Of a DNA stretch of 64,000 bases, positions 1-64,000 are shown piece after piece (within the stretch, counting starts at the first letter, position 1; every line of letters starts with the position of its first letter). A program made the position numbers and the translations under genes. Origin of the DNA: Aliigemmobacter aestuarii (GTDB taxonomy: Bacteria > Pseudomonadota > Alphaproteobacteria > Rhodobacterales > Rhodobacteraceae); NCBI RefSeq assembly GCF_004799285.1, contig NZ_SSND01000001.1, positions 992,001 through 1,056,000 of the forward strand, in the 5' to 3' direction. Below the pieces are notes generated by a model. The model was not told where the DNA came from. It saw only the letters and a program-made list of their open reading frames with translations, and did no database searches.

Positions 1-1285
1 CGGGCTGGATGATCGCCTGCCCCCCGAACAAGGGCAGATCGGCGCGATAGCTGCCGTCGGGTTCGACGTTATAGGTCATCGGCAGGCCGAATTTCAGGCC
101 CAGCTGATAGTCGTCATCCCCGTGGCTGGGCGCGGTATGAACAAACCCCGTGCCCGCATCATCGGTCACATGATCGCCCGGCAGCATGGGAACATCGAAA
201 TCCCACTCGCCCGCGCCACCCTCGACACCCCGGAAGGGGTGGGCGAGGGTGAGATTGGCAAGTTCGACTTGGCTGACGTCCCGTCGGAGTTCCAATGCGT
301 CAATCTTGGCGGCTGATGCGACATCGTCGGCTCGGGACTTGGCGATGATGAGCAGCTCACCGTCTTTCGCATTACTACCATCATTCGAACCAACTACTTG
401 GTAGAGGCCGTAGTCGACCGAAGCATAAGAAGGATTGAATGCAACTGCACGGTTCTGCGGAATCGTCCATGGAGTAGTCGTCCAAATGACTACGGATGCT
501 TGCAGCAACTCGTCCTTGACGCTCTGAGATGCCGCCTCAGCCTCAACGGGATCAATAATGATCTGCTTGACGGCATCGGCAAACTCATTTGCCCCGACCT
601 TCACGACCGGAAACCGCACCCAGATCGTGTGGCTGGTGTGGTCGTGGTATTCCACCTCGGCCTCGGCAAGCGCGGTCTTTTCGACCGGCGACCACATCAC
701 GGGTTTCGATCCCTGATAGAGCGTGCCGTTCATCAGAAGCTTCATGAATTCCGCCGCGATCACCGCCTCGGCGTGGAAATCCATCGTGAGGTAAGGATCG
801 GCCCAGTTGCCGGTCACGCCGAGGCGCTTGAATTCGTCGCGCTGGATGTCGATCCAACCCTCGGCGAACTTGCGGCATTCCTGGCGGAAGGCCACCACGT
901 CGACGTCGTCCTTATTCAGGCCCTTGGCGCGATACTGTTCCTCGATCTTCCATTCGATCGGCAGGCCGTGGCAATCCCAGCCGGGCACATAGCGCGCGTC
1001 ATGGCCCATCATCTGCTGGGACCGCACCACCATGTCCTTCAGGATCTTGTTCAGCGCGTGGCCGATGTGCAGGTGGCCGTTGGCATAGGGCGGGCCGTCA
1101 TGCAGGGTGAAGGGCTTGCGCCCCGTCTTCTCGCGCAGGCGGTCATAGACGCCGATCTTCTCCCAGCGGGCCAGCCAGCCGGGCTCGCGCTGCGGCAGGC
1201 CCGCGCGCATCGGAAATTCGGTTTCCGGCAGGAAGACGGTATCGCGATAGTCGGGGCCAGTCGTGTCGGGCGTATCGGCGCACAT
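1..1285 (-). CDS. ileS: Isoleucyl-tRNA synthetase, N-terminal part (3' end outside window)
   Basis: Cytosolic class Ia aminoacyl-tRNA synthetase that charges tRNA-Ile. Reading the minus strand from ATG at 1285, the frame is open to the window edge (428 codons seen; the family is about 950-1000). The N-terminal half shows the HIGH-type motif (PYANGHLHIGH), the GWDCHGLPIEW segment, then the CP1 editing domain with TTTPWTIP and the GTGFVHTAPSHGDDD stretch, all diagnostic of IleRS. Codon use inside the editing domain changes sharply: positions 361-480 contain 59 G/C of 120 (49 percent) and use ATT, AAT, TCT, GTA and TTG codons that are scarce in the flanks. The frame remains intact through this patch. 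The 257 bp upstream (1286-1542) contain a G9 run but no clear promoter. Confidence 0.96.
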   Translation of the reverse strand, partial: MCADTPDTTGPDYRDTVFLPETEFPMRAGLPQREPGWLARWEKIGVYDRLREKTGRKPFTLHDGPPYANGHLHIGHALNKILKDMVVRSQQMMGHDARYVPGWDCHGLPIEWKIEEQYRAKGLNKDDVDVVAFRQECRKFAEGWIDIQRDEFKRLGVTGNWADPYLTMDFHAEAVIAAEFMKLLMNGTLYQGSKPVMWSPVEKTALAEAEVEYHDHTSHTIWVRFPVVKVGANEFADAVKQIIIDPVEAEAASQSVKDELLQASVVIWTTTPWTIPQNRAVAFNPSYASVDYGLYQVVGSNDGSNAKDGELLIIAKSRADDVASAAKIDALELRRDVSQVELANLTLAHPFRGVEGGAGEWDFDVPMLPGDHVTDDAGTGFVHTAPSHGDDDYQLGLKFGLPMTYNVEPDGSYRADLPLFGGQAIIQP

Positions 1286-1542
1286 GGGCGGGGTCCTTGA
1301 AAAGGTCGGATGAAGCGGAAAGGGCGCAAGAGGTTGGTCCCGGCGCCCCGCTGTTCAGGACGCCGGGCCGCTAATTCGTATCGCGTTGCGGGCGGCCGGA
1401 TGCTTCATGCCCCGCCTTATAGGGTTGGGGCCGGTCCGGGTAAAGGGGGGGGGCAGAGCCCCCTTCCTGCGGCGGGCGCGCGACAGGCTGTCGCTTGTCA
1501 GGGGCGCGGGTTTCGGCAAAGGATGCCGGGAAAGGACGCGCC

Positions 1543-1950
1543 ATGCCCGCCATTCCGCCCCGGTTCCCCGTCACCCCGGCCGAGATCGACGCCGTGGTCG
1601 AGGAATTCTACTTCCTGATCCGCCAGCATCCCGGCCTTGGTCCGGTGTTTGCTGCCCATGTCACCGACTGGCCCGCGCATGAGGAAAAGATCGCGCGCTT
1701 CTGGCGCAATGCGATTCTGTTCGAAGGCGGCTATGACGGCAATCCGATGCACTCCCACCGCGCCGCGGGGAATGTCCGGCCGGGAATGTTCGACGTCTGG
1801 CTCGGGCTGTTCGACACGGTGCTGCGGCGCAACCTGCCCATTGAAACCGCCGCGCAATGGTCCGCCCTCGCCCACCGGATCGGCAGGGGCCTGCGCTATG
1901 GTCTGGTCGAGGCGCAGACCGACGCGCAGGGCATCCCCCGCCTGCGCTAG
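1543..1950 (+). CDS. Group III truncated haemoglobin
   Basis: Small 2-on-2 globin of 135 aa, probably cytosolic, binding haem and O2 or NO. It aligns by eye with group III truncated globins such as Campylobacter Ctb. Shared features are the IxxxVExFYxxIRxxPxLGPVF start, the HEEKIARFW segment, and YDGNPMHSH followed by MFDVWLGLF. His72 sits where the proximal haem-binding His lies in that family. ATG 1543 is preferred over the in-frame TTG at 1495 because it follows a GGGAAAGGA ribosome site. Its TAG stop shares bases with the stop of the convergent DUF2339 gene (CTAG at 1947-1950), so there is no space for a separate terminator between them. Physiological role is inferred from the family only. 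Confidence 0.88.
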   Translation: MPAIPPRFPVTPAEIDAVVEEFYFLIRQHPGLGPVFAAHVTDWPAHEEKIARFWRNAILFEGGYDGNPMHSHRAAGNVRPGMFDVWLGLFDTVLRRNLPIETAAQWSALAHRIGRGLRYGLVEAQTDAQGIPRLR

Positions 1951-4763
1951 GCGGTCCCAGTCTGCCGCCCCGCAGCCCAACGGTTGAGCCATGCCAGCCC
2001 CGCCAGGGACAGACCGAGCGCCAGGAACGAGGCGACCCGCGTCAGCCCGGTCAGCCCCGAGGCATCGACCAGGAACACCTTGGCCACCGTCAACCCGATC
2101 ACCGCCATCGCCAGACGCCGCAGCAGGACGGACCGCTTTGCCAGCGCCTGCCAAAGCAGCACCGCCCCGGTCAACATCATCGCCATCGTGTAGGTGTAAA
2201 GCTCGCCCTGCGTGACGCCCATGGCCCCGAGGTCGCGCGCATGAAACCACGACCGGATCTCCAGCACCGCGTAAAGCGTCAGAAGCGCCGTGCCCGCAGC
2301 CAGAAGCATCACCGACACGACGCGGGACGGCTGGCCAAGCCAGCGCCGCGCCACGATCAGCACGATCCCCGGCAGGGCATAGGCGATGGCCAGCGTGTCG
2401 ACCACAGGCGGGCCGAAGACGCGGCTTTCGCCAAAGATCCCCGCCGCCGGGTTCGCGATGGTGACGGCCCCCAGTTGCAGCAGGGCATAAAAGGCGCCTG
2501 TCAGGATCGAAAGCCCGATCCGGATGAACCTTAGCGCCCCCCCCAGCCTTGCCCGCACCAGCTGCCCCAGGGAAACGGCAAGCCAGGGCAGCGCCAGAAG
2601 GGTGATGCGCCAGGCTTCGACACTGTAGGTGACGGGAAGCAACGCCTCCAGCAGGCGCCACAACAGGACATCGGCCAGAAGCGCGGCAAAGACCCAGACG
2701 GCGGAGTCCAGAACGACCCTGGCCAGCGGCCGGTCCAGTTCGCGCAACAGCCACAGCCCGGCCAGACCGGCACCGACGGCAGACCCGTTGGCCAGCAGCA
2801 CTTCCCACAGGGGGCCATCCTCGAAGGCCCAGGCGAGGCCCGGATCGGCAACCAGGCGCCAGGCCAGAACGGCCGTCGCCGCCTGGATGAACCAGGCCAT
2901 CTCGGGCAGGCGGAACTGCCGGTCGAGTGCGGCCGCGACCACCAGCAGCACCCCAAGCGCGACAGTCAGCGCCGCAGAACTCAGCGTGACGACCATCGCG
3001 AAGGCAATAAGCACCAGCGCCGACAGGGTCGCATAGGTGGCGCCCGGCTTCTGCCCGGACCGCGCGAGCATCAGGGCAAGCCCGGTCATCATCGCGGCGG
3101 CCGCCATCGCGTGCAACGCCCAGGGGTAGGCCCCGAGGACCGGAACGGGCAGCCAGAAGACCTCAAGCATGAAGCCCGCCGCGGGCAGGATCGCGGCCGC
3201 GATCACGGCCCAATACCGCGGGCGGTCCGGCCCGATCAGTGCACGCATTCCCGCCGCCGCCGCCATCGCCACGGCCAGAAGCACCAGAAGCGACACGATC
3301 GCCGGTGCGCCGGTTTCCGGCGGGCGGGCGGCGATGGTCTGGGCCGCGAAGTCCCGCGCGATGCCGCCGTATTCCGTCCACTCCAGCGGCAGGCGCGCGA
3401 CAAAACCGATCACCGGCAGAAGCAGAAGGTCGCTGACGGCCGGCGAACGGCTGGCCCAGACGGCGCCGCCCGCGGCCAGAAGCGTCAGCAACACGAACGC
3501 GGGCAATGACGCCTCTCCGGGCTTGACGACCGCCAGCAGGATCAGCACCGAAGCCAGCAGTGCCGCAGCGACAAGGCGCACCGGGAATTCCGGCCACGCC
3601 CCCTTTGCACCGGAGGCGAAGGCGCGCAGGATCGCGCCGCCGACCGTCGCCCCTGTCATCACCGGCATCAGCGACCGGACCGGGATCGTGAAGGCCAGGG
3701 CGGGCAGGCCCGTGGCCAGCAGGGCAAGGCCGAAATCCGACCCGCCACCCGCATCCACCAGAAGGCCGACGCCATAGCCCAGAGACAGCGCCAGCACCGA
3801 AATCCAGGCCCAGCGGCGGAAGGCGTCGATACCCAGACCCACCGCCGCGATCAGCGCGGCATAGCCGTAAAGCCAGTCGATGCTTTCGGCGCTGCCGCCG
3901 GTCAGGAAGGGCGCGGCGGCGGCCCCCGTCAGGCCCATCGCGGCCAGGACCGGGGTATGCCGCCAGCCAAGGTAAAGCGCGCCGCCCGCGACCACCAGGA
4001 GGCCGGCGATGGTCGGGACTGGGCCGATCAGCCCGTACATCTGGCGCGCCGCAAGGATCGCCGCGAAGCCAACCGTGATCCCGGCGGCCGAGAAGGTCGA
4101 GGGCAGATAGGCTGTCGCCCCGTCGGCATCGCCATGCCTGCGGCGCAGCCATTCGCCGGCGGCGACCAGCCCTGCCCCCAGTGCAAGGGCGGCCAGCACC
4201 CTGAAAGGCGGCGGCAAGAGGCCCTTCTGCACCCCGTACTGGACAAGGAAGATACCCGCCAGACCAAGCGAGACGGCCGACAGGACATAGACCCAGTTCT
4301 GGACGAGCCACCGCCCCAGCGTGGCGATCCGGTCAGCGCGGAAGACCAGGGGCCGATCCTGCGACACGTCGGGCTCAGCTTGGCGCCGCATTCCTGCCCC
4401 GGCTGTTGCGGCCGCCTGCACGGGCACGGGGATCACCGGACCACCGGCGGCGGGGGTCGTGCGCCCGCTCCACGGGTCCTTGATGACAGGTCTTTCCGAC
4501 GGCTCTGCCGCGCTGTCTTCGGGCCGAGATGCCGGAACCGCCGGGCTTTCGGGTTCGGCCTGCGGGGCTGGGGGCGTGGGCGGGGCGGCGGTCGCGGGCT
4601 GGCGCCGTTCGGCAAGCCCCGCACCGGCGCGCGCTTCGGTCAGCGCCTGTTCAAGGTCGCTCACCCGGCCCTTCAGACCCCGGACAGCGACCAGCAGGTA
4701 AACGATGGCGATCGGGATCGCCAGCGCGACCAGCACCACCATCAGAATGAGCGCGTCTTCCAT
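1947..4763 (-). CDS. DUF2339 polytopic membrane protein
   Basis: A 938-aa integral membrane protein. Residues 1-30 form a first membrane segment followed by a short coiled stretch (VSDLEQALTEARA), then a Pro/Ala-rich linker (about 45-130). From about residue 150 to the C-terminus there are more than twenty hydrophobic helices, the arrangement of DUF2339 proteins. Function is unknown in the family; some members are suspected to act at the cell envelope. It lies 88 bp downstream of ycjF on the same strand and may be the last gene of a ycjX-ycjF-DUF2339 unit. The stop overlaps that of the convergent globin gene. No catalytic motif is visible. Confidence 0.85.
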   Translation of the reverse strand: MEDALILMVVLVALAIPIAIVYLLVAVRGLKGRVSDLEQALTEARAGAGLAERRQPATAAPPTPPAPQAEPESPAVPASRPEDSAAEPSERPVIKDPWSGRTTPAAGGPVIPVPVQAAATAGAGMRRQAEPDVSQDRPLVFRADRIATLGRWLVQNWVYVLSAVSLGLAGIFLVQYGVQKGLLPPPFRVLAALALGAGLVAAGEWLRRRHGDADGATAYLPSTFSAAGITVGFAAILAARQMYGLIGPVPTIAGLLVVAGGALYLGWRHTPVLAAMGLTGAAAAPFLTGGSAESIDWLYGYAALIAAVGLGIDAFRRWAWISVLALSLGYGVGLLVDAGGGSDFGLALLATGLPALAFTIPVRSLMPVMTGATVGGAILRAFASGAKGAWPEFPVRLVAAALLASVLILLAVVKPGEASLPAFVLLTLLAAGGAVWASRSPAVSDLLLLPVIGFVARLPLEWTEYGGIARDFAAQTIAARPPETGAPAIVSLLVLLAVAMAAAAGMRALIGPDRPRYWAVIAAAILPAAGFMLEVFWLPVPVLGAYPWALHAMAAAAMMTGLALMLARSGQKPGATYATLSALVLIAFAMVVTLSSAALTVALGVLLVVAAALDRQFRLPEMAWFIQAATAVLAWRLVADPGLAWAFEDGPLWEVLLANGSAVGAGLAGLWLLRELDRPLARVVLDSAVWVFAALLADVLLWRLLEALLPVTYSVEAWRITLLALPWLAVSLGQLVRARLGGALRFIRIGLSILTGAFYALLQLGAVTIANPAAGIFGESRVFGPPVVDTLAIAYALPGIVLIVARRWLGQPSRVVSVMLLAAGTALLTLYAVLEIRSWFHARDLGAMGVTQGELYTYTMAMMLTGAVLLWQALAKRSVLLRRLAMAVIGLTVAKVFLVDASGLTGLTRVASFLALGLSLAGLAWLNRWAAGRQTGTA

Positions 4764-4851
4764 TCCACCGTCACCCGCACTTCGCCCATCACGAGCGCCC
4801 TTGTTACGGGCGACCCATCAGGCGCATCTGATCATGCGGCAGGCCGAAAGG

Positions 4852-5898
4852 CTAGTCCGGCTTTCCCGACCCGGCGTCGGCCTCGTCCCGTTCAAAGACT
4901 CCGGCCAGCGCGCGGCCGACAAGGTTCGTCACCTTCGGCTTGGGCAATGTATGGAACGGCATCGGGCGGCAAAGCTCCATCGCGGCCACACCCACCCGCG
5001 CGGTCAGCGCACCGTTCACCAGCCCCTCGCCAAACCGGCGCGACAGCTTGGACAGAATTCCACCGCCGGCCACCGAACCGATGAGGTCATCGGTCAGCGC
5101 CACGGCCCCGGTCGCCACCAGATGCGAAAAGACCCGCCGCATCAGCCGCCAGCTGCCAAGACTGCCGGACCGGCCGCCATAGATCTGCGCCATCTGCCGC
5201 ACCATCCGCAGGTTGGAAAACAGTGCCGCCGCCACATCGGCCAGCGCCATCGGCACCAGCGCAGTCACCGTCGCCACCTGACGCGCGGCGGTTTCGATGC
5301 TGCGGCGCGCGGCCTGATCCAGCGGGGCCATCAGTTCGGTCTCGGCCAGGTCGAGCAGCGCATCGGCATCCATCACCTGCGCGCGCCGTTCCCCGAACCG
5401 GGCGCGCGCCCAGGCCAGATCCTCGCGCCCGGCATAAATCCGCGCCACCGCGTCGACCGTGGCGCGCGCCTCGGCCAGGTCGCCCGCCCGCGCCCGCGCG
5501 GCCCTGTCACGCAGCCCCTCGATCCGGCCAAGCCGCAGATAGGCCAACCATTCCCGCAGCCCAAGGATCAGCGCCAACAGCGACGCAAGCAGGATCAGCC
5601 CGAAGGCCACCGCCCCCAGAAGCGCGTTCGAGGCCAAAAGCCCGTTGACGAAGTTCCAAGCGGCAACCGACAGCACGAAGGTGAAAAGGGCCGCAAAGAC
5701 CCAGGCCGCAAGACGGCCAAGCCCCCCGCCCTGTCCCACACCCGTTGCCCGCATCGCGATCTGCATGGCCTGCCCGTTCGCCGCCGCAGCCTCGGGCACA
5801 GGCGGCGCCAGCCCCGGATCGGCGGGTCCGGCCATGGCCTCGCGCTCGTCAATCTCGATCAGCGCGGGGCGCTTCAGGGGCGCGGGATCTTCGGTCAA
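4852..5898 (-). CDS. YcjF-like membrane protein (DUF697/UPF0283)
   Basis: A 348-aa inner-membrane protein of the TIGR01620/YcjF type. A polar N-terminus of about 65 residues is followed by two membrane segments (about 68-88 and 95-115), a helical region, and a C-terminal DUF697-like hydrophobic region (VATVTALVPMALADV; HLVATGAVALTDDLIGS). Start is TTG at 5898, overlapping the TGA stop of ycjX as TTGA and preceded by GGAG at a good distance, so the two are probably translationally coupled. In Enterobacteria ycjX and ycjF sit together in the phage-shock (psp) neighbourhood; no psp gene is visible here. The molecular function is unknown. Confidence 0.85.
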   Translation of the reverse strand: MTEDPAPLKRPALIEIDEREAMAGPADPGLAPPVPEAAAANGQAMQIAMRATGVGQGGGLGRLAAWVFAALFTFVLSVAAWNFVNGLLASNALLGAVAFGLILLASLLALILGLREWLAYLRLGRIEGLRDRAARARAGDLAEARATVDAVARIYAGREDLAWARARFGERRAQVMDADALLDLAETELMAPLDQAARRSIETAARQVATVTALVPMALADVAAALFSNLRMVRQMAQIYGGRSGSLGSWRLMRRVFSHLVATGAVALTDDLIGSVAGGGILSKLSRRFGEGLVNGALTARVGVAAMELCRPMPFHTLPKPKVTNLVGRALAGVFERDEADAGSGKPD

Positions 5899-7304
5899 AT
5901 CATGTCTCCGATCAGGAATTCGGCGGCCCGGTCAAGGCGGATATGCGGCGGCCCCTCTCCGGGGCGCACCGTCATCCGCGCCGGGGCAAAGGCCATCAGC
6001 GCGAATTCGGCATCCAGCCAGGCCTCGGCGCCGCCGCGCGCGGGCGACAGCAGTCGCGCCGGGTCTTCCGGCAATTCGCCCGGATACATCACCGCCTGCT
6101 TGCCTGTCGTCAAAAGCCGCCCCCGCACCGCAGGAAGCGTGGCGCCATCGCGCGTAACCTCGGCCTCGACCGTGGCACGCAGCCCGGCCAGCGACATCGC
6201 CTCGACCCGCGCCCCGGCAAAGGCCGCGCGGTCGCGCGCCTCGCGCAGCATCGCCTGCATGATCGCCGTCAGCCGGGCGTGCTGGCTGTGATGCAGGTGA
6301 TCGGCCTTGGTCGCGGCGAACAGGATCCGTTCCACCCGCTTGCCCAGCAGGATCTGCGACAGGAACCCGTTGCGACCCGGACGGAAGGCCGAAAGGATCT
6401 CGGCCATCGTGCGGCGCAGGTCCTCCAGCGCCGCAGGCCCCGCGTGGATCGCACCAAGAGCATCGACCAGGACGACCTGCCGGTCGATCCGGGCGAAATG
6501 ATCGCGGAAGAAGGGTTTGACGACCTTGGCCTTGTAGGCATCGAACCGCCGTTCCATCTCGCGCCAGAGGGACCCGCGCGGGGTCATCGCGGGGCGCGGC
6601 AGGGGCGCAAAGGTCAGGACCGGCGATCCGGCCAGATCGCCCGGCAGCAGGAAACGGCCCGGCGTGCAGTCCGTCCAGCCCGCCGCCCGCGCCGCCCGCA
6701 GATAGGCGGTGAAGCCCGCGGCCAGCGCCTGCGCCTCGGGTTCGTCCAGTGGCCGCGATCCGTCAACGGCCCGGGCCTGGGCCAGCCAGCCCGCGGCCTC
6801 GGTCCGTTTCGCAAGGCGCGCAAGCGTCTCGTCCGACCAGTCGGCATAGCCCTTGTCCAGCAGCGCAAGGTCAAGAAGCCATTCGCCGGGATAGTCGATG
6901 ATGTCCAGATGCAGCGTGCGCGGCCCGGTCAGTCCCGACAGGAACCCCGAAGGGCGGATCCGGAAGGACAGCCGCAGTTCCGACACGGTCCGCGTGCTTT
7001 CCGGCCAGCGCGGGTCGTCCCCGGTCAGGGCGGCAAGATGCGTCTCGTAATCGAAACGCGGCAGGGTCATGTCGGGCTGCGGTTGCAGGTAGGCGGCCTC
7101 GATCCGCTCGGCCCCCTTGAACTGCGGCATCCGCCCCCGATCCAGAAGGTTCGCGACCAGTCCGGTGATGAACACCGTCTTTCCGGCCCGCGACAGACCC
7201 GTCACACCCAGCCGGATCACGGGGTCGCCAAAGGGATCGGTCACGGTTGACACCAGCCCCTCGAGGCTCCGCCCGATCCCGTCGGTGATATCGCTCAGTC
7301 CCAA
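5895..7304 (-). CDS. YcjX-like P-loop NTPase (DUF463)
   Basis: A 469-aa predicted GTP-binding protein of the YcjX family. The Walker A motif is GLSRAGKTVF near residue 32, and a DIIDYPGEW segment follows in the position of a switch/Walker B-like motif. The family partner YcjF overlaps its stop codon. The open frame extends far upstream antisense to truA, but similarity to the family begins with LGLSDITDGIGRSLEGL. TTG at 7304 is therefore taken as the start, although no strong ribosome site precedes it. The role is inferred as envelope-stress associated from the family only. Confidence 0.87.
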   Translation of the reverse strand: MGLSDITDGIGRSLEGLVSTVTDPFGDPVIRLGVTGLSRAGKTVFITGLVANLLDRGRMPQFKGAERIEAAYLQPQPDMTLPRFDYETHLAALTGDDPRWPESTRTVSELRLSFRIRPSGFLSGLTGPRTLHLDIIDYPGEWLLDLALLDKGYADWSDETLARLAKRTEAAGWLAQARAVDGSRPLDEPEAQALAAGFTAYLRAARAAGWTDCTPGRFLLPGDLAGSPVLTFAPLPRPAMTPRGSLWREMERRFDAYKAKVVKPFFRDHFARIDRQVVLVDALGAIHAGPAALEDLRRTMAEILSAFRPGRNGFLSQILLGKRVERILFAATKADHLHHSQHARLTAIMQAMLREARDRAAFAGARVEAMSLAGLRATVEAEVTRDGATLPAVRGRLLTTGKQAVMYPGELPEDPARLLSPARGGAEAWLDAEFALMAFAPARMTVRPGEGPPHIRLDRAAEFLIGDMI

Positions 7305-7427
7305 GTGCCGCCCGCCCGTTGCCGCCTGCGCCCCCAAGATAGGCAGGCCCCGCGTGGCTGAACAGGGGGGAAAGGTCCGCGCGTGCCGACCGTTGCCAGC
7401 GCGCGCGCCCCGCGCTATGCCCGCGCC

Positions 7428-8201
7428 ATGCCCAGATTTGCACTGAAGATCGAATACCACGGCGGCCCGTTCAGTGGCTGGCAACGGCAGGCGCAAGGCC
7501 AGCCTTCGGTGCAGGCCGCGATCGAGACGGCGCTGTCGCGGCTGGAACCGGGGGCGCATACCATCGCGGCGGCGGGCCGCACCGATGCGGGCGTCCATGC
7601 GACGGGGCAGGTCGCGCATTGCGACCTCGCGCGCGATTGGGATCCGTTCCGCCTGTCCGAAGCGCTGAACTGGCATCTGAAACCTGCCCCGGTGGCGATC
7701 CTTTCGACGGTCCGCGTCGATGACACGTTCCACGCCCGGTTTTCGGCCATTGAACGGCGCTACCTGTTCCGCCTTGTCCAGCGCCGCGCGCCCGTGACGC
7801 ATGATGCGGGGCTTGTCTGGCAGGTGATGAACCCGCTTGACCTTGCCGGGATGCGCGCCGGGGCTGCGCGCCTGATCGGGCATCACGACTTCACCACCTT
7901 CCGGTCATCCATTTGTCAGGCGCAATCGCCGGTCAAGACGCTGGACGAGATCGCGATCACCGAACACCCCTACCCCGGCGGGCGCGAATACCGCTTTGCG
8001 CTCAGGGCGCGCAGCTTCCTGCACAACCAGGTCCGGTCGATCGTGGGAACGCTGGAGCGGGTGGGCGCCGGGGGCTGGAGCCCCGACGACGTCAGCGCCG
8101 CGCTTGCCGCCCGCGACCGCGCCGCCTGCGGCCCGGTCTGCCCGCCGCAGGGGCTGTATCTGACCGGGGTCGGCTATCCTTCGGACCCGTTCGCGGGTTG
8201 A
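7428..8201 (+). CDS. truA: tRNA pseudouridine(38-40) synthase
   Basis: Isomerises uridines 38-40 of the tRNA anticodon arm. The 257-aa product has the family landmarks: [16 protein letters not shown] at the N-terminus, [15 protein letters not shown] with the catalytic Asp, [17 protein letters not shown], and [15 protein letters not shown] near the C-terminus. ATG 7428 matches the usual start of the family but has a poor ribosome site. GTG 7383 in the same frame follows GGGGGGAAAGG at 7365-7375 and would add 15 residues, so the true start is uncertain. The gene is divergent from ycjX. Confidence 0.95.
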
Positions 8202-8354
8202 CGGCGCCAGCGAGGGGCTAGCCGAAACGAAAAGGGGCCACCTTTGACCCGGATCGTCCCTCACCTGTTCGGAAATACACTCGGTGCGGTCAATCTGCCG
8301 CGGGCAACGAGGGCCAGACAGCCCCCCTATCGCCTGTGCGCCGAAAGCCCCGGA

Positions 8355-10430
8355 TCAGTTCAGATCCTTCAACAGGCGGCCGTGGCGGCGCACTTCGGTC
8401 AGGACCTCGCCAAAGGTGGTCAGGCCGCGCCCCTTCAGCATGGGCACCAGCTTCAGGAAGGCATCGGCCGTGGCCACCGTGTCGCCGATGGCGGTGTGGC
8501 GGGCCTCCTCGGGGATGGTGATGCCAAGCCTGTGGCTCAGCGCATCAAGGCTGTGCACCTCGTGCTGGCCATAGACGACCGCCGAAAGAAGAACCGTATC
8601 GAGGATCGGGTTGTCGAAGCGCTGCCCGATCCCGTCTTCGTGGCGGCGCAGGAATTCCATGTCGAAGGGCGCATTATGCGCCACCAGCACGGCGCCCTCG
8701 GCGAACTTGTGGAAGGCGCGGCCCACCTCCTCGATGAAAGGGGCCTCGGACACCATCGCCTCGGTGATGCCATGCACTTCGGTCGATCCGGGCGGGATCG
8801 GGCGGCGGGGATTGACCAGCGTGTCGAAGACCTCGGCCTCGACCCGCTTGCCGTTGACGATCCGCACGGCGGCGATCTGCACGATCTCGTCGCCATGGGC
8901 GGGCATCAGGCCGGTGGTTTCGGTGTCGAAGACGACATAGGTCAGGTCTTCCAGGCGGGCGGCGGCCACTTCCTCGTTCCTCGCCTTCGACAGAAGATCG
9001 AAATCGTAGACGACGGCCCGGACGACGGGCTTTGGCCGCTTCACCTCGCGCCGGGCGGCGCGGATCGGCAGGCAAAGCTGCGCCCGGCCGGCCCCGGCGG
9101 GTTCGGGCCAGATCTCGGTCGCATGCGCCGCCAGGACCGAACGGCCCGTGACCTGCGGCACGGCGGGGTCAAGCGGTTCGGACAGCCAGCTTTCCAGGTC
9201 CGTGACGGAAAGGGTCCGGCCCTGCCACGACAGGCGGATCATGGCCTCGGTCCCGTCCTCGGCCAGCGTGACGCGGAAGGCGTCGCCATGCCCTGCCCGC
9301 GCCAGACGCAGCGCCAGCATGTCCAGAAGCCCGATCACCTCGAACCCGTTGCAGCGCAGCATGAGTGGCGCGGTTTCGGTTTCGACCCGGTAGCCGTCCG
9401 CCTCCATCCGCGCGCGCAGGCCGTCGATCAGGTCGGAAGCGCGGGTCAGGGACAGCGGCCAGCCTTCGCTGCGGCCCTCGTCGTGGCGGCGGCCCAGGTC
9501 GGTCACAGCCTGCGACAGGGCCGAGACCTCGTCGCGCAGCGCCTTTTCAATGCGGGGCGGCGGCGCTTCGCCTTCGGGCAGCACGCCCATCAGGGTGGCA
9601 AGGTTGGCCGCTGGCCGGCGCAGGCGGTCGAAGATTTCGGCCATCAGCGCCTCGCGCCGGGCATGCATCGCCAGATCGCCGGTCACATCGCGCAAGGTCA
9701 GGACATAGCCGGGGGCCGAACCCGCATCGACCGGCAAAAGCCGCATCCTTGCGGCAAGAACACGCGCCTCGCCCACCGTCGTGGCCAGCAGGTCCGAGGC
9801 GGCATCCTCGTCGCCGGTGGCGACAAGACGGTCATAGGCGAGCTTTACAGGCCCCGCCCGCAGGTAATCGAACAGCTTGCGGTCCAGTCCGGGCGCGGCA
9901 GCCCCGGCGCCGATCAGTTCCACAGCCTGCCCGTTGTAGAAGACCAGCTGATGATCGGCCGAACACAGCAGCACCCCCACGGGCACATCCGACAGCAGGG
10001 TTTCAAGCCTCTCCTTTTCCGAGGCAAGGCGCGTGGTTTCCCGTGCCACCGCTTCGGCCAGCGCATTGCGGGTTTCATCGAGGCTTGCCGCCGCCGCCTT
10101 CGCCGCGGGGGCCAGATCGCCCAGATAGCGCGCGATTTCGGCGTTCATGTCGCCCGACGCATCGGAATGGGCGCGCGCACGCAGCGAACCCGCCAGCGTC
10201 TCGATCGGTTTGGCGACGTTCATGTCGAACAGGTACCAGACCCAGGCGGTCAGTCCGAAGATGGCAAAGCCACCGACAGTGCCGCCCTGGATGAAGGCCG
10301 AAAGCGTTTCCGGATCACCAAGGCGCCGGTATCCCAGCCAAAGGCCGACCCCCACCGCCGCCACCGCCCCCACGGCCAGCGCGGCGAAGAACAGGAACAT
10401 CCTTACCCGCAGGCTGAGCCTTGACAGCAT
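8355..10430 (-). CDS. Membrane PAS - degenerate histidine kinase - DEDDh 3'-5' exonuclease fusion
   Basis: A 691-aa inner-membrane protein. Two membrane segments (about 10-30 and 50-68) are followed by a HAMP-like helical linker (70-140) and a PAS-like domain (about 143-255). Next comes a DHp-like helix whose H-box reads IFDRLRRPAANL, with Asp268 where the phospho-acceptor His would be. A region resembling a decayed HATPase domain follows (about 325-458, lacking clear N, G1 and G2 boxes), then a DnaQ-type exonuclease domain (about 497-665). The exonuclease looks catalytically complete: FDTETTG (Asp502, Glu504), LVAHNAPFD (Asp590) and HTAIGDTVATADAF (His645, Asp650). It is the last gene of the acs operon, 3 bp after the receiver gene. 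Databases often name such proteins DNA polymerase III epsilon, but the membrane and sensor parts argue for a signalling role. Domain calls are by eye. Confidence 0.85.
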   Translation of the reverse strand: MLSRLSLRVRMFLFFAALAVGAVAAVGVGLWLGYRRLGDPETLSAFIQGGTVGGFAIFGLTAWVWYLFDMNVAKPIETLAGSLRARAHSDASGDMNAEIARYLGDLAPAAKAAAASLDETRNALAEAVARETTRLASEKERLETLLSDVPVGVLLCSADHQLVFYNGQAVELIGAGAAAPGLDRKLFDYLRAGPVKLAYDRLVATGDEDAASDLLATTVGEARVLAARMRLLPVDAGSAPGYVLTLRDVTGDLAMHARREALMAEIFDRLRRPAANLATLMGVLPEGEAPPPRIEKALRDEVSALSQAVTDLGRRHDEGRSEGWPLSLTRASDLIDGLRARMEADGYRVETETAPLMLRCNGFEVIGLLDMLALRLARAGHGDAFRVTLAEDGTEAMIRLSWQGRTLSVTDLESWLSEPLDPAVPQVTGRSVLAAHATEIWPEPAGAGRAQLCLPIRAARREVKRPKPVVRAVVYDFDLLSKARNEEVAAARLEDLTYVVFDTETTGLMPAHGDEIVQIAAVRIVNGKRVEAEVFDTLVNPRRPIPPGSTEVHGITEAMVSEAPFIEEVGRAFHKFAEGAVLVAHNAPFDMEFLRRHEDGIGQRFDNPILDTVLLSAVVYGQHEVHSLDALSHRLGITIPEEARHTAIGDTVATADAFLKLVPMLKGRGLTTFGEVLTEVRRHGRLLKDLN

Positions 10431-10433
10431 GGA

Positions 10434-10823
10434 TCAGGCCCCCTCGCCCAGCAGGCGGCGGACCTCTTCGCGCAACTCCTTCAATTCGAAGGGCTTCGAG
10501 ATGAATCCGTCGGCGCCGAGGGCCAGACCCTTCTTGCGTTCGATGGCCGACCCGCGCGCGGTCATCATCAGGATCTTCACATCCGCAAGGTCCGGATCAA
10601 GCCGCACCCCCTGGCAGATCTCATAGCCGGACACTTCCGGCAGCATCACGTCGAGCAGGACCAGATCGGGATGCGTGGCGCGGATCCGCTCCAACGCCTC
10701 GCCGCCGCTGGCGATGCGGTCATGGTCATAGCCTTCGCGCGTCATCAGGAAATCCAGCGCGATGGCGATGTTGTCCTCGTCCTCGACGACGAGAACGCGA
10801 TGTTTCCTCCCTCCGTCGGCCAT
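10434..10823 (-). CDS. Stand-alone receiver-domain response regulator
   Basis: A 129-aa protein consisting only of a CheY-like receiver. It shows the acidic pocket VVEDEDN, the phospho-acceptor in LVLLDVMLPEVSG, the MMTARG switch Thr, and the KPF lysine motif (FISKPFELKEL). No output domain follows. ATG 10823 is preceded by GGAGG; the longer upstream frame runs into the neighbouring gene. It sits 1 bp after the stop of the small membrane protein gene and 3 bp before the PAS/pseudokinase/exonuclease gene, so it is the obvious partner of that protein. Since that neighbour lacks a phospho-acceptor His, the source of phosphate is unclear. Confidence 0.93.
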   Translation of the reverse strand: MADGGRKHRVLVVEDEDNIAIALDFLMTREGYDHDRIASGGEALERIRATHPDLVLLDVMLPEVSGYEICQGVRLDPDLADVKILMMTARGSAIERKKGLALGADGFISKPFELKELREEVRRLLGEGA

Positions 10824-10824
10824 A

Positions 10825-11346
10825 TCAATCCTCCTGGCAGGCCGCCTTCTGCAATCTGTCTTCCGTCTCGGGTACAATCCATTCGGCACCGGTCAGCGTG
10901 CCATCGGGACCAATGTTCATGCCTTCCGTCACGGGCACGCGGCGCCCTTCGGCGCAGTCGAACACCATCAGGGCGTTTCTGGGGTTCTTCCAGCGTTCAA
11001 AGGCGAAAAGCTGCACGACCTTCAGTTCGGCGCGTTCCGGATGGCGGGCGGTCTTGGACCGGTCCATCGCCAGAAAGCCCGAAGTCATCGGCACGATGAA
11101 GGTCCAGGGGCGCAGGGCCTGCGGTTCGGTCCGGGTCTCGACGATCTCGAACCCCTCGGGCAGTTCGCCCGACACGCGGTCGAACCAGTCATATTCCAGC
11201 CAGATCGTCACGCCGATCAGCCCCGCCGCCGCGACGACCGTGACGAACCAGCGGGGAATCCTCGAACCGGAAATCTTGCGCATCAGCAGCGCGATCCCGC
11301 CAAAGCCCATGGCGGCGACGATGGCGGCGATCAGTTCGAGTGCCAT
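10825..11346 (-). CDS. Small membrane-anchored protein of the acetate operon, unknown function
   Basis: A 173-aa protein that I do not recognise as a named family. It has two N-terminal membrane segments (about 3-22 and 32-50), with the remaining 120 residues soluble and containing two Cys (FDCAEGRR; AACQED). Gene position is its best clue: 12 bp after the DUF294 gene and 1 bp before the receiver gene, inside the acs operon. That suggests a part in the same transport or signalling unit. No catalytic motif is seen. Confidence 0.75.
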   Translation of the reverse strand: MALELIAAIVAAMGFGGIALLMRKISGSRIPRWFVTVVAAAGLIGVTIWLEYDWFDRVSGELPEGFEIVETRTEPQALRPWTFIVPMTSGFLAMDRSKTARHPERAELKVVQLFAFERWKNPRNALMVFDCAEGRRVPVTEGMNIGPDGTLTGAEWIVPETEDRLQKAACQED

Positions 11347-11358
11347 GTTCTTCCTCTG

Positions 11359-13182
11359 TTATCCTCGCGCGCCACGGGCCGAGCCGATGGCGGATTGCAT
11401 CGTCCGCACCACCACGAAGGCGTCGCGCAGGTGGCTTCGTTCGAAATCCGACAGATCGGACGGCGCCAGGAAATTGTCGGGCTTGCGGCCCGACCGGACC
11501 AGCCGCGCCTGGTTTTCCAGCCGGGTCTGGGCGATCAGGTCATAGGCCTCGATCAGGTCGCGCGCGCCCGAGGTCGAGATCACGCCCGCATCCTCGGCGG
11601 CCAGCAGGCGCGCGCGGGTGTTCGCCGGTTCCAGTTGGCCGATCAGCGTGTAGATGCGGCCCAGATCGACCACCGGCACCACGCCGTTGTGCTTCATGTC
11701 GATGTGGTTCTTGTGTTCGCCCGACCGGATCGTGGCAAAGCCCCGCAACAGGCCAAGCGGCGGCGTGTGTTTGAGGCTGTTCGAGATCATGTGCGCGACG
11801 AAGATGGAATTCTTCGCGGCCATTTCCAGCGTTTCGGCCTGAAGGTCGCGGAACAGGCTGGCGGCACCGCCGATCGGCCGCAGGTCGAACATCACGCTGG
11901 CCAACATCTGGGCCATCGGATCGGGCTTGTTGACCCAGCCGCTGAAATACCCGCGCCAGACCGACATGCGCTGGCACCATTGCGGGTTGGTCGCCATCAT
12001 GTCGCCGGGGCAATAGACATAGCCGCAGGCGTGCAGGCCGTCCGAAACGAAGCGCGCCAGATCGGCGAAATAGGCCATGTCGTCATCGGTGGCGCTGTCG
12101 TCGATGAACAGGCAGTTGTCCTGATCCGACACGCCCGTCTGTTCCTGCCGTCCCTGGCTTCCGCAGGCCAGCCAGAGATACGGCACCGGCGCGGGGCCAA
12201 GCTGTGCCTCGCCCATGGCCAGAAGCCGGCGCGTCACCGTGTCGGCGATGTCGGTGATCAGGCGGGTGACGACCTCGTGCGCGTTGTTGCCGCCGACAAG
12301 CTGGACCAGCAGTTTCGGGATGCGCGCCGTGACGGCGGCCATTTCCTCGACCGTCTCGGCGGTGGCCGCGTCGCGGACCAGAAGCGCCGAGGACACGGCC
12401 TGAAACCGGGTGATGTCGGTCTGGGTGACCATGCCGACAAGGCGGCCATCGTCGACCACCGGCAGGTGTCCGATCCGGCGTTCCAGCATGATGTGAAGGA
12501 TGTCGGAACCCAGGCTTTCGGGGGTCAGGGCCACCGGGTCTGCGGTCATCACCTCGCCCACGGGCGTGGCCGGGTCCATCCCGCTGGCCAGAACCTTGTT
12601 CGTCATGTCGCGGGTCGTCACGATGCCGACGAAGCGGCCATCCTCGACGACGCCCAGGCTTGAGACATGCGCGTCGCGCATCTTCTGTGCCGCGGTGCGC
12701 ACGCTGTCGGCGGCGCCCACCGTGACCGGCTTGCGCGCCATCAGGTCGCCCACCTTCAACGTCGTCAGGTCGGTGTTGCGCCCCTCGGACGACCGGCCGC
12801 GGTTGAAGAACCGTTCGAAAGCCGGGAAGGTCGCGATCAGGCGCCGGAATTCGGCCGTGGGAAGCAGCAGAAGGACCGCATCCTCGGTCACGCGCGCGGT
12901 CGTCACCGCCAGCCCGTCGCGCATCAGCCCCCGTTCGCCGAAACTGTTGCGCACCCCAAGAAGCGACACAAGCCCGCCCGAAGGTTCCAGAACCTCGACC
13001 GAACCACGCTTGACAAGGTAAAGACCCTTGAGCGGCTCACCCGCGTGATAGACCTCTTCGCCCGCGGCGAATTCCCTGCGGCTGAAGGAACCGGCGACCC
13101 GCGCCAGTTCGTCCCGCGGCAGGGTATCGTAGGGATGGACGCTTTCCAGAAAACCGATGATGGGATCGTCAGATGGAATCAT
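11359..13182 (-). CDS. cNMP-binding / CBS pair / DUF294 nucleotidyltransferase protein
   Basis: A 607-aa cytosolic regulatory protein. A cyclic-nucleotide-binding-like fold (about 15-125, with NSFGERGLM) is followed by two CBS repeats (about 145-200 and 208-265) and a DUF294 nucleotidyltransferase-like domain. The latter has the GlnD-type motif GSQGRQEQTGVSDQDN (Gly341-Ser342, Asp353, Asp355), then a helical DUF294 C-terminal domain. The motif looks intact, so it may transfer a nucleotide to a partner protein; that is inference. It lies directly after the symporter gene (54 bp) and before the membrane protein (12 bp). CBS domains usually bind adenine nucleotides, which would fit a sensor of the AMP made by Acs. 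Confidence 0.9.
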   Translation of the reverse strand: MIPSDDPIIGFLESVHPYDTLPRDELARVAGSFSRREFAAGEEVYHAGEPLKGLYLVKRGSVEVLEPSGGLVSLLGVRNSFGERGLMRDGLAVTTARVTEDAVLLLLPTAEFRRLIATFPAFERFFNRGRSSEGRNTDLTTLKVGDLMARKPVTVGAADSVRTAAQKMRDAHVSSLGVVEDGRFVGIVTTRDMTNKVLASGMDPATPVGEVMTADPVALTPESLGSDILHIMLERRIGHLPVVDDGRLVGMVTQTDITRFQAVSSALLVRDAATAETVEEMAAVTARIPKLLVQLVGGNNAHEVVTRLITDIADTVTRRLLAMGEAQLGPAPVPYLWLACGSQGRQEQTGVSDQDNCLFIDDSATDDDMAYFADLARFVSDGLHACGYVYCPGDMMATNPQWCQRMSVWRGYFSGWVNKPDPMAQMLASVMFDLRPIGGAASLFRDLQAETLEMAAKNSIFVAHMISNSLKHTPPLGLLRGFATIRSGEHKNHIDMKHNGVVPVVDLGRIYTLIGQLEPANTRARLLAAEDAGVISTSGARDLIEAYDLIAQTRLENQARLVRSGRKPDNFLAPSDLSDFERSHLRDAFVVVRTMQSAIGSARGARG

Positions 13183-13236
13183 GGTCGCCGCCCTTGTTGG
13201 GTGGCGCGCCCCCTGAGCGGGGACGCGCCGTCATCA

Positions 13237-15192
13237 TCAGTGGGCCTGCGCCTTGCCGGCGCCGCGCGGGATGCGGATCGATTCCACCAGATCCACCACT
13301 TCGCGCGGCGGAGCCTTGGTGGCCATCGACACGATCCAGGCCACGCCGAAGTTCACCAGAGCACCGATGGTGCCGATGGACAGCGGCGAGATGCCGAAGA
13401 AGTGGTTGGCCGGGGTGTTGGCATACACGTTCGTGCCGGGGATGAAGAACCAGCCCAGGTAGAGGAAGATGTAGACCGCGGTGAACACCAGACCCGCCAG
13501 CATGCCGAGGATCGCGCCTTCCTTGTTGATGCGCTTCGAGAAGATGCCCATCATCAAAGCCGGGAAGATCGTCGCGGCAGCCAGACCGAAGGCCAGCGCC
13601 ACCACCTGCGCGGCAAAGCCGGGCGGGTTCAGACCCAGCCAGGTCGCCACACCGATGGCAACCGCCATCGAGATACGCGCGGCCAGCAGTTCACCCTTTT
13701 CCGAGATGTTCGGGTTCAGGGCGCCCTTGATCAGGTCGTGCGAGATCGCCGACGAGATCGCAAGCAGCAGACCGGCGGCGGTCGACAGAGCGGCAGCCAG
13801 ACCACCGGCAGCCACCAGAGCCACGACCCAGCCCGGCAGAGCCGCGATTTCCGGGTTCGCCAGCACCATGATGTCGTTGTCGACCTTGGTCAGTTCGTTG
13901 CCGACCAGACCGAGTTCGGCCAGCGACTTGTCGCCAAGCTTGGCTTCGGCCAGCGCGGCGGCCTGAGCGGCCTGCGCTTCGGTCACGGCAGCTTCAAGCG
14001 GGGCCTTGTCGGCATCCGCCGCGGCTTCGGCAAGTGCCTTCTGGGCATCGGCCACAGCCTTGTTGGCGGCCGCCACGGCAGCCGGTTCGTTGAAGTACTG
14101 GATCATGCCGTCGCCGTTCCGGTCTTCAAAGTTCAGCAGGCCGGTGGCTTTCCAGGTGTTGATCCAGGACAGTTCGGGCTTGCTTTCGATATCGGCGATC
14201 GAAAGCGCCGGGGCCGACAGGGCCGGACCGGTCACGGCACCGGGCCAGAAGGTCGTCGTCAGGTTCAGACGGGCCATCGCACCCACCGCCGGAGCGACAG
14301 TGTAGAGCAGCGCGATGAAGACCAGCGCCCAACCGGCCGACGAACGGGCGTCCGCAACCTTCGGAACGGTGAAGAAGCGGATGATCACGTGCGGCAGACC
14401 CGCGGTACCGATCATCAGCGCCATCGTGAACAGGATCATGTTGAACATGTTCGAGGTTTCGGCGGTATAGGCGGTGAAGCCCAGTTCCGTCACGAGGCTG
14501 TCCAGCTTGGCCAGCATCGAGATTTCACCGTTCGAAGGCGCATAGCTGCCGATCAGGCCGAGCTGCGGGAAGAAGTTCCCGGTCAGCGCGAGCGAGATGA
14601 AGATCGCCGGGATGGTGTAGGCGATGATCAGGACGATGTACTGCGCCACCTGCGTGTAGGTGATGCCCTTCATGCCGCCCAGAACGGCGTAGGCGAACAC
14701 GATCGCCGCACCGATATAAAGGCCCATGTCGGTCGACACTTCGAGGAAGCGCGAGAAAGTCACGCCCACACCGCGCATCTGGCCGATCACGTAGGTGACC
14801 GAGATCACGATGAGGCAGATCACCGCCACCAGACGCGCCGTCGTCGAATAGAAACGGTCGCCGATGAATTCCGGCACGGTGAACTTGCCGAACTTGCGCA
14901 GATAGGGGGCAAGCAGCAGCGCCAGAAGCACGTAACCACCGGTCCAGCCCATCAGGAAGGCCGACTGCTGATAGCCGCCGGCAGGTGCCAGCGCGATGAT
15001 GCCCGCCATCGAGATGAACGACGCGGCCGACATCCAGTCGGCGCCGGTGGCCATCCCGTTCATGATCGGGTTCACACCCTGACCGGCGGCGTAGAATTCC
15101 GCGGTCGAGCCCGCCCGGGCCCAGATCGCGATCCCGATGTAGATGGCAAAGGTGATGCCAACCACGATCAGGTTAAGGGTAAACTGATCCAT
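13237..15192 (-). CDS. actP: Sodium:solute symporter, VC_2705 type (probable acetate permease)
   Basis: A 651-aa inner-membrane transporter of the SSS family, probably importing acetate or another short carboxylate with Na+ or H+. It has about 13 membrane helices and the typical GADWMSAASFISMAG and GGMKGITYTQV segments. Between helices it carries an unusual soluble insert (about 345-445): an EF-hand-like loop at 357-368 (DRNGDGMIQYFN) and then a long Ala/Lys/Glu-rich helix (about 370-420). The small DUF4212 subunit is encoded 15 bp upstream. Position behind acs and adk supports acetate as substrate. The symbol actP is by analogy to the E. coli acetate permease; substrate is not proven by sequence. 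Confidence 0.9.
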   Translation of the reverse strand: MDQFTLNLIVVGITFAIYIGIAIWARAGSTAEFYAAGQGVNPIMNGMATGADWMSAASFISMAGIIALAPAGGYQQSAFLMGWTGGYVLLALLLAPYLRKFGKFTVPEFIGDRFYSTTARLVAVICLIVISVTYVIGQMRGVGVTFSRFLEVSTDMGLYIGAAIVFAYAVLGGMKGITYTQVAQYIVLIIAYTIPAIFISLALTGNFFPQLGLIGSYAPSNGEISMLAKLDSLVTELGFTAYTAETSNMFNMILFTMALMIGTAGLPHVIIRFFTVPKVADARSSAGWALVFIALLYTVAPAVGAMARLNLTTTFWPGAVTGPALSAPALSIADIESKPELSWINTWKATGLLNFEDRNGDGMIQYFNEPAAVAAANKAVADAQKALAEAAADADKAPLEAAVTEAQAAQAAALAEAKLGDKSLAELGLVGNELTKVDNDIMVLANPEIAALPGWVVALVAAGGLAAALSTAAGLLLAISSAISHDLIKGALNPNISEKGELLAARISMAVAIGVATWLGLNPPGFAAQVVALAFGLAAATIFPALMMGIFSKRINKEGAILGMLAGLVFTAVYIFLYLGWFFIPGTNVYANTPANHFFGISPLSIGTIGALVNFGVAWIVSMATKAPPREVVDLVESIRIPRGAGKAQAH

Positions 15193-15207
15193 CTGTCCCC
15201 TGCTCCC

Positions 15208-15465
15208 TTATTCGTCCACACCGTGTTCCTTGTCGAGCTTGTTCATCCGCGCGGCATACGCGAAGATCAGCACGAGGAACACGTAGATTGACCCGTTCTG
15301 CGCGAACCAGAAGCCCAGATCGGCGCCGCCGACCATGATGCCCTTCAGCGCGGGGCGAAGGATGATGCCAAGCCCGAACGAGCACGCAAACCAGACCGCC
15401 AAAGAAATGAGGATGATCCGGACGTTCGCGGCCCAATAGGCGTTGGACGATGATTTGTCCGCCAT
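15208..15465 (-). CDS. DUF4212 small subunit of the solute symporter
   Basis: An 85-aa protein with two membrane helices (about 15-38 and 50-72) and a short charged tail (NKLDKEHGVDE). It matches the DUF4212 family of small proteins encoded immediately before VC_2705-type sodium:solute symporters, where they are thought to be an accessory subunit. The gene ends 15 bp before the symporter start and begins 67 bp after adk. A precise function is not known. Confidence 0.88.
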   Translation of the reverse strand: MADKSSSNAYWAANVRIILISLAVWFACSFGLGIILRPALKGIMVGGADLGFWFAQNGSIYVFLVLIFAYAARMNKLDKEHGVDE

Positions 15466-15532
15466 GAGTGCTACTCCCTGAGGTTTCTCTCCATACCACC
15501 GCCCCCCTTCCCCGAGGGACGGCAGCCTCCCT

Positions 15533-16201
15533 TCACGCCGAAACGCGTTTCACGATGGCCGCGAGCCCGTCGCGGATGTCGGCGATGGCACCCATCGCGT
15601 CGATCCGTTCCAGAACAGCGCGCCCGTCGTAATAGGCGATCAGCGGTGCCGTCTGGGCGTGATAGGCCTTCAGCCTTTCGCGCACCGTCTCGGCGTTGTC
15701 GTCGGCCCGGCGTTTGAACTCCGTGCCGCCGCATTTGTCACAAGTGCCTGCGTGGGCGGGCTGCTTGAATTCGTCGTGATATCCCTCGCCGCAACCGGCG
15801 CAGGTGTAGCGGCCCGAAACGCGGCCGACCATGGCCTCGTCGTCCACTTCCAGGCTGATCGCCGCCGTCACCTTCTGGCCCTTTTCGGCCAGCATGGCAT
15901 CCAGCGCCGCGGCCTGGCCATCGGTGCGGGGGAAGCCGTCGAGGATGACGCCGCGCGCGGTGTCAGGTTCGGCCATGCGGTCCTTCAGGATCGCCAGAAC
16001 GATCTCGTCCGAGACAAGCTGACCCGCTTCCATCACCGCCTTGGCCTTGCGGCCCGCCTCGGTGCCCGCGGCCACGGCCGCGCGCAAGAGATCGCCGGTG
16101 GAAAGCTGGACCAGCCCGAAATCCTCTTCGAGCATCCGGGCCTGTGTGCCCTTCCCGGCCCCCGGAGGACCGAGAAGGATCAGAACGGGAGTATCCGCCA
16201 T
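15533..16201 (-). CDS. adk: Adenylate kinase, zinc-LID type
   Basis: Catalyses AMP + ATP = 2 ADP in the cytosol. The 222-aa product has the P-loop GPPGAGKGT (11-19), LSTGDLLR, DGFPRT and a long LID. The LID has four Cys (134, 137, 154, 157: CAGC and CDKC) as in zinc-stabilised adenylate kinases. ATG 16201 is chosen; an in-frame GTG at 16225 would overlap the acs stop. The gene follows acs by 16 bp. Its place in the acs operon makes sense because Acs releases AMP, which Adk returns to ADP. Many genomes keep adk in the ribosomal-protein cluster instead, and another copy elsewhere is possible. Confidence 0.95.
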   Translation of the reverse strand: MADTPVLILLGPPGAGKGTQARMLEEDFGLVQLSTGDLLRAAVAAGTEAGRKAKAVMEAGQLVSDEIVLAILKDRMAEPDTARGVILDGFPRTDGQAAALDAMLAEKGQKVTAAISLEVDDEAMVGRVSGRYTCAGCGEGYHDEFKQPAHAGTCDKCGGTEFKRRADDNAETVRERLKAYHAQTAPLIAYYDGRAVLERIDAMGAIADIRDGLAAIVKRVSA

Positions 16202-16217
16202 GATGTCAGCCACCCCG

Positions 16218-18182
16218 TCAGCCACGGTTCATCCGGTTTTCGATCAGTTCGTCCACCACCGAGGGATCGGCCAGCGTCGAGGTGTCGCCCAGGCTGCCAA
16301 AGTCGTTCTCGGCGATCTTGCGCAGGATGCGGCGCATGATCTTGCCAGAGCGGGTCTTGGGCAGGCCGGGGGCCCACTGGATCAGGTCGGGCTTGGCGAT
16401 CGGGCCGATCTCGGTCCGGACCCAGGCCTCAAGCTCCTTGCGCAGCGCGTCGGTGGGTTCGACCCCGTTCATCAGCGTGACATAGGCATAGATGCCCTGC
16501 CCCTTGATGTCATGCGGATAGCCCACGACGGCGGCTTCGGCCACGGCCTCGTGCGCCACAAGCGCGCTTTCGACCTCGGCGGTGCCCATCCGGTGGCCCG
16601 AGACGTTGATCACGTCATCCACGCGCCCGGTGATCCAGTAATAGCCATCCGCATCGCGGCGGCAGCCGTCACCGGTGAAATAATAGCCGCGGTACTGCGC
16701 GAAATAGGCTTCCTGGAAGCGTTCGTGGTCGCCCCAGAGCGTGCGCATCTGGCCCGGCCAGCTGTCGGCGATGCACAGCACGCCATCGGTTTCCGTCTCG
16801 GTCTTGACCTCGGCGTTGGCCGGGTCCAGCACCACGGGCTTGACCCCAAAGAACGGGCGCGTGGCCGAACCCGGCTTGGTCGGGATCGCGCCGGGCAGCG
16901 GGGTCAGCATGTGGCCACCGGTCTCGGTCTGCCAGAAGGTGTCGACGATGGGGCATTTGCCTTTGCCGACATGGGTGTTGTACCAGTTCCAGGCTTCGGG
17001 GTTGATCGGTTCGCCCACCGAACCCAGGACGCGCAGCGACGACAGGTCGTGCTTTTCCACCCATTCCGGCCCCATGCCCATCAGGCTGCGGATCGCGGTG
17101 GGGGCGGTGTAGAACTGGTTCACCTTGTGCTTGGCGCAAACCTCCCAGAAGCGGCCTGCATCGGGATAGGTGGGCACGCCCTCGAACATGATCGTGGTCG
17201 CGCCATTGGCCAGCGGCCCATAAAGGATGTAGCTGTGGCCGGTCACCCAGCCCACGTCGGCCGTGCACCAGAACACGTCACCTTCATGATAGTCGAAGGT
17301 ATACTGATGGGTCATCGAGGCATAAACTAGATAGCCGCCCGAGGTATGCACCACACCCTTCGGCCGCCCGGTCGAACCCGAGGTGTAAAGGATGAACAGC
17401 GGGTCTTCCGCGCCCATTTCGGTATAGGCGCAATAGGGCTTGGCGGCGGCCATCTCGGCCTTCACGTCGATGTCGCGCCCGTCGATCCAGGTGGTCTGGT
17501 CGCCGGTGTGCTTGACCACCATGCACTTGACCTTGTCCGAGCAGTCGAACAGCGCCTTGTCGGTGTTCGACTTCAGCGGGGTCTTCTTGCCGCCGCGGGG
17601 CGCGAAATCGGCAGTGATCACCACCTTGGCTTCGCTGTCGTTGATCCGGTTCGCCAGCGCGTCGGGCGAGAAGCCCGCGAAGACGACCGAATGAATAGCG
17701 CCGATCCGCGCGCAGGCCAGCATCGCATAGGCCGCTTCGGGGATCATCGGCAGATAGAGGACGACGCGATCGCCCTTGCCCACGCCATGTGCCTTGAGCA
17801 CGTTGGCCATGCGGCTGACGCTTTCCAGAAGCTGGGCATAGGTGATGTGCTGCGCCGGGGTCTTCGGGTCATCGGGTTCCCAGATGATCGCCGTCTGGTC
17901 GCCGCGCGTGGCGACGTGACGGTCGATGCAGTTGGCGCTGACGTTCAGCGTGCCGTCCTCGAACCACTTGATCGACACCTGGCCGTAATCGAACGTGGTG
18001 TCCTTGACCTTGGTATAATCCCGGATCCAGTCGATGCGCTTGCCCTGCTCGGCCCAGAAGGCCGCCGGATCGGCCACCGAAGCGGCGTACATCTTTTCGT
18101 AGCCGGCTGCATCGATATGCGCCTTGGCGATGAAATCAGCCGAAGGGGGGACCATCCCCACGACCTGACCCTGATCCGACAT
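16218..18182 (-). CDS. acs: Acetyl-CoA synthetase, AMP-forming
   Basis: Activates acetate with ATP and CoA through acetyl-AMP. The 654-aa product is full length for Acs. Landmarks are the P-loop-like [11 protein letters not shown], the WQTETGG motif, the [18 protein letters not shown] segment and the C-terminal [11 protein letters not shown], whose Lys is the regulatory acetylation site in the family. ATG 18182 follows GGAGGAG. It is the first gene of an operon with adk, the symporter pair and a signalling set. About 100 bp upstream starts an AT-rich control region (see separate entry). The pathway link is to the ethylmalonyl-CoA genes elsewhere in the window. Confidence 0.97.
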
Positions 18183-18563
18183 GCAAGCTCCTCCATCCTT
18201 GGCGGCCGATCCGCCGCCGATTCCGTCCAAAGGGGCGCGTGGGCTCTCGCGCACCCGGTCTCGTGCGCACTGTAAACCATTAAGGCGAAAATCAGTAACC
18301 CTTTTTATTGATTGCGTTTTTCTGTAAATTAATTTTCGCGTTTCACGTGAAGTTTGTAAATTGCGTAAATTTTGCCGGATATTTGCCGTGTTTTTCAGCG
18401 CGTTACGTGTTCACGCTTCGGTGATCGACACCACGGATTTGCCCATCATCTGGTGGTCTTGCGCCAGAGCGACCCAAGAAAAACGCAGTCGCCTTGGCGG
18501 CAATTGCGCTGGACGGGTCGGTTTCGAAAGAAAGTTGCGCTCTGGCTTAGCGCTAACGGCGAA
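18183..18563. promoter_or_regulatory. acs operon upstream control region (381 bp, no gene)
   Basis: No coding sequence is supported here. The segment 18280-18385 is strikingly AT-rich for this genome. It holds a perfect 10-bp palindrome TTCACGTGAA (18342-18351). It also has three direct copies of GTAAATT on the plus strand (18324-18330, 18356-18362, 18365-18371), which read AATTTAC in the direction of acs; two of them are 9 bp apart. A further imperfect palindrome, GGTGATCGACACC, lies at 18419-18431. This is the expected place for acs transcription signals, but I cannot assign a regulator. Positions 18432-18563, next to the sulP end, show nothing clear. Confidence 0.6.
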
Positions 18564-20231
18564 TCAAGTGCTGTCGCCATGCCCGTACTCGGCCAGAGCC
18601 TCGTCCAGCGACGCGCGATAGCTGACATGCGGTTCGCGCACGCCCTGCGCCAGAAGGATGCGGCGCACTTCGGGATTGGCCCCGGAAATCACCAGATGGC
18701 CGCCCTGCCGGGCGCATTTCCGCGCCAGAAGCTCGAACGACCGCGCGCCCGAGGAATCGATAAAGGGCACATCGGCGAAATCGACCACATAGGCGTTTGG
18801 CCGGTCGGCGATCCGTTCCAGCACGGACCCCAGCCGCGCCGCCGCGCCAAAGAAAAACGGCCCGCGCAGCTTGTAGAAAACCACGTCGCTGTCCGATGCC
18901 TGCCCGGCCTCGGGCACATGTTCCCGCCGTTGCCCCGCCGGCGCGACCTCGGCCGCGTCCGACATGCGGCGGATGAAGACCAGCCCGCCCAGGGCAAAAC
19001 CCACGATGATACCTTCGGTCAGATCGCGGAACACGACCAGAAGGAAGGTCACGATCACCACCATCGCATCCCCGCGCGAGGACCGGACGAGGTTCCACAG
19101 CTCTTCCTTCTCGGCCATGTTCCAGGCCACGACCGCCAGCACACCGGCCAGTGCCGCCAGCGGGATATAAGCCGCAAGCGGCGCCGCGATCAGCATGAAG
19201 GCCAGGACGAACAGCGCATGCAGCATTCCCGAGACAGGCCCGCGCGACCCGGCCCTGACATTGGTCGCCGTGCGCGCGATGGTGCCCGTGACGCAGAAGC
19301 CCCCGAACAGCGCCGATCCGATGTTGGCCACGCCCTGCGCCAACAACTCGGCGTTCGACCGGTGCTGGCGTCCTGTCATCCCGTCGGCCACGACGGCCGA
19401 CAGAAGCGACTCGATCGCGCCAAGAAGCGTGAAGCTGAACGCCCAGGGCAGCGCCGCCTGAACGGCAGCCCAGTCAAGCGAGGGGATCGTCGGTGCGGGC
19501 GGCACACGGGGCAGTTCGCCGAACCGCGTGCCGATGGTTTCGGCAGGCAGGGCCAGCGCCCAGGCAAGAACGCCCGCCAGCACGATCGAGATCAGCATCC
19601 CCGGCCAGTGCGGCCGCCAGCGTTTCAGCCCCAGGATCACCGCAATCGTGCCCGCCGCCAGCATCACCGCCGCCCATGTCACGCTGCCCCGCGCGGACCA
19701 CAGCGCCTCGACCTTGTGCAGGATCTCGGCAGGTTCCGGCCCGGCCAGTGTCAGCCCGAACAGGTCCTTGATCTGGCTGGCGAAGATGATCACCGCGATC
19801 CCGGCGGTAAAGCCCACGGTCACTGGATAGGGTATGAACTTGATGTAGGTGCCCAGCCGCAAGGCCCCGGCGGCGATCATCATGAAACCGGAAAGGAAGG
19901 TCGCAAGGATCAAACCCTCAAGCCCGGTCGCCATGACGCAGGCCGACACCAGCACGATGAACGCGCCCGCCGGGCCGCCTATCTGGAACCGCGATCCGCC
20001 CAGGGCCGAGACGAGGACCCCCCCGATGATCGTTGTGTAAAGGCCGCGCTCCGGCCCGACGCCGCTGGCGATCGCAATGGCCATCGACAGGGGCAGCGCC
20101 ACGATCGCGACCGTCAGCCCGGCCATGACATCGGCACGGAACTGCGCCACGCCATAGCCTTCGCGCACTACGGTGAACAGTTTCGGGGTGAACTGTTCCC
20201 ATCGGTCCGTGGCGCGGCTTGCGTCCGACAT
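18564..20231 (-). CDS. SulP-family inorganic anion transporter with STAS domain
   Basis: A 555-aa inner-membrane anion transporter (sulfate, bicarbonate or a dicarboxylate; substrate not decidable). The transport domain covers about residues 25-425 with the SulP signature region GLYTTIIGGVLVSALGG and QIGGPAGAF. A C-terminal STAS domain (about 445-545) contains VDFADVPFIDSSGARS, including the conserved Ser-Ser. ATG 20231 opens the frame; the divergent FMN-binding gene starts 84 bp away. It lies upstream of acs on the same strand, but the 381-bp gap and the AT-rich region between them argue for separate transcription. Confidence 0.92.
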   Translation of the reverse strand: MSDASRATDRWEQFTPKLFTVVREGYGVAQFRADVMAGLTVAIVALPLSMAIAIASGVGPERGLYTTIIGGVLVSALGGSRFQIGGPAGAFIVLVSACVMATGLEGLILATFLSGFMMIAAGALRLGTYIKFIPYPVTVGFTAGIAVIIFASQIKDLFGLTLAGPEPAEILHKVEALWSARGSVTWAAVMLAAGTIAVILGLKRWRPHWPGMLISIVLAGVLAWALALPAETIGTRFGELPRVPPAPTIPSLDWAAVQAALPWAFSFTLLGAIESLLSAVVADGMTGRQHRSNAELLAQGVANIGSALFGGFCVTGTIARTATNVRAGSRGPVSGMLHALFVLAFMLIAAPLAAYIPLAALAGVLAVVAWNMAEKEELWNLVRSSRGDAMVVIVTFLLVVFRDLTEGIIVGFALGGLVFIRRMSDAAEVAPAGQRREHVPEAGQASDSDVVFYKLRGPFFFGAAARLGSVLERIADRPNAYVVDFADVPFIDSSGARSFELLARKCARQGGHLVISGANPEVRRILLAQGVREPHVSYRASLDEALAEYGHGDST

Positions 20232-20314
20232 CTGTCACCTGTAGCGATTGACCGGTGCCAGCAAAGCGCCCTCGCCGCCCGCCTGTCAACCGTGCCACTT
20301 CACAGGTGTTACAA

Positions 20315-20806
20315 ATGCCGAAAAAGCCCGACCCGGTCGCCGATGCGACAGATGAGGCCCGCGCCGAGGCACGGGCACTGCTGGCGGGCGCGGGATTTGC
20401 CGCGCTGGCCTTCACGGACCCAGAAACGGGCACGCCGGGGATCAGCCGCATCGCCTTTGGCCTTGGTCCCGATGGCCTGCCGGTCACACTGATTTCGGAA
20501 CTCGCCCATCACACCAGGGCCCTGCGCCAGCGGCCCGAAGTGGCCTTCATGGTGGGGGAACCCGGGCCCAAGGGCGACCCGCTGACCCATCCGCGCCTGA
20601 TGGTGCAGGCGCGGGCGCGGTTCCTGGCCGCGGATGATCCGGCCCGGCCAGGACTGCGCGAGCACTACCTGAAGGCGCACCCCAAGGCCAAGCTCTATGC
20701 CGATTTCGCGGATTTTTCCTTCGTGGTTCTGGAACCGGTCGCGGCGCTTTTGAACGGCGGCTTCGGGCGTGCGTTCCGCCTGTCTGCGACAGACCTGCGC
20801 GCATGA
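20315..20806 (+). CDS. Pyridoxamine 5'-phosphate oxidase-like FMN/haem-binding protein
   Basis: A 163-aa protein of the split-barrel FMN-binding fold, close to the short HugZ-like pyridoxamine 5'-phosphate oxidase-related proteins. Supporting segments are AALAFTDPETGTPGISRIAF, LISELAHHTRALRQRPEVAFMV, HPRLMVQARARFL and FADFSFVVLEPV. ATG 20315 follows AGGTG; the longer frame from 20255 overlaps the sulP promoter region. Members bind FMN or haem, and the reaction is not known. A strong hairpin with a T run follows the stop. Confidence 0.82.
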   Translation: MPKKPDPVADATDEARAEARALLAGAGFAALAFTDPETGTPGISRIAFGLGPDGLPVTLISELAHHTRALRQRPEVAFMVGEPGPKGDPLTHPRLMVQARARFLAADDPARPGLREHYLKAHPKAKLYADFADFSFVVLEPVAALLNGGFGRAFRLSATDLRA

Positions 20807-20810
20807 CGAA

Positions 20811-20837
20811 GGGGCGGCGCCAAGGCCGCCCCCTTTT
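20811..20837 (+). terminator. Rho-independent terminator of the FMN-binding gene
   Basis: Perfect 8-bp GC arms GGGGCGGC (20811-20818) and GCCGCCCC (20825-20832) with a 6-nt loop are followed by CTTTT. The hairpin starts just after the stop of the plus-strand gene. It may also stop transcription arriving from the minus strand, though no T run is present on that side. Confidence 0.8.
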
Positions 20838-20858
20838 CCGCGTTCGGGATCACGCCGA

Positions 20859-23147
20859 TCATGAGGGATTGTCGCAGCGCACCGTCACCAGCACCCGCCC
20901 CCGCACCGGGACGGGCCAACGCAGGTTGACGCGGTCGTTGCCCGCCCCCTGTTCCACCTGCACATGGGGCATGTCATGCCGGTCCGTCCCCGCGGCCGAG
21001 GTAATCGCCCCCTCTGCCACGATCGCGGTCACAGCGCGCGCCCATCCGTTGAAGGGCAGGTAATCCGCACCGTTCACCGTCCATGACGCATCCGCCGTGT
21101 TCTGCGCATGATTGACGACCACCGGGCTGGCCGTGATCTGGTTGATCCCGTTGAACGTGTTGTTCTCGAACACCACATTGCGGAACTTGCCGAAATCGAG
21201 GTTGGCGTTCGTGGTATCGACTTTCTCGATCCGGTCGATCTGGCCGTTGATGGTGCGGAAGGCGTTTCCGGTGACGGCAAGGCCATTCAGGAAATGCCCC
21301 GGCCCGCGCGGCTTGACCACCAGCCATCGGAACGAGGCCGCCACGTCATTTGCGGTAAAGATGTTGTCGCTGATGGTCAGTCCGCCGAACGAGAATTCGT
21401 TGTTGAACCCCGGCGCCGGGTCGTGTTCGTTCGACCATTCGATGAAGCTGTTGTCGATGTAATTCCCGGTCATCAGCGTCTTGAGGTTGGTCAGCGTGAA
21501 CACCACACCTGCCTGGCGGATGCCGTCCGTCTGGTCGTCACCCTGAAAGAAATGGTTTCCGATCAGCATGTTGCCCGATCCGCCGATAACCGCGAAATGG
21601 GCAAAGCGCACGATTCGGTTGTCACGGATCTTGGCGTCATTCGCGTTGACGTTCATCGCGATGGTCGTGCGGTTCTGCGACGGCATCGCCTGTTCGTTCG
21701 ACAGGAACTGGTTCTGGTCGATCAGGATGCCCTGGCAGCCCGTCCCGATCGACGATATCCCGCGATCCCTGGGGCGGTTGATGACGCTGTCGGCCAGGCG
21801 GAAGGTCAGGCCCTGCACCGGCAGCATGATCGCGCTGCACAGACCGTTGCAGAGCAGCTCCATGTCGGTGATCTCGAATTTCTGCAGATCCGCGAAGCCG
21901 CTGAAATCCAGCATGTACTGGTAGCGCCGGAAGGTGAAGGGCCGGGTGCCCGCCGCGCCCCAGAGCGGGCGGGACAGCGTCACCGTTCCCGCAGCGACGT
22001 TGCGTTCCTTGACGTAGACCTCGCGCCCCACCCCGGTGCCCGTGACCTGCGCGCCGACCGGGATATTGGCGACGTTGGCCAGCCCGGTGATCCGGTTGGG
22101 GTCATTGGTCGCATAGGTGCCTGTCACCGTGACGGTGTCGGTGTTCCAGGCCGCGTTCGCCACCGCGTTCAACTGCCCGTTGGTCAGCAGCCTCCGCTGG
22201 GCAAAACTGTTGATCCCGGCCAGCGCCGCGACGTCGATCGGGGCGTTCACGTCAACGCGGCGCCCGCGCAGGTCGAACGACACATGATCGGTGAAGTTGA
22301 ACAGGACCTGAAGGCCGCGGCGGAACCCCTCAAGCTCGCTGCCGAAGGCCGCGGCATAGGTATCGAGCTCGAAGTTGCGGGTGCAGGACAGCCGTGCATT
22401 CGCAGGCATGGAAACCGTGCCCTCGAAACGCACGGGGTTCTCGAAGGTCACGTTGGAATTCAGGCGGAAGACCCCTTCGGGCACCAGCACCGTCCGCCCG
22501 TCGGCGGCCGCATCTGCGGCCTCGAAGGCGGCTGCGTCGTTCGTCGTGCCATTGCCCACGGCGCCATAATCGCGCACATCCACAAGCCCCAGCATCTGGG
22601 TGTGGTAATAGCTGGTGACATCCTCCACCTCGATGTCGTCGATCCGCACGACGCCGCCGTTTGGCCCGGTCAGGTCCAGCCCGATGTGGAAATAGGCGGG
22701 CGATGTGCCCCAGACCATCGCGACGCCCTGCCGGTTGCCGGAACCGATGATCGCGCGCAGGGTGACGACCTCGCCATAATCGGAAAGGTCGGTCGCCGGG
22801 CCGGTGGCGGTGACACCGGTCACGAGGTTGCCATTCGCAAGGCTGGGCCGGGCGGCGATCCGCACCGTCGGCAAAGGACCCGCGACCGCCTTGATCCGGA
22901 CCGTGACCTGAAGATACAGGCCCGGCTCGAACGGGGTTTCGCCCTTGTAGCGCAGGCGCTGTGTGGCTTCGGTCTTCTGAAGTTCCAGACAGCCGCCGAA
23001 GTCCTGATCCGAAGGCACCTGCGCGGCATCCGCCGCTCCGGCATAGCTGGTGGTCCCGGGGGTGCCATCCTCGCGCGACCAGGCATTCAGCCCGTTCGAA
23101 AACGGCGGGGGCATCAGCGCCAGACCGTCGGTAATCGCCTTGTTCAT
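20859..23147 (-). CDS. Right-handed parallel beta-helix protein (pectate-lyase-like), possible phage or GTA tail fibre
   Basis: A 762-aa protein. ATG 23147 follows AAGGA. Residues about 1-190 form a beta-rich N-terminal domain with LPPPFSNGL-like and GGCLELQKTEATQ segments. Next comes VDVRDYGAVGNGTTNDAAAF, the standard entry to GH28/pectate-lyase-3 type beta-helices, then many short repeats with N-rich turns (ISDNIFTANDV, VFENNTFNGIN) to about 700, and a small C-terminal domain. No signal peptide is seen, which fits a particle-borne or lysis-released protein better than a secreted enzyme. I recall similar proteins in Rhodobacterales, including a tail-fibre locus of the R. capsulatus gene transfer agent encoded outside its main cluster; this link is from memory. 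No other phage gene is near. Confidence 0.75.
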   Translation of the reverse strand: MNKAITDGLALMPPPFSNGLNAWSREDGTPGTTSYAGAADAAQVPSDQDFGGCLELQKTEATQRLRYKGETPFEPGLYLQVTVRIKAVAGPLPTVRIAARPSLANGNLVTGVTATGPATDLSDYGEVVTLRAIIGSGNRQGVAMVWGTSPAYFHIGLDLTGPNGGVVRIDDIEVEDVTSYYHTQMLGLVDVRDYGAVGNGTTNDAAAFEAADAAADGRTVLVPEGVFRLNSNVTFENPVRFEGTVSMPANARLSCTRNFELDTYAAAFGSELEGFRRGLQVLFNFTDHVSFDLRGRRVDVNAPIDVAALAGINSFAQRRLLTNGQLNAVANAAWNTDTVTVTGTYATNDPNRITGLANVANIPVGAQVTGTGVGREVYVKERNVAAGTVTLSRPLWGAAGTRPFTFRRYQYMLDFSGFADLQKFEITDMELLCNGLCSAIMLPVQGLTFRLADSVINRPRDRGISSIGTGCQGILIDQNQFLSNEQAMPSQNRTTIAMNVNANDAKIRDNRIVRFAHFAVIGGSGNMLIGNHFFQGDDQTDGIRQAGVVFTLTNLKTLMTGNYIDNSFIEWSNEHDPAPGFNNEFSFGGLTISDNIFTANDVAASFRWLVVKPRGPGHFLNGLAVTGNAFRTINGQIDRIEKVDTTNANLDFGKFRNVVFENNTFNGINQITASPVVVNHAQNTADASWTVNGADYLPFNGWARAVTAIVAEGAITSAAGTDRHDMPHVQVEQGAGNDRVNLRWPVPVRGRVLVTVRCDNPS

Positions 23148-23295
23148 CTGCAAAATCCTTGCCCTGATTGCACAGCCCCGGACGAAAGCCCAAGGCCCGC
23201 GCCCGTCAGGGCAAGGCAATTAGCAAGGCCGCGTTAATCGAAACCGACGCCGGCGTGCGCCCATCACCTGCGTCTCGCAACGGCCCGATGCGGGT

Positions 23296-23700
23296 TCAGG
23301 CCCCGACCCCGGCCGAAGGCAGAAGCTGCACGCCGTTGATCTGCCAGCCGTCCGGCGTCCGGATCATCTGGTAATCCAGCACATGCAAACGGCCCGCCTG
23401 ATCGGTGATCATCACCCGCTGCCAGGTCTGCCCGGCAACCTCGCGCTGTTCCAGCATCGTCACATCGGCGGGGCGATGCACCATAGGATAGCCCTGCGTG
23501 ACCATCCGGCCAAAGTTCTCGGGGCTTCCGAAGATCGTCTTGATGTTCGGGCTGGCGAAGGTGAAGGCGCGGGCGAAATCGTCCGCAATGAAGGCTTCGA
23601 TCTGGTTGCGGATCGTCGACTCTATCCCGACGTCCTGCGCGGCGGCAGGGGCCAGGAGGCCAGAGATCAGACCCAGCGACAGGACGAACGGGCGCAGCAT
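23296..23700 (-). CDS. DUF4864 secreted protein
   Basis: A 134-aa protein with an N-terminal signal peptide (about 1-21, ending AAAQD) and a single small alpha/beta domain of the DUF4864 type (IRNQIEAFIADDFARAFTFASP; YQMIRTPDGWQINGVQL). It is probably periplasmic, and function is unknown. The gene is the first downstream of lysS, 96 bp away, with a perfect hairpin in the gap whose arm overlaps the ribosome site. Confidence 0.82.
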   Translation of the reverse strand: MLRPFVLSLGLISGLLAPAAAQDVGIESTIRNQIEAFIADDFARAFTFASPNIKTIFGSPENFGRMVTQGYPMVHRPADVTMLEQREVAGQTWQRVMITDQAGRLHVLDYQMIRTPDGWQINGVQLLPSAGVGA

Positions 23701-23708
23701 CGGCAGGC

Positions 23709-23730
23709 TCCTTGCAGCATCGCTGCAAGG
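23709..23730 (-). promoter_or_regulatory. Perfect hairpin overlapping the DUF4864 ribosome site
   Basis: Arms CCTTGCAGC (23710-23718) and GCTGCAAGG (23722-23730) pair perfectly around a 3-nt loop. On the minus strand the distal arm ends in AAGG and is followed by AG, making the AAGGAG ribosome site of the gene that starts at 23700. Folding would therefore bury the site. No T run follows, so it is unlikely to be a plain terminator of lysS. Confidence 0.6.
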
Positions 23731-23796
23731 AAAGCTAGGCCGCAGGCGGCGCCCGTCAATCTTTGCCGGTCAGGAGGGCAGGCAAGGCGGGCCCGC

Positions 23797-25380
23797 TCAG
23801 GCGGCCAGCTCGCCCTTCAGCGCCCGGTCGATCAGCGCGATGGTCTGCTCGACGCCGTAAAGCGCTATGAACCCGCCAAATCGCGGCCCTTCGCTGGCCC
23901 CCAGCAGCACTTCGTAAAGCGCCTTGAACCAGTCGCGCAGCGGCTCGAACCCATGTTCCCGGCCCACGGCAAAGACCACCGATTGCAGCGCTTCGGGGTC
24001 GTGTTCGCCGCCGTGCCATCCGGCCAGCCGCCCGCGCAGATCCTCGATCGCCGACCGCTCGCGATCATCGGGCAGCCGGAACGTGCGGGTGGGGGCGATC
24101 TTGTCGGTGAAATAGCGCACCGCAAAGCCCGCGGCGGCGTCCAGATCGGGATGTGTCTCGGGGCTGGCCTCGGGCGCATAGGCCCGGATATAACCCCAGA
24201 GCCCCTTGGCATCGCTGGCCCCCGCCACACTGGCCAGGTTCAAGAGCATCGAGAACGGCACGACCATCCGCGATTCCGGCGGATTGCCGCCGTGGATGTG
24301 CCAGACCGGGTTGTTCACCTGCTGGTCGACATCCTGATCGGGATAGGCGCGCAGTTGCTGATGGTATTCGTCCACCGCCTTGGGGATCACGTCCCACCAC
24401 AGCCGCTTGGCGGTCTTGGGCTTCTGATACATGAAATAAGACAGGCTTTCGGTCGCGGCATAGGTCAGCCATTCGTCGATCGTCAGCCCGTTGCCCTTGG
24501 ATTTCGAGATCTTCTGCCCCGCCTCGTCAAGGAACAGTTCATAGGTGAAATGGTTGGGCTTGCGCCCGCCCAGAACCTCGCAAATGCCGTCATAGATCGG
24601 CGTGTTGGTCGAATGGTCCTTGCCATACATCTCGAAATCCACGCCAAGCGCGGCCCAGCGGGCGCCGAAGTCCGGCTTCCACTGAAGTTTGACCTGCCCG
24701 CCCGTCACCGGAAGCGTCCATTCGCGACCGTCCTCGTCGTCGAAGGTGATCGTGGCCTCCTTCGCATCGACATGCTTGATCGGCACATACAGCACCCGCC
24801 CGGTTTCCGGGTGGATCGGAAGGAAGCAGGAATAGGTCTGCTGGCGCTCTTCGCGCAAGCTGGCCAGCATGATTTCCATGATCGCATCATAGCGTTCCGC
24901 CGCCAGTCGCAGCGTGTCGTCGAACCGGCCCGAGGCGTAGAAATCGGTCGCGCTGATGAACTCGTATTCAAAGCCGAACGTATCAAGAAACCGCCGCAAC
25001 ATGGCGTTGTTGTGATGGCCGAAGCTTTCGAATTCGCCAAAGGGATCAGGGACGCTGGTCAGCGGCCTTTGCAGGTTGGCGCGCAGCATGTCCTGCTGGG
25101 GGACGTTGTCGGGGACTTTCCGCATCCCGTCCATGTCGTCGGAAAAGCAGATCAGCCGCGTCGGGATGTCGCTGATCACCTCGAATGCGCGGCGGATCAT
25201 GGTCGTGCGCGCCACCTCGCCGAAGGTGCCGATATGCGGCAGACCCGAAGGGCCATAGCCGGTTTCAAACAGCACATAACCCTTTTCGGGGGCCTTCTTT
25301 TCATAGCGTTTGAGGATCGCGCGCGCCTCTTCAAAGGGCCAGGCTTTCGATTTCATCGCGGCGTCGCGCAGGGCAGACAT
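23797..25380 (-). CDS. lysS: Lysyl-tRNA synthetase, class I
   Basis: Charges tRNA-Lys. The 527-aa product is a class I enzyme, the type found in alphaproteobacteria and archaea rather than the class II LysRS of most bacteria. The HIGH-type motif is [12 protein letters not shown] (about 45-56) and the KMSKS motif is KISKSKGNG; the helical C-terminal anticodon-binding part follows. The ATG at 25380 opens the frame. The TerB-like gene is divergent, with 109 bp between. Confidence 0.96.
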
Positions 25381-25489
25381 GGGCGGATCCTCGTTCCTGC
25401 GGCAGCCCCGTGCCGCCGCAACCCCCGTCTCCTATTGCCGCGGGGCTGTGGCGTCAATAATCTCGCCGCAAACGCAAAAGGATTTGCAC

Positions 25490-25912
25490 ATGCAAGATAC
25501 GCCTCCTTCCATGTCTCCGCAGGATGCGCTGGTGGCCGTGATGATCGCGGTATCGGCCTCGGACGAACAGATGCGCACCGCCGAACTGGTGGCGATCCAG
25601 CGCATGGTGAACCACATGCCGATCTTCGGCTCTTACGATGCCGACCGCATCTCGACCATCGCGCAGACCGTCTTCGACCTGTTCGAGGAAGAGGACGGGC
25701 TGGATGCGCTGTTCGGGCTGATCCGCGATGCCCTGCCTGAAGAGTTGAACGAAACCGCCTATGCGCTGGCCTGCGACGTTGCCGCCGCCGATGGCGAACT
25801 GCGGGATGTCGAACTCAGGATGCTGGAAGAGATCCGGCATGAACTGAACGTCGACCGGCTGCATGCCGCCGCGATCGAATGGGGCGCGCGGGCCCGTCAC
25901 ATGCGCGCCTGA
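25490..25912 (+). CDS. TerB-like (tellurite resistance family) protein
   Basis: A 140-aa all-helical cytosolic protein with the TerB pattern: an N-terminal MSPQDALVAVMIAVSASDEQM with acidic metal-binding-like positions, and a second ACDVAAADGELRDVELRMLEEI. TerB-fold proteins bind divalent metal and are often stress related; a link to tellurite is not implied here. ATG 25490 follows AAAGGA. The gene stands alone, divergent from lysS and convergent with the helix-hairpin-helix membrane protein. Confidence 0.82.
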   Translation: MQDTPPSMSPQDALVAVMIAVSASDEQMRTAELVAIQRMVNHMPIFGSYDADRISTIAQTVFDLFEEEDGLDALFGLIRDALPEELNETAYALACDVAAADGELRDVELRMLEEIRHELNVDRLHAAAIEWGARARHMRA

Positions 25913-25987
25913 CCGGGCCCTGCGAAACTATGGGCAACGGGCCAGCGGCACATGCCGCCGCCCGGCCCCTTCACCTTGACCCGAAGG

Positions 25988-26653
25988 TCAGTAGACCTCG
26001 CCATCCTGCACGCGCCGGGCGAATTCGGTCGAGCCACCGGCCGACAGGATGGCTGCCTGCTTCACCCATTCGTCGCGCGTCACCCGCCCCTTGAACCCCT
26101 CCAGGTTCTCGTCCACCCAGGCGATTTCCGCCACGGTCCAGGCGGCGATCTGATCGAAGTGGAAGAAGCCGAGCCGGTGGCAAAGCTGTTCCAGTTTCGG
26201 CCCGATACCCTTGATCTTCTTCAGGTCGTCGGGCTGACCGCCGCGGGCCGCGGCAAGGGCTTCGGGCCTGACCGTTTCCACTGCCATGGTCCTGCCGGGT
26301 TCCGTCACGGATTCATCCGGCAGGTCCGCGACCGGGGGCATCACGGGCGACGGCCGAGCCTGCGGCGCGGCGTCCGTCGCTTCCTTCGCAAGGGTCTCGG
26401 CCTTCATCAGACGGTTGCCGGCGTCGTCCAGTTCCCGTTCAAGCGCCGTCAGCCGCCGGGACTGTGCCTTGCCGCGCGCCTCGCATTCCGAAAGCGCCGT
26501 GCGCAGGCGATCCGCCTCGCCGCTGTCATGCCCGACCGGTGCCGGTGCGGCCCTGCGGCCCCAGATGATCCAACCCGCCAAAAGCCCGATCAGCGCCGCC
26601 AGCAGCAGCAGCACCCAGATCTCGCCCAGCAGGAAACCCCAATTGCGAAACAT
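25988..26653 (-). CDS. Membrane-anchored helix-hairpin-helix protein
   Basis: A 221-aa protein. An N-terminal membrane helix (about 12-32) is followed by a charged coiled-coil stretch (about 45-90) and a Pro-rich linker. The C-terminal domain (about 135-210) has DDLKKIKGIGPKLEQLCHRLG, a helix-hairpin-helix like that appended to some NuoE-like and 50S L21-like proteins of alphaproteobacteria. This domain continues with FFHFDQIAAWT and EGFKGRVTRDEWVKQA. Such domains bind nucleic acid or mediate protein contacts, and the role here is unknown. It is 34 bp downstream of the OmpA-like gene on the same strand, so the two may be co-transcribed. Confidence 0.75.
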   Translation of the reverse strand: MFRNWGFLLGEIWVLLLLAALIGLLAGWIIWGRRAAPAPVGHDSGEADRLRTALSECEARGKAQSRRLTALERELDDAGNRLMKAETLAKEATDAAPQARPSPVMPPVADLPDESVTEPGRTMAVETVRPEALAAARGGQPDDLKKIKGIGPKLEQLCHRLGFFHFDQIAAWTVAEIAWVDENLEGFKGRVTRDEWVKQAAILSAGGSTEFARRVQDGEVY

Positions 26654-26687
26654 GCCTTACTCTCCCTCACCAATTCCGTTCAGCCGG

Positions 26688-28145
26688 TCATTCCGACCAT
26701 GTCACTGTCGTTCGGCGGTTCTTCGCCCGCCCGTCCTCTGTCGCGTTGTCGGCCACAGGTTGTTCCGCGCCATAGCCGCGCGACACCATCGCCTCACGCG
26801 GGATGCCGCGGTCGATCAGCGCGCCGCGCACCGCCGCCGCCCGAAGCTGGCTGAGCCTGCGGTTCGAGGCAGAATCGCCCGTGTTGTCGGTATGCCCGCC
26901 GATTTCGGCCTTGAGCCCGCCGGCAACCACACATTCGCGCACGACGCTGGCAATTTCGTTCAGCACCCCGATCGCGCCTGCATCCAGCACGTCGGACCCC
27001 GAAACGAAATTCACGCTACGCGTCCTCAGGACCGTGTCCGACGCGGTCTGACAGGTCTCGCGCCCCACGGCGAAATCGGGAATGGCAAGCCAGTAGCCGC
27101 CCGAAAGTCGTTCCCGGCGCCCGGTCAGCTGGTGTATCCGTTCGGCCCCTTCTGCGACTGTCGCGGGCGCGGTGGTGACCGAGACGGTCGCCCATTTGCC
27201 CAGTTCCGCCTGCATCTCCGCCCGGATCGCTTCGGGGTTCACCCCAGTGGCCACGCCCGCCTCGATGGTCGCCCCGGCAATGCCCCTGGTCACGCGCAGA
27301 GTTTCGACGCGCGGCAGCCATGCCCGCAAGGCCTCGGGCAGCGCAAGGTCGCCCGGCTCTCCCATGATCGCGGTACGCACCTCGCCCGCAACCGATCCCA
27401 GGCCAAGCGCGGCGGCGACCGCCTCGGCCGTCACGGCGACTGGCAGCTTGCCCGTAAGCCTGGCACCAGCGCCGGCGTCGTAATCCAGCGTATATTCGGC
27501 GGGGGAGCCGTCATCCAGCAGCGTCAGTTCGACCGTTGCCATGCCGTCGGGCAACCCGGCCAGCGTGGCCAGTACCTCGTCCTGCTGGATAGGGGTGTTC
27601 ACCTCGCCCCGCAGGATCAGCGCGCCATCGACCATTTCCAGCGTACCCGAATTCGTCGGCCCAAGCGCCATGATCCCGCTGCGCGCAAGGTCCGACCATC
27701 CTGCGGGTGCGCCCGCGGCCAGCGTCAGAGTATCGGCCGTATCCCCGGCCAGCCTTCGCACATCCGCCCGCGCCGCCTCGGTCGGCACGTGGCCTGCCGC
27801 CCGCAGGGTGCCGTCCGCCAACTTTTCCAACGACATCGTGAAGGGCGATACCCGATCAAGGACGACAAGCTCGTCGTGAACGGCGCGCCGACCGTCGAGT
27901 GTATCCAGCGCGGCGAGCAGGGCATCGCGTTCTTCCGGGCCGTCCGCGGTGCCGATGGCGCGGATATCGCGCCCCGAAACCATCGCGACCGCCCCATGGA
28001 CAGAAGACCCCATCACGGTGGCGGCGGCTTCAGCGATCCCGGCCTCGATCCGGGCGGCGTCATGTCCGCGCGCCCACCACCCCAGAACGCCCACGCCCAG
28101 AACCAGGACACCCGTACCAAGCCACCCGCGCACCACAGCCTCCAT
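26688..28145 (-). CDS. OmpA-family protein with BON-like repeats
   Basis: A 485-aa envelope protein. It has an N-terminal membrane segment (about 7-25), a long central part with repeated alpha/beta units resembling BON domains (for example LEMVDGALILRGEVNTP; LRVTRGIAGATIEAGV), and a C-terminal OmpA peptidoglycan-binding domain (about 360-485). The OmpA domain contains GHTDNTGDSASNRRLSQLRA and GYGAEQPVADN. It probably links the inner membrane or periplasm to peptidoglycan. The helix-hairpin-helix gene follows by 34 bp. Function beyond the domain is unknown. Confidence 0.85.
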   Translation of the reverse strand: MEAVVRGWLGTGVLVLGVGVLGWWARGHDAARIEAGIAEAAATVMGSSVHGAVAMVSGRDIRAIGTADGPEERDALLAALDTLDGRRAVHDELVVLDRVSPFTMSLEKLADGTLRAAGHVPTEAARADVRRLAGDTADTLTLAAGAPAGWSDLARSGIMALGPTNSGTLEMVDGALILRGEVNTPIQQDEVLATLAGLPDGMATVELTLLDDGSPAEYTLDYDAGAGARLTGKLPVAVTAEAVAAALGLGSVAGEVRTAIMGEPGDLALPEALRAWLPRVETLRVTRGIAGATIEAGVATGVNPEAIRAEMQAELGKWATVSVTTAPATVAEGAERIHQLTGRRERLSGGYWLAIPDFAVGRETCQTASDTVLRTRSVNFVSGSDVLDAGAIGVLNEIASVVRECVVAGGLKAEIGGHTDNTGDSASNRRLSQLRAAAVRGALIDRGIPREAMVSRGYGAEQPVADNATEDGRAKNRRTTVTWSE

Positions 28146-28286
28146 TCACCACCTACAGGAACCACCGTACCGCTTTTGACGCGCGCCACCCCTTCGATCA
28201 AGGGGGAGAAAGCGCCGTTTCACGACAAAACGGGGCGCCATCGCACCAGACTCCGCATGGATGGCGTTCGGACCGCCAGACCGGGA

Positions 28287-29762
28287 TCAGGCGTAAAGCC
28301 GTGCCCAGCGATCGACAAGCCGCCCCTGCAGGATGCGGGCGCGCCGGGTCCAGCCTTCCCCACCCGGGGGGCTTTCCCGTTCCGCAAGCTGCAACGCCTC
28401 GCGTCGCGGCACGTCGGCGGAAAAGATCCCGAAGGCCAGGATCCGCCCTGACGGCGGCATGATGTACCCGCCAAGACCCGACACGAAGTTCAGGGTCCCG
28501 GTCTTGGCCAGAACCCGCACCGGATGTTCCTTGATCGCCTTGCCCTTCTCGTCGCGCATCCCGACATCGCGCAACAACCCAGGCAGAGGCGTTGCATGGC
28601 TCGCGACCAGCGCCCTGACCATGTCGCCCGCCGTGATCCGCGAGGCGCCCCCAAGGCCGGAATGGTCCACGAACCGCGCCGCAAGCCCGTGCCGTTCGCT
28701 TGCCCATGCTGTCATGAGTTCGGCCGAGGCAGGCAAGGTCGCCTTCCCCGAGGCTGTCAGCCCCACGACCTCGGCGGTGAGGTTGGTCGAGAATTTCAGC
28801 ATGTCGCGCAGGATCGGCGCCATCGGTTCGCTCAGATGCTCGACCAGCGTCGACCCTGCGGGCAATTCATCCACGTCAGAGGCGGCGGGAAGGTCTATCC
28901 CGTGGCTTTTCGCCAATGTCTGGAACACCTCGGCGGCATAGACCTGCGGATGCCGGACGGGCATCCAGCGCGCCCCCCCCTTGCCAAGCGCGCCGCTGGC
29001 CACCGTCCAGCGATCCTCGCGCGCGCCCGCCTCATAGGTGAAAAGCGGGGCCTCGCGGGGCACGATCCGCATCGTCGCCATCCGCACCGGCGGGACCAGC
29101 GTTTCGCTGCGCGCGTCCATCGACACGGCATAACCCTGCTGGCCGCGCCGCCATTCGAAATGCACGCGGTTGAAGTTCAGGTTCAGCCCGGACAGCGCGG
29201 GGTTGTAGCCCACGAACTCGGGCTGGTCTGCGTCGATCAGGGGCAGGTTCGGCAGGGCGCTGGCATGCACGAGATAGCGACCGCTGATGCCCTTCACCCC
29301 CCGCTCGGCCAGCGTCGCCGCCATCGCGGCAAGGTGATCCGTGTTCAGCACCGGATCGCCCGATCCCACAAGGATAAGATCGCCATTGATCCGTCCGCCC
29401 TCGACCGGGCCCGTCGCGACAAGCCGTGTCGCATAGCGGTGTCCCGTGCCGAGCCGGTCCAGCACATACATCGCCGTCACAGCCTTGGCGACCGACGCCG
29501 GCGGCAGGGCCACATCCGCCGATCCCGCCTCAAGCACGACTCCGGTTGCCGCATCGGCCACGGCAAAGCCGGTAACGCCGCCAAGTTCGGCCGCGCGGAT
29601 CAGGGCTTCGGCGCTGGCCGGACGGACGCTGACCGCGCCGCCGTCACCGCGCCTGCGCGGAAAGGGAGAGCTTGCCGGGGCCAGCCCGACCGCCCCCTCA
29701 GCCCATACCGGATGAACCGCCCCGCTTGCCAGAAGCCCTGCCAGAAATCCGCGCCGGTCCAT
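28287..29762 (-). CDS. dacB: D-alanyl-D-alanine carboxypeptidase/endopeptidase, PBP4 type
   Basis: Periplasmic penicillin-binding protein of class C (peptidase S13), trimming or cleaving peptidoglycan cross-links. The 491-aa product begins [14 protein letters not shown], a twin-Arg-like signal peptide. The three active-site motifs are present: SVAK (in [10 protein letters not shown]), STN (FSTNLTAE) and KTG (LAKTGTLN). ATG 29762 is chosen because it starts the signal peptide; the open frame runs further upstream without similarity. It lies downstream of nadD on the same strand, with a copy of a dispersed intergenic repeat between them. Confidence 0.93.
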
Positions 29763-29778
29763 CACGCCCTCATCCTCG

Positions 29779-29798
29779 TCAACCTGATCAAAATACCC
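29779..29798 (-). repeat. Dispersed intergenic repeat, copy A
   Basis: On the minus strand this reads GGGTATTTTGATCAGGTTGA, 19 of 20 bases identical to copy D at 39963-39982. It lies between nadD and dacB, just upstream of the dacB start region. Confidence 0.7.
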
Positions 29799-29888
29799 TC
29801 GGGGGTGATTGGGCCGCAAGGCCAAGAGAGGGCAAAGCGCCCCTTTCCGCCGCCCCTGGCCCGAAAACCCGGTCACCCGGCGGGCGCG

Positions 29889-30506
29889 TCATCCCTGGTC
29901 TTTGGCTCTTCCGCCCCATTCCCCCCGCGCCCGGATCGCGCTCGAGGAATGTTTGCGCAACGGCACATCGGCAAAGCACCAGGCGGGCGGCGCCAGATGG
30001 CCCAGCCTTTCGCCCTGCCGCTCGCGGACCCTTTCGGCGGCATATTCGCGCGCCGCCCGCCCCAGACGTGCGCGGGTGCCCGAACCCGGCCGGGCCAGCA
30101 CGCCGATCGGCACGTTCTGCATGATCCAGTCCCAGTTCTGCCAGCGGTGGAACTGCGCCAGATTGTCAGCGCCCATCAACCAGACAAACCGCACGCCCGG
30201 ATAGCGCGCCATGAGCCGCCGCAACGTTTCGGCCGTATAGCGCGTGCCAAGCCGTGCCTCGATGTCGCTGACAACGACGCGCGGATGATCCATCACCGCA
30301 CGCGCCCGTGCCATCCGTTCGGCCATCGGCGCCGGGCCGTTCACCTTCAGCGGGTTGCCGGGGCTGACCAGCCACCAGACGCGATCCAGCCCGAAGCGGC
30401 GCAGCGCCTCGCGGGTGATATGCGCATGCCCCTCATGCGCAGGGTCGAACGACCCGCCCAGAAGGCCGATCACCATGCCCTTCGTCGCTATCGGCCAGCC
30501 CTGCAC
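29889..30506 (-). CDS. nadD: Nicotinate-nucleotide adenylyltransferase
   Basis: Adenylates nicotinate mononucleotide in NAD synthesis. The 205-aa product has [18 protein letters not shown] (the nucleotidyltransferase HxGH motif), [16 protein letters not shown], and the C-terminal SSSAIRARG (ISSTxIR-type motif). The start is GTG 30506, supported by GGAGGGGG 8 nt upstream; ATG 30476 would give a 195-aa form. dacB follows about 130 bp downstream. The divergent ettA gene begins 76 bp away. Confidence 0.95.
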
Positions 30507-30581
30507 GGCAACGTCCCCCTCCGTTGCCCTCTGTCTGCAATATCGCTACATGTGCCGCAACAGCGGAAATGGAGCACCCCA

Positions 30582-32237
<1,656 letters not shown>

Positions 32238-32259
32238 GGCCGATCTTCACCGCGTGCGG

Positions 32260-32288
32260 CTGCGGCGGGCGACCGCCGCAGCGCAGGT
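32260..32288 (+). terminator. Hairpin terminator between ettA and the cytochrome gene
   Basis: Perfect 9-bp arms CTGCGGCGG (32260-32268) and CCGCCGCAG (32273-32281) around a GCGA tetraloop lie 22 bp after the ettA stop, followed by CGCAGGTTT. The convergent cytochrome c gene ends at 32290, so the element probably serves both genes. Confidence 0.6.
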
Positions 32289-32289
32289 T

Positions 32290-32700
32290 TCACTTTTCCT
32301 GGATGGATTCCAGATAGATGGCAAGCGATAGCACGCGTCCCCGCGCCTCCAGCACGGAACCATAGTCGATCATGCCCTCGTCGCCGTTGGTCGAAAACAC
32401 CTGCCCGAACAGTGGCATGGCCCCGCCGTGGGCGCGCACCCCCGTCCTGCCGTCGATGATGTGAATCACCTTCAGCATCGGGAAGGCGCCTTCGTTCGCC
32501 TTCGACAGCTGGACAAGGTTCGGGGCTGGAATGGTCATCAGGTTGGCCATGTCGCCATCGCCCAGACCCGTCGCCCCGTGGCACACGGCACAGTAATCGT
32601 TGTAAAGCGTCTGGCCCAGATCATCGGCTTGAACCTGAACCGCACTCGTGAGGAAACCACCAACCAGCACCGCCATGAACGTCGATAGAGCTTTCGGCAT
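32290..32700 (-). CDS. Small secreted c-type cytochrome
   Basis: A 136-aa periplasmic monohaem cytochrome c. A signal peptide of about 24 residues ends near VQVQADD. The haem site CAVCH lies at about 36-40 and a likely Met ligand is in GGAMPLFGQVF. ATG 32700 follows GGAGG; the longer frame from 32769 lacks a signal. The partner is unknown: it could donate electrons to a terminal oxidase or take them from a dehydrogenase. An FNR-type box lies about 75 nt upstream, suggesting induction at low oxygen. Confidence 0.88.
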   Translation of the reverse strand: MPKALSTFMAVLVGGFLTSAVQVQADDLGQTLYNDYCAVCHGATGLGDGDMANLMTIPAPNLVQLSKANEGAFPMLKVIHIIDGRTGVRAHGGAMPLFGQVFSTNGDEGMIDYGSVLEARGRVLSLAIYLESIQEK

Positions 32701-32768
32701 GTTCTTCCTCCCACACCTCCAGCGCGTTTCCTGTATTCGCTTTTTAGCATGTATCACGCGGCCGCGCA

Positions 32769-32782
32769 TTGATTTGCATCAC
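32769..32782 (-). promoter_or_regulatory. FNR/FnrL-type box upstream of the cytochrome c gene
   Basis: TTGAT-TTGC-ATCAC matches the FNR consensus TTGAT-N4-ATCAA at nine of ten defined bases. Its centre is about 75 nt upstream of the cytochrome start at 32700. In Rhodobacteraceae FnrL activates such genes when oxygen is low. The match is seen in the sequence, while regulation is inferred. Confidence 0.65.
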
Positions 32783-32905
32783 TGCACGGCGGGCAGGAAA
32801 AGACGTATGGGAACGAGGCGTAGCCAAGGGGCTCGGTGGACGATGCCACGATATGCAGCCCGCGCTTCGACGCGGGGGCGTCCGCGCGGCCTTTCTGCCC
32901 CGGGC

Positions 32906-33508
32906 TCAGCCCTCGACGGGGTAGATGAACCCGGTAACCGGATAGGGACGGCCCAGGGTGCCCGGCGTGCTTTCCACGCGCACCCGGCTCCAGTCGCCCT
33001 TGTCCGAAATGTCGATGACCTTCATCCCCAGCGAGACCTTGTTGCGGGTCCAGTTGGCGTGGTCGATCAGGATCTCGCGATCCGACAGGACCTGCGAGAC
33101 GACGGCGACATGGCCGCGGGGGTTCTTGCGGGTGGCGCTGAAAGCCATGACTGCGCCGACCTGCGGTTCATTCCCGCGATCATAGATGCCGTTGGCCTTG
33201 CCCCACCATTCCCGCGCATCGCCGCGGATGTCGATCCCCGAGGCATTCCGCGCGAAGGGAACGCACCAGACACGTTGCCCCCGGGCGCGCATCGCCTTGG
33301 CCGTCGAAACCGCGAAATCGCGGCGTTCGGCCAAGGCCAGCGTCAATGTCCGGGGCGGGGCCTGCATCGACGACACGCTGACCTTGGAGCCGCCCATGGT
33401 GCCGGCACTCATGCCCACTGTGTCGGTGCAGGCGGTCAAGCCGGCCAGTGCAAGGGCAAGGATGGGAAGGCGAATGGCCCAGGAACGGGCAAGGCTGTTC
33501 TTGTTCAT
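32906..33508 (-). CDS. CHAP-domain lipoprotein, putative peptidoglycan amidase
   Basis: A 200-aa protein with a lipoprotein signal (lipobox LAGLTAC at about residues 21-27). A CHAP-like cysteine peptidase/amidase domain follows: catalytic Cys in RVWCVPFARNASG, then GDAREWWGKANG and the catalytic-type His in NPRGHVAVVSQV, with HANW following. CHAP enzymes cut peptidoglycan amide bonds; the target here is not shown. ATG 33508 is chosen for the signal peptide; the frame is open to GTG 33550. No operon partner is evident. Confidence 0.87.
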   Translation of the reverse strand: MNKNSLARSWAIRLPILALALAGLTACTDTVGMSAGTMGGSKVSVSSMQAPPRTLTLALAERRDFAVSTAKAMRARGQRVWCVPFARNASGIDIRGDAREWWGKANGIYDRGNEPQVGAVMAFSATRKNPRGHVAVVSQVLSDREILIDHANWTRNKVSLGMKVIDISDKGDWSRVRVESTPGTLGRPYPVTGFIYPVEG

Positions 33509-33714
33509 CGATACCGCGTCAACAGGCTTCAGGGATTCTGCACATTTCACGGCGATGACCTAGCCGGGGAACCGACCCGGTTAGAAGCCTGAAAATTGCC
33601 ACCCTCCGGAAACCGGCGGAAACTTGCCGCTCTCGATGGTTGTCGGCGGTCGTCGATCGTCCGGAAGGATCCGCCCGGGGGTTGGATCCGACAGCCGCCG
33701 CGCCTCGCGGGTCG

Positions 33715-34362
33715 TCAGGCAGCCGCCCCCTGTTCGCCGTCGCGCGCCAGATCGGCCAGCACCTCCTGGGCAAGCGCGCGCACCTCGCGTTCGGCCGGGC
33801 CGCGCTGTTCCACCGCCGCGCGCCCCTGCCCCAGCGTTTCGGCATAGGCCACGCGATTTGCCAGCCGCGCCTCGGCCACCCGCGCGACCTGTTCGGCGGC
33901 GGCGGCGATCTGGTCGGCAAGCCGCGTGCCCGTGGCCATCCGGTTGAGGATGATCAACGCCCGTCCGCTTTCGCGCGCCACAAGATCCAGGACGCCATCC
34001 GTCGCCCATAGGTCCATCTGGCTGGCCATGACTGGCACCAGCACCAGATCGGCCTCGCGAAGCGCGGGTCGCAGGTCGCTGTCGGCCTTGGGCGGGGTGT
34101 CCACGATCACCACATCATGGCTTGCGCGCAGCTTGCGGCATTCGTAGGCCACGCCCCAGGCCGAGGCCGTGGCGAATTCAACATCCGCGGCCCCGTCCCG
34201 TTCCATGCGCGCCATGAACCAGCGCCCGAGGCTGCCCTGCGGGTCGCTGTCGACCATGGCCACCCTCAGGCCCTGCTGCACCAGCGCGATCGCCAGATTG
34301 ACCGCCAGCGTCGTCTTGCCACTGCCACCCTTCTGCTGCGCGACGACGATCACCTTGCCCAT
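33715..34362 (-). CDS. ParA-family ATPase (orphan)
   Basis: A 215-aa cytosolic ATPase with the deviant Walker A KGGSGKTT (Lys11, Lys16) and DSDPQGSLGRW. DVVIVDTPPKADSDL forms the Walker B region. It resembles short ParA-like proteins that position cellular cargo. No parB, parS cluster or plasmid gene is nearby, so chromosome or plasmid partition is not supported by context. ATG 34362 follows AAGGAAAGGGAA; the longer frame to 34527 is rejected on that ground. Confidence 0.88.
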   Translation of the reverse strand: MGKVIVVAQQKGGSGKTTLAVNLAIALVQQGLRVAMVDSDPQGSLGRWFMARMERDGAADVEFATASAWGVAYECRKLRASHDVVIVDTPPKADSDLRPALREADLVLVPVMASQMDLWATDGVLDLVARESGRALIILNRMATGTRLADQIAAAAEQVARVAEARLANRVAYAETLGQGRAAVEQRGPAEREVRALAQEVLADLARDGEQGAAA

Positions 34363-34495
34363 GGCGATTCCCTTTCCTTGCTGCAACGCAGCATAGCACG
34401 TCGCGAGGCAAAGGGCACCGGCTTTGGCGCCGCATCCTTCGCAAGGTCGCTCCGCCTGTCGGCCGCGGCCTGTACGCCGATGGCAGAAACGCGAA

Positions 34496-34514
34496 CGGGG
34501 GCCGTTGGCCCCCG
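34496..34514 (-). terminator. Hairpin downstream of the DUF2892 gene
   Basis: Arms CGGGGGCC (34496-34503) and GGCCCCCG (34507-34514) form a perfect stem with a 3-nt loop, 26 bp after the DUF2892 stop on the minus strand. The T content after it is low, so efficiency is uncertain. Confidence 0.5.
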
Positions 34515-34539
34515 CTCCGGATTGCATGTACGGCTTGCC

Positions 34540-34743
34540 TTACTTGAAGGCGCAACCTGCCTCGATGCCGAACTTCTTCATGATCGACGCCGCCGGGCAG
34601 AAACCGGTGAACGAGGATTGCAGCAGGTTCAGACCGATGAACACGGTGAACCAGACGAAATAGGGCGATACCCACACGGTCAGCGCCACGCTGAGCAGCA
34701 CCATCACACCCGCAAAACGAAACATCGCACGATCCAAGGTCAT
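34540..34743 (-). CDS. DUF2892 (YgaP-type) small membrane protein
   Basis: A 67-aa inner-membrane protein with two helices (about 7-26 and 29-48) and the family segments NLLQSSFTGFCPAASIMKKFG, which match the YgaP membrane domain. The full YgaP has a rhodanese domain that is absent here. Function is unknown; relatives often sit with sulfur or oxygen-stress genes. It is a single gene upstream of parA on the same strand. Confidence 0.85.
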   Translation of the reverse strand: MTLDRAMFRFAGVMVLLSVALTVWVSPYFVWFTVFIGLNLLQSSFTGFCPAASIMKKFGIEAGCAFK

Positions 34744-34821
34744 GGCCTTATTCCCTTTCCCTTCAGGCCACCCCGGCCCGATATGCCGCCTGATATATCA
34801 GTCCCGGAAAACAAATTCAAG

Positions 34822-36213
34822 TTATTGAATATCTATTTCCTCGACCGGCTCCGCCAGTCTGTCGGGCCCGGCCTGAAGCCGCTGGCGCACGCCTGCGGCA
34901 TAGAAGGCGACCAGATCGGCCTGGATCACGTGCAGCGATCCTTCCCGTTCCGCGACCAGACCCCGCGCCACCAGCCGGTCCAGCGCGTCTTCGACCCCGG
35001 CGGCAACACCCTTCGGTGGCAGCTTCATCACCGCCCCAAGGTCTTGCAGGCGGTCGGCCAGCCCTTCGGCCCGGTCAATCAGCCCGGATCGCGCAACCGG
35101 CCCCTCGGCCAGAACCGCCGCCGTCAGGGGCAGGGCCAGGACAGGAACCGACAGCGTGATTTCTTGCATCAGCCGGGTCGCCAGCGACTCGGCCGTGCCC
35201 CCATGGGCCAGATGGTCCCGCAACGAAACCGGGGCGCCGAAGGCCACGGCCGCCGTACCGAACCCGTCGAACCTGCCACGGAACATCCGCCACAGGACCT
35301 GCACCACCGATGCGGCGATCTCCAGCGGTCGGGCGCGGAACCGCCGCTCTCCCGCGCGCGCGGCCTCGACGAGCGTGACATCCTCAAGCACACGGTCATA
35401 GGCGATCGCGGTCGGCACAAAGACAACGTCGCGCCCCCCCGGATCGAAGCCGCCGATGATGTAGGACAGAAGCCCCATCTTCGCCTCGCCCACCCGGCCA
35501 TCCAGGCTCAACCCGCCTTCCGGAAACACCGCCTGCGTCGCGCCTTCCGCCGTCACCATCTGGACATAGCGCGCCAGAACCCGGCGATAGAGCGCGTTGC
35601 GCGACTTGCGGCGGATGAAATAGGCGCCCATCGACCGGATCAGCCACGACAGCGGCCAGACCCGCGCCCATTCCCCCACCGCATAGGACAGCGCCGACCG
35701 CCCAGCCACAAGCCAGGTGACCAGCACATAATCCATGTTGCTGCGATGGTTGATGACGAAGACCACCGTCGCCTGCCGGTCGATCCGGTCCAGCGCCGCA
35801 TCGACCTTTCCGATCCGCACGCGATACAGCATGCGCGACAGTCGCCGCGCCGCCCGCGTGCCGAACCCGAAATAGACCAGCGCCGAAAAGCCGGGCACGA
35901 TTTCGCGCGCATAGCGCCGCGCCTCCTCGAAGGCCACGCTGCCGGGCACCCCGGTCTCTGCGGCATGTTCGGCCACCGCCTCCAGCACCAGCGGATCGTA
36001 GGACAGCCGAACCACCATGTCCTGACGCCGCATCAGCCTGAACGGCTCGATCGGACGGTCCAGACGCGCGTTGACCCGCTCGACCAACCGTTCCACGCGG
36101 CGGCGCACCAGCCAGCGCAGGCCCGGCCCGATGATCCTCTCCAACGCCGCAATCCCGGCCAGAACACCGACCAGGAGAAGGAACCAGACGGGCAGCGCCA
36201 CGGTTTCGAACAT
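34822..36213 (-). CDS. PlsB-like glycerol-3-phosphate acyltransferase
   Basis: A 463-aa membrane-bound acyltransferase. An N-terminal membrane helix (about 8-25) precedes the catalytic region with block I INHRSNMDYVL (His and Asp of HX4D), IRRKSRNALYRRVL (block II region) and block III FPEGGLSLDGRVGEAKMG. FVPTAIAYDRVLED follows as block IV. The order and spacing suit PlsB/GPAT rather than the shorter PlsC, although the protein is much shorter than E. coli PlsB (about 800 aa). It should acylate sn-glycerol-3-phosphate or a related acceptor. It is divergent from ecm. Confidence 0.83.
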   Translation of the reverse strand: MFETVALPVWFLLLVGVLAGIAALERIIGPGLRWLVRRRVERLVERVNARLDRPIEPFRLMRRQDMVVRLSYDPLVLEAVAEHAAETGVPGSVAFEEARRYAREIVPGFSALVYFGFGTRAARRLSRMLYRVRIGKVDAALDRIDRQATVVFVINHRSNMDYVLVTWLVAGRSALSYAVGEWARVWPLSWLIRSMGAYFIRRKSRNALYRRVLARYVQMVTAEGATQAVFPEGGLSLDGRVGEAKMGLLSYIIGGFDPGGRDVVFVPTAIAYDRVLEDVTLVEAARAGERRFRARPLEIAASVVQVLWRMFRGRFDGFGTAAVAFGAPVSLRDHLAHGGTAESLATRLMQEITLSVPVLALPLTAAVLAEGPVARSGLIDRAEGLADRLQDLGAVMKLPPKGVAAGVEDALDRLVARGLVAEREGSLHVIQADLVAFYAAGVRQRLQAGPDRLAEPVEEIDIQ

Positions 36214-36273
36214 CGGGCCAGCTTAGACAGTCGGAGGGCAGCGGTAAATCCGCCCATGCCGCAACGCAGCGAA

Positions 36274-36304
36274 TTGACAAAGGCAAGAAAATGTCGCCTA
36301 TCTG
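36274..36304 (+). promoter_or_regulatory. Possible sigma-70 promoter of ecm
   Basis: TTGACA at 36274-36279 is a perfect -35 box. CTATCT/TATCTG at 36298-36304 is a fair -10 at 18-19 bp spacing. It lies about 50 bp before the ecm start in the plsB-ecm divergent gap. Confidence 0.45.
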
Positions 36305-36350
36305 GCCCCGCAACGTAACAAAATTGCCGAACCGATTCACGAGGCCCCCG

Positions 36351-38315
36351 ATGACCGCCCAGAAGGACGCACCCTGGCTGTTCCGCACCTATGCCGGCCA
36401 TTCCACCGCCAAGGCGTCGAACGCGCTTTACCGCACGAACCTCGCCAAGGGGCAGACCGGCCTGTCGGTGGCCTTCGACCTGCCCACCCAGACGGGGTAT
36501 GACAGCGATCACGAACTGTCGCGCGGCGAAGTCGGCAAGGTGGGCGTGCCGGTCTGCCACCTGGGCGACATGCGCGCTTTGTTCGACCAGATCCCGCTGG
36601 AACAGATGAACACCTCGATGACGATCAACGCGACCGCCCCCTGGCTGCTCGCGCTCTATATCGCGGTGGCCGAGGAACAGGGCGCCGACATCCGCCAGCT
36701 TCAAGGGACGGTGCAGAACGACATCATCAAGGAATACCTGTCGCGCGGCACCTACATCTGCCCGCCGAAACCCTCGTTGCGGATGATCACCGACGTCGCC
36801 GCCTACACGCAGGCACACCTGCCTAAATGGAACCCGATGAATGTCTGTTCCTACCACCTGCAAGAGGCCGGCGCGACGCCGGAACAGGAACTGGCCTTCG
36901 CGCTGGCCACGGCCATCGCGGTGCTGGACGACCTGAAGGGCAAGGTCGATCCCGCCGAATTCCCCAACATGGTGGGGCGGATTTCCTTCTTCGTGAACGC
37001 GGGCATCCGCTTTGTGACCGAGCTGTGCAAGATGCGCGCCTTCGTCGACCTCTGGGACGAAATCTGCCGCGATCGCTATGGGATCGCCGATGCGAAGTAC
37101 CGCCGTTTCCGCTATGGCGTGCAGGTCAACAGCCTTGGCCTCACCGAACAGCAGCCCGAGAACAACGTCTACCGCATCCTGATCGAGATGCTGGCCGTGA
37201 CGCTTTCGAAAAAGGCCCGCGCGCGCGCGGTACAACTGCCTGCCTGGAACGAGGCGCTTGGCCTTCCCCGCCCTTGGGATCAGCAATGGTCGTTGCGCAT
37301 GCAGCAGATCCTGGCCTATGAAACCGACCTGCTGGAATACGACGACCTCTTTGACGGCAATCCGGCGGTCGAACGCAAGGTCGCCGACCTGGCCGCCGGC
37401 GCGCGCGAGGAACTGGCCCGGATCGACGCCATGGGCGGCGCCGTGGCGGCCATCGACTACATGAAGGGCCGCCTGGTCGAGGCCAATGCCGAACGCATCG
37501 CCCGGATCGAGGCCAAGGAAACCACCGTTGTCGGCGTGAACCGCTGGACCGAGGCCGCGCCCTCGCCCCTGACGGCCGGCGACGGCGCGATCATGGTGGT
37601 GGATGAGGCCGCCGAACGCGATCAGGTGGAACGCCTGCAAACCTGGCGCGCCGGGCGCGACGAGGCAGCGGTGAAGGCCGCGCTGGATGCGCTGGCCCAG
37701 GCCTGCGCCACGGGTCAGAACGTCATGCCCGCCTCGATCGCGGCGGCCAAGGCAGGCGCGACGACCGGCGAATGGGGGGCGGTCGTGCGCCGCGCCTTCG
37801 GCGAATACCGCGCCCCCACCGGCGTGTCCAAAAACCCCTCGAACCGGACCGAGGGGCTCGACCCGATCCGCGAGGCGGTTGCCGCCGTGTCCTCCCGCCT
37901 CGGCCGCCCGCTGAAATTCGTGGTGGGCAAGCCGGGCCTCGACGGCCATTCCAACGGCGCCGAACAGATCGCCGCCCGCGCCCGGGACTGCGGCATGGAC
38001 ATCCATTATGAAGGCATCCGCCTGACGCCGTCGGAGATCGTCGCCGCCGCCGCCGAACAAGAGGCGCATGTCGTGGGCCTGTCGATCCTTTCCGGCTCGC
38101 ATCTGCCGCTCATCGCCGAAACGATGGAACGGATGCGCGCGGCGGGCCTGTCCGATGTGCCCGTGGTGGTGGGTGGCATCATCCCCGAAGAGGATGCCGC
38201 CAAACTGCGCGCCATGGGCGTGGCCGCCGTCTACACGCCCAAGGATTTCGAACTGAACCGGATCATGATGGACATCGTCGGGCTTGTCGAAAAGGCCCCG
38301 ATGGCTGCGGAATAG
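36351..38315 (+). CDS. ecm: Ethylmalonyl-CoA mutase, B12-dependent
   Basis: Converts (2R)-ethylmalonyl-CoA to (2S)-methylsuccinyl-CoA in the ethylmalonyl-CoA pathway of acetate assimilation. The 654-aa product (also called MeaA) has the mutase barrel with GLSVAFDLPTQTGYDSDHELSRGEVGKVGV-type sequence at the N-terminus. The C-terminal cobalamin domain has the DGHSNG motif (VGKPGLDGHSNGAEQIA) and the SGSHLPL segment. It is close to methylmalonyl-CoA mutase, but length and sequence style match Ecm. ATG 36351 follows GAGG. It is monocistronic; two hairpins follow. Partners mcl2 and mch are at 53-56 kb. Confidence 0.93.
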   Translation: MTAQKDAPWLFRTYAGHSTAKASNALYRTNLAKGQTGLSVAFDLPTQTGYDSDHELSRGEVGKVGVPVCHLGDMRALFDQIPLEQMNTSMTINATAPWLLALYIAVAEEQGADIRQLQGTVQNDIIKEYLSRGTYICPPKPSLRMITDVAAYTQAHLPKWNPMNVCSYHLQEAGATPEQELAFALATAIAVLDDLKGKVDPAEFPNMVGRISFFVNAGIRFVTELCKMRAFVDLWDEICRDRYGIADAKYRRFRYGVQVNSLGLTEQQPENNVYRILIEMLAVTLSKKARARAVQLPAWNEALGLPRPWDQQWSLRMQQILAYETDLLEYDDLFDGNPAVERKVADLAAGAREELARIDAMGGAVAAIDYMKGRLVEANAERIARIEAKETTVVGVNRWTEAAPSPLTAGDGAIMVVDEAAERDQVERLQTWRAGRDEAAVKAALDALAQACATGQNVMPASIAAAKAGATTGEWGAVVRRAFGEYRAPTGVSKNPSNRTEGLDPIREAVAAVSSRLGRPLKFVVGKPGLDGHSNGAEQIAARARDCGMDIHYEGIRLTPSEIVAAAAEQEAHVVGLSILSGSHLPLIAETMERMRAAGLSDVPVVVGGIIPEEDAAKLRAMGVAAVYTPKDFELNRIMMDIVGLVEKAPMAAE

Positions 38316-38364
38316 GCAAAGGGGGCGTTCCGCCCCCTCTGGCCTTCGGCCATTCACCCCCTGA

Positions 38365-38418
38365 GGGTATTTCCATCAGGTTGAAACGGGATGTCCTTTC
38401 AACCTGAACCCAATACCC
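38365..38418. repeat. Inverted pair of the dispersed intergenic repeat (copies B and C)
   Basis: Copy B GGGTATTTCCATCAGGTTGA (38365-38384) faces copy C, whose minus strand reads GGGTATTGGGTTCAGGTTGA (38399-38418). The two share GGGTATT and TCAGGTTGA and could fold into one long stem. The pair lies between the convergent ecm and lpd genes. Confidence 0.65.
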
Positions 38419-38477
38419 CCGCCGGAGGCAACCTGAGGCCGCGCGGCGCAAGCCGCGGGGCCGAGGCGAAAGGATCA

Positions 38478-38512
38478 CGCCCGGGCCGCATGGCCCGGGC
38501 GTTCTGTTTTGT
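38478..38512 (+). terminator. Strong terminator between ecm and lpd
   Basis: Perfect 10-bp arms CGCCCGGGCC (38478-38487) and GGCCCGGGCG (38492-38501) with a GCAT loop are followed by TTCTGTTTT on the plus strand. A second perfect hairpin (AGGGGGCG/CGCCCCCT, 38320-38338) sits right after the ecm stop. The stem is also immediately downstream of the lpd stop on the minus strand. Confidence 0.75.
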
Positions 38513-39900
38513 CAGGCGTGGATCGCGCCGTCGCCGCAGGCCAGTGCGGCCTCGCGCACGGCTTCTGAATAGGTCGGGTGGGCGTGACAGGTCAGGGCCA
38601 GATCCTGCGCGCTGGCGCCGAATTCCATCGCCACGCAGACCTCGTGGATCAGGTCGCCCGCCGCGGGGCCGATGATGTGGCACCCGAGGATACGGTCGGT
38701 TTCCTTGTCGGCCAGCAGCTTGACGAAGCCCTCGCCCTGGAACACGGCCTTTGCGCGACCATTGCCCATGAAGCTGAACTTGCCCACCTTGTAGGCGCGC
38801 CCCTCGGCCTTCAGTTGCTCTTCGGTCTTGCCGACAGAGGCAACCTCGGGCGTGGTGTAGATCACGCCGGGGATGACGTCATAGTTCACATGGCCATGCT
38901 TGCCCGCGATCACCTCGGCCACGGCCATGCCCTCGTCCTCGGCCTTGTGCGCCAGCATCGGACCCATGACCGCGTCGCCGATGGCATAGACGCCTTTCAC
39001 GTTGGTGGCGAAATGGCCGTCGGTCCTGATCTGGCCGCGCGGTTCCATCTCGACGCCGAGCGCCTCCAGCCCGAGGCCGTCGGTATAGGGCTTGCGGCCG
39101 GTGGCGACCAGGACGACATCGGCCTCGATCGTGTGGGTGCTGTCGTCCTTCTTCAGCTTGTAGGTGACTTTCGCGCCCTTCTTGCCCGCTTCCGCGCCCT
39201 GCACGGCGGCCCCCAGCACGAACTTCAGCCCCTGCTTGGCAAGGATGCGCTGGAAGGATTTCGCCACTTCGGCATCCATTCCGGGCGTGATCGCGTCAAG
39301 GTATTCGACCACCGTGACCTCGGCGCCGAGACGGGCATAGACCGACCCCATTTCCAGCCCGATCACGCCCGCGCCGATCACCACCATCGACTTCGGCACC
39401 GCGGAAAGCGCCAGCGCGCCGGTCGAGGTGACGATGACCTTTTCATCCACCGGCACGCCCGGCAGGCTGGCGGGTTCCGAGCCGGTCGCGATGACGATGG
39501 CGCGGGCAGCATGGACCTCGTCGCCGACCTTCACCTGACCGGCCGCGGGGATCGAGCCCCAACCCTTGAGCCAGGTCACCTTGTTCTTCTTGAACAGGAA
39601 CTCGATGCCCTTGGTGTTGCCGGAAATCACGTCATCCTTGTAGGCCTGCATCTTCGCCCAGTCGACCTTGGGCTTGGCGCCCATCAGGCCCATCTTTTCG
39701 AAGTTTTCGTGCACCTCGTGCAGGTGGTGCGTGGCGTTCAGAAGCGCCTTCGAGGGGATGCAGCCCACGTTCAGGCAGGTGCCGCCCAGGGCATCGCGGC
39801 CTTCCACGCAGGCGGTCTTCAGGCCCAGCTGGGCACAGCGGATCGCGCAGACATAGCCGCCGGGGCCGCCGCCGATCACGATCACATCGAATTCTGCCAT
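38512..39900 (-). CDS. lpdA: Dihydrolipoyl dehydrogenase (E3)
   Basis: Flavoprotein that reoxidises dihydrolipoyl groups of 2-oxoglutarate dehydrogenase. The 462-aa product has the N-terminal FAD motif [12 protein letters not shown] and the redox-active disulfide in [13 protein letters not shown] (about 41-53). It also has the NAD-binding [13 protein letters not shown] and the C-terminal catalytic His in [10 protein letters not shown]. It is the last gene of the suc operon, after MAPEG. A dispersed repeat and a strong stem lie just upstream, so lpd may also be transcribed separately. Confidence 0.96.
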
Positions 39901-39936
39901 TTCGGTCTCCTGTCAGGTGTCGGGCCGGGGTGCAGG

Positions 39937-39982
39937 CCGGGGGCGCTGCCCCCGGACCCCCGGGGTATTTGGATCAGGTTGA
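39937..39982. repeat. Composite intergenic repeat, copy D, with hairpin
   Basis: A perfect stem CCGGGGGC (39937-39944) / GCCCCCGG (39948-39955) is followed at 39963-39982 by GGGTATTTGGATCAGGTTGA, the best copy of the dispersed 20-bp repeat. It lies between the MAPEG and lpd genes. Confidence 0.7.
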
Positions 39983-39987
39983 ACGGG

Positions 39988-40383
39988 TCAGACCAGGGCT
40001 GCCACGATCATCGTGAGGGTTGCGAAGAAGCCTATGGCCCAGATGGCGGACCGCCAGGGGTTCCAGCCGAGGGCATAGGCGGGGATATAGAGGACACGGG
40101 CGGCCAGGTAGACCCAGGCGGCGGTCTGGGTGACGGTGCTGGACTGCTGGCCGAGGGTAACGACGGTGACGGCGAGTGTGAAGAGGATCAGCCCCTCGAA
40201 GTGGTTGTTCATCGCGCGTTGCAGGCGGGCGGTGCGTTTCGACAGGCCCTTTTCGGGGGGGAAATCCCGGCTGCCGCCGGTGTAGCGGGTGCCAAGTTCC
40301 TTGTTCGCGGGGATCGCGAAAAGGACGTATTGGGCGGCCTGCAAAAGACCTGCGAGGGCAAGGGCGGTGAGTTCGGGGGGCAT
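39988..40383 (-). CDS. MAPEG-family membrane protein
   Basis: A 131-aa inner-membrane protein with four helices and the MAPEG pattern: a LLQAAQYVLFAIPANKELG first loop, RLQRAMNNHFEGLILF (the conserved E-N-x-x-E-like/NHFE motif), and AARVLYIPAYALG. Bacterial MAPEG proteins may carry glutathione transferase or peroxidase activity, but the substrate is unknown. It sits between sucB and lpd in the same direction, with hairpins on both sides, so it may be a later insertion into the operon. Confidence 0.85.
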   Translation of the reverse strand: MPPELTALALAGLLQAAQYVLFAIPANKELGTRYTGGSRDFPPEKGLSKRTARLQRAMNNHFEGLILFTLAVTVVTLGQQSSTVTQTAAWVYLAARVLYIPAYALGWNPWRSAIWAIGFFATLTMIVAALV

Positions 40384-40406
40384 GTCGCTTCCCTTGCGTT
40401 GAATTC

Positions 40407-40479
40407 AAGGGCGGGCCGAAACCCGCCCTTCGGAGTGTTTGTCAGGCCGGTGGGGTGGAACCCCAACCTGCCGGCCCGC
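40407..40479. other. Two hairpins between sucB and the MAPEG gene
   Basis: The first stem is AAGGGCGGG/CCCGCCCTT (40407-40430, 6-nt loop). The second (40445-40476) pairs GGCCGG with CCGGCC and inside it GGGGT with ACCCC. Neither has a T run in the operon direction. They may attenuate transcription or stabilise the 3' end of the sucB message. Confidence 0.5.
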
Positions 40480-40502
40480 AGTGGGCGTTTTCAATCCACC
40501 CG

Positions 40503-41720
40503 TCACAGGTCCATCAGCAACCGGCGCGGGTCTTCCAGCGCTTCCTTGACGCGCACGAGGAAGGTCACGGCGCCCTTGCCGTCGACGATGCGGTGATCGT
40601 AGCTGAGCGCGAGATACATCATCGGGCGGATCACGATCTGGCCGTTCACGACCACGGGGCGATCCTGGATCTTGTGCATGCCGAGGATGCCCGACTGCGG
40701 CGGGTTCAGGATCGGCGAGGACATGAGCGAGCCATAGACGCCGCCGTTCGAGATGGTGAAGGACCCGCCCTGCATTTCGGCCATGGAAAGCTTGCCGTCG
40801 CGGGCGCGAGCGCCCAGTTCGGCGATCTTCTTCTCGATCGCGGCAAAGCCCATCTGGTCGGCATCGCGCACCACCGGAACCACAAGGCCGGACGGCGTGC
40901 CCACGGCCACGCCCATGTGGACATAGTTCTTGTAGACGATGTCGGTGCCGTCGATTTCGGCGTTGACCTCGGGCACTTCCTTCAGCGCGTGGCAGCAGGC
41001 CTTCACGAAGAAGGACATGAAGCCCATCTTGACGCCGTGCTTCTTCTCGAACTGGTCCTTGAAGGCATTGCGCAGGTCCATGATGCCGGACATGTCCACC
41101 TCGTTGTAGGTGGTCAGCATGGCGGCGGTGTTCTGGCTGTCCTTCAGACGGCGCGCGATGGTCTGGCGCAGCTTGGTCATCTTGACGCGTTCTTCGCGCG
41201 CGGCGTCATCGGCAGGAACCGGCGCGCGCGGGATGGCGGGTGCAGCCGGGGCGGCCACCGGTGCGGCGGCGGCAGCCGCCACCGCGCGGGCCACGTCTTC
41301 CTTCATCACGCGGCCGTCGCGGCCGGTGCCCTGGACCTTGTCGGGCGAAAGCCCCGCTTCGGCCATCGCCTTTTTCGCGGCGGGGGCGTCTTCGACATCC
41401 TTCGCGGCAGGGGCGGCGGCAGGCGCCGGGGCGGGCTCGGCCTTGGGCGCGGCGGCGGCGGGCGCGGGCGCGGCTGCGGCCCCGCCTTCGACCAGCGTCG
41501 CCAGAAGGCCCGCGGCGGTCACGGTATCGCCTTCCTTGGCGAGGATTTCGCCCAGGACGCCCGCGGCGGGCGAGGGAACATCCAGCGACACCTTGTCGGT
41601 TTCCAGTTCGCACAGGATCTCGTCCACGGCGACGGCATCGCCCGGTTTCTTGAACCAGGTGGCGACAGTGGCCTCGGTGACGCTTTCGCCGAGCGCGGGG
41701 ACACGGACTTCAACGGTCAT
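40503..41720 (-). CDS. sucB: Dihydrolipoyl succinyltransferase, E2 of 2-oxoglutarate dehydrogenase
   Basis: Forms the core of the 2-oxoglutarate dehydrogenase complex. The 405-aa protein has an N-terminal lipoyl domain with the modified Lys in [15 protein letters not shown]. An Ala/Pro-rich linker follows, then an E3-binding domain ([28 protein letters not shown]) and a catalytic domain ending in [16 protein letters not shown]. It starts 4 bp after the sucA stop. Two hairpins follow the stop before the MAPEG gene. Confidence 0.97.
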
Positions 41721-41724
41721 GATC

Positions 41725-44688
41725 TCATTTCCCTTCGAAAGACAGCGCTTCGTTCACGAGCGCTTCCTGTTCCATCTTGTGTTTCGAGGCGAGGCCCGTC
41801 GCGGGCGAGGCCGAGGCGCTGCGGCCGACATAGCGGGCCCGGCTTGACGCGCCGCCCACCTGTTCAAGCACCCATTCGATGTTCGGCTCGATGAAGGACC
41901 AGTAGCCCTGGTTCTTGGGCTCTTCCTGGCACCAAATGATCTCGGCCTGCGGGAAGCGACCCAGTTCCGCGCGCAGCGATTGCGCCGGGAACGGGTAAAG
42001 CTGTTCCACCCGCAGGATATAGACATCGTCGGCCCCGCGTGCGTCGCGTTCGGCCAGAAGGTCGTAATAGACCTTGCCGCTGCACATCACCACGCGGCGG
42101 ATCTTGGAATCGGGCTTCAGCGTCAGGTTCGAATTGCCCTTTTCGGCGTCGTCCCACAGGATGCGGTGGAAGGTCGAGCCGGTGGTGAAATCCTCGGCGG
42201 TGCTGATGCACATCGGATGACGCAAAAGCGACTTCGGCGTCATCAGGATCAGCGGCTTGCGGAAATCGCGGTGGATCTGGCGCCGCAGGATGTGGAAGTA
42301 GTTCGCCGGGGTCGAACAGTTGGCAACGATCCAGTTGTCATGCGCCGACATCTGCAGGAACCGCTCAGGGCGGGCCGAGGAATGTTCCGGACCCTGCCCC
42401 TCGAAGCCATGCGGCAACAGGACCACAAGCCCCGACATCCGCAGCCATTTGGATTCGCCCGAGTTGATGAACTGGTCGAACATGATCTGCGCGCCGTTAG
42501 CGAAATCGCCGAACTGGGCTTCCCACAGCGTCAGCGCGTTCGGTTCGGCCAGAGAATAGCCATATTCGAAGCCCAAGACCGCGTATTCCGACAGCATCGA
42601 ATCGATCACCTCGTACCGCGCCTGACCGGCGCGGACGTGGTTCAGCGGGTAATAGCGTTCCTCGGTCGCCTGGTCGATCAGGCCGGAATGGCGCTGGCTG
42701 AAGGTGCCGCGGGTGCAGTCCTGGCCGGCCAGACGCACCGGGAAGCCTTCGGTCAGAAGCGAACCGAAGGCCAGCGCCTCGGCCGTGGCCCAGTCAAAGC
42801 CGCGGCCGTCGTCGAACATCTTCTTCTTGGCCTCAAGCTGCCGTGCGACGGTCTTGTGGATGTCGAAACCTTCGGGGACGCGGGTCAGGGCGCCGCCCAG
42901 TTCGGCCAGGGTTTCGGGTTTGATCGAGGTGTTGCCGGCGTTGTACTGCTGGCCCTCTTTCGAAAGGTTCTTCCAGCGGCCGTCCAGCCAGTCGGCCTTG
43001 TTCGGCTTGTAATCCTTGCCGGCCTCGAATTCCTCGTTCAGGCGCGCCTGGAAGGCGGCCTTCATGTCCTCGATCTCGCCTTCCGGGATCAGGCCGTCCT
43101 TGACCAGACGTTCGGTGTAAAGCTGAAGCGTGGTCTTGTGGCGCTTGATGCGGTTGTACATCGCCGGGTTGGTGAACATCGGCTCGTCGCCTTCGTTGTG
43201 ACCGAAGCGGCGATAGCAGAAGATGTCGATGACCACGTCCTTGCCGAACTTCTGGCGGAACTCGGTCGCGACCTTGGCGGCATGGACCACGGCCTCGGGG
43301 TCATCCCCGTTCACATGGAAGATCGGGGCCTCGACCATCAGGGCGATGTCGGTCGGATAGGGCGAGCTGCGGCTGAAATGCGGTGCAGTGGTAAACCCGA
43401 TCTGGTTGTTCACCACGATATGCATCGTCCCGCCGGTGCGGTGGCCCTTGATCCCCGAAAGCTGGAAGCATTCGGCCACCACGCCCTGCCCGGCAAAGGC
43501 CGCGTCGCCATGCAGCAGGATCGGCATGACCGAACGGCGTTCGGCATCGCCCAGCTGGTCCTGCTTGGCTCGCACCTTGCCAAGGACGACGGGGTTCACC
43601 GCCTCGAGGTGGCTGGGGTTCGCCGTCAGCGACAGGTGCACGGTGTTGCCGTCGAACGTCCGGTCGGACGAGGCGCCCAGGTGATACTTCACATCGCCCG
43701 AGCCATCCACATCCTCGGGCTTGAAGCTGCCGCCCTGGAATTCGTTGAAGATCGCGCGATAGGGCTTGCCCATCACATTGGCCAGAACCGACAGGCGGCC
43801 GCGGTGCGGCATGCCGATGACGATTTCCTTCACGCCAAGCGCACCGCCGCGCTTGATGATCTGTTCCATCGCCGGGATCAGGCTTTCGCCGCCGTCCAGA
43901 CCGAAACGCTTGGTCCCCATGTACTTGACATGCAGGAACTTTTCAAAGCCCTCGGCCTCGACCAGCTTGTTTAGGATGGCCTTGCGGCCCTCGCGGGTAA
44001 AGGCAATTTCCTTGCCGTAGCCTTCGATCCGTTCCTTCAGCCAGGCGGCCTGTTCGGGATCGGAGATGTGCATGTATTGCAGCGCGAAGGTGCCGCAATA
44101 GGTGCGCTTCACGATGTCCATGATCTGCCGCATCGAGGCGGTTTCCAGACCCAGCACCTTGTCGATGAAGATGGGGCGGTCCATGTCGGCCTCGGTGAAG
44201 CCGTAGGATTTCGGCTCGAGTTCCGGATGCGGGGTCTGGTCGCGCATGTTCAGCGGGTCCAGATCGGCGATCAGATGGCCCCGGATGCGATAGGCGCGGA
44301 TGATCATCAGCGCGCGGATCGAATCCAGCACGGCGCGCCGGATCTGGTCATCCGAAAGGCTGATCCCCGCCTCGGCGGCCTTGGCGGCGATCTTCTGGCC
44401 GGCGCCCTTTGCCTCTTTCGGGGCAAGCGGCCATTCGCCGGTCAGCGCAGCGGTCAGGTCATCGGCCGGCACCGGCGGCCAGTCGGCGCGCGCCCAGGAC
44501 GGGCCCGCGGCGGCACGCTTTGCTTCCACCTCGGTTTCGCCAAGGGCACGGAAGAATTCGGCCCAACCGGCCTCGACCGAATTCGGATCATTGGCGAAAC
44601 GCGCCTGAAGCTGGTCGATGTACTCGGCATTCGCGCCATCCATGAAGGATTGCGCGTGATACGTGGCGTTGGGGGAATGGTCGTTCAT
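41725..44688 (-). CDS. sucA: 2-oxoglutarate dehydrogenase E1 component
   Basis: Thiamine-diphosphate-dependent decarboxylase of the TCA cycle, 987 aa. Family landmarks include an N-terminal [31 protein letters not shown] and [20 protein letters not shown]. The ThDP-site residues lie around [10 protein letters not shown] and [11 protein letters not shown], and [23 protein letters not shown] follows. ATG 44688 gives the usual MNDHSPN-type start; the frame is open 16 codons further upstream into the sucD-sucA gap (62 bp). sucB follows after 4 bp. Confidence 0.97.
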
Positions 44689-44750
44689 GGCTGCACCTGA
44701 CCTGTTGAAAGCCCGCGCCCCGCAGACAGGGGGCACGGGCCGGTGTCGTC

Positions 44751-45635
44751 TTATTTTCCGAGCGCCTTCATCACCGCCTCGCCCAGATGGGCGGGGCTTT
44801 CGGCGACGACGATGCCGGCGGATTTCATCGCTTCGATCTTCGATTCCGCGTCGCCCTTGCCGCCCGAGACGATGGCGCCGGCATGGCCCATGCGGCGGCC
44901 GGGGGGGGCTGTGCGGCCGGCGATGAACCCGGCGGTGGGCTTCCAGCGGCCCTTCTTGCGTTCGGACGCCAGGAATTCGGCGGCCTCTTCTTCCGCCGAA
45001 CCGCCGATTTCACCGATCATGATGATCGAGGTGGTTTCCGGGTCGGCCAGGAACATCTCAAGCACGTCGATATGTTCGGTGCCCTTGATCGGGTCGCCGC
45101 CGATGCCCACGGCCGAGGATTGGCCAAGGCCGAGGTCCGAGGTCTGCTTGACCGCCTCATAGGTCAGCGTGCCCGAACGCGACACCACGCCCACGGAACC
45201 GCGGCGGTGGATGTGGCCCGGCATGATGCCGATCTTGCAGGCGTCCGGGGTGATCACGCCGGGGCAGTTCGGCCCGATCAGCCGTGATTTCGACCCTTCC
45301 AGCGCGCGCTTGACCTTCATCATGTCCAGCACCGGAATACCTTCGGTGATGCAGACGATCAGCTCCATCTCGGCGTCGATCGCCTCGAGGATCGAGTCGG
45401 CCGCGAAGGGCGGCGGCACATAGATCGCCGTCGCATTGGCGCCGGTCACATGGCGCGCCTCGTGTACCGAGTTGAACACGGGCAGGTTCAGGTGGGTCGT
45501 GCCACCCTTGCCCGGCGTCACGCCGCCGACCATCCTGGTGCCATAGGCGATGGCCTGTTCCGAGTGGAATGTGCCCTGCGAGCCGGTGAAGCCCTGACAG
45601 ATCACCTTGGTGTTTTCGTTGACGAGAACGGCCAT
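44751..45635 (-). CDS. sucD: Succinyl-CoA synthetase alpha subunit
   Basis: Substrate-level phosphorylation step of the TCA cycle. The 294-aa protein has the CoA-binding N-terminal domain ([32 protein letters not shown]) and the phosphohistidine loop [14 protein letters not shown] near residue 246. It lies 4 bp after sucC and 62 bp before sucA in one operon. Confidence 0.97.
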
Positions 45636-45639
45636 TGGA

Positions 45640-46833
<1,194 letters not shown>

Positions 46834-46939
46834 GGAACTGTCCCGTCTGGTGGTGATTTGGGGGCGTCATGCCACAGAAAAAGGCAGCCACAAAACGCGA
46901 TTTCCGGAAAATGCGGGTTTTGGGACAGAAAAGCGACAA

Positions 46940-46972
46940 TTGTGATCACAGCAAGAAAAAGTGTGATCACAA
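46940..46972. promoter_or_regulatory. Paired palindromic operator upstream of sucC
   Basis: TTGTGATCACA (46940-46950) and TGTGATCACAA (46962-46972) are perfect reverse complements separated by 11 bp (GCAAGAAAAAG). Each box is itself the palindrome TGTGATCACA, and the two centres are 21 bp apart, two helical turns. The element sits about 108 bp before sucC. The same element, same spacing, stands before sdhC. No T or G bias suggests a terminator. Confidence 0.85.
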
Positions 46973-46981
46973 AGCTGAATC

Positions 46982-46995
46982 CGTTATCGCAAACG
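46982..46995. promoter_or_regulatory. LacI-type palindrome-like site next to the suc operator
   Basis: CGTTATCGCAAACG reads CGTTTGCGATAACG on the sucC strand, with a central CG as in LacI-family operators. It lies 10 bp from the paired palindrome on the sucC-distal side. A similar site is next to the sdh operator. In R. sphaeroides the LacI-type regulator CceR controls central carbon genes; I recall a related motif but cannot verify it. Confidence 0.45.
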
Positions 46996-47003
46996 ACGAA
47001 TCG

Positions 47004-47684
47004 TCAGGGGCTTTCCGCGCCAGCCGGAGGCCGGGCCACGAACAGGATCTGGCCGCGCGGCAGCATTACCTCGCGCCGCGCGACGGTCCAGCCCGCGCTG
47101 GCAACGGCGGCGCACACCTCGGCCTCGCGCATGTGGCGCGGGGCACGGTCAGGATGGGTCACGACCCCGTCCGCCTGCCGGAACGGTCCGCCTGCTTCTG
47201 CATCCGGGGCCAGGAAGACGGTGAACAGGAAGGCCGTCAGACGAGGCTGCCGCGTGGCGAGGCTGGCCATGACCTGCCGCAGCGGATCGCCGGGCAGGTG
47301 GGTGAAGACGCCGAAGGCGATGGCATAGTCGATGTCTTCGGGTATGCCCGTCAGGCTGAAATCCGCATCCTCGACCAGATGGGACAAAGGCAGCTTGTCC
47401 CTGTCCGCCAGTTCCGTTTCCCAGCCGCGCCGCATCAACGCGCCCGAGGCGTCGGTGCCCCAGTAGTGACCGGGTTCAAGGAACGGAACCGCCTTGCAGC
47501 CCAGCCTAAGGGCACCGCAGCCGATATCCAGCAGCCGGTGATGGGGCTGCATCCCCTCGGCCCGCAGGATCGCCATCTGCGCGCGCCCGGTTTCGTCCCA
47601 ACGTCCGCCGACGATGTCGCGGTGCCGCCCTTCGGTCAGCGCGCGATCATAGAACCCCGCCGCCAGATAGGGCCAGCCGCTCAC
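47004..47684 (-). CDS. Class I SAM-dependent methyltransferase
   Basis: A 226-aa cytosolic protein. The SAM-binding motif I is LLDIGCGALRLG, followed by YWGTDASGALMRRGWE (motif II) and IDYAIAFGVFTHLPGDPLRQVM. The substrate is unknown. The start is GTG 47684, whose GTGA overlaps the TGA stop of pepT by four bases, which suggests coupled translation. The longer frame upstream lies inside pepT and is not coding. The gene lies between pepT and sucC. Confidence 0.8.
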   Translation of the reverse strand: MSGWPYLAAGFYDRALTEGRHRDIVGGRWDETGRAQMAILRAEGMQPHHRLLDIGCGALRLGCKAVPFLEPGHYWGTDASGALMRRGWETELADRDKLPLSHLVEDADFSLTGIPEDIDYAIAFGVFTHLPGDPLRQVMASLATRQPRLTAFLFTVFLAPDAEAGGPFRQADGVVTHPDRAPRHMREAEVCAAVASAGWTVARREVMLPRGQILFVARPPAGAESP

Positions 47685-48916
47685 CCCTGCGCCGCCCCGG
47701 CGACAAGGTTCAGCATGAGGTCGGTTGCCTTTTCCATGTCCTGGACCGAGATCCATTCCAGCGGGCCGTGGATGTTCTGCATCCCCGTGAACAGGTTCGG
47801 GCAGGGCAGGCCCATCTCGGTCAGCCGGGATCCGTCGGTGCCGCCCCGGATCGGCACGGAAACGGGTTCGACCCCCACCGCACGGCAGGCGGCGCGCGCC
47901 AGATCGACGGGCGTCATGTCCTTTTCCAGCCAATAGCGCATGTTGCGATACTGCGGGCGGATCGTGCAGGTGATCGCGGCGCGCGGTTCGGCGGCCTGAA
48001 GCGTCGCGCAGATCTCTTGCAGCAACGCGCCCTTGGACGCGAGGCCATCAAGTTCGAAATCCCGCAGGATGAACCGGATAACAGCCTCGGACGAGGACCC
48101 ACTCAGTTCATAGACATGGATGAACCCGTCGCGCCCGTCTGTCACCTCGGGCACCATCGTGCCCTGCGGGATCGCATCGACGATCTTCGCCGCCAGATGC
48201 AGCGCGTTCACCATCTTGCCCTTGGCAAAGCCGGGATGGATCGACACGCCCTTGACGGTGACGACCGCGCCATCGGCCGAAAAGGTTTCATACTCGATCT
48301 CGCCCAGGGCTCCGCCGTCGAAGGTATAGGCGAAGTCGGCCGCCATGTCGTGCACCAGCCGTTCGTCGAAGCCGCCTCCGATCTCTTCGTCAGGGGTAAA
48401 GGCCAGGCGGATCGTCGGACGTGGCGCATCCGGATGGCTCAGCAGATGCCGCGCGGCTGTCATGATGATGGCGACGCCTGCCTTGTCATCGGCCCCCAGC
48501 AGGGTCGTGCCCGATGCGGTCACAAGGTCATGCCCGACCTTTTCGGCCAGATAGGGGAATTCTTCGGGCGACAGCACCAGTCCGGGCACATCGGGAAAGG
48601 TGATCTCGCCACCGTTGTAGCCCTTGATCACCCGCGGCTTCACACCGGTCGCGTTGAACTGGGGCGCGGTGTCGACATGGGCCAGAAAGCCGATCACGGG
48701 TCCGTCGGCCGTGCCGGGGATCGTTGCCAGCACGCAGCCGTATTCCGTCAGCCGCACATCCGCCGCGCCGATTTCCGTCAGTTCCGCCTCAAGCAGGCGC
48801 AGCATGTCCCATTGCTGCGGGGTCGAGGGCCTTTGCCCAGTGCTTTCGTCGCTCTGGCTGTCGATGGCGCAATATCGCGTCAGGCGGGATTCGAGTTCGT
48901 CAGAAAAACGGGTCAT
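47681..48916 (-). CDS. pepT: Peptidase T, tripeptide aminopeptidase
   Basis: Zinc-dependent M20 peptidase that removes N-terminal residues from tripeptides in the cytosol. The 411-aa product has GFLAHVDTAP (first metal His), LLGADDKAGVAII, FTPDEEIGGGFD, and GGTDGSRLTEMGLPCPNLFTG followed by the C-terminal NIHGPLEW. The downstream methyltransferase overlaps its stop by 4 nt. It belongs to the mdh-to-suc stretch but has no functional tie to the TCA genes that I can see. Confidence 0.95.
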   Translation of the reverse strand: MTRFSDELESRLTRYCAIDSQSDESTGQRPSTPQQWDMLRLLEAELTEIGAADVRLTEYGCVLATIPGTADGPVIGFLAHVDTAPQFNATGVKPRVIKGYNGGEITFPDVPGLVLSPEEFPYLAEKVGHDLVTASGTTLLGADDKAGVAIIMTAARHLLSHPDAPRPTIRLAFTPDEEIGGGFDERLVHDMAADFAYTFDGGALGEIEYETFSADGAVVTVKGVSIHPGFAKGKMVNALHLAAKIVDAIPQGTMVPEVTDGRDGFIHVYELSGSSSEAVIRFILRDFELDGLASKGALLQEICATLQAAEPRAAITCTIRPQYRNMRYWLEKDMTPVDLARAACRAVGVEPVSVPIRGGTDGSRLTEMGLPCPNLFTGMQNIHGPLEWISVQDMEKATDLMLNLVAGAAQG

Positions 48917-48987
48917 GGCATCCTCCGGTCGCGCCGATGTGGCCGCCGGGGTGGCGGCTTGTCAATGCCGGTCGGGCCGGACCGGGA

Positions 48988-49863
48988 TCAGGTGAAGAAC
49001 CGCCGCACCTTGCGCGCCAGCCGGTAGACGAAGGGTGCCTTGCGGAAAGTGTCACCCACATAGGTGCGGAAATCCCGGGCCGCCCCCAGCGTGCGGTCCG
49101 TGCGGATCAGGGAATTGAGCTTGTCGCGCATCGGCGGGGTCAACAGGGCCGCGACATCGAACGGCTGGTCCACCGGTTCCTGATGGCTGTCATCCTCGTG
49201 CAGGCGGGTCAGATGCAGGAACCGGGGCGCCATCATGCGGTTCGAGCTGACCCGCAGGGTGGCGGGGTGCATCTGGTTGTATTCCATCGGCAGGATGACG
49301 ACCCGCATCCCATCGCGGTTCTCATACAGCAGCTCGCGCAAAAGAGGCTGGTCGAACATCAGTTTCAGCGCGACAAAGTCATCCTGCCAGCGTTGCAGGA
49401 AGGCTTCGGTCCGGGGGGTCTTGCGCACCCCCAGAACCCCGCTGTTCACCTGCCGGAAGGCGTGCGGGATCTCGCGGCGGACCTTTTGCAGATGCACGGG
49501 TGAACTGCCGTACAGTTCGTGCGCGCCGGCGAACTCGGTCTCTTTCAGCACCTCGAACAATTCCGGCACGGGGGCCACCATGACCACGTCGCAATCCAGA
49601 TAGACCGTCCGTTCGAACCGCGACCGGCGCAGCGCCTCCATCTTGGGGCGCGGGCCGCCAGCCTCAAGGAGGTGCACACGGTCGAACACCGGATCGTCAA
49701 GCGGGCTGTCGGTGAACAGGTCGATCGCGATATCGGGCATCACGCTGCGCACCGTGCGCGCGGCCCGGCGCGCCAGCTTGCGATAGCCCTCGCCCGTTGC
49801 GGCCAGAACGAACCCCCGCGCGGGTGCGGGGTCTTCAACCTGCAGGGTCCTGTCTTCCGTCAT
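48988..49863 (-). CDS. Putative glycosyltransferase with DxD motif
   Basis: A 291-aa protein resembling nucleotide-diphospho-sugar transferases of the GT-A fold. It has an N-terminal FVLAATGEGYRKLARRAART segment, KMEALRRSRFERTVYLDCDVVMV with a DxD motif (Asp90-Asp92), and VNSGVLGVRKTP. Sugar and acceptor are unknown; the protein has no signal peptide. ATG 49863 overlaps the TGA stop of a decayed paralogue upstream (ATGA), so the two were once a coupled pair. It lies between that pseudogene and pepT. Confidence 0.75.
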   Translation of the reverse strand: MTEDRTLQVEDPAPARGFVLAATGEGYRKLARRAARTVRSVMPDIAIDLFTDSPLDDPVFDRVHLLEAGGPRPKMEALRRSRFERTVYLDCDVVMVAPVPELFEVLKETEFAGAHELYGSSPVHLQKVRREIPHAFRQVNSGVLGVRKTPRTEAFLQRWQDDFVALKLMFDQPLLRELLYENRDGMRVVILPMEYNQMHPATLRVSSNRMMAPRFLHLTRLHEDDSHQEPVDQPFDVAALLTPPMRDKLNSLIRTDRTLGAARDFRTYVGDTFRKAPFVYRLARKVRRFFT

Positions 49864-50690
49864 TGGGTCACCACGCGAAGCAGCCGGCCGATGCGCCGCA
49901 CAAGGCCTTCTGGCACGATGTCGGCATGGCACCTGTCCTTGTCACAGGTCGGGCGCGCTGGCCAGTCCCGATCTCGGGAAATCAGTTCGACCAGCCGTGC
50001 GGCGCGGCTGTCAGGCAGAAGTTCCGGCAGGGCAAAGGGCGTGGTCGCATCGCCCGGCGGGCGGCGATGGAGGTCGCGGACATGAGGGATGCTCGGCGCG
50101 CCGAAATGATCAGCGCCAGATATCCAGCGCCTCTGGCCAGATCATGTTGTATTCATGTGGAATCACGATGAAGGGCAACCGGTGTTCGTGAAGACACGCG
50201 CGGAAATGCCCCTGATCGACCTTCGCCCCCTCGTTGCACAACCGGGCTTCCCAATCGGTCAGGAACCGGCCCGTCCGGCGGTTGCGGCGCATCGCCGGAA
50301 CGCCGGTGTTCAGCATCGGAAAGGCGCGCAGGATGGCCGGACCGATTTACAACTGCGCCACCCGCGCCCCCCCTGCGCGGCGGCGAAATCGGCGCGATCC
50401 GGCAGGTCGAAGAGTTCCGACACATCGCAAAGAACCGCGGTATCGGAATCGAGAACCACCGTGCGGTCAAAGCGTGACCGGCGCAGCGCTTCGATCTTCC
50501 GCCGGTGGAAATCGTCCGCCAAAAGGAAAATCCGGCCGAAGACGTCATCTTCGACCGGAATGTTCGTTTATAGGTCGATGCTTGCGCGCGGCATGGCCAG
50601 ACGCAGCGTCCTTGCCGCGCGCCTGGCTGTCGCGAGATAACTCGCGCCGGTTGCGGCATAGATGAAACCGCAGTCCGCCCGGCGCTACAT
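49860..50690 (-). pseudogene. Decayed paralogue of the adjacent glycosyltransferase
   Basis: From ATG 50690 the minus strand encodes a recognisable copy of the neighbouring protein, but with several lesions. There is TAG at codon 2 (50687-50685) and TAA at 50570-50568. A reading-frame change lies between 50375 and 50316 (a C7 run at 50367-50373, plus TAA at 50349-50347 in the new frame). A one-base frame change lies near 50120. Similarity runs through KIEALRRSRFDRTVVLDSD (DxD kept), MLNTGVPAMRRNRRTGRF, PHEYNMIWPEAL and then, after the last shift, FGAPSIPHVRDLH to VVTQ and TGA at 49862-49860. The stop overlaps the ATG of the intact gene. It begins 11 bp after mdh. Sequencing error cannot explain this many changes. 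Confidence 0.85.
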
Positions 50691-50701
50691 GGCCCGATCG
50701 G

Positions 50702-51724
<1,023 letters not shown>

Positions 51725-51881
51725 TCACGCAAGCGCGCTGCGCTGCGGCGTGGCGCTCGGGCTGTTCCGGGGCCGATGTTTGCGCTAATGCGGCCACGGG
51801 GACCGGGCAAGACCAGGCCGCCGACGAAAGAATCAGGCGCGGCGCGATCATGGGGGATTCGCCCGCCGGGGGGAAGTAGTC

Positions 51882-52631
51882 ATGGAAGGGCCGCTGTTCT
51901 GGCTGCTGGCAGTGCTGGCGGCAATGCTGGTGGGGGCCGGAAAGGGCGGCCTGCCTGTCGTGGGCATGATGGGCGTGCCGGTGCTGTCGCTGGCCATCTC
52001 GCCCGTGACCGCGGCGGGGCTTCTGCTGCCGATCTATGTGCTGTCGGATATCTTCGGCCTCTATGCCTATCGCCACTCGTTCGACAAACGGGTGGTGGCG
52101 ATCATGGCGGTCGGCATGACCGTCGGGGTAGGCATCGGCTGGGCCACCGCGCGGATCGTTCCCGAGCCGCTGGTCACCGCGATCATCGGCGCCATCGGCA
52201 CGGTCTTTGCGCTGAACCTGCTGATCCGGCGTCAGGCCGCCGCGGCCCCGCGTCGCGCAGAGGTCGCACCGGGGGTGTTCTGGGGGGCCGTCACCGGATT
52301 CACCAGCTTTGTCAGCCATTCGGGCGCGCCGCCCTATCAGGTCTATGTCCTGCCTCTGCAACTGGAAAAGGCGGTGTTCGCCGGAACGGGCACCATCGCC
52401 TTTGCCTATGTCAACGCGATCAAGCTGATCCCCTACTGGCACCTCGGCCAGCTGTCGCCCGGCAATCTGAAGGTCGCGGCCTTCCTGGCCGTTCCCGCCG
52501 TCCTTGCGGTGTTCGGTGGGGTCCGTCTGGTGCGGATCATTCCCGAAAGGCTGTTCTTCCGCATCGTGACCTGGGCGCTTCTGTTCATCTCGGTCTGGTT
52601 GATGTGGAAGGGCCTGCGCGGCCTTGCGTGA
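51882..52631 (+). CDS. TauE/SafE-family sulfite (organosulfonate) exporter-like protein
   Basis: A 249-aa inner-membrane protein with about seven or eight helices. It shows the duplicated TauE/SafE pattern: GAGKGGLPVVGMMGVPVLSLAISP in the first half and GFTSFVSHSGAPPYQVYVLP in the second. The family exports sulfite, sulfoacetate or related anions; substrate here is unknown. The ATG follows GGGGGGAAG. No taurine or sulfite genes are near. The gene is divergent from mdh. Confidence 0.87.
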   Translation: MEGPLFWLLAVLAAMLVGAGKGGLPVVGMMGVPVLSLAISPVTAAGLLLPIYVLSDIFGLYAYRHSFDKRVVAIMAVGMTVGVGIGWATARIVPEPLVTAIIGAIGTVFALNLLIRRQAAAAPRRAEVAPGVFWGAVTGFTSFVSHSGAPPYQVYVLPLQLEKAVFAGTGTIAFAYVNAIKLIPYWHLGQLSPGNLKVAAFLAVPAVLAVFGGVRLVRIIPERLFFRIVTWALLFISVWLMWKGLRGLA

Positions 52632-52635
52632 TCAG

Positions 52636-52692
52636 ACGGGGCAGGCCCAAACGGGGTAGGCTCAGGCGGAGCAGGCTCAGGCGGGGCTGCCC
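52636..52692. repeat. Short tandem repeat, 15-bp unit
   Basis: Three and a fraction imperfect copies of a 15-bp unit: ACGGGGCAGGCCCAA (52636-52650), ACGGGGTAGGCTCAG (52651-52665), GCGGAGCAGGCTCAG (52666-52680), then GCGGGGCTGCC. The last unit runs into the 3' end of the convergent small gene. Confidence 0.75.
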
Positions 52693-52985
52693 TTCGCGGG
52701 CAGATCTTCGGCCACCGCCTCGAACCCCTCGCCGCTGGCGATCAGGCAGGACCGCCCGTCGGGCAGCGTCACGACAATCGTCCATGTCCCCGTTTCGGCA
52801 GAGGCGTAAAGCTCCATCACCTGCCCGTTCGCAGCGATCCCGACGCTGCGCCGGTTTTCGCCCCAGCGTTCGGAAAGCTGTCCGACGACACGATCGCGCG
52901 GACCGCATTGCGCGGCAAAACACGCCCCCGTGGCAAGGATCACGCCAACAAACCCCAGCGACAGCGCAAACAGGACCCGTTCCAT
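52677..52985 (-). CDS. Small secreted protein of unknown function
   Basis: A 102-aa protein with a signal peptide (about 1-24, ending CFAAQ) and a mature part having three Cys (CGPRDR, DGRSC and the end of the signal). Beta-rich segments (MELYASAETGTWTIVVTLPDGRSCLIASG) are seen, and I do not recognise the family. ATG 52985 is preferred to 52991 because the ribosome site AAGGA is then at proper distance. The stop lies in a short tandem repeat. Confidence 0.7.
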   Translation of the reverse strand: MERVLFALSLGFVGVILATGACFAAQCGPRDRVVGQLSERWGENRRSVGIAANGQVMELYASAETGTWTIVVTLPDGRSCLIASGEGFEAVAEDLPAKGSPA

Positions 52986-53125
52986 CCGCATTTCCTTTCC
53001 GGGGCAGCGCCCCTTGCCGAAACCATGCCTTCCTGCGGGAAAGGCTGCGGCCAGAGGACGCAAAAGCGGTTAACGGAGCGCGCGCCGTTTCTGCGTTGCA
53101 GAAATTTCACCTTGCCGAATATGCC

Positions 53126-53139
53126 AAGACTGTGGTCTT
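53126..53139. promoter_or_regulatory. Inverted repeat upstream of mcl2
   Basis: AAGAC-TGTG-GTCTT is a perfect inverted repeat 30-44 bp before the mcl2 start, where a promoter or operator of the mcl2-mch operon is expected. It has no assigned regulator. Confidence 0.4.
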
Positions 53140-53169
53140 AGACGAAACAATCTTGCTTGGGAGAGAATC

Positions 53170-54033
53170 ATGACCGCCCGTCCCTATCGCTCTGTCCTCT
53201 ACATTCCCGGCTCGAAGGAACGTGCGCTGGAAAAGGCGATGGGACTTGCGGCCGACGCGATCATCTTTGACCTGGAAGACGCGGTCGCGCCCGACGAAAA
53301 GCCGGCGGCGCGCGATCTGCTGGCGCGCGTCCTGCGCGACTGGGATTTCGGGCGGCGCGCCCGGATCGTGCGGATCAACGGGCTGGATACCGAATGGGGC
53401 GCCGCGGACGCCCATGCGATGGACGGGGCAATCGCGGCGGGCGCCAGGATCGACGCGATCCTGATCCCCAAGGTGAACGGTCCCGACGACCTTGACCGCG
53501 TGGCCGGGCTGGTCCCCGGCGCGGATCTCTGGGCGATGATGGAAACCGCGGCAGGGATGCTGAACGCCGGCGCCATTGCCGCCCATCCGCGCCTGCGCGG
53601 CATGGTCATGGGCACCAACGACCTGGCGAAGGAGCTCAACAGCCGTTTCCGCCCAGACCGGCTGGCGATGCAGGCGGGCCTTGGCCTGTGCCTGCTGGCC
53701 GCCCGCGCCCATGGAAGGGTGATCGTCGATGGTGTCTACAACGCCTTCAAGGACGAGGACGGCCTGCGTGCCGAATGCGAACAGGGCCGCGACATGGGCT
53801 TTGACGGCAAGACGCTGATCCACCCGGCGCAGCTTGACATCGCCAACGCGGCCTTCGCCCCGTCCGAGGCCGAGATCGACCTCGCCCGCCGCCAGATCGC
53901 CGCCTTCGAGGCCGCGAAGGCCGCGGGTCAGGGTGTCGCCGTGGTCGACGGCAAGATCGTGGAAAACCTGCACATCGTGACCGCGCTTGCCACGCTGGCC
54001 AAGGCCGACGCGATTGCAGCGCTGGCCGAATGA
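53170..54033 (+). CDS. mcl2: (3S)-malyl-CoA thioesterase
   Basis: Hydrolyses (3S)-malyl-CoA to malate and CoA, completing the ethylmalonyl-CoA route. The 287-aa product belongs to the HpcH/HpaI-CitE lyase family: SVLYIPGSKERALEKA, IIFDLEDAVAPDEK, RIVRINGLDTEWG, LWAMMETAAG and FDGKTLIHPAQL. Length and the MTARPYRSVLYIPGSK start match Mcl2 of R. sphaeroides rather than the longer Mcl1 lyase (about 318 aa). ATG follows GGGAGAG. nnrU, DUF1737 and mch follow on the same strand. An alternative would be malyl-CoA lyase. Confidence 0.87.
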   Translation: MTARPYRSVLYIPGSKERALEKAMGLAADAIIFDLEDAVAPDEKPAARDLLARVLRDWDFGRRARIVRINGLDTEWGAADAHAMDGAIAAGARIDAILIPKVNGPDDLDRVAGLVPGADLWAMMETAAGMLNAGAIAAHPRLRGMVMGTNDLAKELNSRFRPDRLAMQAGLGLCLLAARAHGRVIVDGVYNAFKDEDGLRAECEQGRDMGFDGKTLIHPAQLDIANAAFAPSEAEIDLARRQIAAFEAAKAAGQGVAVVDGKIVENLHIVTALATLAKADAIAALAE

Positions 54034-54072
54034 GGGCAACCTGACGGCGGTTCGCTTTCAGGGAGATGTGCG

Positions 54073-54618
54073 ATGACCCTTATCGTTCTTGGCGTGGCGC
54101 TCTGGTGGGCCGCGCATCTTTTCAAACGGCTGGCCCCCGGCCCGCGCGCCCGGATGGGGAATGCGGGCAAAGGGATCGTTGCGGTCCTGATCCTTGTCTC
54201 GGTCGTGCTGATGGTCGTGGGCTATCGCGGCGTGGACCACATCGACCTGTGGTACCCCCCCGCCTTCCTGACCCATCTGAACAACCTCCTGATGATCCTC
54301 GCGCTGTATTTCTATGCCGCCGACGGCATGAAGACGGCGATCACGCGCAAGGTGCGGCATCCGCAGCTGACGGGGTTCAAGACCTGGGCGGTCGCGCATC
54401 TTCTGGTCAACGGCGATCTGGCTTCGGTGATCCTTTTCGGCGGGCTTCTGGCCTGGGCGGTCGTGTCGGTGATCCTGATCAATCGCGCGCAACCGGACTG
54501 GACGCCCCCGCCGCCGAAGCCCGCGAAGTTCGAGGTCTTTGCCATTGTCGGCGCGCTGGTCGCGACCGTGGCGCTCATGCTGATCCACAACTGGCTGGGC
54601 GTTCCGCCCTGGGGATGA
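54073..54618 (+). CDS. nnrU: NnrU-family membrane protein
   Basis: A 181-aa inner-membrane protein with five or six helices and the NnrU pattern (LGVALWWAAHLFKRLAPGPR; RHPQLTGFKTWAVAHLLVNGDLASVILFGGLLAWAV, read as several segments). NnrU was named for its link to nitrite and nitric oxide reduction in Rhodobacter, and it also resembles 15-cis-zeta-carotene isomerase. Here no denitrification gene is near; it lies 39 bp after mcl2 and 4 bp before DUF1737. The role in this setting is unknown. Confidence 0.87.
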   Translation: MTLIVLGVALWWAAHLFKRLAPGPRARMGNAGKGIVAVLILVSVVLMVVGYRGVDHIDLWYPPAFLTHLNNLLMILALYFYAADGMKTAITRKVRHPQLTGFKTWAVAHLLVNGDLASVILFGGLLAWAVVSVILINRAQPDWTPPPPKPAKFEVFAIVGALVATVALMLIHNWLGVPPWG

Positions 54619-54622
54619 ACCG

Positions 54623-54826
54623 ATGAAACTTTATCGCTTTCTGTCGGATGACGACACTTCGGCCTTTTGCCACAAGGTCACGGCGGCGCTGAACAAGGGC
54701 TGGGACCTGCACGGCAGCCCGACCTACGCCTTCGACGCAGCCAAGGGCATCATGCGCTGCGGACAGGCCGTCGTGAAAGAGGTGCCGGGAACCTACAGCC
54801 CCGACCTCAAGCTGGGAGAGCAGTGA
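54623..54826 (+). CDS. DUF1737 small protein
   Basis: A 67-aa soluble protein of DUF1737 (MKLYRFLSDDDTSAFCHKVTAALNKGWDLHGSPTY as N-terminal region, read in parts). Its stop overlaps the mch start by one base (TGATG), so it is translationally linked to mch. Function is unknown; relatives are often found beside mch in Rhodobacteraceae. Confidence 0.85.
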   Translation: MKLYRFLSDDDTSAFCHKVTAALNKGWDLHGSPTYAFDAAKGIMRCGQAVVKEVPGTYSPDLKLGEQ

Positions 54827-55857
54827 TGAAGACCAATCCGGGCCGGTTCTTCGAGGATTACGTTCTGGGCGAAACCATCGTCCATGCGGTGCCCCGCACG
54901 ATTTCGGGCGGGGAACGGGCGCTGTATCACGCGCTTTACCCGGCGCGAGGGGCGCTTTATTCCAGCGATGAATTCGCCCGGACCTGCGGCCTGCCCGCAT
55001 CGCCCCTCGATGATCTGGCGGCGTTCCATGTCATCTTCGGCAAGACCGTGCCCGACATCAGCCTGAACGCTGTCGCGAACCTTGGCTATGCCGAGGGCCG
55101 CTGGCATCGCCCGGTCTATCCGGGTGACACGCTGCGGTCGGAATCGACCGTGATCGGGCTGAAAGAGAATTCCAACGGCAAGTCGGGCGTCGTCCATGTC
55201 CGCACCCGCGGCCTGAACCAGCGCGGCGAAGTGGTGATGGACTATGTCCGTTGGGTGATGGTCCGCAAGAACCGGATGGACGCCCCCGCCTCCACCCCCG
55301 TGGCGCCGGACCTCAAACCCGCCCTCGATGCCAAGGATCTGGTGATCCCGGCGGGCCTGGATTTCACGCGCTACGATTTCACGCTGGCGGGCGAGCCGCA
55401 CCGCTGGGGCGATTACGAGGTGGGCGAAAAGATCGACCATGTGGACGGCGTAACGATCGAGGAAGCCGAACACATGATCGCCACCCGGCTCTGGCAGAAT
55501 ACCGCCAAGGTCCATTTCGACGCGACCTTCCGCGACGACGGCAAGCGGCTGATCTATGGCGGCCATGTCATCAGCATGGCACGTGCCCTGTCGTTCAACG
55601 GTCTGGCCAATGCCCAGATGATAGTCGCGCTGAACGGCGGCGCCCATGCCAATCCCTGTTTCGCGGGCGATACCGTCAAGGCCTGGTCCGAAGTGCTGGA
55701 CAAGGCGGAAACCGCGGCACCCGGCGTGGGCGCGATCCGGCTGCGCCTTGTGGCGGTGAAGCAGGGCGCGGCCCCCTTCACCCTGCGCGGCGAGGATGGA
55801 AAATACGCCCCCGAGGTGCTGCTCGACCTCGATTACTGGGCGCTGATGCCGCTCTGA
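54826..55857 (+). CDS. mch: Mesaconyl-CoA hydratase (beta-methylmalyl-CoA dehydratase)
   Basis: Interconverts mesaconyl-CoA (C1) and beta-methylmalyl-CoA in the ethylmalonyl-CoA pathway. The 343-aa product is a double hot-dog MaoC-type hydratase, with an N-terminal half including NLGYAEGRWHRPVYPGDTLRSEST and a C-terminal half with ISMARALSFNGLANAQMIV and ANPCFAGDTVKAWSEV. The length equals that reported for R. sphaeroides Mch, as I recall. The start overlaps the DUF1737 stop. A 259-bp gap with the sdh control element follows. Confidence 0.9.
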   Translation: MKTNPGRFFEDYVLGETIVHAVPRTISGGERALYHALYPARGALYSSDEFARTCGLPASPLDDLAAFHVIFGKTVPDISLNAVANLGYAEGRWHRPVYPGDTLRSESTVIGLKENSNGKSGVVHVRTRGLNQRGEVVMDYVRWVMVRKNRMDAPASTPVAPDLKPALDAKDLVIPAGLDFTRYDFTLAGEPHRWGDYEVGEKIDHVDGVTIEEAEHMIATRLWQNTAKVHFDATFRDDGKRLIYGGHVISMARALSFNGLANAQMIVALNGGAHANPCFAGDTVKAWSEVLDKAETAAPGVGAIRLRLVAVKQGAAPFTLRGEDGKYAPEVLLDLDYWALMPL

Positions 55858-55937
55858 CCGATCCGGGCGCGTAGCAGGCCTGCACCCGCACGGCCCCACG
55901 CGCCGCGCCAGATGCGGTGAGTCGGCCGGATGAAGGG

Positions 55938-55974
55938 ATTTGTGATCACGCGCAGAAAATTCGTGATCACAAAT
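55938..55974. promoter_or_regulatory. Paired palindromic operator upstream of sdhC
   Basis: Perfect 13-bp arms ATTTGTGATCACG (55938-55950) and CGTGATCACAAAT (55962-55974) flank an 11-bp spacer (CGCAGAAAATT). Each arm contains GTGATCAC, itself palindromic, with centres 21 bp apart. The element lies about 143 bp before sdhC. It is the same design and spacing as the element before sucC. Confidence 0.85.
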
Positions 55975-55989
55975 GCAACTTTCTTCGCG

Positions 55990-56003
55990 TGATACCGTAA
56001 ACA
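55990..56003. promoter_or_regulatory. LacI-type palindrome-like site before sdhC
   Basis: TGATACCGTAAACA is a near-palindrome with a central CG, 15 bp downstream of the paired operator and about 113 bp before sdhC. It differs at two of twelve defined positions from TGTTA-N-CG-N-TAACA, the motif I recall for the R. sphaeroides LacI-type regulator CceR. The assignment is tentative. Confidence 0.45.
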
Positions 56004-56116
56004 TGCCGCGATTGTCGCCTTTGAAAGCGTGACTTGGCCGAAAAATCCGCTATTCAGAAACCCAAAACCAGCTGGCCCGGCACGCACCCGGACCCTGCGA
56101 GACGAAGGGAAAGCCC

Positions 56117-56500
56117 ATGGCAAACGTGAAGCGGGTCGAACGGCCCCTGTCCCCCCACCTTCAGATCTACCGCTGGCAACTGCCAATGCTGACCTCCATC
56201 CTGACCCGGATCACCGGCAACGCGCTGATCGTCGGTGTGCTTCTGGCGGTCTGGTGGCTGTTTGCCGCGGCGGTCGGACCGGAATACTTCGCGATTGCCG
56301 ATGCGGTGGCGACCTCGTGGTTCGGGGATCTGGTGTTCACCGGGTCGCTTTGGGCGGTCTGGTATCACTACCTCGCGGGGCTGCGGCACCTTTACTACGA
56401 CGCGGGCAAGGGGCTCGACATTCCCACGGCCGAAAAGCTGGGCTGGGGCGTTATCATCGGCTCGGTCGTCCTGACCGTCATCACCATCATTCTGGTCTGA
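56117..56500 (+). CDS. sdhC: Succinate dehydrogenase cytochrome b556 subunit
   Basis: Membrane anchor of complex II that binds haem b and quinone. The 127-aa product has three helices and the SdhC signature RPLSPHLQIYRWQLPMLTSILTRITG (read in parts) plus HYLAGLRHLYYD with the likely haem His. ATG 56117 follows GAAGGGAAA. It is the first gene of the sdh operon, behind the paired palindrome. Confidence 0.95.
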   Translation: MANVKRVERPLSPHLQIYRWQLPMLTSILTRITGNALIVGVLLAVWWLFAAAVGPEYFAIADAVATSWFGDLVFTGSLWAVWYHYLAGLRHLYYDAGKGLDIPTAEKLGWGVIIGSVVLTVITIILV

Positions 56501-56510
56501 GGAGGCACCC

Positions 56511-56882
56511 ATGCGTTACCTGACCGACCGCAAGCGCGCCGAAGGCAAGGGTGCCTCGCACACCGGGACCGAACATCACTGGTACATGCAGATTTCGGCC
56601 GTGGGCCTGGCCTTCCTCGTGCCCACCTTCCTGTTCATCTTCGGCCGTGCCCTGGGCCAAGGCCACGATGCCGTTCTGGCCGTGTTCGCGCGGCCCTTCC
56701 CCGGCATCCTGACGGCGCTGGTGCTGTTCATCGGCATGCGCCACTTCAACAAGGGCGCCATCATGATGATCGAGGACTATGCGCGCGGCACTTCGCGCAA
56801 GCTGGCCGTGATCTTCGTGACCGCGCTTTCCTACCTTGTGATCGCCGTGGGCTTCTACGCCCTGGCCAAGATCGCGCTTTGA
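56511..56882 (+). CDS. sdhD: Succinate dehydrogenase hydrophobic anchor subunit
   Basis: Second membrane anchor of complex II, 123 aa with three helices. A polar start ([21 protein letters not shown]) is followed by helices about 25-47, 55-76 and 95-118. [16 protein letters not shown] lies between the second and third helices. It sits 10 bp after sdhC and 10 bp before sdhA. Confidence 0.93.
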
Positions 56883-56892
56883 GAGGACCGAA

Positions 56893-58695
56893 ATGACTGC
56901 TTACCCTTACGAGACGCATGATTATGACGTCGTGGTCGTCGGCGCGGGCGGTGCGGGTCTGCGCGCGACGCTTGGCATGGCCGAACAGGGCCTGCGCACG
57001 GCCTGCGTGACCAAGGTCTTCCCGACCCGGTCGCACACCGTGGCGGCGCAGGGCGGCATCGCCGCCAGCCTTGGCAACATGGGGCCGGACAGCTGGCAGT
57101 GGCACATGTACGACACCGTGAAGGGGTCGGACTGGCTGGGCGACACGGACGCGATGGAATACCTCGCCCGTGAGGCGCCAAAGGCGGTGTACGAACTGGA
57201 ACATTACGGCGTGCCCTTCAGCCGCACCGAGGAAGGCAAGATCTATCAGCGCCCCTTCGGCGGCCATACCACCGAATACGGCGAAGGCCCGCCCGTGCAG
57301 CGCACCTGCGCCGCAGCCGACCGCACCGGCCACGCGATCCTTCACACGCTTTACGGCCAGTCGCTGAAGCAGAAGGCGGAGTTCTTCATCGAATATTTCG
57401 CGCTGGACCTGATCATCACCGACGGCGCCTGCACCGGCGTCGTGGCATGGAAGCTGGATGACGGCACGATCCACGTCTTCAACGCCAAGATGGTGGTCCT
57501 CGCCACCGGCGGCTATGGTCGCGCCTATTTCAGCGCAACCTCGGCCCACACCTGCACCGGCGACGGCGGCGGGATGGCGGCGCGTGCGGGCCTGCCCTTG
57601 CAGGACATGGAATTCGTGCAGTTCCACCCCACCGGCATCTACGGTTCGGGCTGCCTGATCACCGAAGGCGCCCGCGGCGAGGGCGGCTATCTGACCAACT
57701 CGAACGGCGAACGGTTCATGGAGCGCTATGCGCCCACCTACAAGGACCTTGCCAGCCGCGATGTCGTCAGCCGCTGCATGACGATCGAGATCCGCGAAGG
57801 CCGCGGCGTGGGCGCGGATGGCGACCACATCCACCTGCACCTCAACCACCTTCCGCCGGAAACCCTGCACGAACGCCTGCCGGGGATTTCGGAAAGCGCC
57901 AAGATATTTGCCGGCGTCGACGTGACCAAGGAACCGATCCCGGTCCTGCCTACCGTGCATTACAACATGGGCGGCATTCCCACGAACTATTGGGGCGAGG
58001 TTCTGGCGCCGACGAAGGACAATCCCGACGCCGTCTTCCCCGGCCTGATGGCCGTGGGCGAGGCGGGCTGCGCCTCGGTGCACGGGGCGAACCGTCTTGG
58101 TTCCAACTCGCTGATCGACCTTGTGGTGTTCGGCCGCGCCGCCGCGATCCGCGCGGGCGAAATCGTGAACCCGAAGGACCGCAACCAGCCCGTGAACATC
58201 GCCGAGGTCGACCGCTGCCTGTCGCGCTTCGACGCGCTGCGCCACGCCAAGGGCACCGTGCCCACCGCCGACCTGCGTCTGGAAATGCAGAAGACGATGC
58301 AATCTGATGCCGCCGTCTTCCGCACCGACAAGACGCTGGCCGAAGGGGTCGAGAAGATGGCCGGGGTGGCCGCGAAGATGGATGACCTCAAGGTCACCGA
58401 CCGCAGCCTGATCTGGAACAGCGACCTGATGGAAACGCTGGAACTGACCAACCTGATGCCGAACGCGCTGGCCACGATCGTGGCGGCCGAGGCGCGCAAG
58501 GAAAGCCGTGGCGCCCATGCGCACGAGGATTATCCGAACCGCGACGACGCGAACTGGCGCAAACACTCGCTGGCCTATGTCGATGGGGCGAAGGTGTCGC
58601 TGGCCTACCGGCCGGTGCATCTTGAACCGCTGACCAAGCCGGAAGAAGGCGGGATCGACCTGAAGAAGATCGCGCCCAAGGCGCGGGTCTACTGA
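56893..58695 (+). CDS. sdhA: Succinate dehydrogenase flavoprotein subunit
   Basis: Catalytic subunit of complex II, oxidising succinate to fumarate. The 600-aa product has the FAD motif [18 protein letters not shown] and [19 protein letters not shown] (FAD-linked His). The [21 protein letters not shown] substrate loop, read in parts, is also present. The TGA stop overlaps the next gene's ATG (TGATG). Two small lipoprotein genes separate it from sdhB. Confidence 0.97.
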
Positions 58696-59030
58696 TGCCG
58701 GTCGCGGCGGGCATCCGGTGGATCGGGGGCGCGGCGGTGGCCGTGGCCCTGACCGCTTGCGCGCCGCAGGACATCGCCGCCAAGGTCACCGATCGTGCCG
58801 CCGAAAGCGTGGTACGCGCCGCGATCAAGGGGTCGTTGTCCGAGGCTCAGAGGGATACCGCCACGCGCTGCATCGTTACCAACGCGACGGCCGGGGAACG
58901 CAACACCCTGGCCCGCGACGTGGGGGCTTATGCCGGAACGCTGACCGTGGCGAATATCCGCACCATCCTCGACCGTCCTGCGACGCAGGCCTGTCTTTCC
59001 GCGGCATCGCTGCCGCCCATATCGACATGA
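58695..59030 (+). CDS. Small lipoprotein between sdhA and sdhB (first)
   Basis: A 111-aa predicted lipoprotein with lipobox ALTAC at about residues 18-22. The mature part is helical, with two more Cys (TRCIVTNAT; TQACLSAAS). I do not recognise a named family. Its start overlaps the sdhA stop by one base and its stop overlaps the next start by four (ATGA), so it is firmly within the sdh message. Confidence 0.75.
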   Translation: MPVAAGIRWIGGAAVAVALTACAPQDIAAKVTDRAAESVVRAAIKGSLSEAQRDTATRCIVTNATAGERNTLARDVGAYAGTLTVANIRTILDRPATQACLSAASLPPIST

Positions 59031-59341
59031 GGCCGCAGATGATGGCCCGCTCCGCAACGATGCTGAGCCTTGCCTCGGTCCTTCTGGCCGCATGCGGGCC
59101 GATGACCGTGGAACAGGCCGAGCGCGCCTGTTTCGAACGCGCGCGCCTTGCCGAACGCCCGCGCGGCATGGTCGCCGTCGGCGCCGGATCGGGCGGTGTC
59201 GGGGGCAAGGTCAATGTCACCATCACCTCGGACTTCCTGCAGGGCCGCGACCCTTCGGCAGTCTATGACGCCTGCGTCTTTCAGAAATCCGGCCAGCCCC
59301 CGCGGCAGCCTCTCTATTCCCGCTATGACTGGAAGGGATAA
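59027..59341 (+). CDS. Small lipoprotein between sdhA and sdhB (second)
   Basis: A 104-aa predicted lipoprotein with lipobox LLAAC at about residues 19-23. The mature part contains a Gly-rich loop (VAVGAGSGGVGGKVNVTIT) and a conserved-looking YDACVFQKSG near the end. The family is not recognised. ATG 59027 overlaps the preceding stop (ATGA). sdhB starts 3 bp after its stop. A periplasmic or outer-membrane role is inferred from the lipobox. Confidence 0.75.
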   Translation: MRPQMMARSATMLSLASVLLAACGPMTVEQAERACFERARLAERPRGMVAVGAGSGGVGGKVNVTITSDFLQGRDPSAVYDACVFQKSGQPPRQPLYSRYDWKG

Positions 59342-59344
59342 CCC

Positions 59345-60124
59345 ATGGTCCAACTCACCCTGCCCAAGAATTCCACCGTCCGCACCGGCAAGACCTGGCC
59401 AAAGCCGGAAGGCGCGAAGAACCTGCGCAAGTTCCAGATTTACCGCTGGGACCCGGACACCGGGGAAAACCCGCGCGTCGACACCTATTTCATCGACATG
59501 GACAAGTGCGGCCCGATGGTTCTGGACGCGCTGATCAAGATCAAGAACGAGATCGACCCCACGCTGACCTTCCGTCGGTCCTGCCGCGAGGGGATCTGCG
59601 GTTCCTGCGCGATGAACATCGACGGGATCAACACGCTGGCCTGCATCTACGGGCTGGACGAGGTGAAGGGCGACGTGAAGATCTATCCGCTGCCCCACAT
59701 GCCGGTGATCAAGGACCTGATCCCCGACCTGACGCATTTCTATGCCCAGCATGCCTCGATCATGCCGTGGCTGGAAACCAAAACCAACCGCCCGGCCAAG
59801 GAATGGCGCCAGTCGATCGAGGATCGGAAAAAGCTGGACGGCCTTTATGAATGCGTGATGTGCGCGTCCTGCAGCACCTCTTGCCCGTCCTACTGGTGGA
59901 ACGGCGACAAGTACCTTGGCCCGGCCGCGCTGCTGCATGCCTATCGCTGGATCATCGACAGCCGCGACGAGGCCACGGGCGAACGTCTGGACAACCTGGA
60001 AGACCCGTTCAAGCTGTATCGCTGCCATACGATCATGAACTGCGCCAAAACCTGCCCGAAGGGGCTGAATCCTGCCAAGGCGATCGCCGAGATCAAGAAG
60101 ATGATGGTCAGCCGCGTCGTCTGA
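59345..60124 (+). CDS. sdhB: Succinate dehydrogenase iron-sulfur subunit
   Basis: Electron-transfer subunit of complex II, 259 aa. The [2Fe-2S] ligands are in [16 protein letters not shown], and the [4Fe-4S]/[3Fe-4S] ligands are in [16 protein letters not shown] and [17 protein letters not shown]. It ends the sdh operon and is followed by a bidirectional terminator. Only the two lipoprotein genes separate it from sdhA. Confidence 0.97.
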
Positions 60125-60145
60125 CGCGCCCGGAACGGAATGACA

Positions 60146-60176
60146 GGAAACGCCCGGCATCGCCGGGCGTTTTCCG
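60146..60176. terminator. Bidirectional terminator between sdhB and ureG
   Basis: Perfect 8-bp arms CGCCCGGC (60151-60158) and GCCGGGCG (60162-60169) are flanked by GGAAA on one side and TTTTCC on the other, so a T run follows the stem in both directions. It lies between two convergent genes. Confidence 0.8.
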
Positions 60177-60183
60177 TTCCGCC

Positions 60184-60816
60184 TCAGCCAGCAGGCGGGG
60201 CCAGGTCAAGCCCGCCCTCGCCCTCCAGGAACGCCACAACAGCATCCACGCCGGCACCGTGCCGGAGCGCCGCCATCACATAGGGGCGCGGCCCTCGCGC
60301 CGCCTTCGTGTCGGCCTCCAGAAGCGCGGGATCGACGCCCACATGTGGTGCAAGATCGGTCTTGTTCACGACCAGCAGATCGGACCGCGTCACCCCCGGC
60401 CCCTTCTTGCGGGGAATGTCCTGCCCGGCCGCGGTGTCGATCACATAGATCGACAGATCGACGAGTTCGGGGCTGAAGGTCGCGGCAAGGTTGTCGCCCC
60501 CGCTTTCGATCAGGATCAGGTCAAGGTCGGGAATGGCCGCGCGCAGGTCGGCAACCGCCGCGAGGTTGATCGAGGCATCCTCGCGGATCGCCGTGTGCGG
60601 GCAACCGCCGGTTTCCACCCCGCGGATGCGTGTGGCGGGCAGGGCCTGCGCCCGCGTCAGATACTCGGCATCCTCGCGCGTGTAGATGTCATTGGTGATC
60701 ACCGCCATCGAACAGCGCCCGGCAAGGGCCCGGCACAGCCGTTCTGTCAGCGTCGTCTTTCCCGCGCCCACCGGGCCGCCAATTCCCACACGCAGCGGGC
60801 CATTCGTTCGGGTCAT
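60184..60816 (-). CDS. ureG: Urease accessory GTPase
   Basis: SIMIBI-class GTPase that drives nickel delivery to urease. The 210-aa product has the P-loop [17 protein letters not shown], the metal-binding [17 protein letters not shown] and [14 protein letters not shown]. Its start (60816) overlaps the ureF stop by four bases. It is the last gene of the ureE-ureF-ureG set. Confidence 0.96.
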
Positions 60817-61451
60817 GACCGGAAGATCCTCACGTTCAGGGTTTCGTGCCGCATCGCGGCCAGATCGGCGCCGATGGTGGTCGCGCCGATGTCCTCGGGG
60901 CCAAGCCCGGCGGCTTCCTGCGCCAGCGCAACGATATCGGTGGCCAGACCCGACAGGATGGCCTGCCCCGCGCTTTGCCCGAGCGGGATGAATCGGACCC
61001 CCGCCTGCACAAGTTGCGCGGCAAGCCCGTGCAGCCACAGCGCCAGAACCCCCTCCGTGGGCACCGACAGGCCCGCCGTCGCCGCCCCGACCGCCACGGC
61101 AAGCGGCATGTCGGGCAGGTCGCGGCCGGTGATCGGCCGGATCTGCGCAAGGAAGGCCCGGCCCTGTTCCTGCATCTCGGTCGCGCGTTCCGCAGAGGTC
61201 GCATAGGCCAGCGCCAGATCCGAAAGCCGGGTCAGGTCGGCGTCCGGTCGTCGCGCAGCGGCCAGAAGGATCGCATCCGCCCGCCCGGAGCCGTGCACCA
61301 GCACATTTCCCACCCAGTCGGCCAGGCTTGCGGCATCCCGCACCTCGCCATCGACAATCGCTGTTTCCAGACCCTGCGAATAGGCAAAGGACCCGATCGG
61401 GAAGGCCGGGGAAAGCCACTGCACCAGATGCAGGTCATCAATGGTGGTCAT
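60813..61451 (-). CDS. ureF: Urease accessory protein UreF
   Basis: Scaffold and GTPase regulator in urease maturation, 212 aa from ATG 61451. Landmarks are [21 protein letters not shown] at the N-terminus, [13 protein letters not shown] and the conserved C-terminal [12 protein letters not shown]. It overlaps the 3' end of ureE by about 14 bases, and its stop overlaps the ureG start by four. An ATG three codons upstream (61460) is an alternative start. Confidence 0.93.
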
Positions 61452-61950
61452 GCGGGCCATGCGGATGCGGATGCCCGTGATCGTGGTCATGGCCGTGATC
61501 GTGGCCCATCGTGCGCCCGTGGCCATAGGCCCCGCCCTCGGGCCGGAACGGGCCGGACATCGGCGTGACCACTGCCCCCAGACCGCGCAGCATCCGTTCC
61601 AGAACGTGGTCCTGACGGATCAGCAGGCGGCCCGGCTGGATCTCGCAGGGTGTGTGGCGGTTGCCGATATGCCAGGCCAGACGCGGCAGATCGCCCGTCA
61701 CCTGAAGGATCGGCTCGGGCGCTGCGGTGACACGGATCAGGCGGCCATCCTCCAGTTCGAAGGCATCGCCGTCCTCAAGGCTGACGGTTTCGGCCAGATC
61801 GACCAGAAAATCCCGCCCGCTGGTTTCCCGCAGCCGCTTTCGCCGCAGGATCCGCGCGTCGTAATCCAGAAGCACGACCCCGTCGAAAGGTTCGCCCGGC
61901 GCCAGCGCGCGTCGGATCGAATGGGCGCGAAGCAACCTGTCCCTCAGCAT
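61438..61950 (-). CDS. ureE: Urease accessory nickel carrier UreE
   Basis: Metallochaperone for Ni2+, 170 aa. An N-terminal domain (about 1-75, LLDYDARILRRKRLRETSG) is followed by the nickel-binding domain with AWHIGNRHTPCEIQ and the DHVLERMLRGLGA segment. The His-rich tail ([20 protein letters not shown]) can hold several Ni ions. ATG 61950 is chosen; the longer frame lacks similarity. It lies 49 bp after the DUF1127 gene. Confidence 0.95.
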   Translation of the reverse strand: MLRDRLLRAHSIRRALAPGEPFDGVVLLDYDARILRRKRLRETSGRDFLVDLAETVSLEDGDAFELEDGRLIRVTAAPEPILQVTGDLPRLAWHIGNRHTPCEIQPGRLLIRQDHVLERMLRGLGAVVTPMSGPFRPEGGAYGHGRTMGHDHGHDHDHGHPHPHGPHDHH

Positions 61951-61999
61951 GTCGCGTCCTCCCCTTTCAGGGTGGCGCGAATGCACAAGCGGTGCGCGG

Positions 62000-62215
62000 T
62001 CAGATTCTGTTGGCGAAGATCCGGCCAACCATTTCGGCGCGATTGGTTCCGCGCGCGGCAAGTTCCGCGTCCGTAAGCGCGTTCAGCCTGCGCACCGAAT
62101 CCATCTGCGGGCCGGCCTCTGCCATCCGCACCAGCGCCGCGCCGATGGCGGAAAGGGTCTTCATGATGACGCCCTGCGAAGGACGGGATGGGGATGCGAT
62201 ATCCAGATGTGCCAC
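62000..62215 (-). CDS. DUF1127 small protein
   Basis: A 71-aa basic protein with a C-terminal DUF1127 (YjiS-like) motif: RRLNALTDAELAARGTNRAEMVGRIFAN. Start is GTG 62215 with AGGAG 7 nt upstream. DUF1127 proteins are small, often stress-induced and sometimes RNA binding. It lies between ureC and ureE on the same strand and is not a urease component. The 157 bp between it and ureC (62216-62372) show no further gene. Confidence 0.82.
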   Translation of the reverse strand: MAHLDIASPSRPSQGVIMKTLSAIGAALVRMAEAGPQMDSVRRLNALTDAELAARGTNRAEMVGRIFANRI

Positions 62216-62372
62216 GGCAAACTCCTGTCGTCCGGTTCAATCCTGTCTCCCTCTCCGGTGAAGATGATGCGCGTCTTGGGTCAATACAACTGACATATCT
62301 GCCTTGCCCCGTTGCGACGGATGCAAGGCTCATGGGTGACGGTACCGGCGGCGTGGTCATCTCGGTCGTCCT

Positions 62373-64000
62373 TCAGAACAGGAAATACCGCTGTGCCAGC
62401 GGCAGGTCGGTGGCCGATGCGCAGGTCAGGATCTGGCCATCCGCGCGGACCTCGTAGGTTTCCGGGTTCACCTCGATCGTTGGTGTCGCGGCGCTCAGCA
62501 CCATGTCGGCCTTGCCGATCCCGCGCGTCCCGGCCACGGCGAGACATTCCTTGCCAAGGCCAAGCCGCCCGCGCACGTCCGCCTCCATCGCGGCGGCGGA
62601 AACGAATGTCACGGCGCTCGCCTCGCGCGCGCGGCCCATCGCCCCGAACATCGGGCGCGAATAGACCGGCTGCACGGGGATGGACCCGTTCGGGTCGCCC
62701 ATCTGCGCGACCGCGATCATCCCCCCGACCAGGACCATTTCGGGTTTCGCCCCGAAGAAGGCGGGCGACCACAGCACCAGATCGGCGCGCTTGCCTTCCT
62801 CGACCGATCCCAGATGCGCCGATACCCCGTGCGCGATGGCCGGGTTGATCGTGTATTTCGCCACATAGCGGCGCACGCGCAGATTGTCGTTCTGGCCCTG
62901 TTCGCCCTCAAGCCGCCCGCGCTGCACCTTCATCTTGTGGGCGGTCTGCCATGTCCGGGTGATCACCTCGCCGACCCTGCCCATGGCCTGGCTGTCCGAC
63001 GAGATGATCGAGAACGCCCCCATGTCATGCAGGATGTCCTCGGCTGCGATCGTCTCGCGCCGGATGCGGCTTTCGGCAAAGGCCACGTCCTCGGGGATCG
63101 ACCGGTCCAGGTGATGGCAGACCATCAGCATGTCGAGGTGTTCCTCGATCGTGTTGACGGTGTAGGGGCGGGTCGGGTTGGTCGAGGACGGGATCACGTT
63201 CGCCGCCCCGACCACGCGGATGATGTCGGGTGCGTGGCCCCCACCGGCGCCTTCGGTGTGGAAGGCGTGGATCGTGCGCCCGCCGATCGCGGCCAGGGTG
63301 TTTTCGACAAAGCCGCTTTCGTTCAGCGTGTCGGTGTGGATCATCACCTGCACGTCCATCTGATCGGCGACCCCGAGGCAGCAATCGATCGCGGCGGGCG
63401 TGGTGCCCCAGTCCTCGTGCAGTTTCATCGCGCAGGCCCCGGCGCGGACCATCTCGACCAGCGCGTCGGGCCGGCTGGCGTTGCCCTTGCCTGCAAGGCC
63501 CAGGTTCACCGGCAGGCTGTCGAAAGCCTGAAGCATCCGCCCGATGTGCCAGGGCCCCGGCGTGCAGGTCGTGGCAAGCGTGCCATGCGCAGGCCCCGTG
63601 CCACCGCCCAGCATGGTGGTGATGCCGGAATGGATCGCATCCTCGACCTGCTGGGGGCAGATGAAATGCACATGCGCATCAAAGCCGCCCGCCGTCAGGA
63701 TACGTCCTTCGCCTGCGATGATCTCGGTCCCTGGCCCGATGACGACCGTGACACCGCCCTGGGTGTCCGGATTGCCCGCCTTGCCGATCTTGTGGATGCG
63801 GCCGTCCTTCAGGCCGACATCGGCCTTGTAGATGCCGCTGTGATCCACGATCAGGGCATTGGTGATGACCGTATCCATCGCCCCTTCGGCACGGGTGAAC
63901 TGGCTTTGCCCCATCCCGTCGCGGATGACCTTGCCGCCCCCGAACTTGACCTCTTCGCCATAGGTCGTCAGGTCGCGTTCGACCTCGATGATCAGGTCGG
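62373..64000 (-). CDS. ureC: Urease alpha subunit (5' end outside window)
   Basis: Catalytic subunit that hydrolyses urea at a di-nickel site. The visible part lacks only the first residues (family about 570 aa); the frame is open to the window edge ([21 protein letters not shown]). Active-site residues are present: [11 protein letters not shown] (two His), [15 protein letters not shown] (carbamylated Lys), [29 protein letters not shown], the flap [13 protein letters not shown] (Cys-His) and [12 protein letters not shown] (Asp). ureE-F-G follow after the DUF1127 gene. Confidence 0.97.

Follow-up and report, generated by a model that had tools for sequence, protein, structure and literature searches.

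The window, 64 kb of A. aestuarii DNA, contains two operons of the TCA cycle, and their composition (sucC-sucD-sucA-sucB-lpd, in that order, and sdhCDAB) was confirmed by family profile matches. Both operons are preceded by an intergenic pair of short palindromes with the core GTGATCAC (Table 1). Upstream of sucC, two exact copies of TGTGATCACA stand 21 bp apart, centre to centre, or two helical turns, as the preliminary description had reported. The pair lies 108 bp upstream of the sucC start codon at 46833, and a search of the whole genome (3.76 Mb) located TGTGATCACA only at these two sites. The design had also been described as recurring before sdhC. This is true of the core pair, GTGATCAC-N13-GTGATCAC at 55942-55970, which is exact, but not of the outer 10-mers TGTGATCACG and CGTGATCACA, which are imperfect as 10-bp palindromes.

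Table 1. Genes, operators and proposed promoter elements of the two operons, with the candidate regulator gene (positions in the window, except for akgR)
Feature	Position	Strand	Basis or remark
lpd	38512..39900	-	TIGR01350
sucB	40503..41720	-	NF004309
sucA, 2-oxoglutarate dehydrogenase E1	41725..44736	-	NF006914
sucD	44751..45635	-	NF004230
sucC, first gene of sucCDAB-lpd	45640..46833	-	NCBIfam NF001913
Proposed sucC -10 element GCATGA, 17-bp spacer	46867..46872	-	Same motif search as the -35 element, read by eye
Proposed sucC -35 element TTTTGT	46890..46895	-	Two-block motif search, 35 sucC upstream regions
sucC operator 1, proximal to sucC, TGTGATCACA	46941..46950	.	Exact match; this 10-mer occurs twice in the genome
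sucC operator 2, distal, TGTGATCACA	46962..46971	.	Exact match, 21 bp from operator 1
sdhC operator 2, distal, TGTGATCACG	55941..55950	.	Core match
sdhC operator 1, proximal to sdhC, CGTGATCACA	55962..55971	.	Core match
Proposed sdhC -35 element GTGACT	56029..56034	+	58 bp past proximal operator; position conserved in 134 family genomes
Proposed sdhC -10 element TATTCA, 16-bp spacer	56051..56056	+	Motif search; TA at fixed N16 required in pattern search
sdhC, first gene of sdhCDAB	56117..56500	+	TIGR02970
sdhD	56511..56882	+	TIGR02968
sdhA	56893..58695	+	TIGR01816
sdhB	59345..60124	+	NF004616
Candidate akgR, 220 aa, GntR and FCD domains	G000:C1:1062737-1063396	-	Best candidate in the genome

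The exact pair GTGATCAC-N13-GTGATCAC occurs twice in the whole genome, once before each operon, and the reversed control gave no match. At up to three mismatches the window holds 3 matches against 0.19 expected, a number equalled in none of 100 shuffles. Genome matches with one or two mismatches, whose spacers are GC-rich, were discounted as probably due to chance. The expected clustering of pairs at TCA cycle operons was found for suc and sdh; no exact pair stands before icd, gltA or acn in this genome, because only two exact pairs exist, both in the window.

For the family survey, 248 Rhodobacteraceae genomes, one per genus, were searched for two GTGATCAC sites with 3-33 bp between them. At least one pair is present in 223 of the 248 genera, and the reversed control was found in one. 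Together with the two exact pairs of the genome and the empty control there, these counts bear out the earlier judgement that chance is unlikely. Pairs were assigned in 45 fetched pair-bearing stretches and the window by matching to the SucC and SdhC of the window. This yielded 67 pairs, 35 before sucC and 32 before sdhC, so spaced that the phasing of 21 bp, described as fixed, is kept in 62 and is 20 bp in the remaining 5. No conserved sequence was found between the paired sites when the 67 were compared. The sites of the window lie between genes, and pairs are kept before sucC and sdhC in relatives. When sucA leads the operon, as in G177, the pair is found upstream of sucA. Ladders of three to four GTGATCAC sites precede sucC in four stretches (L060:19903-19952, L069:20188-20263, L081:20165-20219 and L222:1819-1868), mostly at 21-bp spacing, with 26 bp also present in two of the four. 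One genus (G042) has an additional 21-bp pair before fumC, encoding fumarase C (L159:1494-1522). Another genome (G230) has an additional 20-bp pair 147 bp before a gene of the Vut_1 family, a putative vitamin uptake transporter (L208:1501-1528). Odd-spaced pairs, such as those of G044 (18 bp) and G092 (27 bp), fall mostly within long reading frames and were disregarded.

The pair is nearly restricted to the Rhodobacteraceae. A class-wide draw of 289 genomes contained few pairs outside the family, and none of those examined stands before suc or sdh. Two genomes of another family (f15) carry GTGATCAC pairs of 22 and 21 bp (L179:1501-1530 and L180:992-1020), each followed after 83-110 bp by a gene for a protein with a TonB-dependent receptor plug domain; a search of genome G261 gave no AkgR relative at E below 1e-30.

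AkgR, which Imam is said to have equated with RSP_0981 in 2015, had been named as one candidate for the binding protein, and the proposal holds up. In one report, GTGATCAC is given among the sites of AkgR, a GntR-family protein of R. sphaeroides that is termed a transcriptional activator (PMC6365646). In another, the GntR regulator RSP_0981 is predicted to control sucCD, sdh and the 2-oxoglutarate dehydrogenase genes (PMC4344238). Both pairs of the window contain the core palindrome exactly and are located before the suc and sdh operons, and they are most likely landing sites of AkgR.

The position of the operators relative to the promoter was best defined at sdhC, where a two-block motif search revealed a conserved GTGACW-N16-TA promoter downstream of the pair. 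In the 248 genomes a pattern search recovered this promoter 128 times; the proximal operator stood 48, 57-61 or 68-71 bp from the -35 element and in no case at 49-56, 62-67 or 72-74 bp. A second distance range, with distances taken by hand, added six sdhC promoters, all at 77-81 bp, and none at 75-76 or 82-105 bp in the 248 genomes. The total of 134 sdhC promoters falls into four distance groups, and the gaps between the groups are empty. Random placement of the off-peak cases reached the observed phase agreement in 0 of 200,000 draws, a test that takes no account of ancestry. A tree built from 68 SdhCDA sequences (a quick tree of short proteins, with all off-peak cases deliberately included) shows at least 17 changes of distance class, with at least 16 departures from the main class. 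The 20-bp pairs stand 0.8 bp further from the promoter than the 21-bp pairs (p 0.0014, ancestry being ignored); a compensation between operator spacing and promoter distance is suggestive only. A promoter of the form TTTnnn-N17 was recovered at sucC by motif search, at a distance conserved in most genomes; in 23 of 35 upstream regions the -35 block follows the operator at 42-46 bp. It is conserved but weaker than that of sdhC, too weak for the phasing test, which was possible for sdhC only.

Activators that touch RNA polymerase are characterized by a fixed helical face towards the promoter. In all 134 sdhC promoters the distance between operator and promoter shifts by whole helical turns only, as for class I (face-of-helix) sites, a pattern that fits an activator in contact with RNA polymerase from one constant side of the helix. 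The operators, 48-81 bp upstream of the -35 box, leave the promoter itself uncovered. This position, the fixed helical face required for contact with RNA polymerase, and the term transcriptional activator in PMC6365646 all argue against a repressor role of AkgR at the pair, whether alone or by looping. Such a role is improbable, even though many GntR proteins repress and the FCD regulator Atu1419 does so as a tetramer, with a DNA loop joining two palindromes (PMC7797058). The reading of each pair as a double operator for AkgR, which probably activates sucCDAB-lpd and sdhCDAB in class I fashion, is held here with high confidence.

The candidate akgR gene is located about 15 kb from the sdhC pair and about 7 kb beyond the end of the window. 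Between sdhB and akgR lie genes with CobW/HypB/UreG, UreE and urease alpha-subunit domains (window:60184-63914). In relatives such as L068, about 2 kb separate akgR from sdhB; the two are less than 10 kb apart in 5 of 80 relatives, the flanks of many of the 80 being cut. Orthologs of AkgR with at least 75% identity were found only in Rhodobacteraceae in the class-wide search. Pair and AkgR ortholog occur together in 220 of the 248 genomes, the pair only in 3, the protein only in 4 and neither in 21, as counted by hand from tables with presence called at E below 1e-50, a cut-off set after the values were seen. The corresponding numbers for a control, another GntR protein of the genome, are 185, 38, 6 and 19. 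The control also tracks the pair, more weakly, so that shared ancestry explains part, not all, of the co-occurrence with AkgR. Of the protein-only genomes, one (G040) carries a pair with a single mismatch before each of sucC and sdhC, and genome completeness is lower in the other three (73-92%). For 18 of 80 named relatives, an exact GTGATCAC lies at most 9 bp from where akgR starts, in varying frame, as expected for self-control; the akgR start of A. aestuarii has only the degenerate site ATGATCAG. In G187, two GTGATCAC sites 13 bp apart directly precede akgR (L162:950-970). By neighbourhood, motif and co-occurrence, the candidate is likely the AkgR ortholog.

The genome encodes 13 FCD regulators, including an AkgR paralog at 39% identity, and the pair might instead be bound by one of the other regulators, such as a second GntR/FCD protein with a similar motif. 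PS417_07240 of Pseudomonas simiae is also proposed to use GTGATCAC (PMC6365646). The reading of a different regulator is likewise improbable, as the paralog gene is preceded by TTGATCAA and not by GTGATCAC, GTGATCAC is absent from all other FCD loci of the genome, AkgR co-occurs with the pair far more strongly than does the single control tested, and exact sites stand at the akgR start in the 18 relatives. The TTGATCAA of this closest paralog lies shortly before its start (L016:1196-1203) and is perhaps its own operator, with changed specificity. An AkgR relative of G358, 38% identical, lies about 150 bp from a 24-bp-spaced GTGATCAC pair (L224:795-1403 and 1559-1590), which suggests that the motif is shared by a wider AkgR subfamily. 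A CRP/FNR-type site or a chance repeat is scarcely credible, since the TGTGA and TCACA half-sites resemble those of CRP but, as already described for sucC, abut directly without the spacer of TGTGA-N6-TCACA and are therefore not CRP-like, and chance is already excluded by control counts of 0 in the genome and 1 in the family.

Each spacerless palindrome would be occupied by one AkgR dimer. Sites 21 bp apart lie on the same side of the helix, and the spacing of 21 bp, rarely 20 bp, would put the two bound dimers on a single DNA face. Binding there is probably cooperative or takes the form of a dimer of dimers. AkgR would then probably activate sucCDAB-lpd and sdhCDAB in class I fashion through contact with RNA polymerase a fixed number of helical turns downstream, and in some relatives it probably controls its own gene as well, via the single site at the akgR start. 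We infer binding in A. aestuarii, cooperativity, RNA polymerase contact and the direction of control. The complete picture, in which AkgR is a cooperative dimer of dimers on tandem two-turn operators (three to four sites in some genera), activating both TCA cycle operons from a strictly fixed face in a family-wide design re-phased by whole turns many times, is favoured with moderate confidence. A conserved DNA design is tied here to a named TCA cycle regulator across a large bacterial family. If the picture is true, the whole family would share a phase-locked double-operator control of the TCA cycle, its right face never lost through whole-turn re-phasing. The 134 promoters record helical phasing in nature with unusual clarity, with moves of one or two whole turns and never of a half-turn, and the activation geometry of a GntR-family regulator is therefore directly testable.

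Class I CRP sites of E. coli activate from upstream only at whole-turn distances from the promoter. The AkgR pairs are similar with regard to the whole-turn rule and differ in the protein, which is unrelated, and in the 6-bp half-site spacer of CRP. Spacerless 10-bp palindromes fit FCD regulators, as in Atu1419, a GntR/FCD protein of Agrobacterium fabrum that binds the contiguous palindrome ATGTATACAT (compare TGTGATCACA here). Each palindrome takes one Atu1419 dimer, and the protein forms a tetramer able to hold two sites (PMC7797058). Atu1419 differs in its core sequence, in its sites 109-190 bp apart and in acting as a looping repressor, whereas AkgR would be a phased upstream activator (PMC7797058). 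PS417_07240, the GntR-type deoxyribonate regulator of P. simiae, is 32% identical to AkgR and has GTGATCAC upstream of its cluster, but as a single site 40-47 bp before the start codon of a catabolic cluster and not of TCA cycle genes (PMC6365646). A literature search for GTGATCAC returned nearly exclusively primers or unrelated text. The closest system is the AkgR regulon of R. sphaeroides, with the same core palindrome GTGATCAC and the same targets, sucCD, 2-oxoglutarate dehydrogenase and sdh (Imam, Noguera and Donohue 2015, as represented in the accessible sources). Neither the tandem 21-bp pair nor the whole-turn rule appears in the accessible parts of PMC6365646 and PMC4344238, and the original AkgR study may show the pair. 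Relative to these portions of the literature, the link of AkgR to suc and sdh and the core motif were already known, and the tandem, phase-locked architecture is the addition made here.
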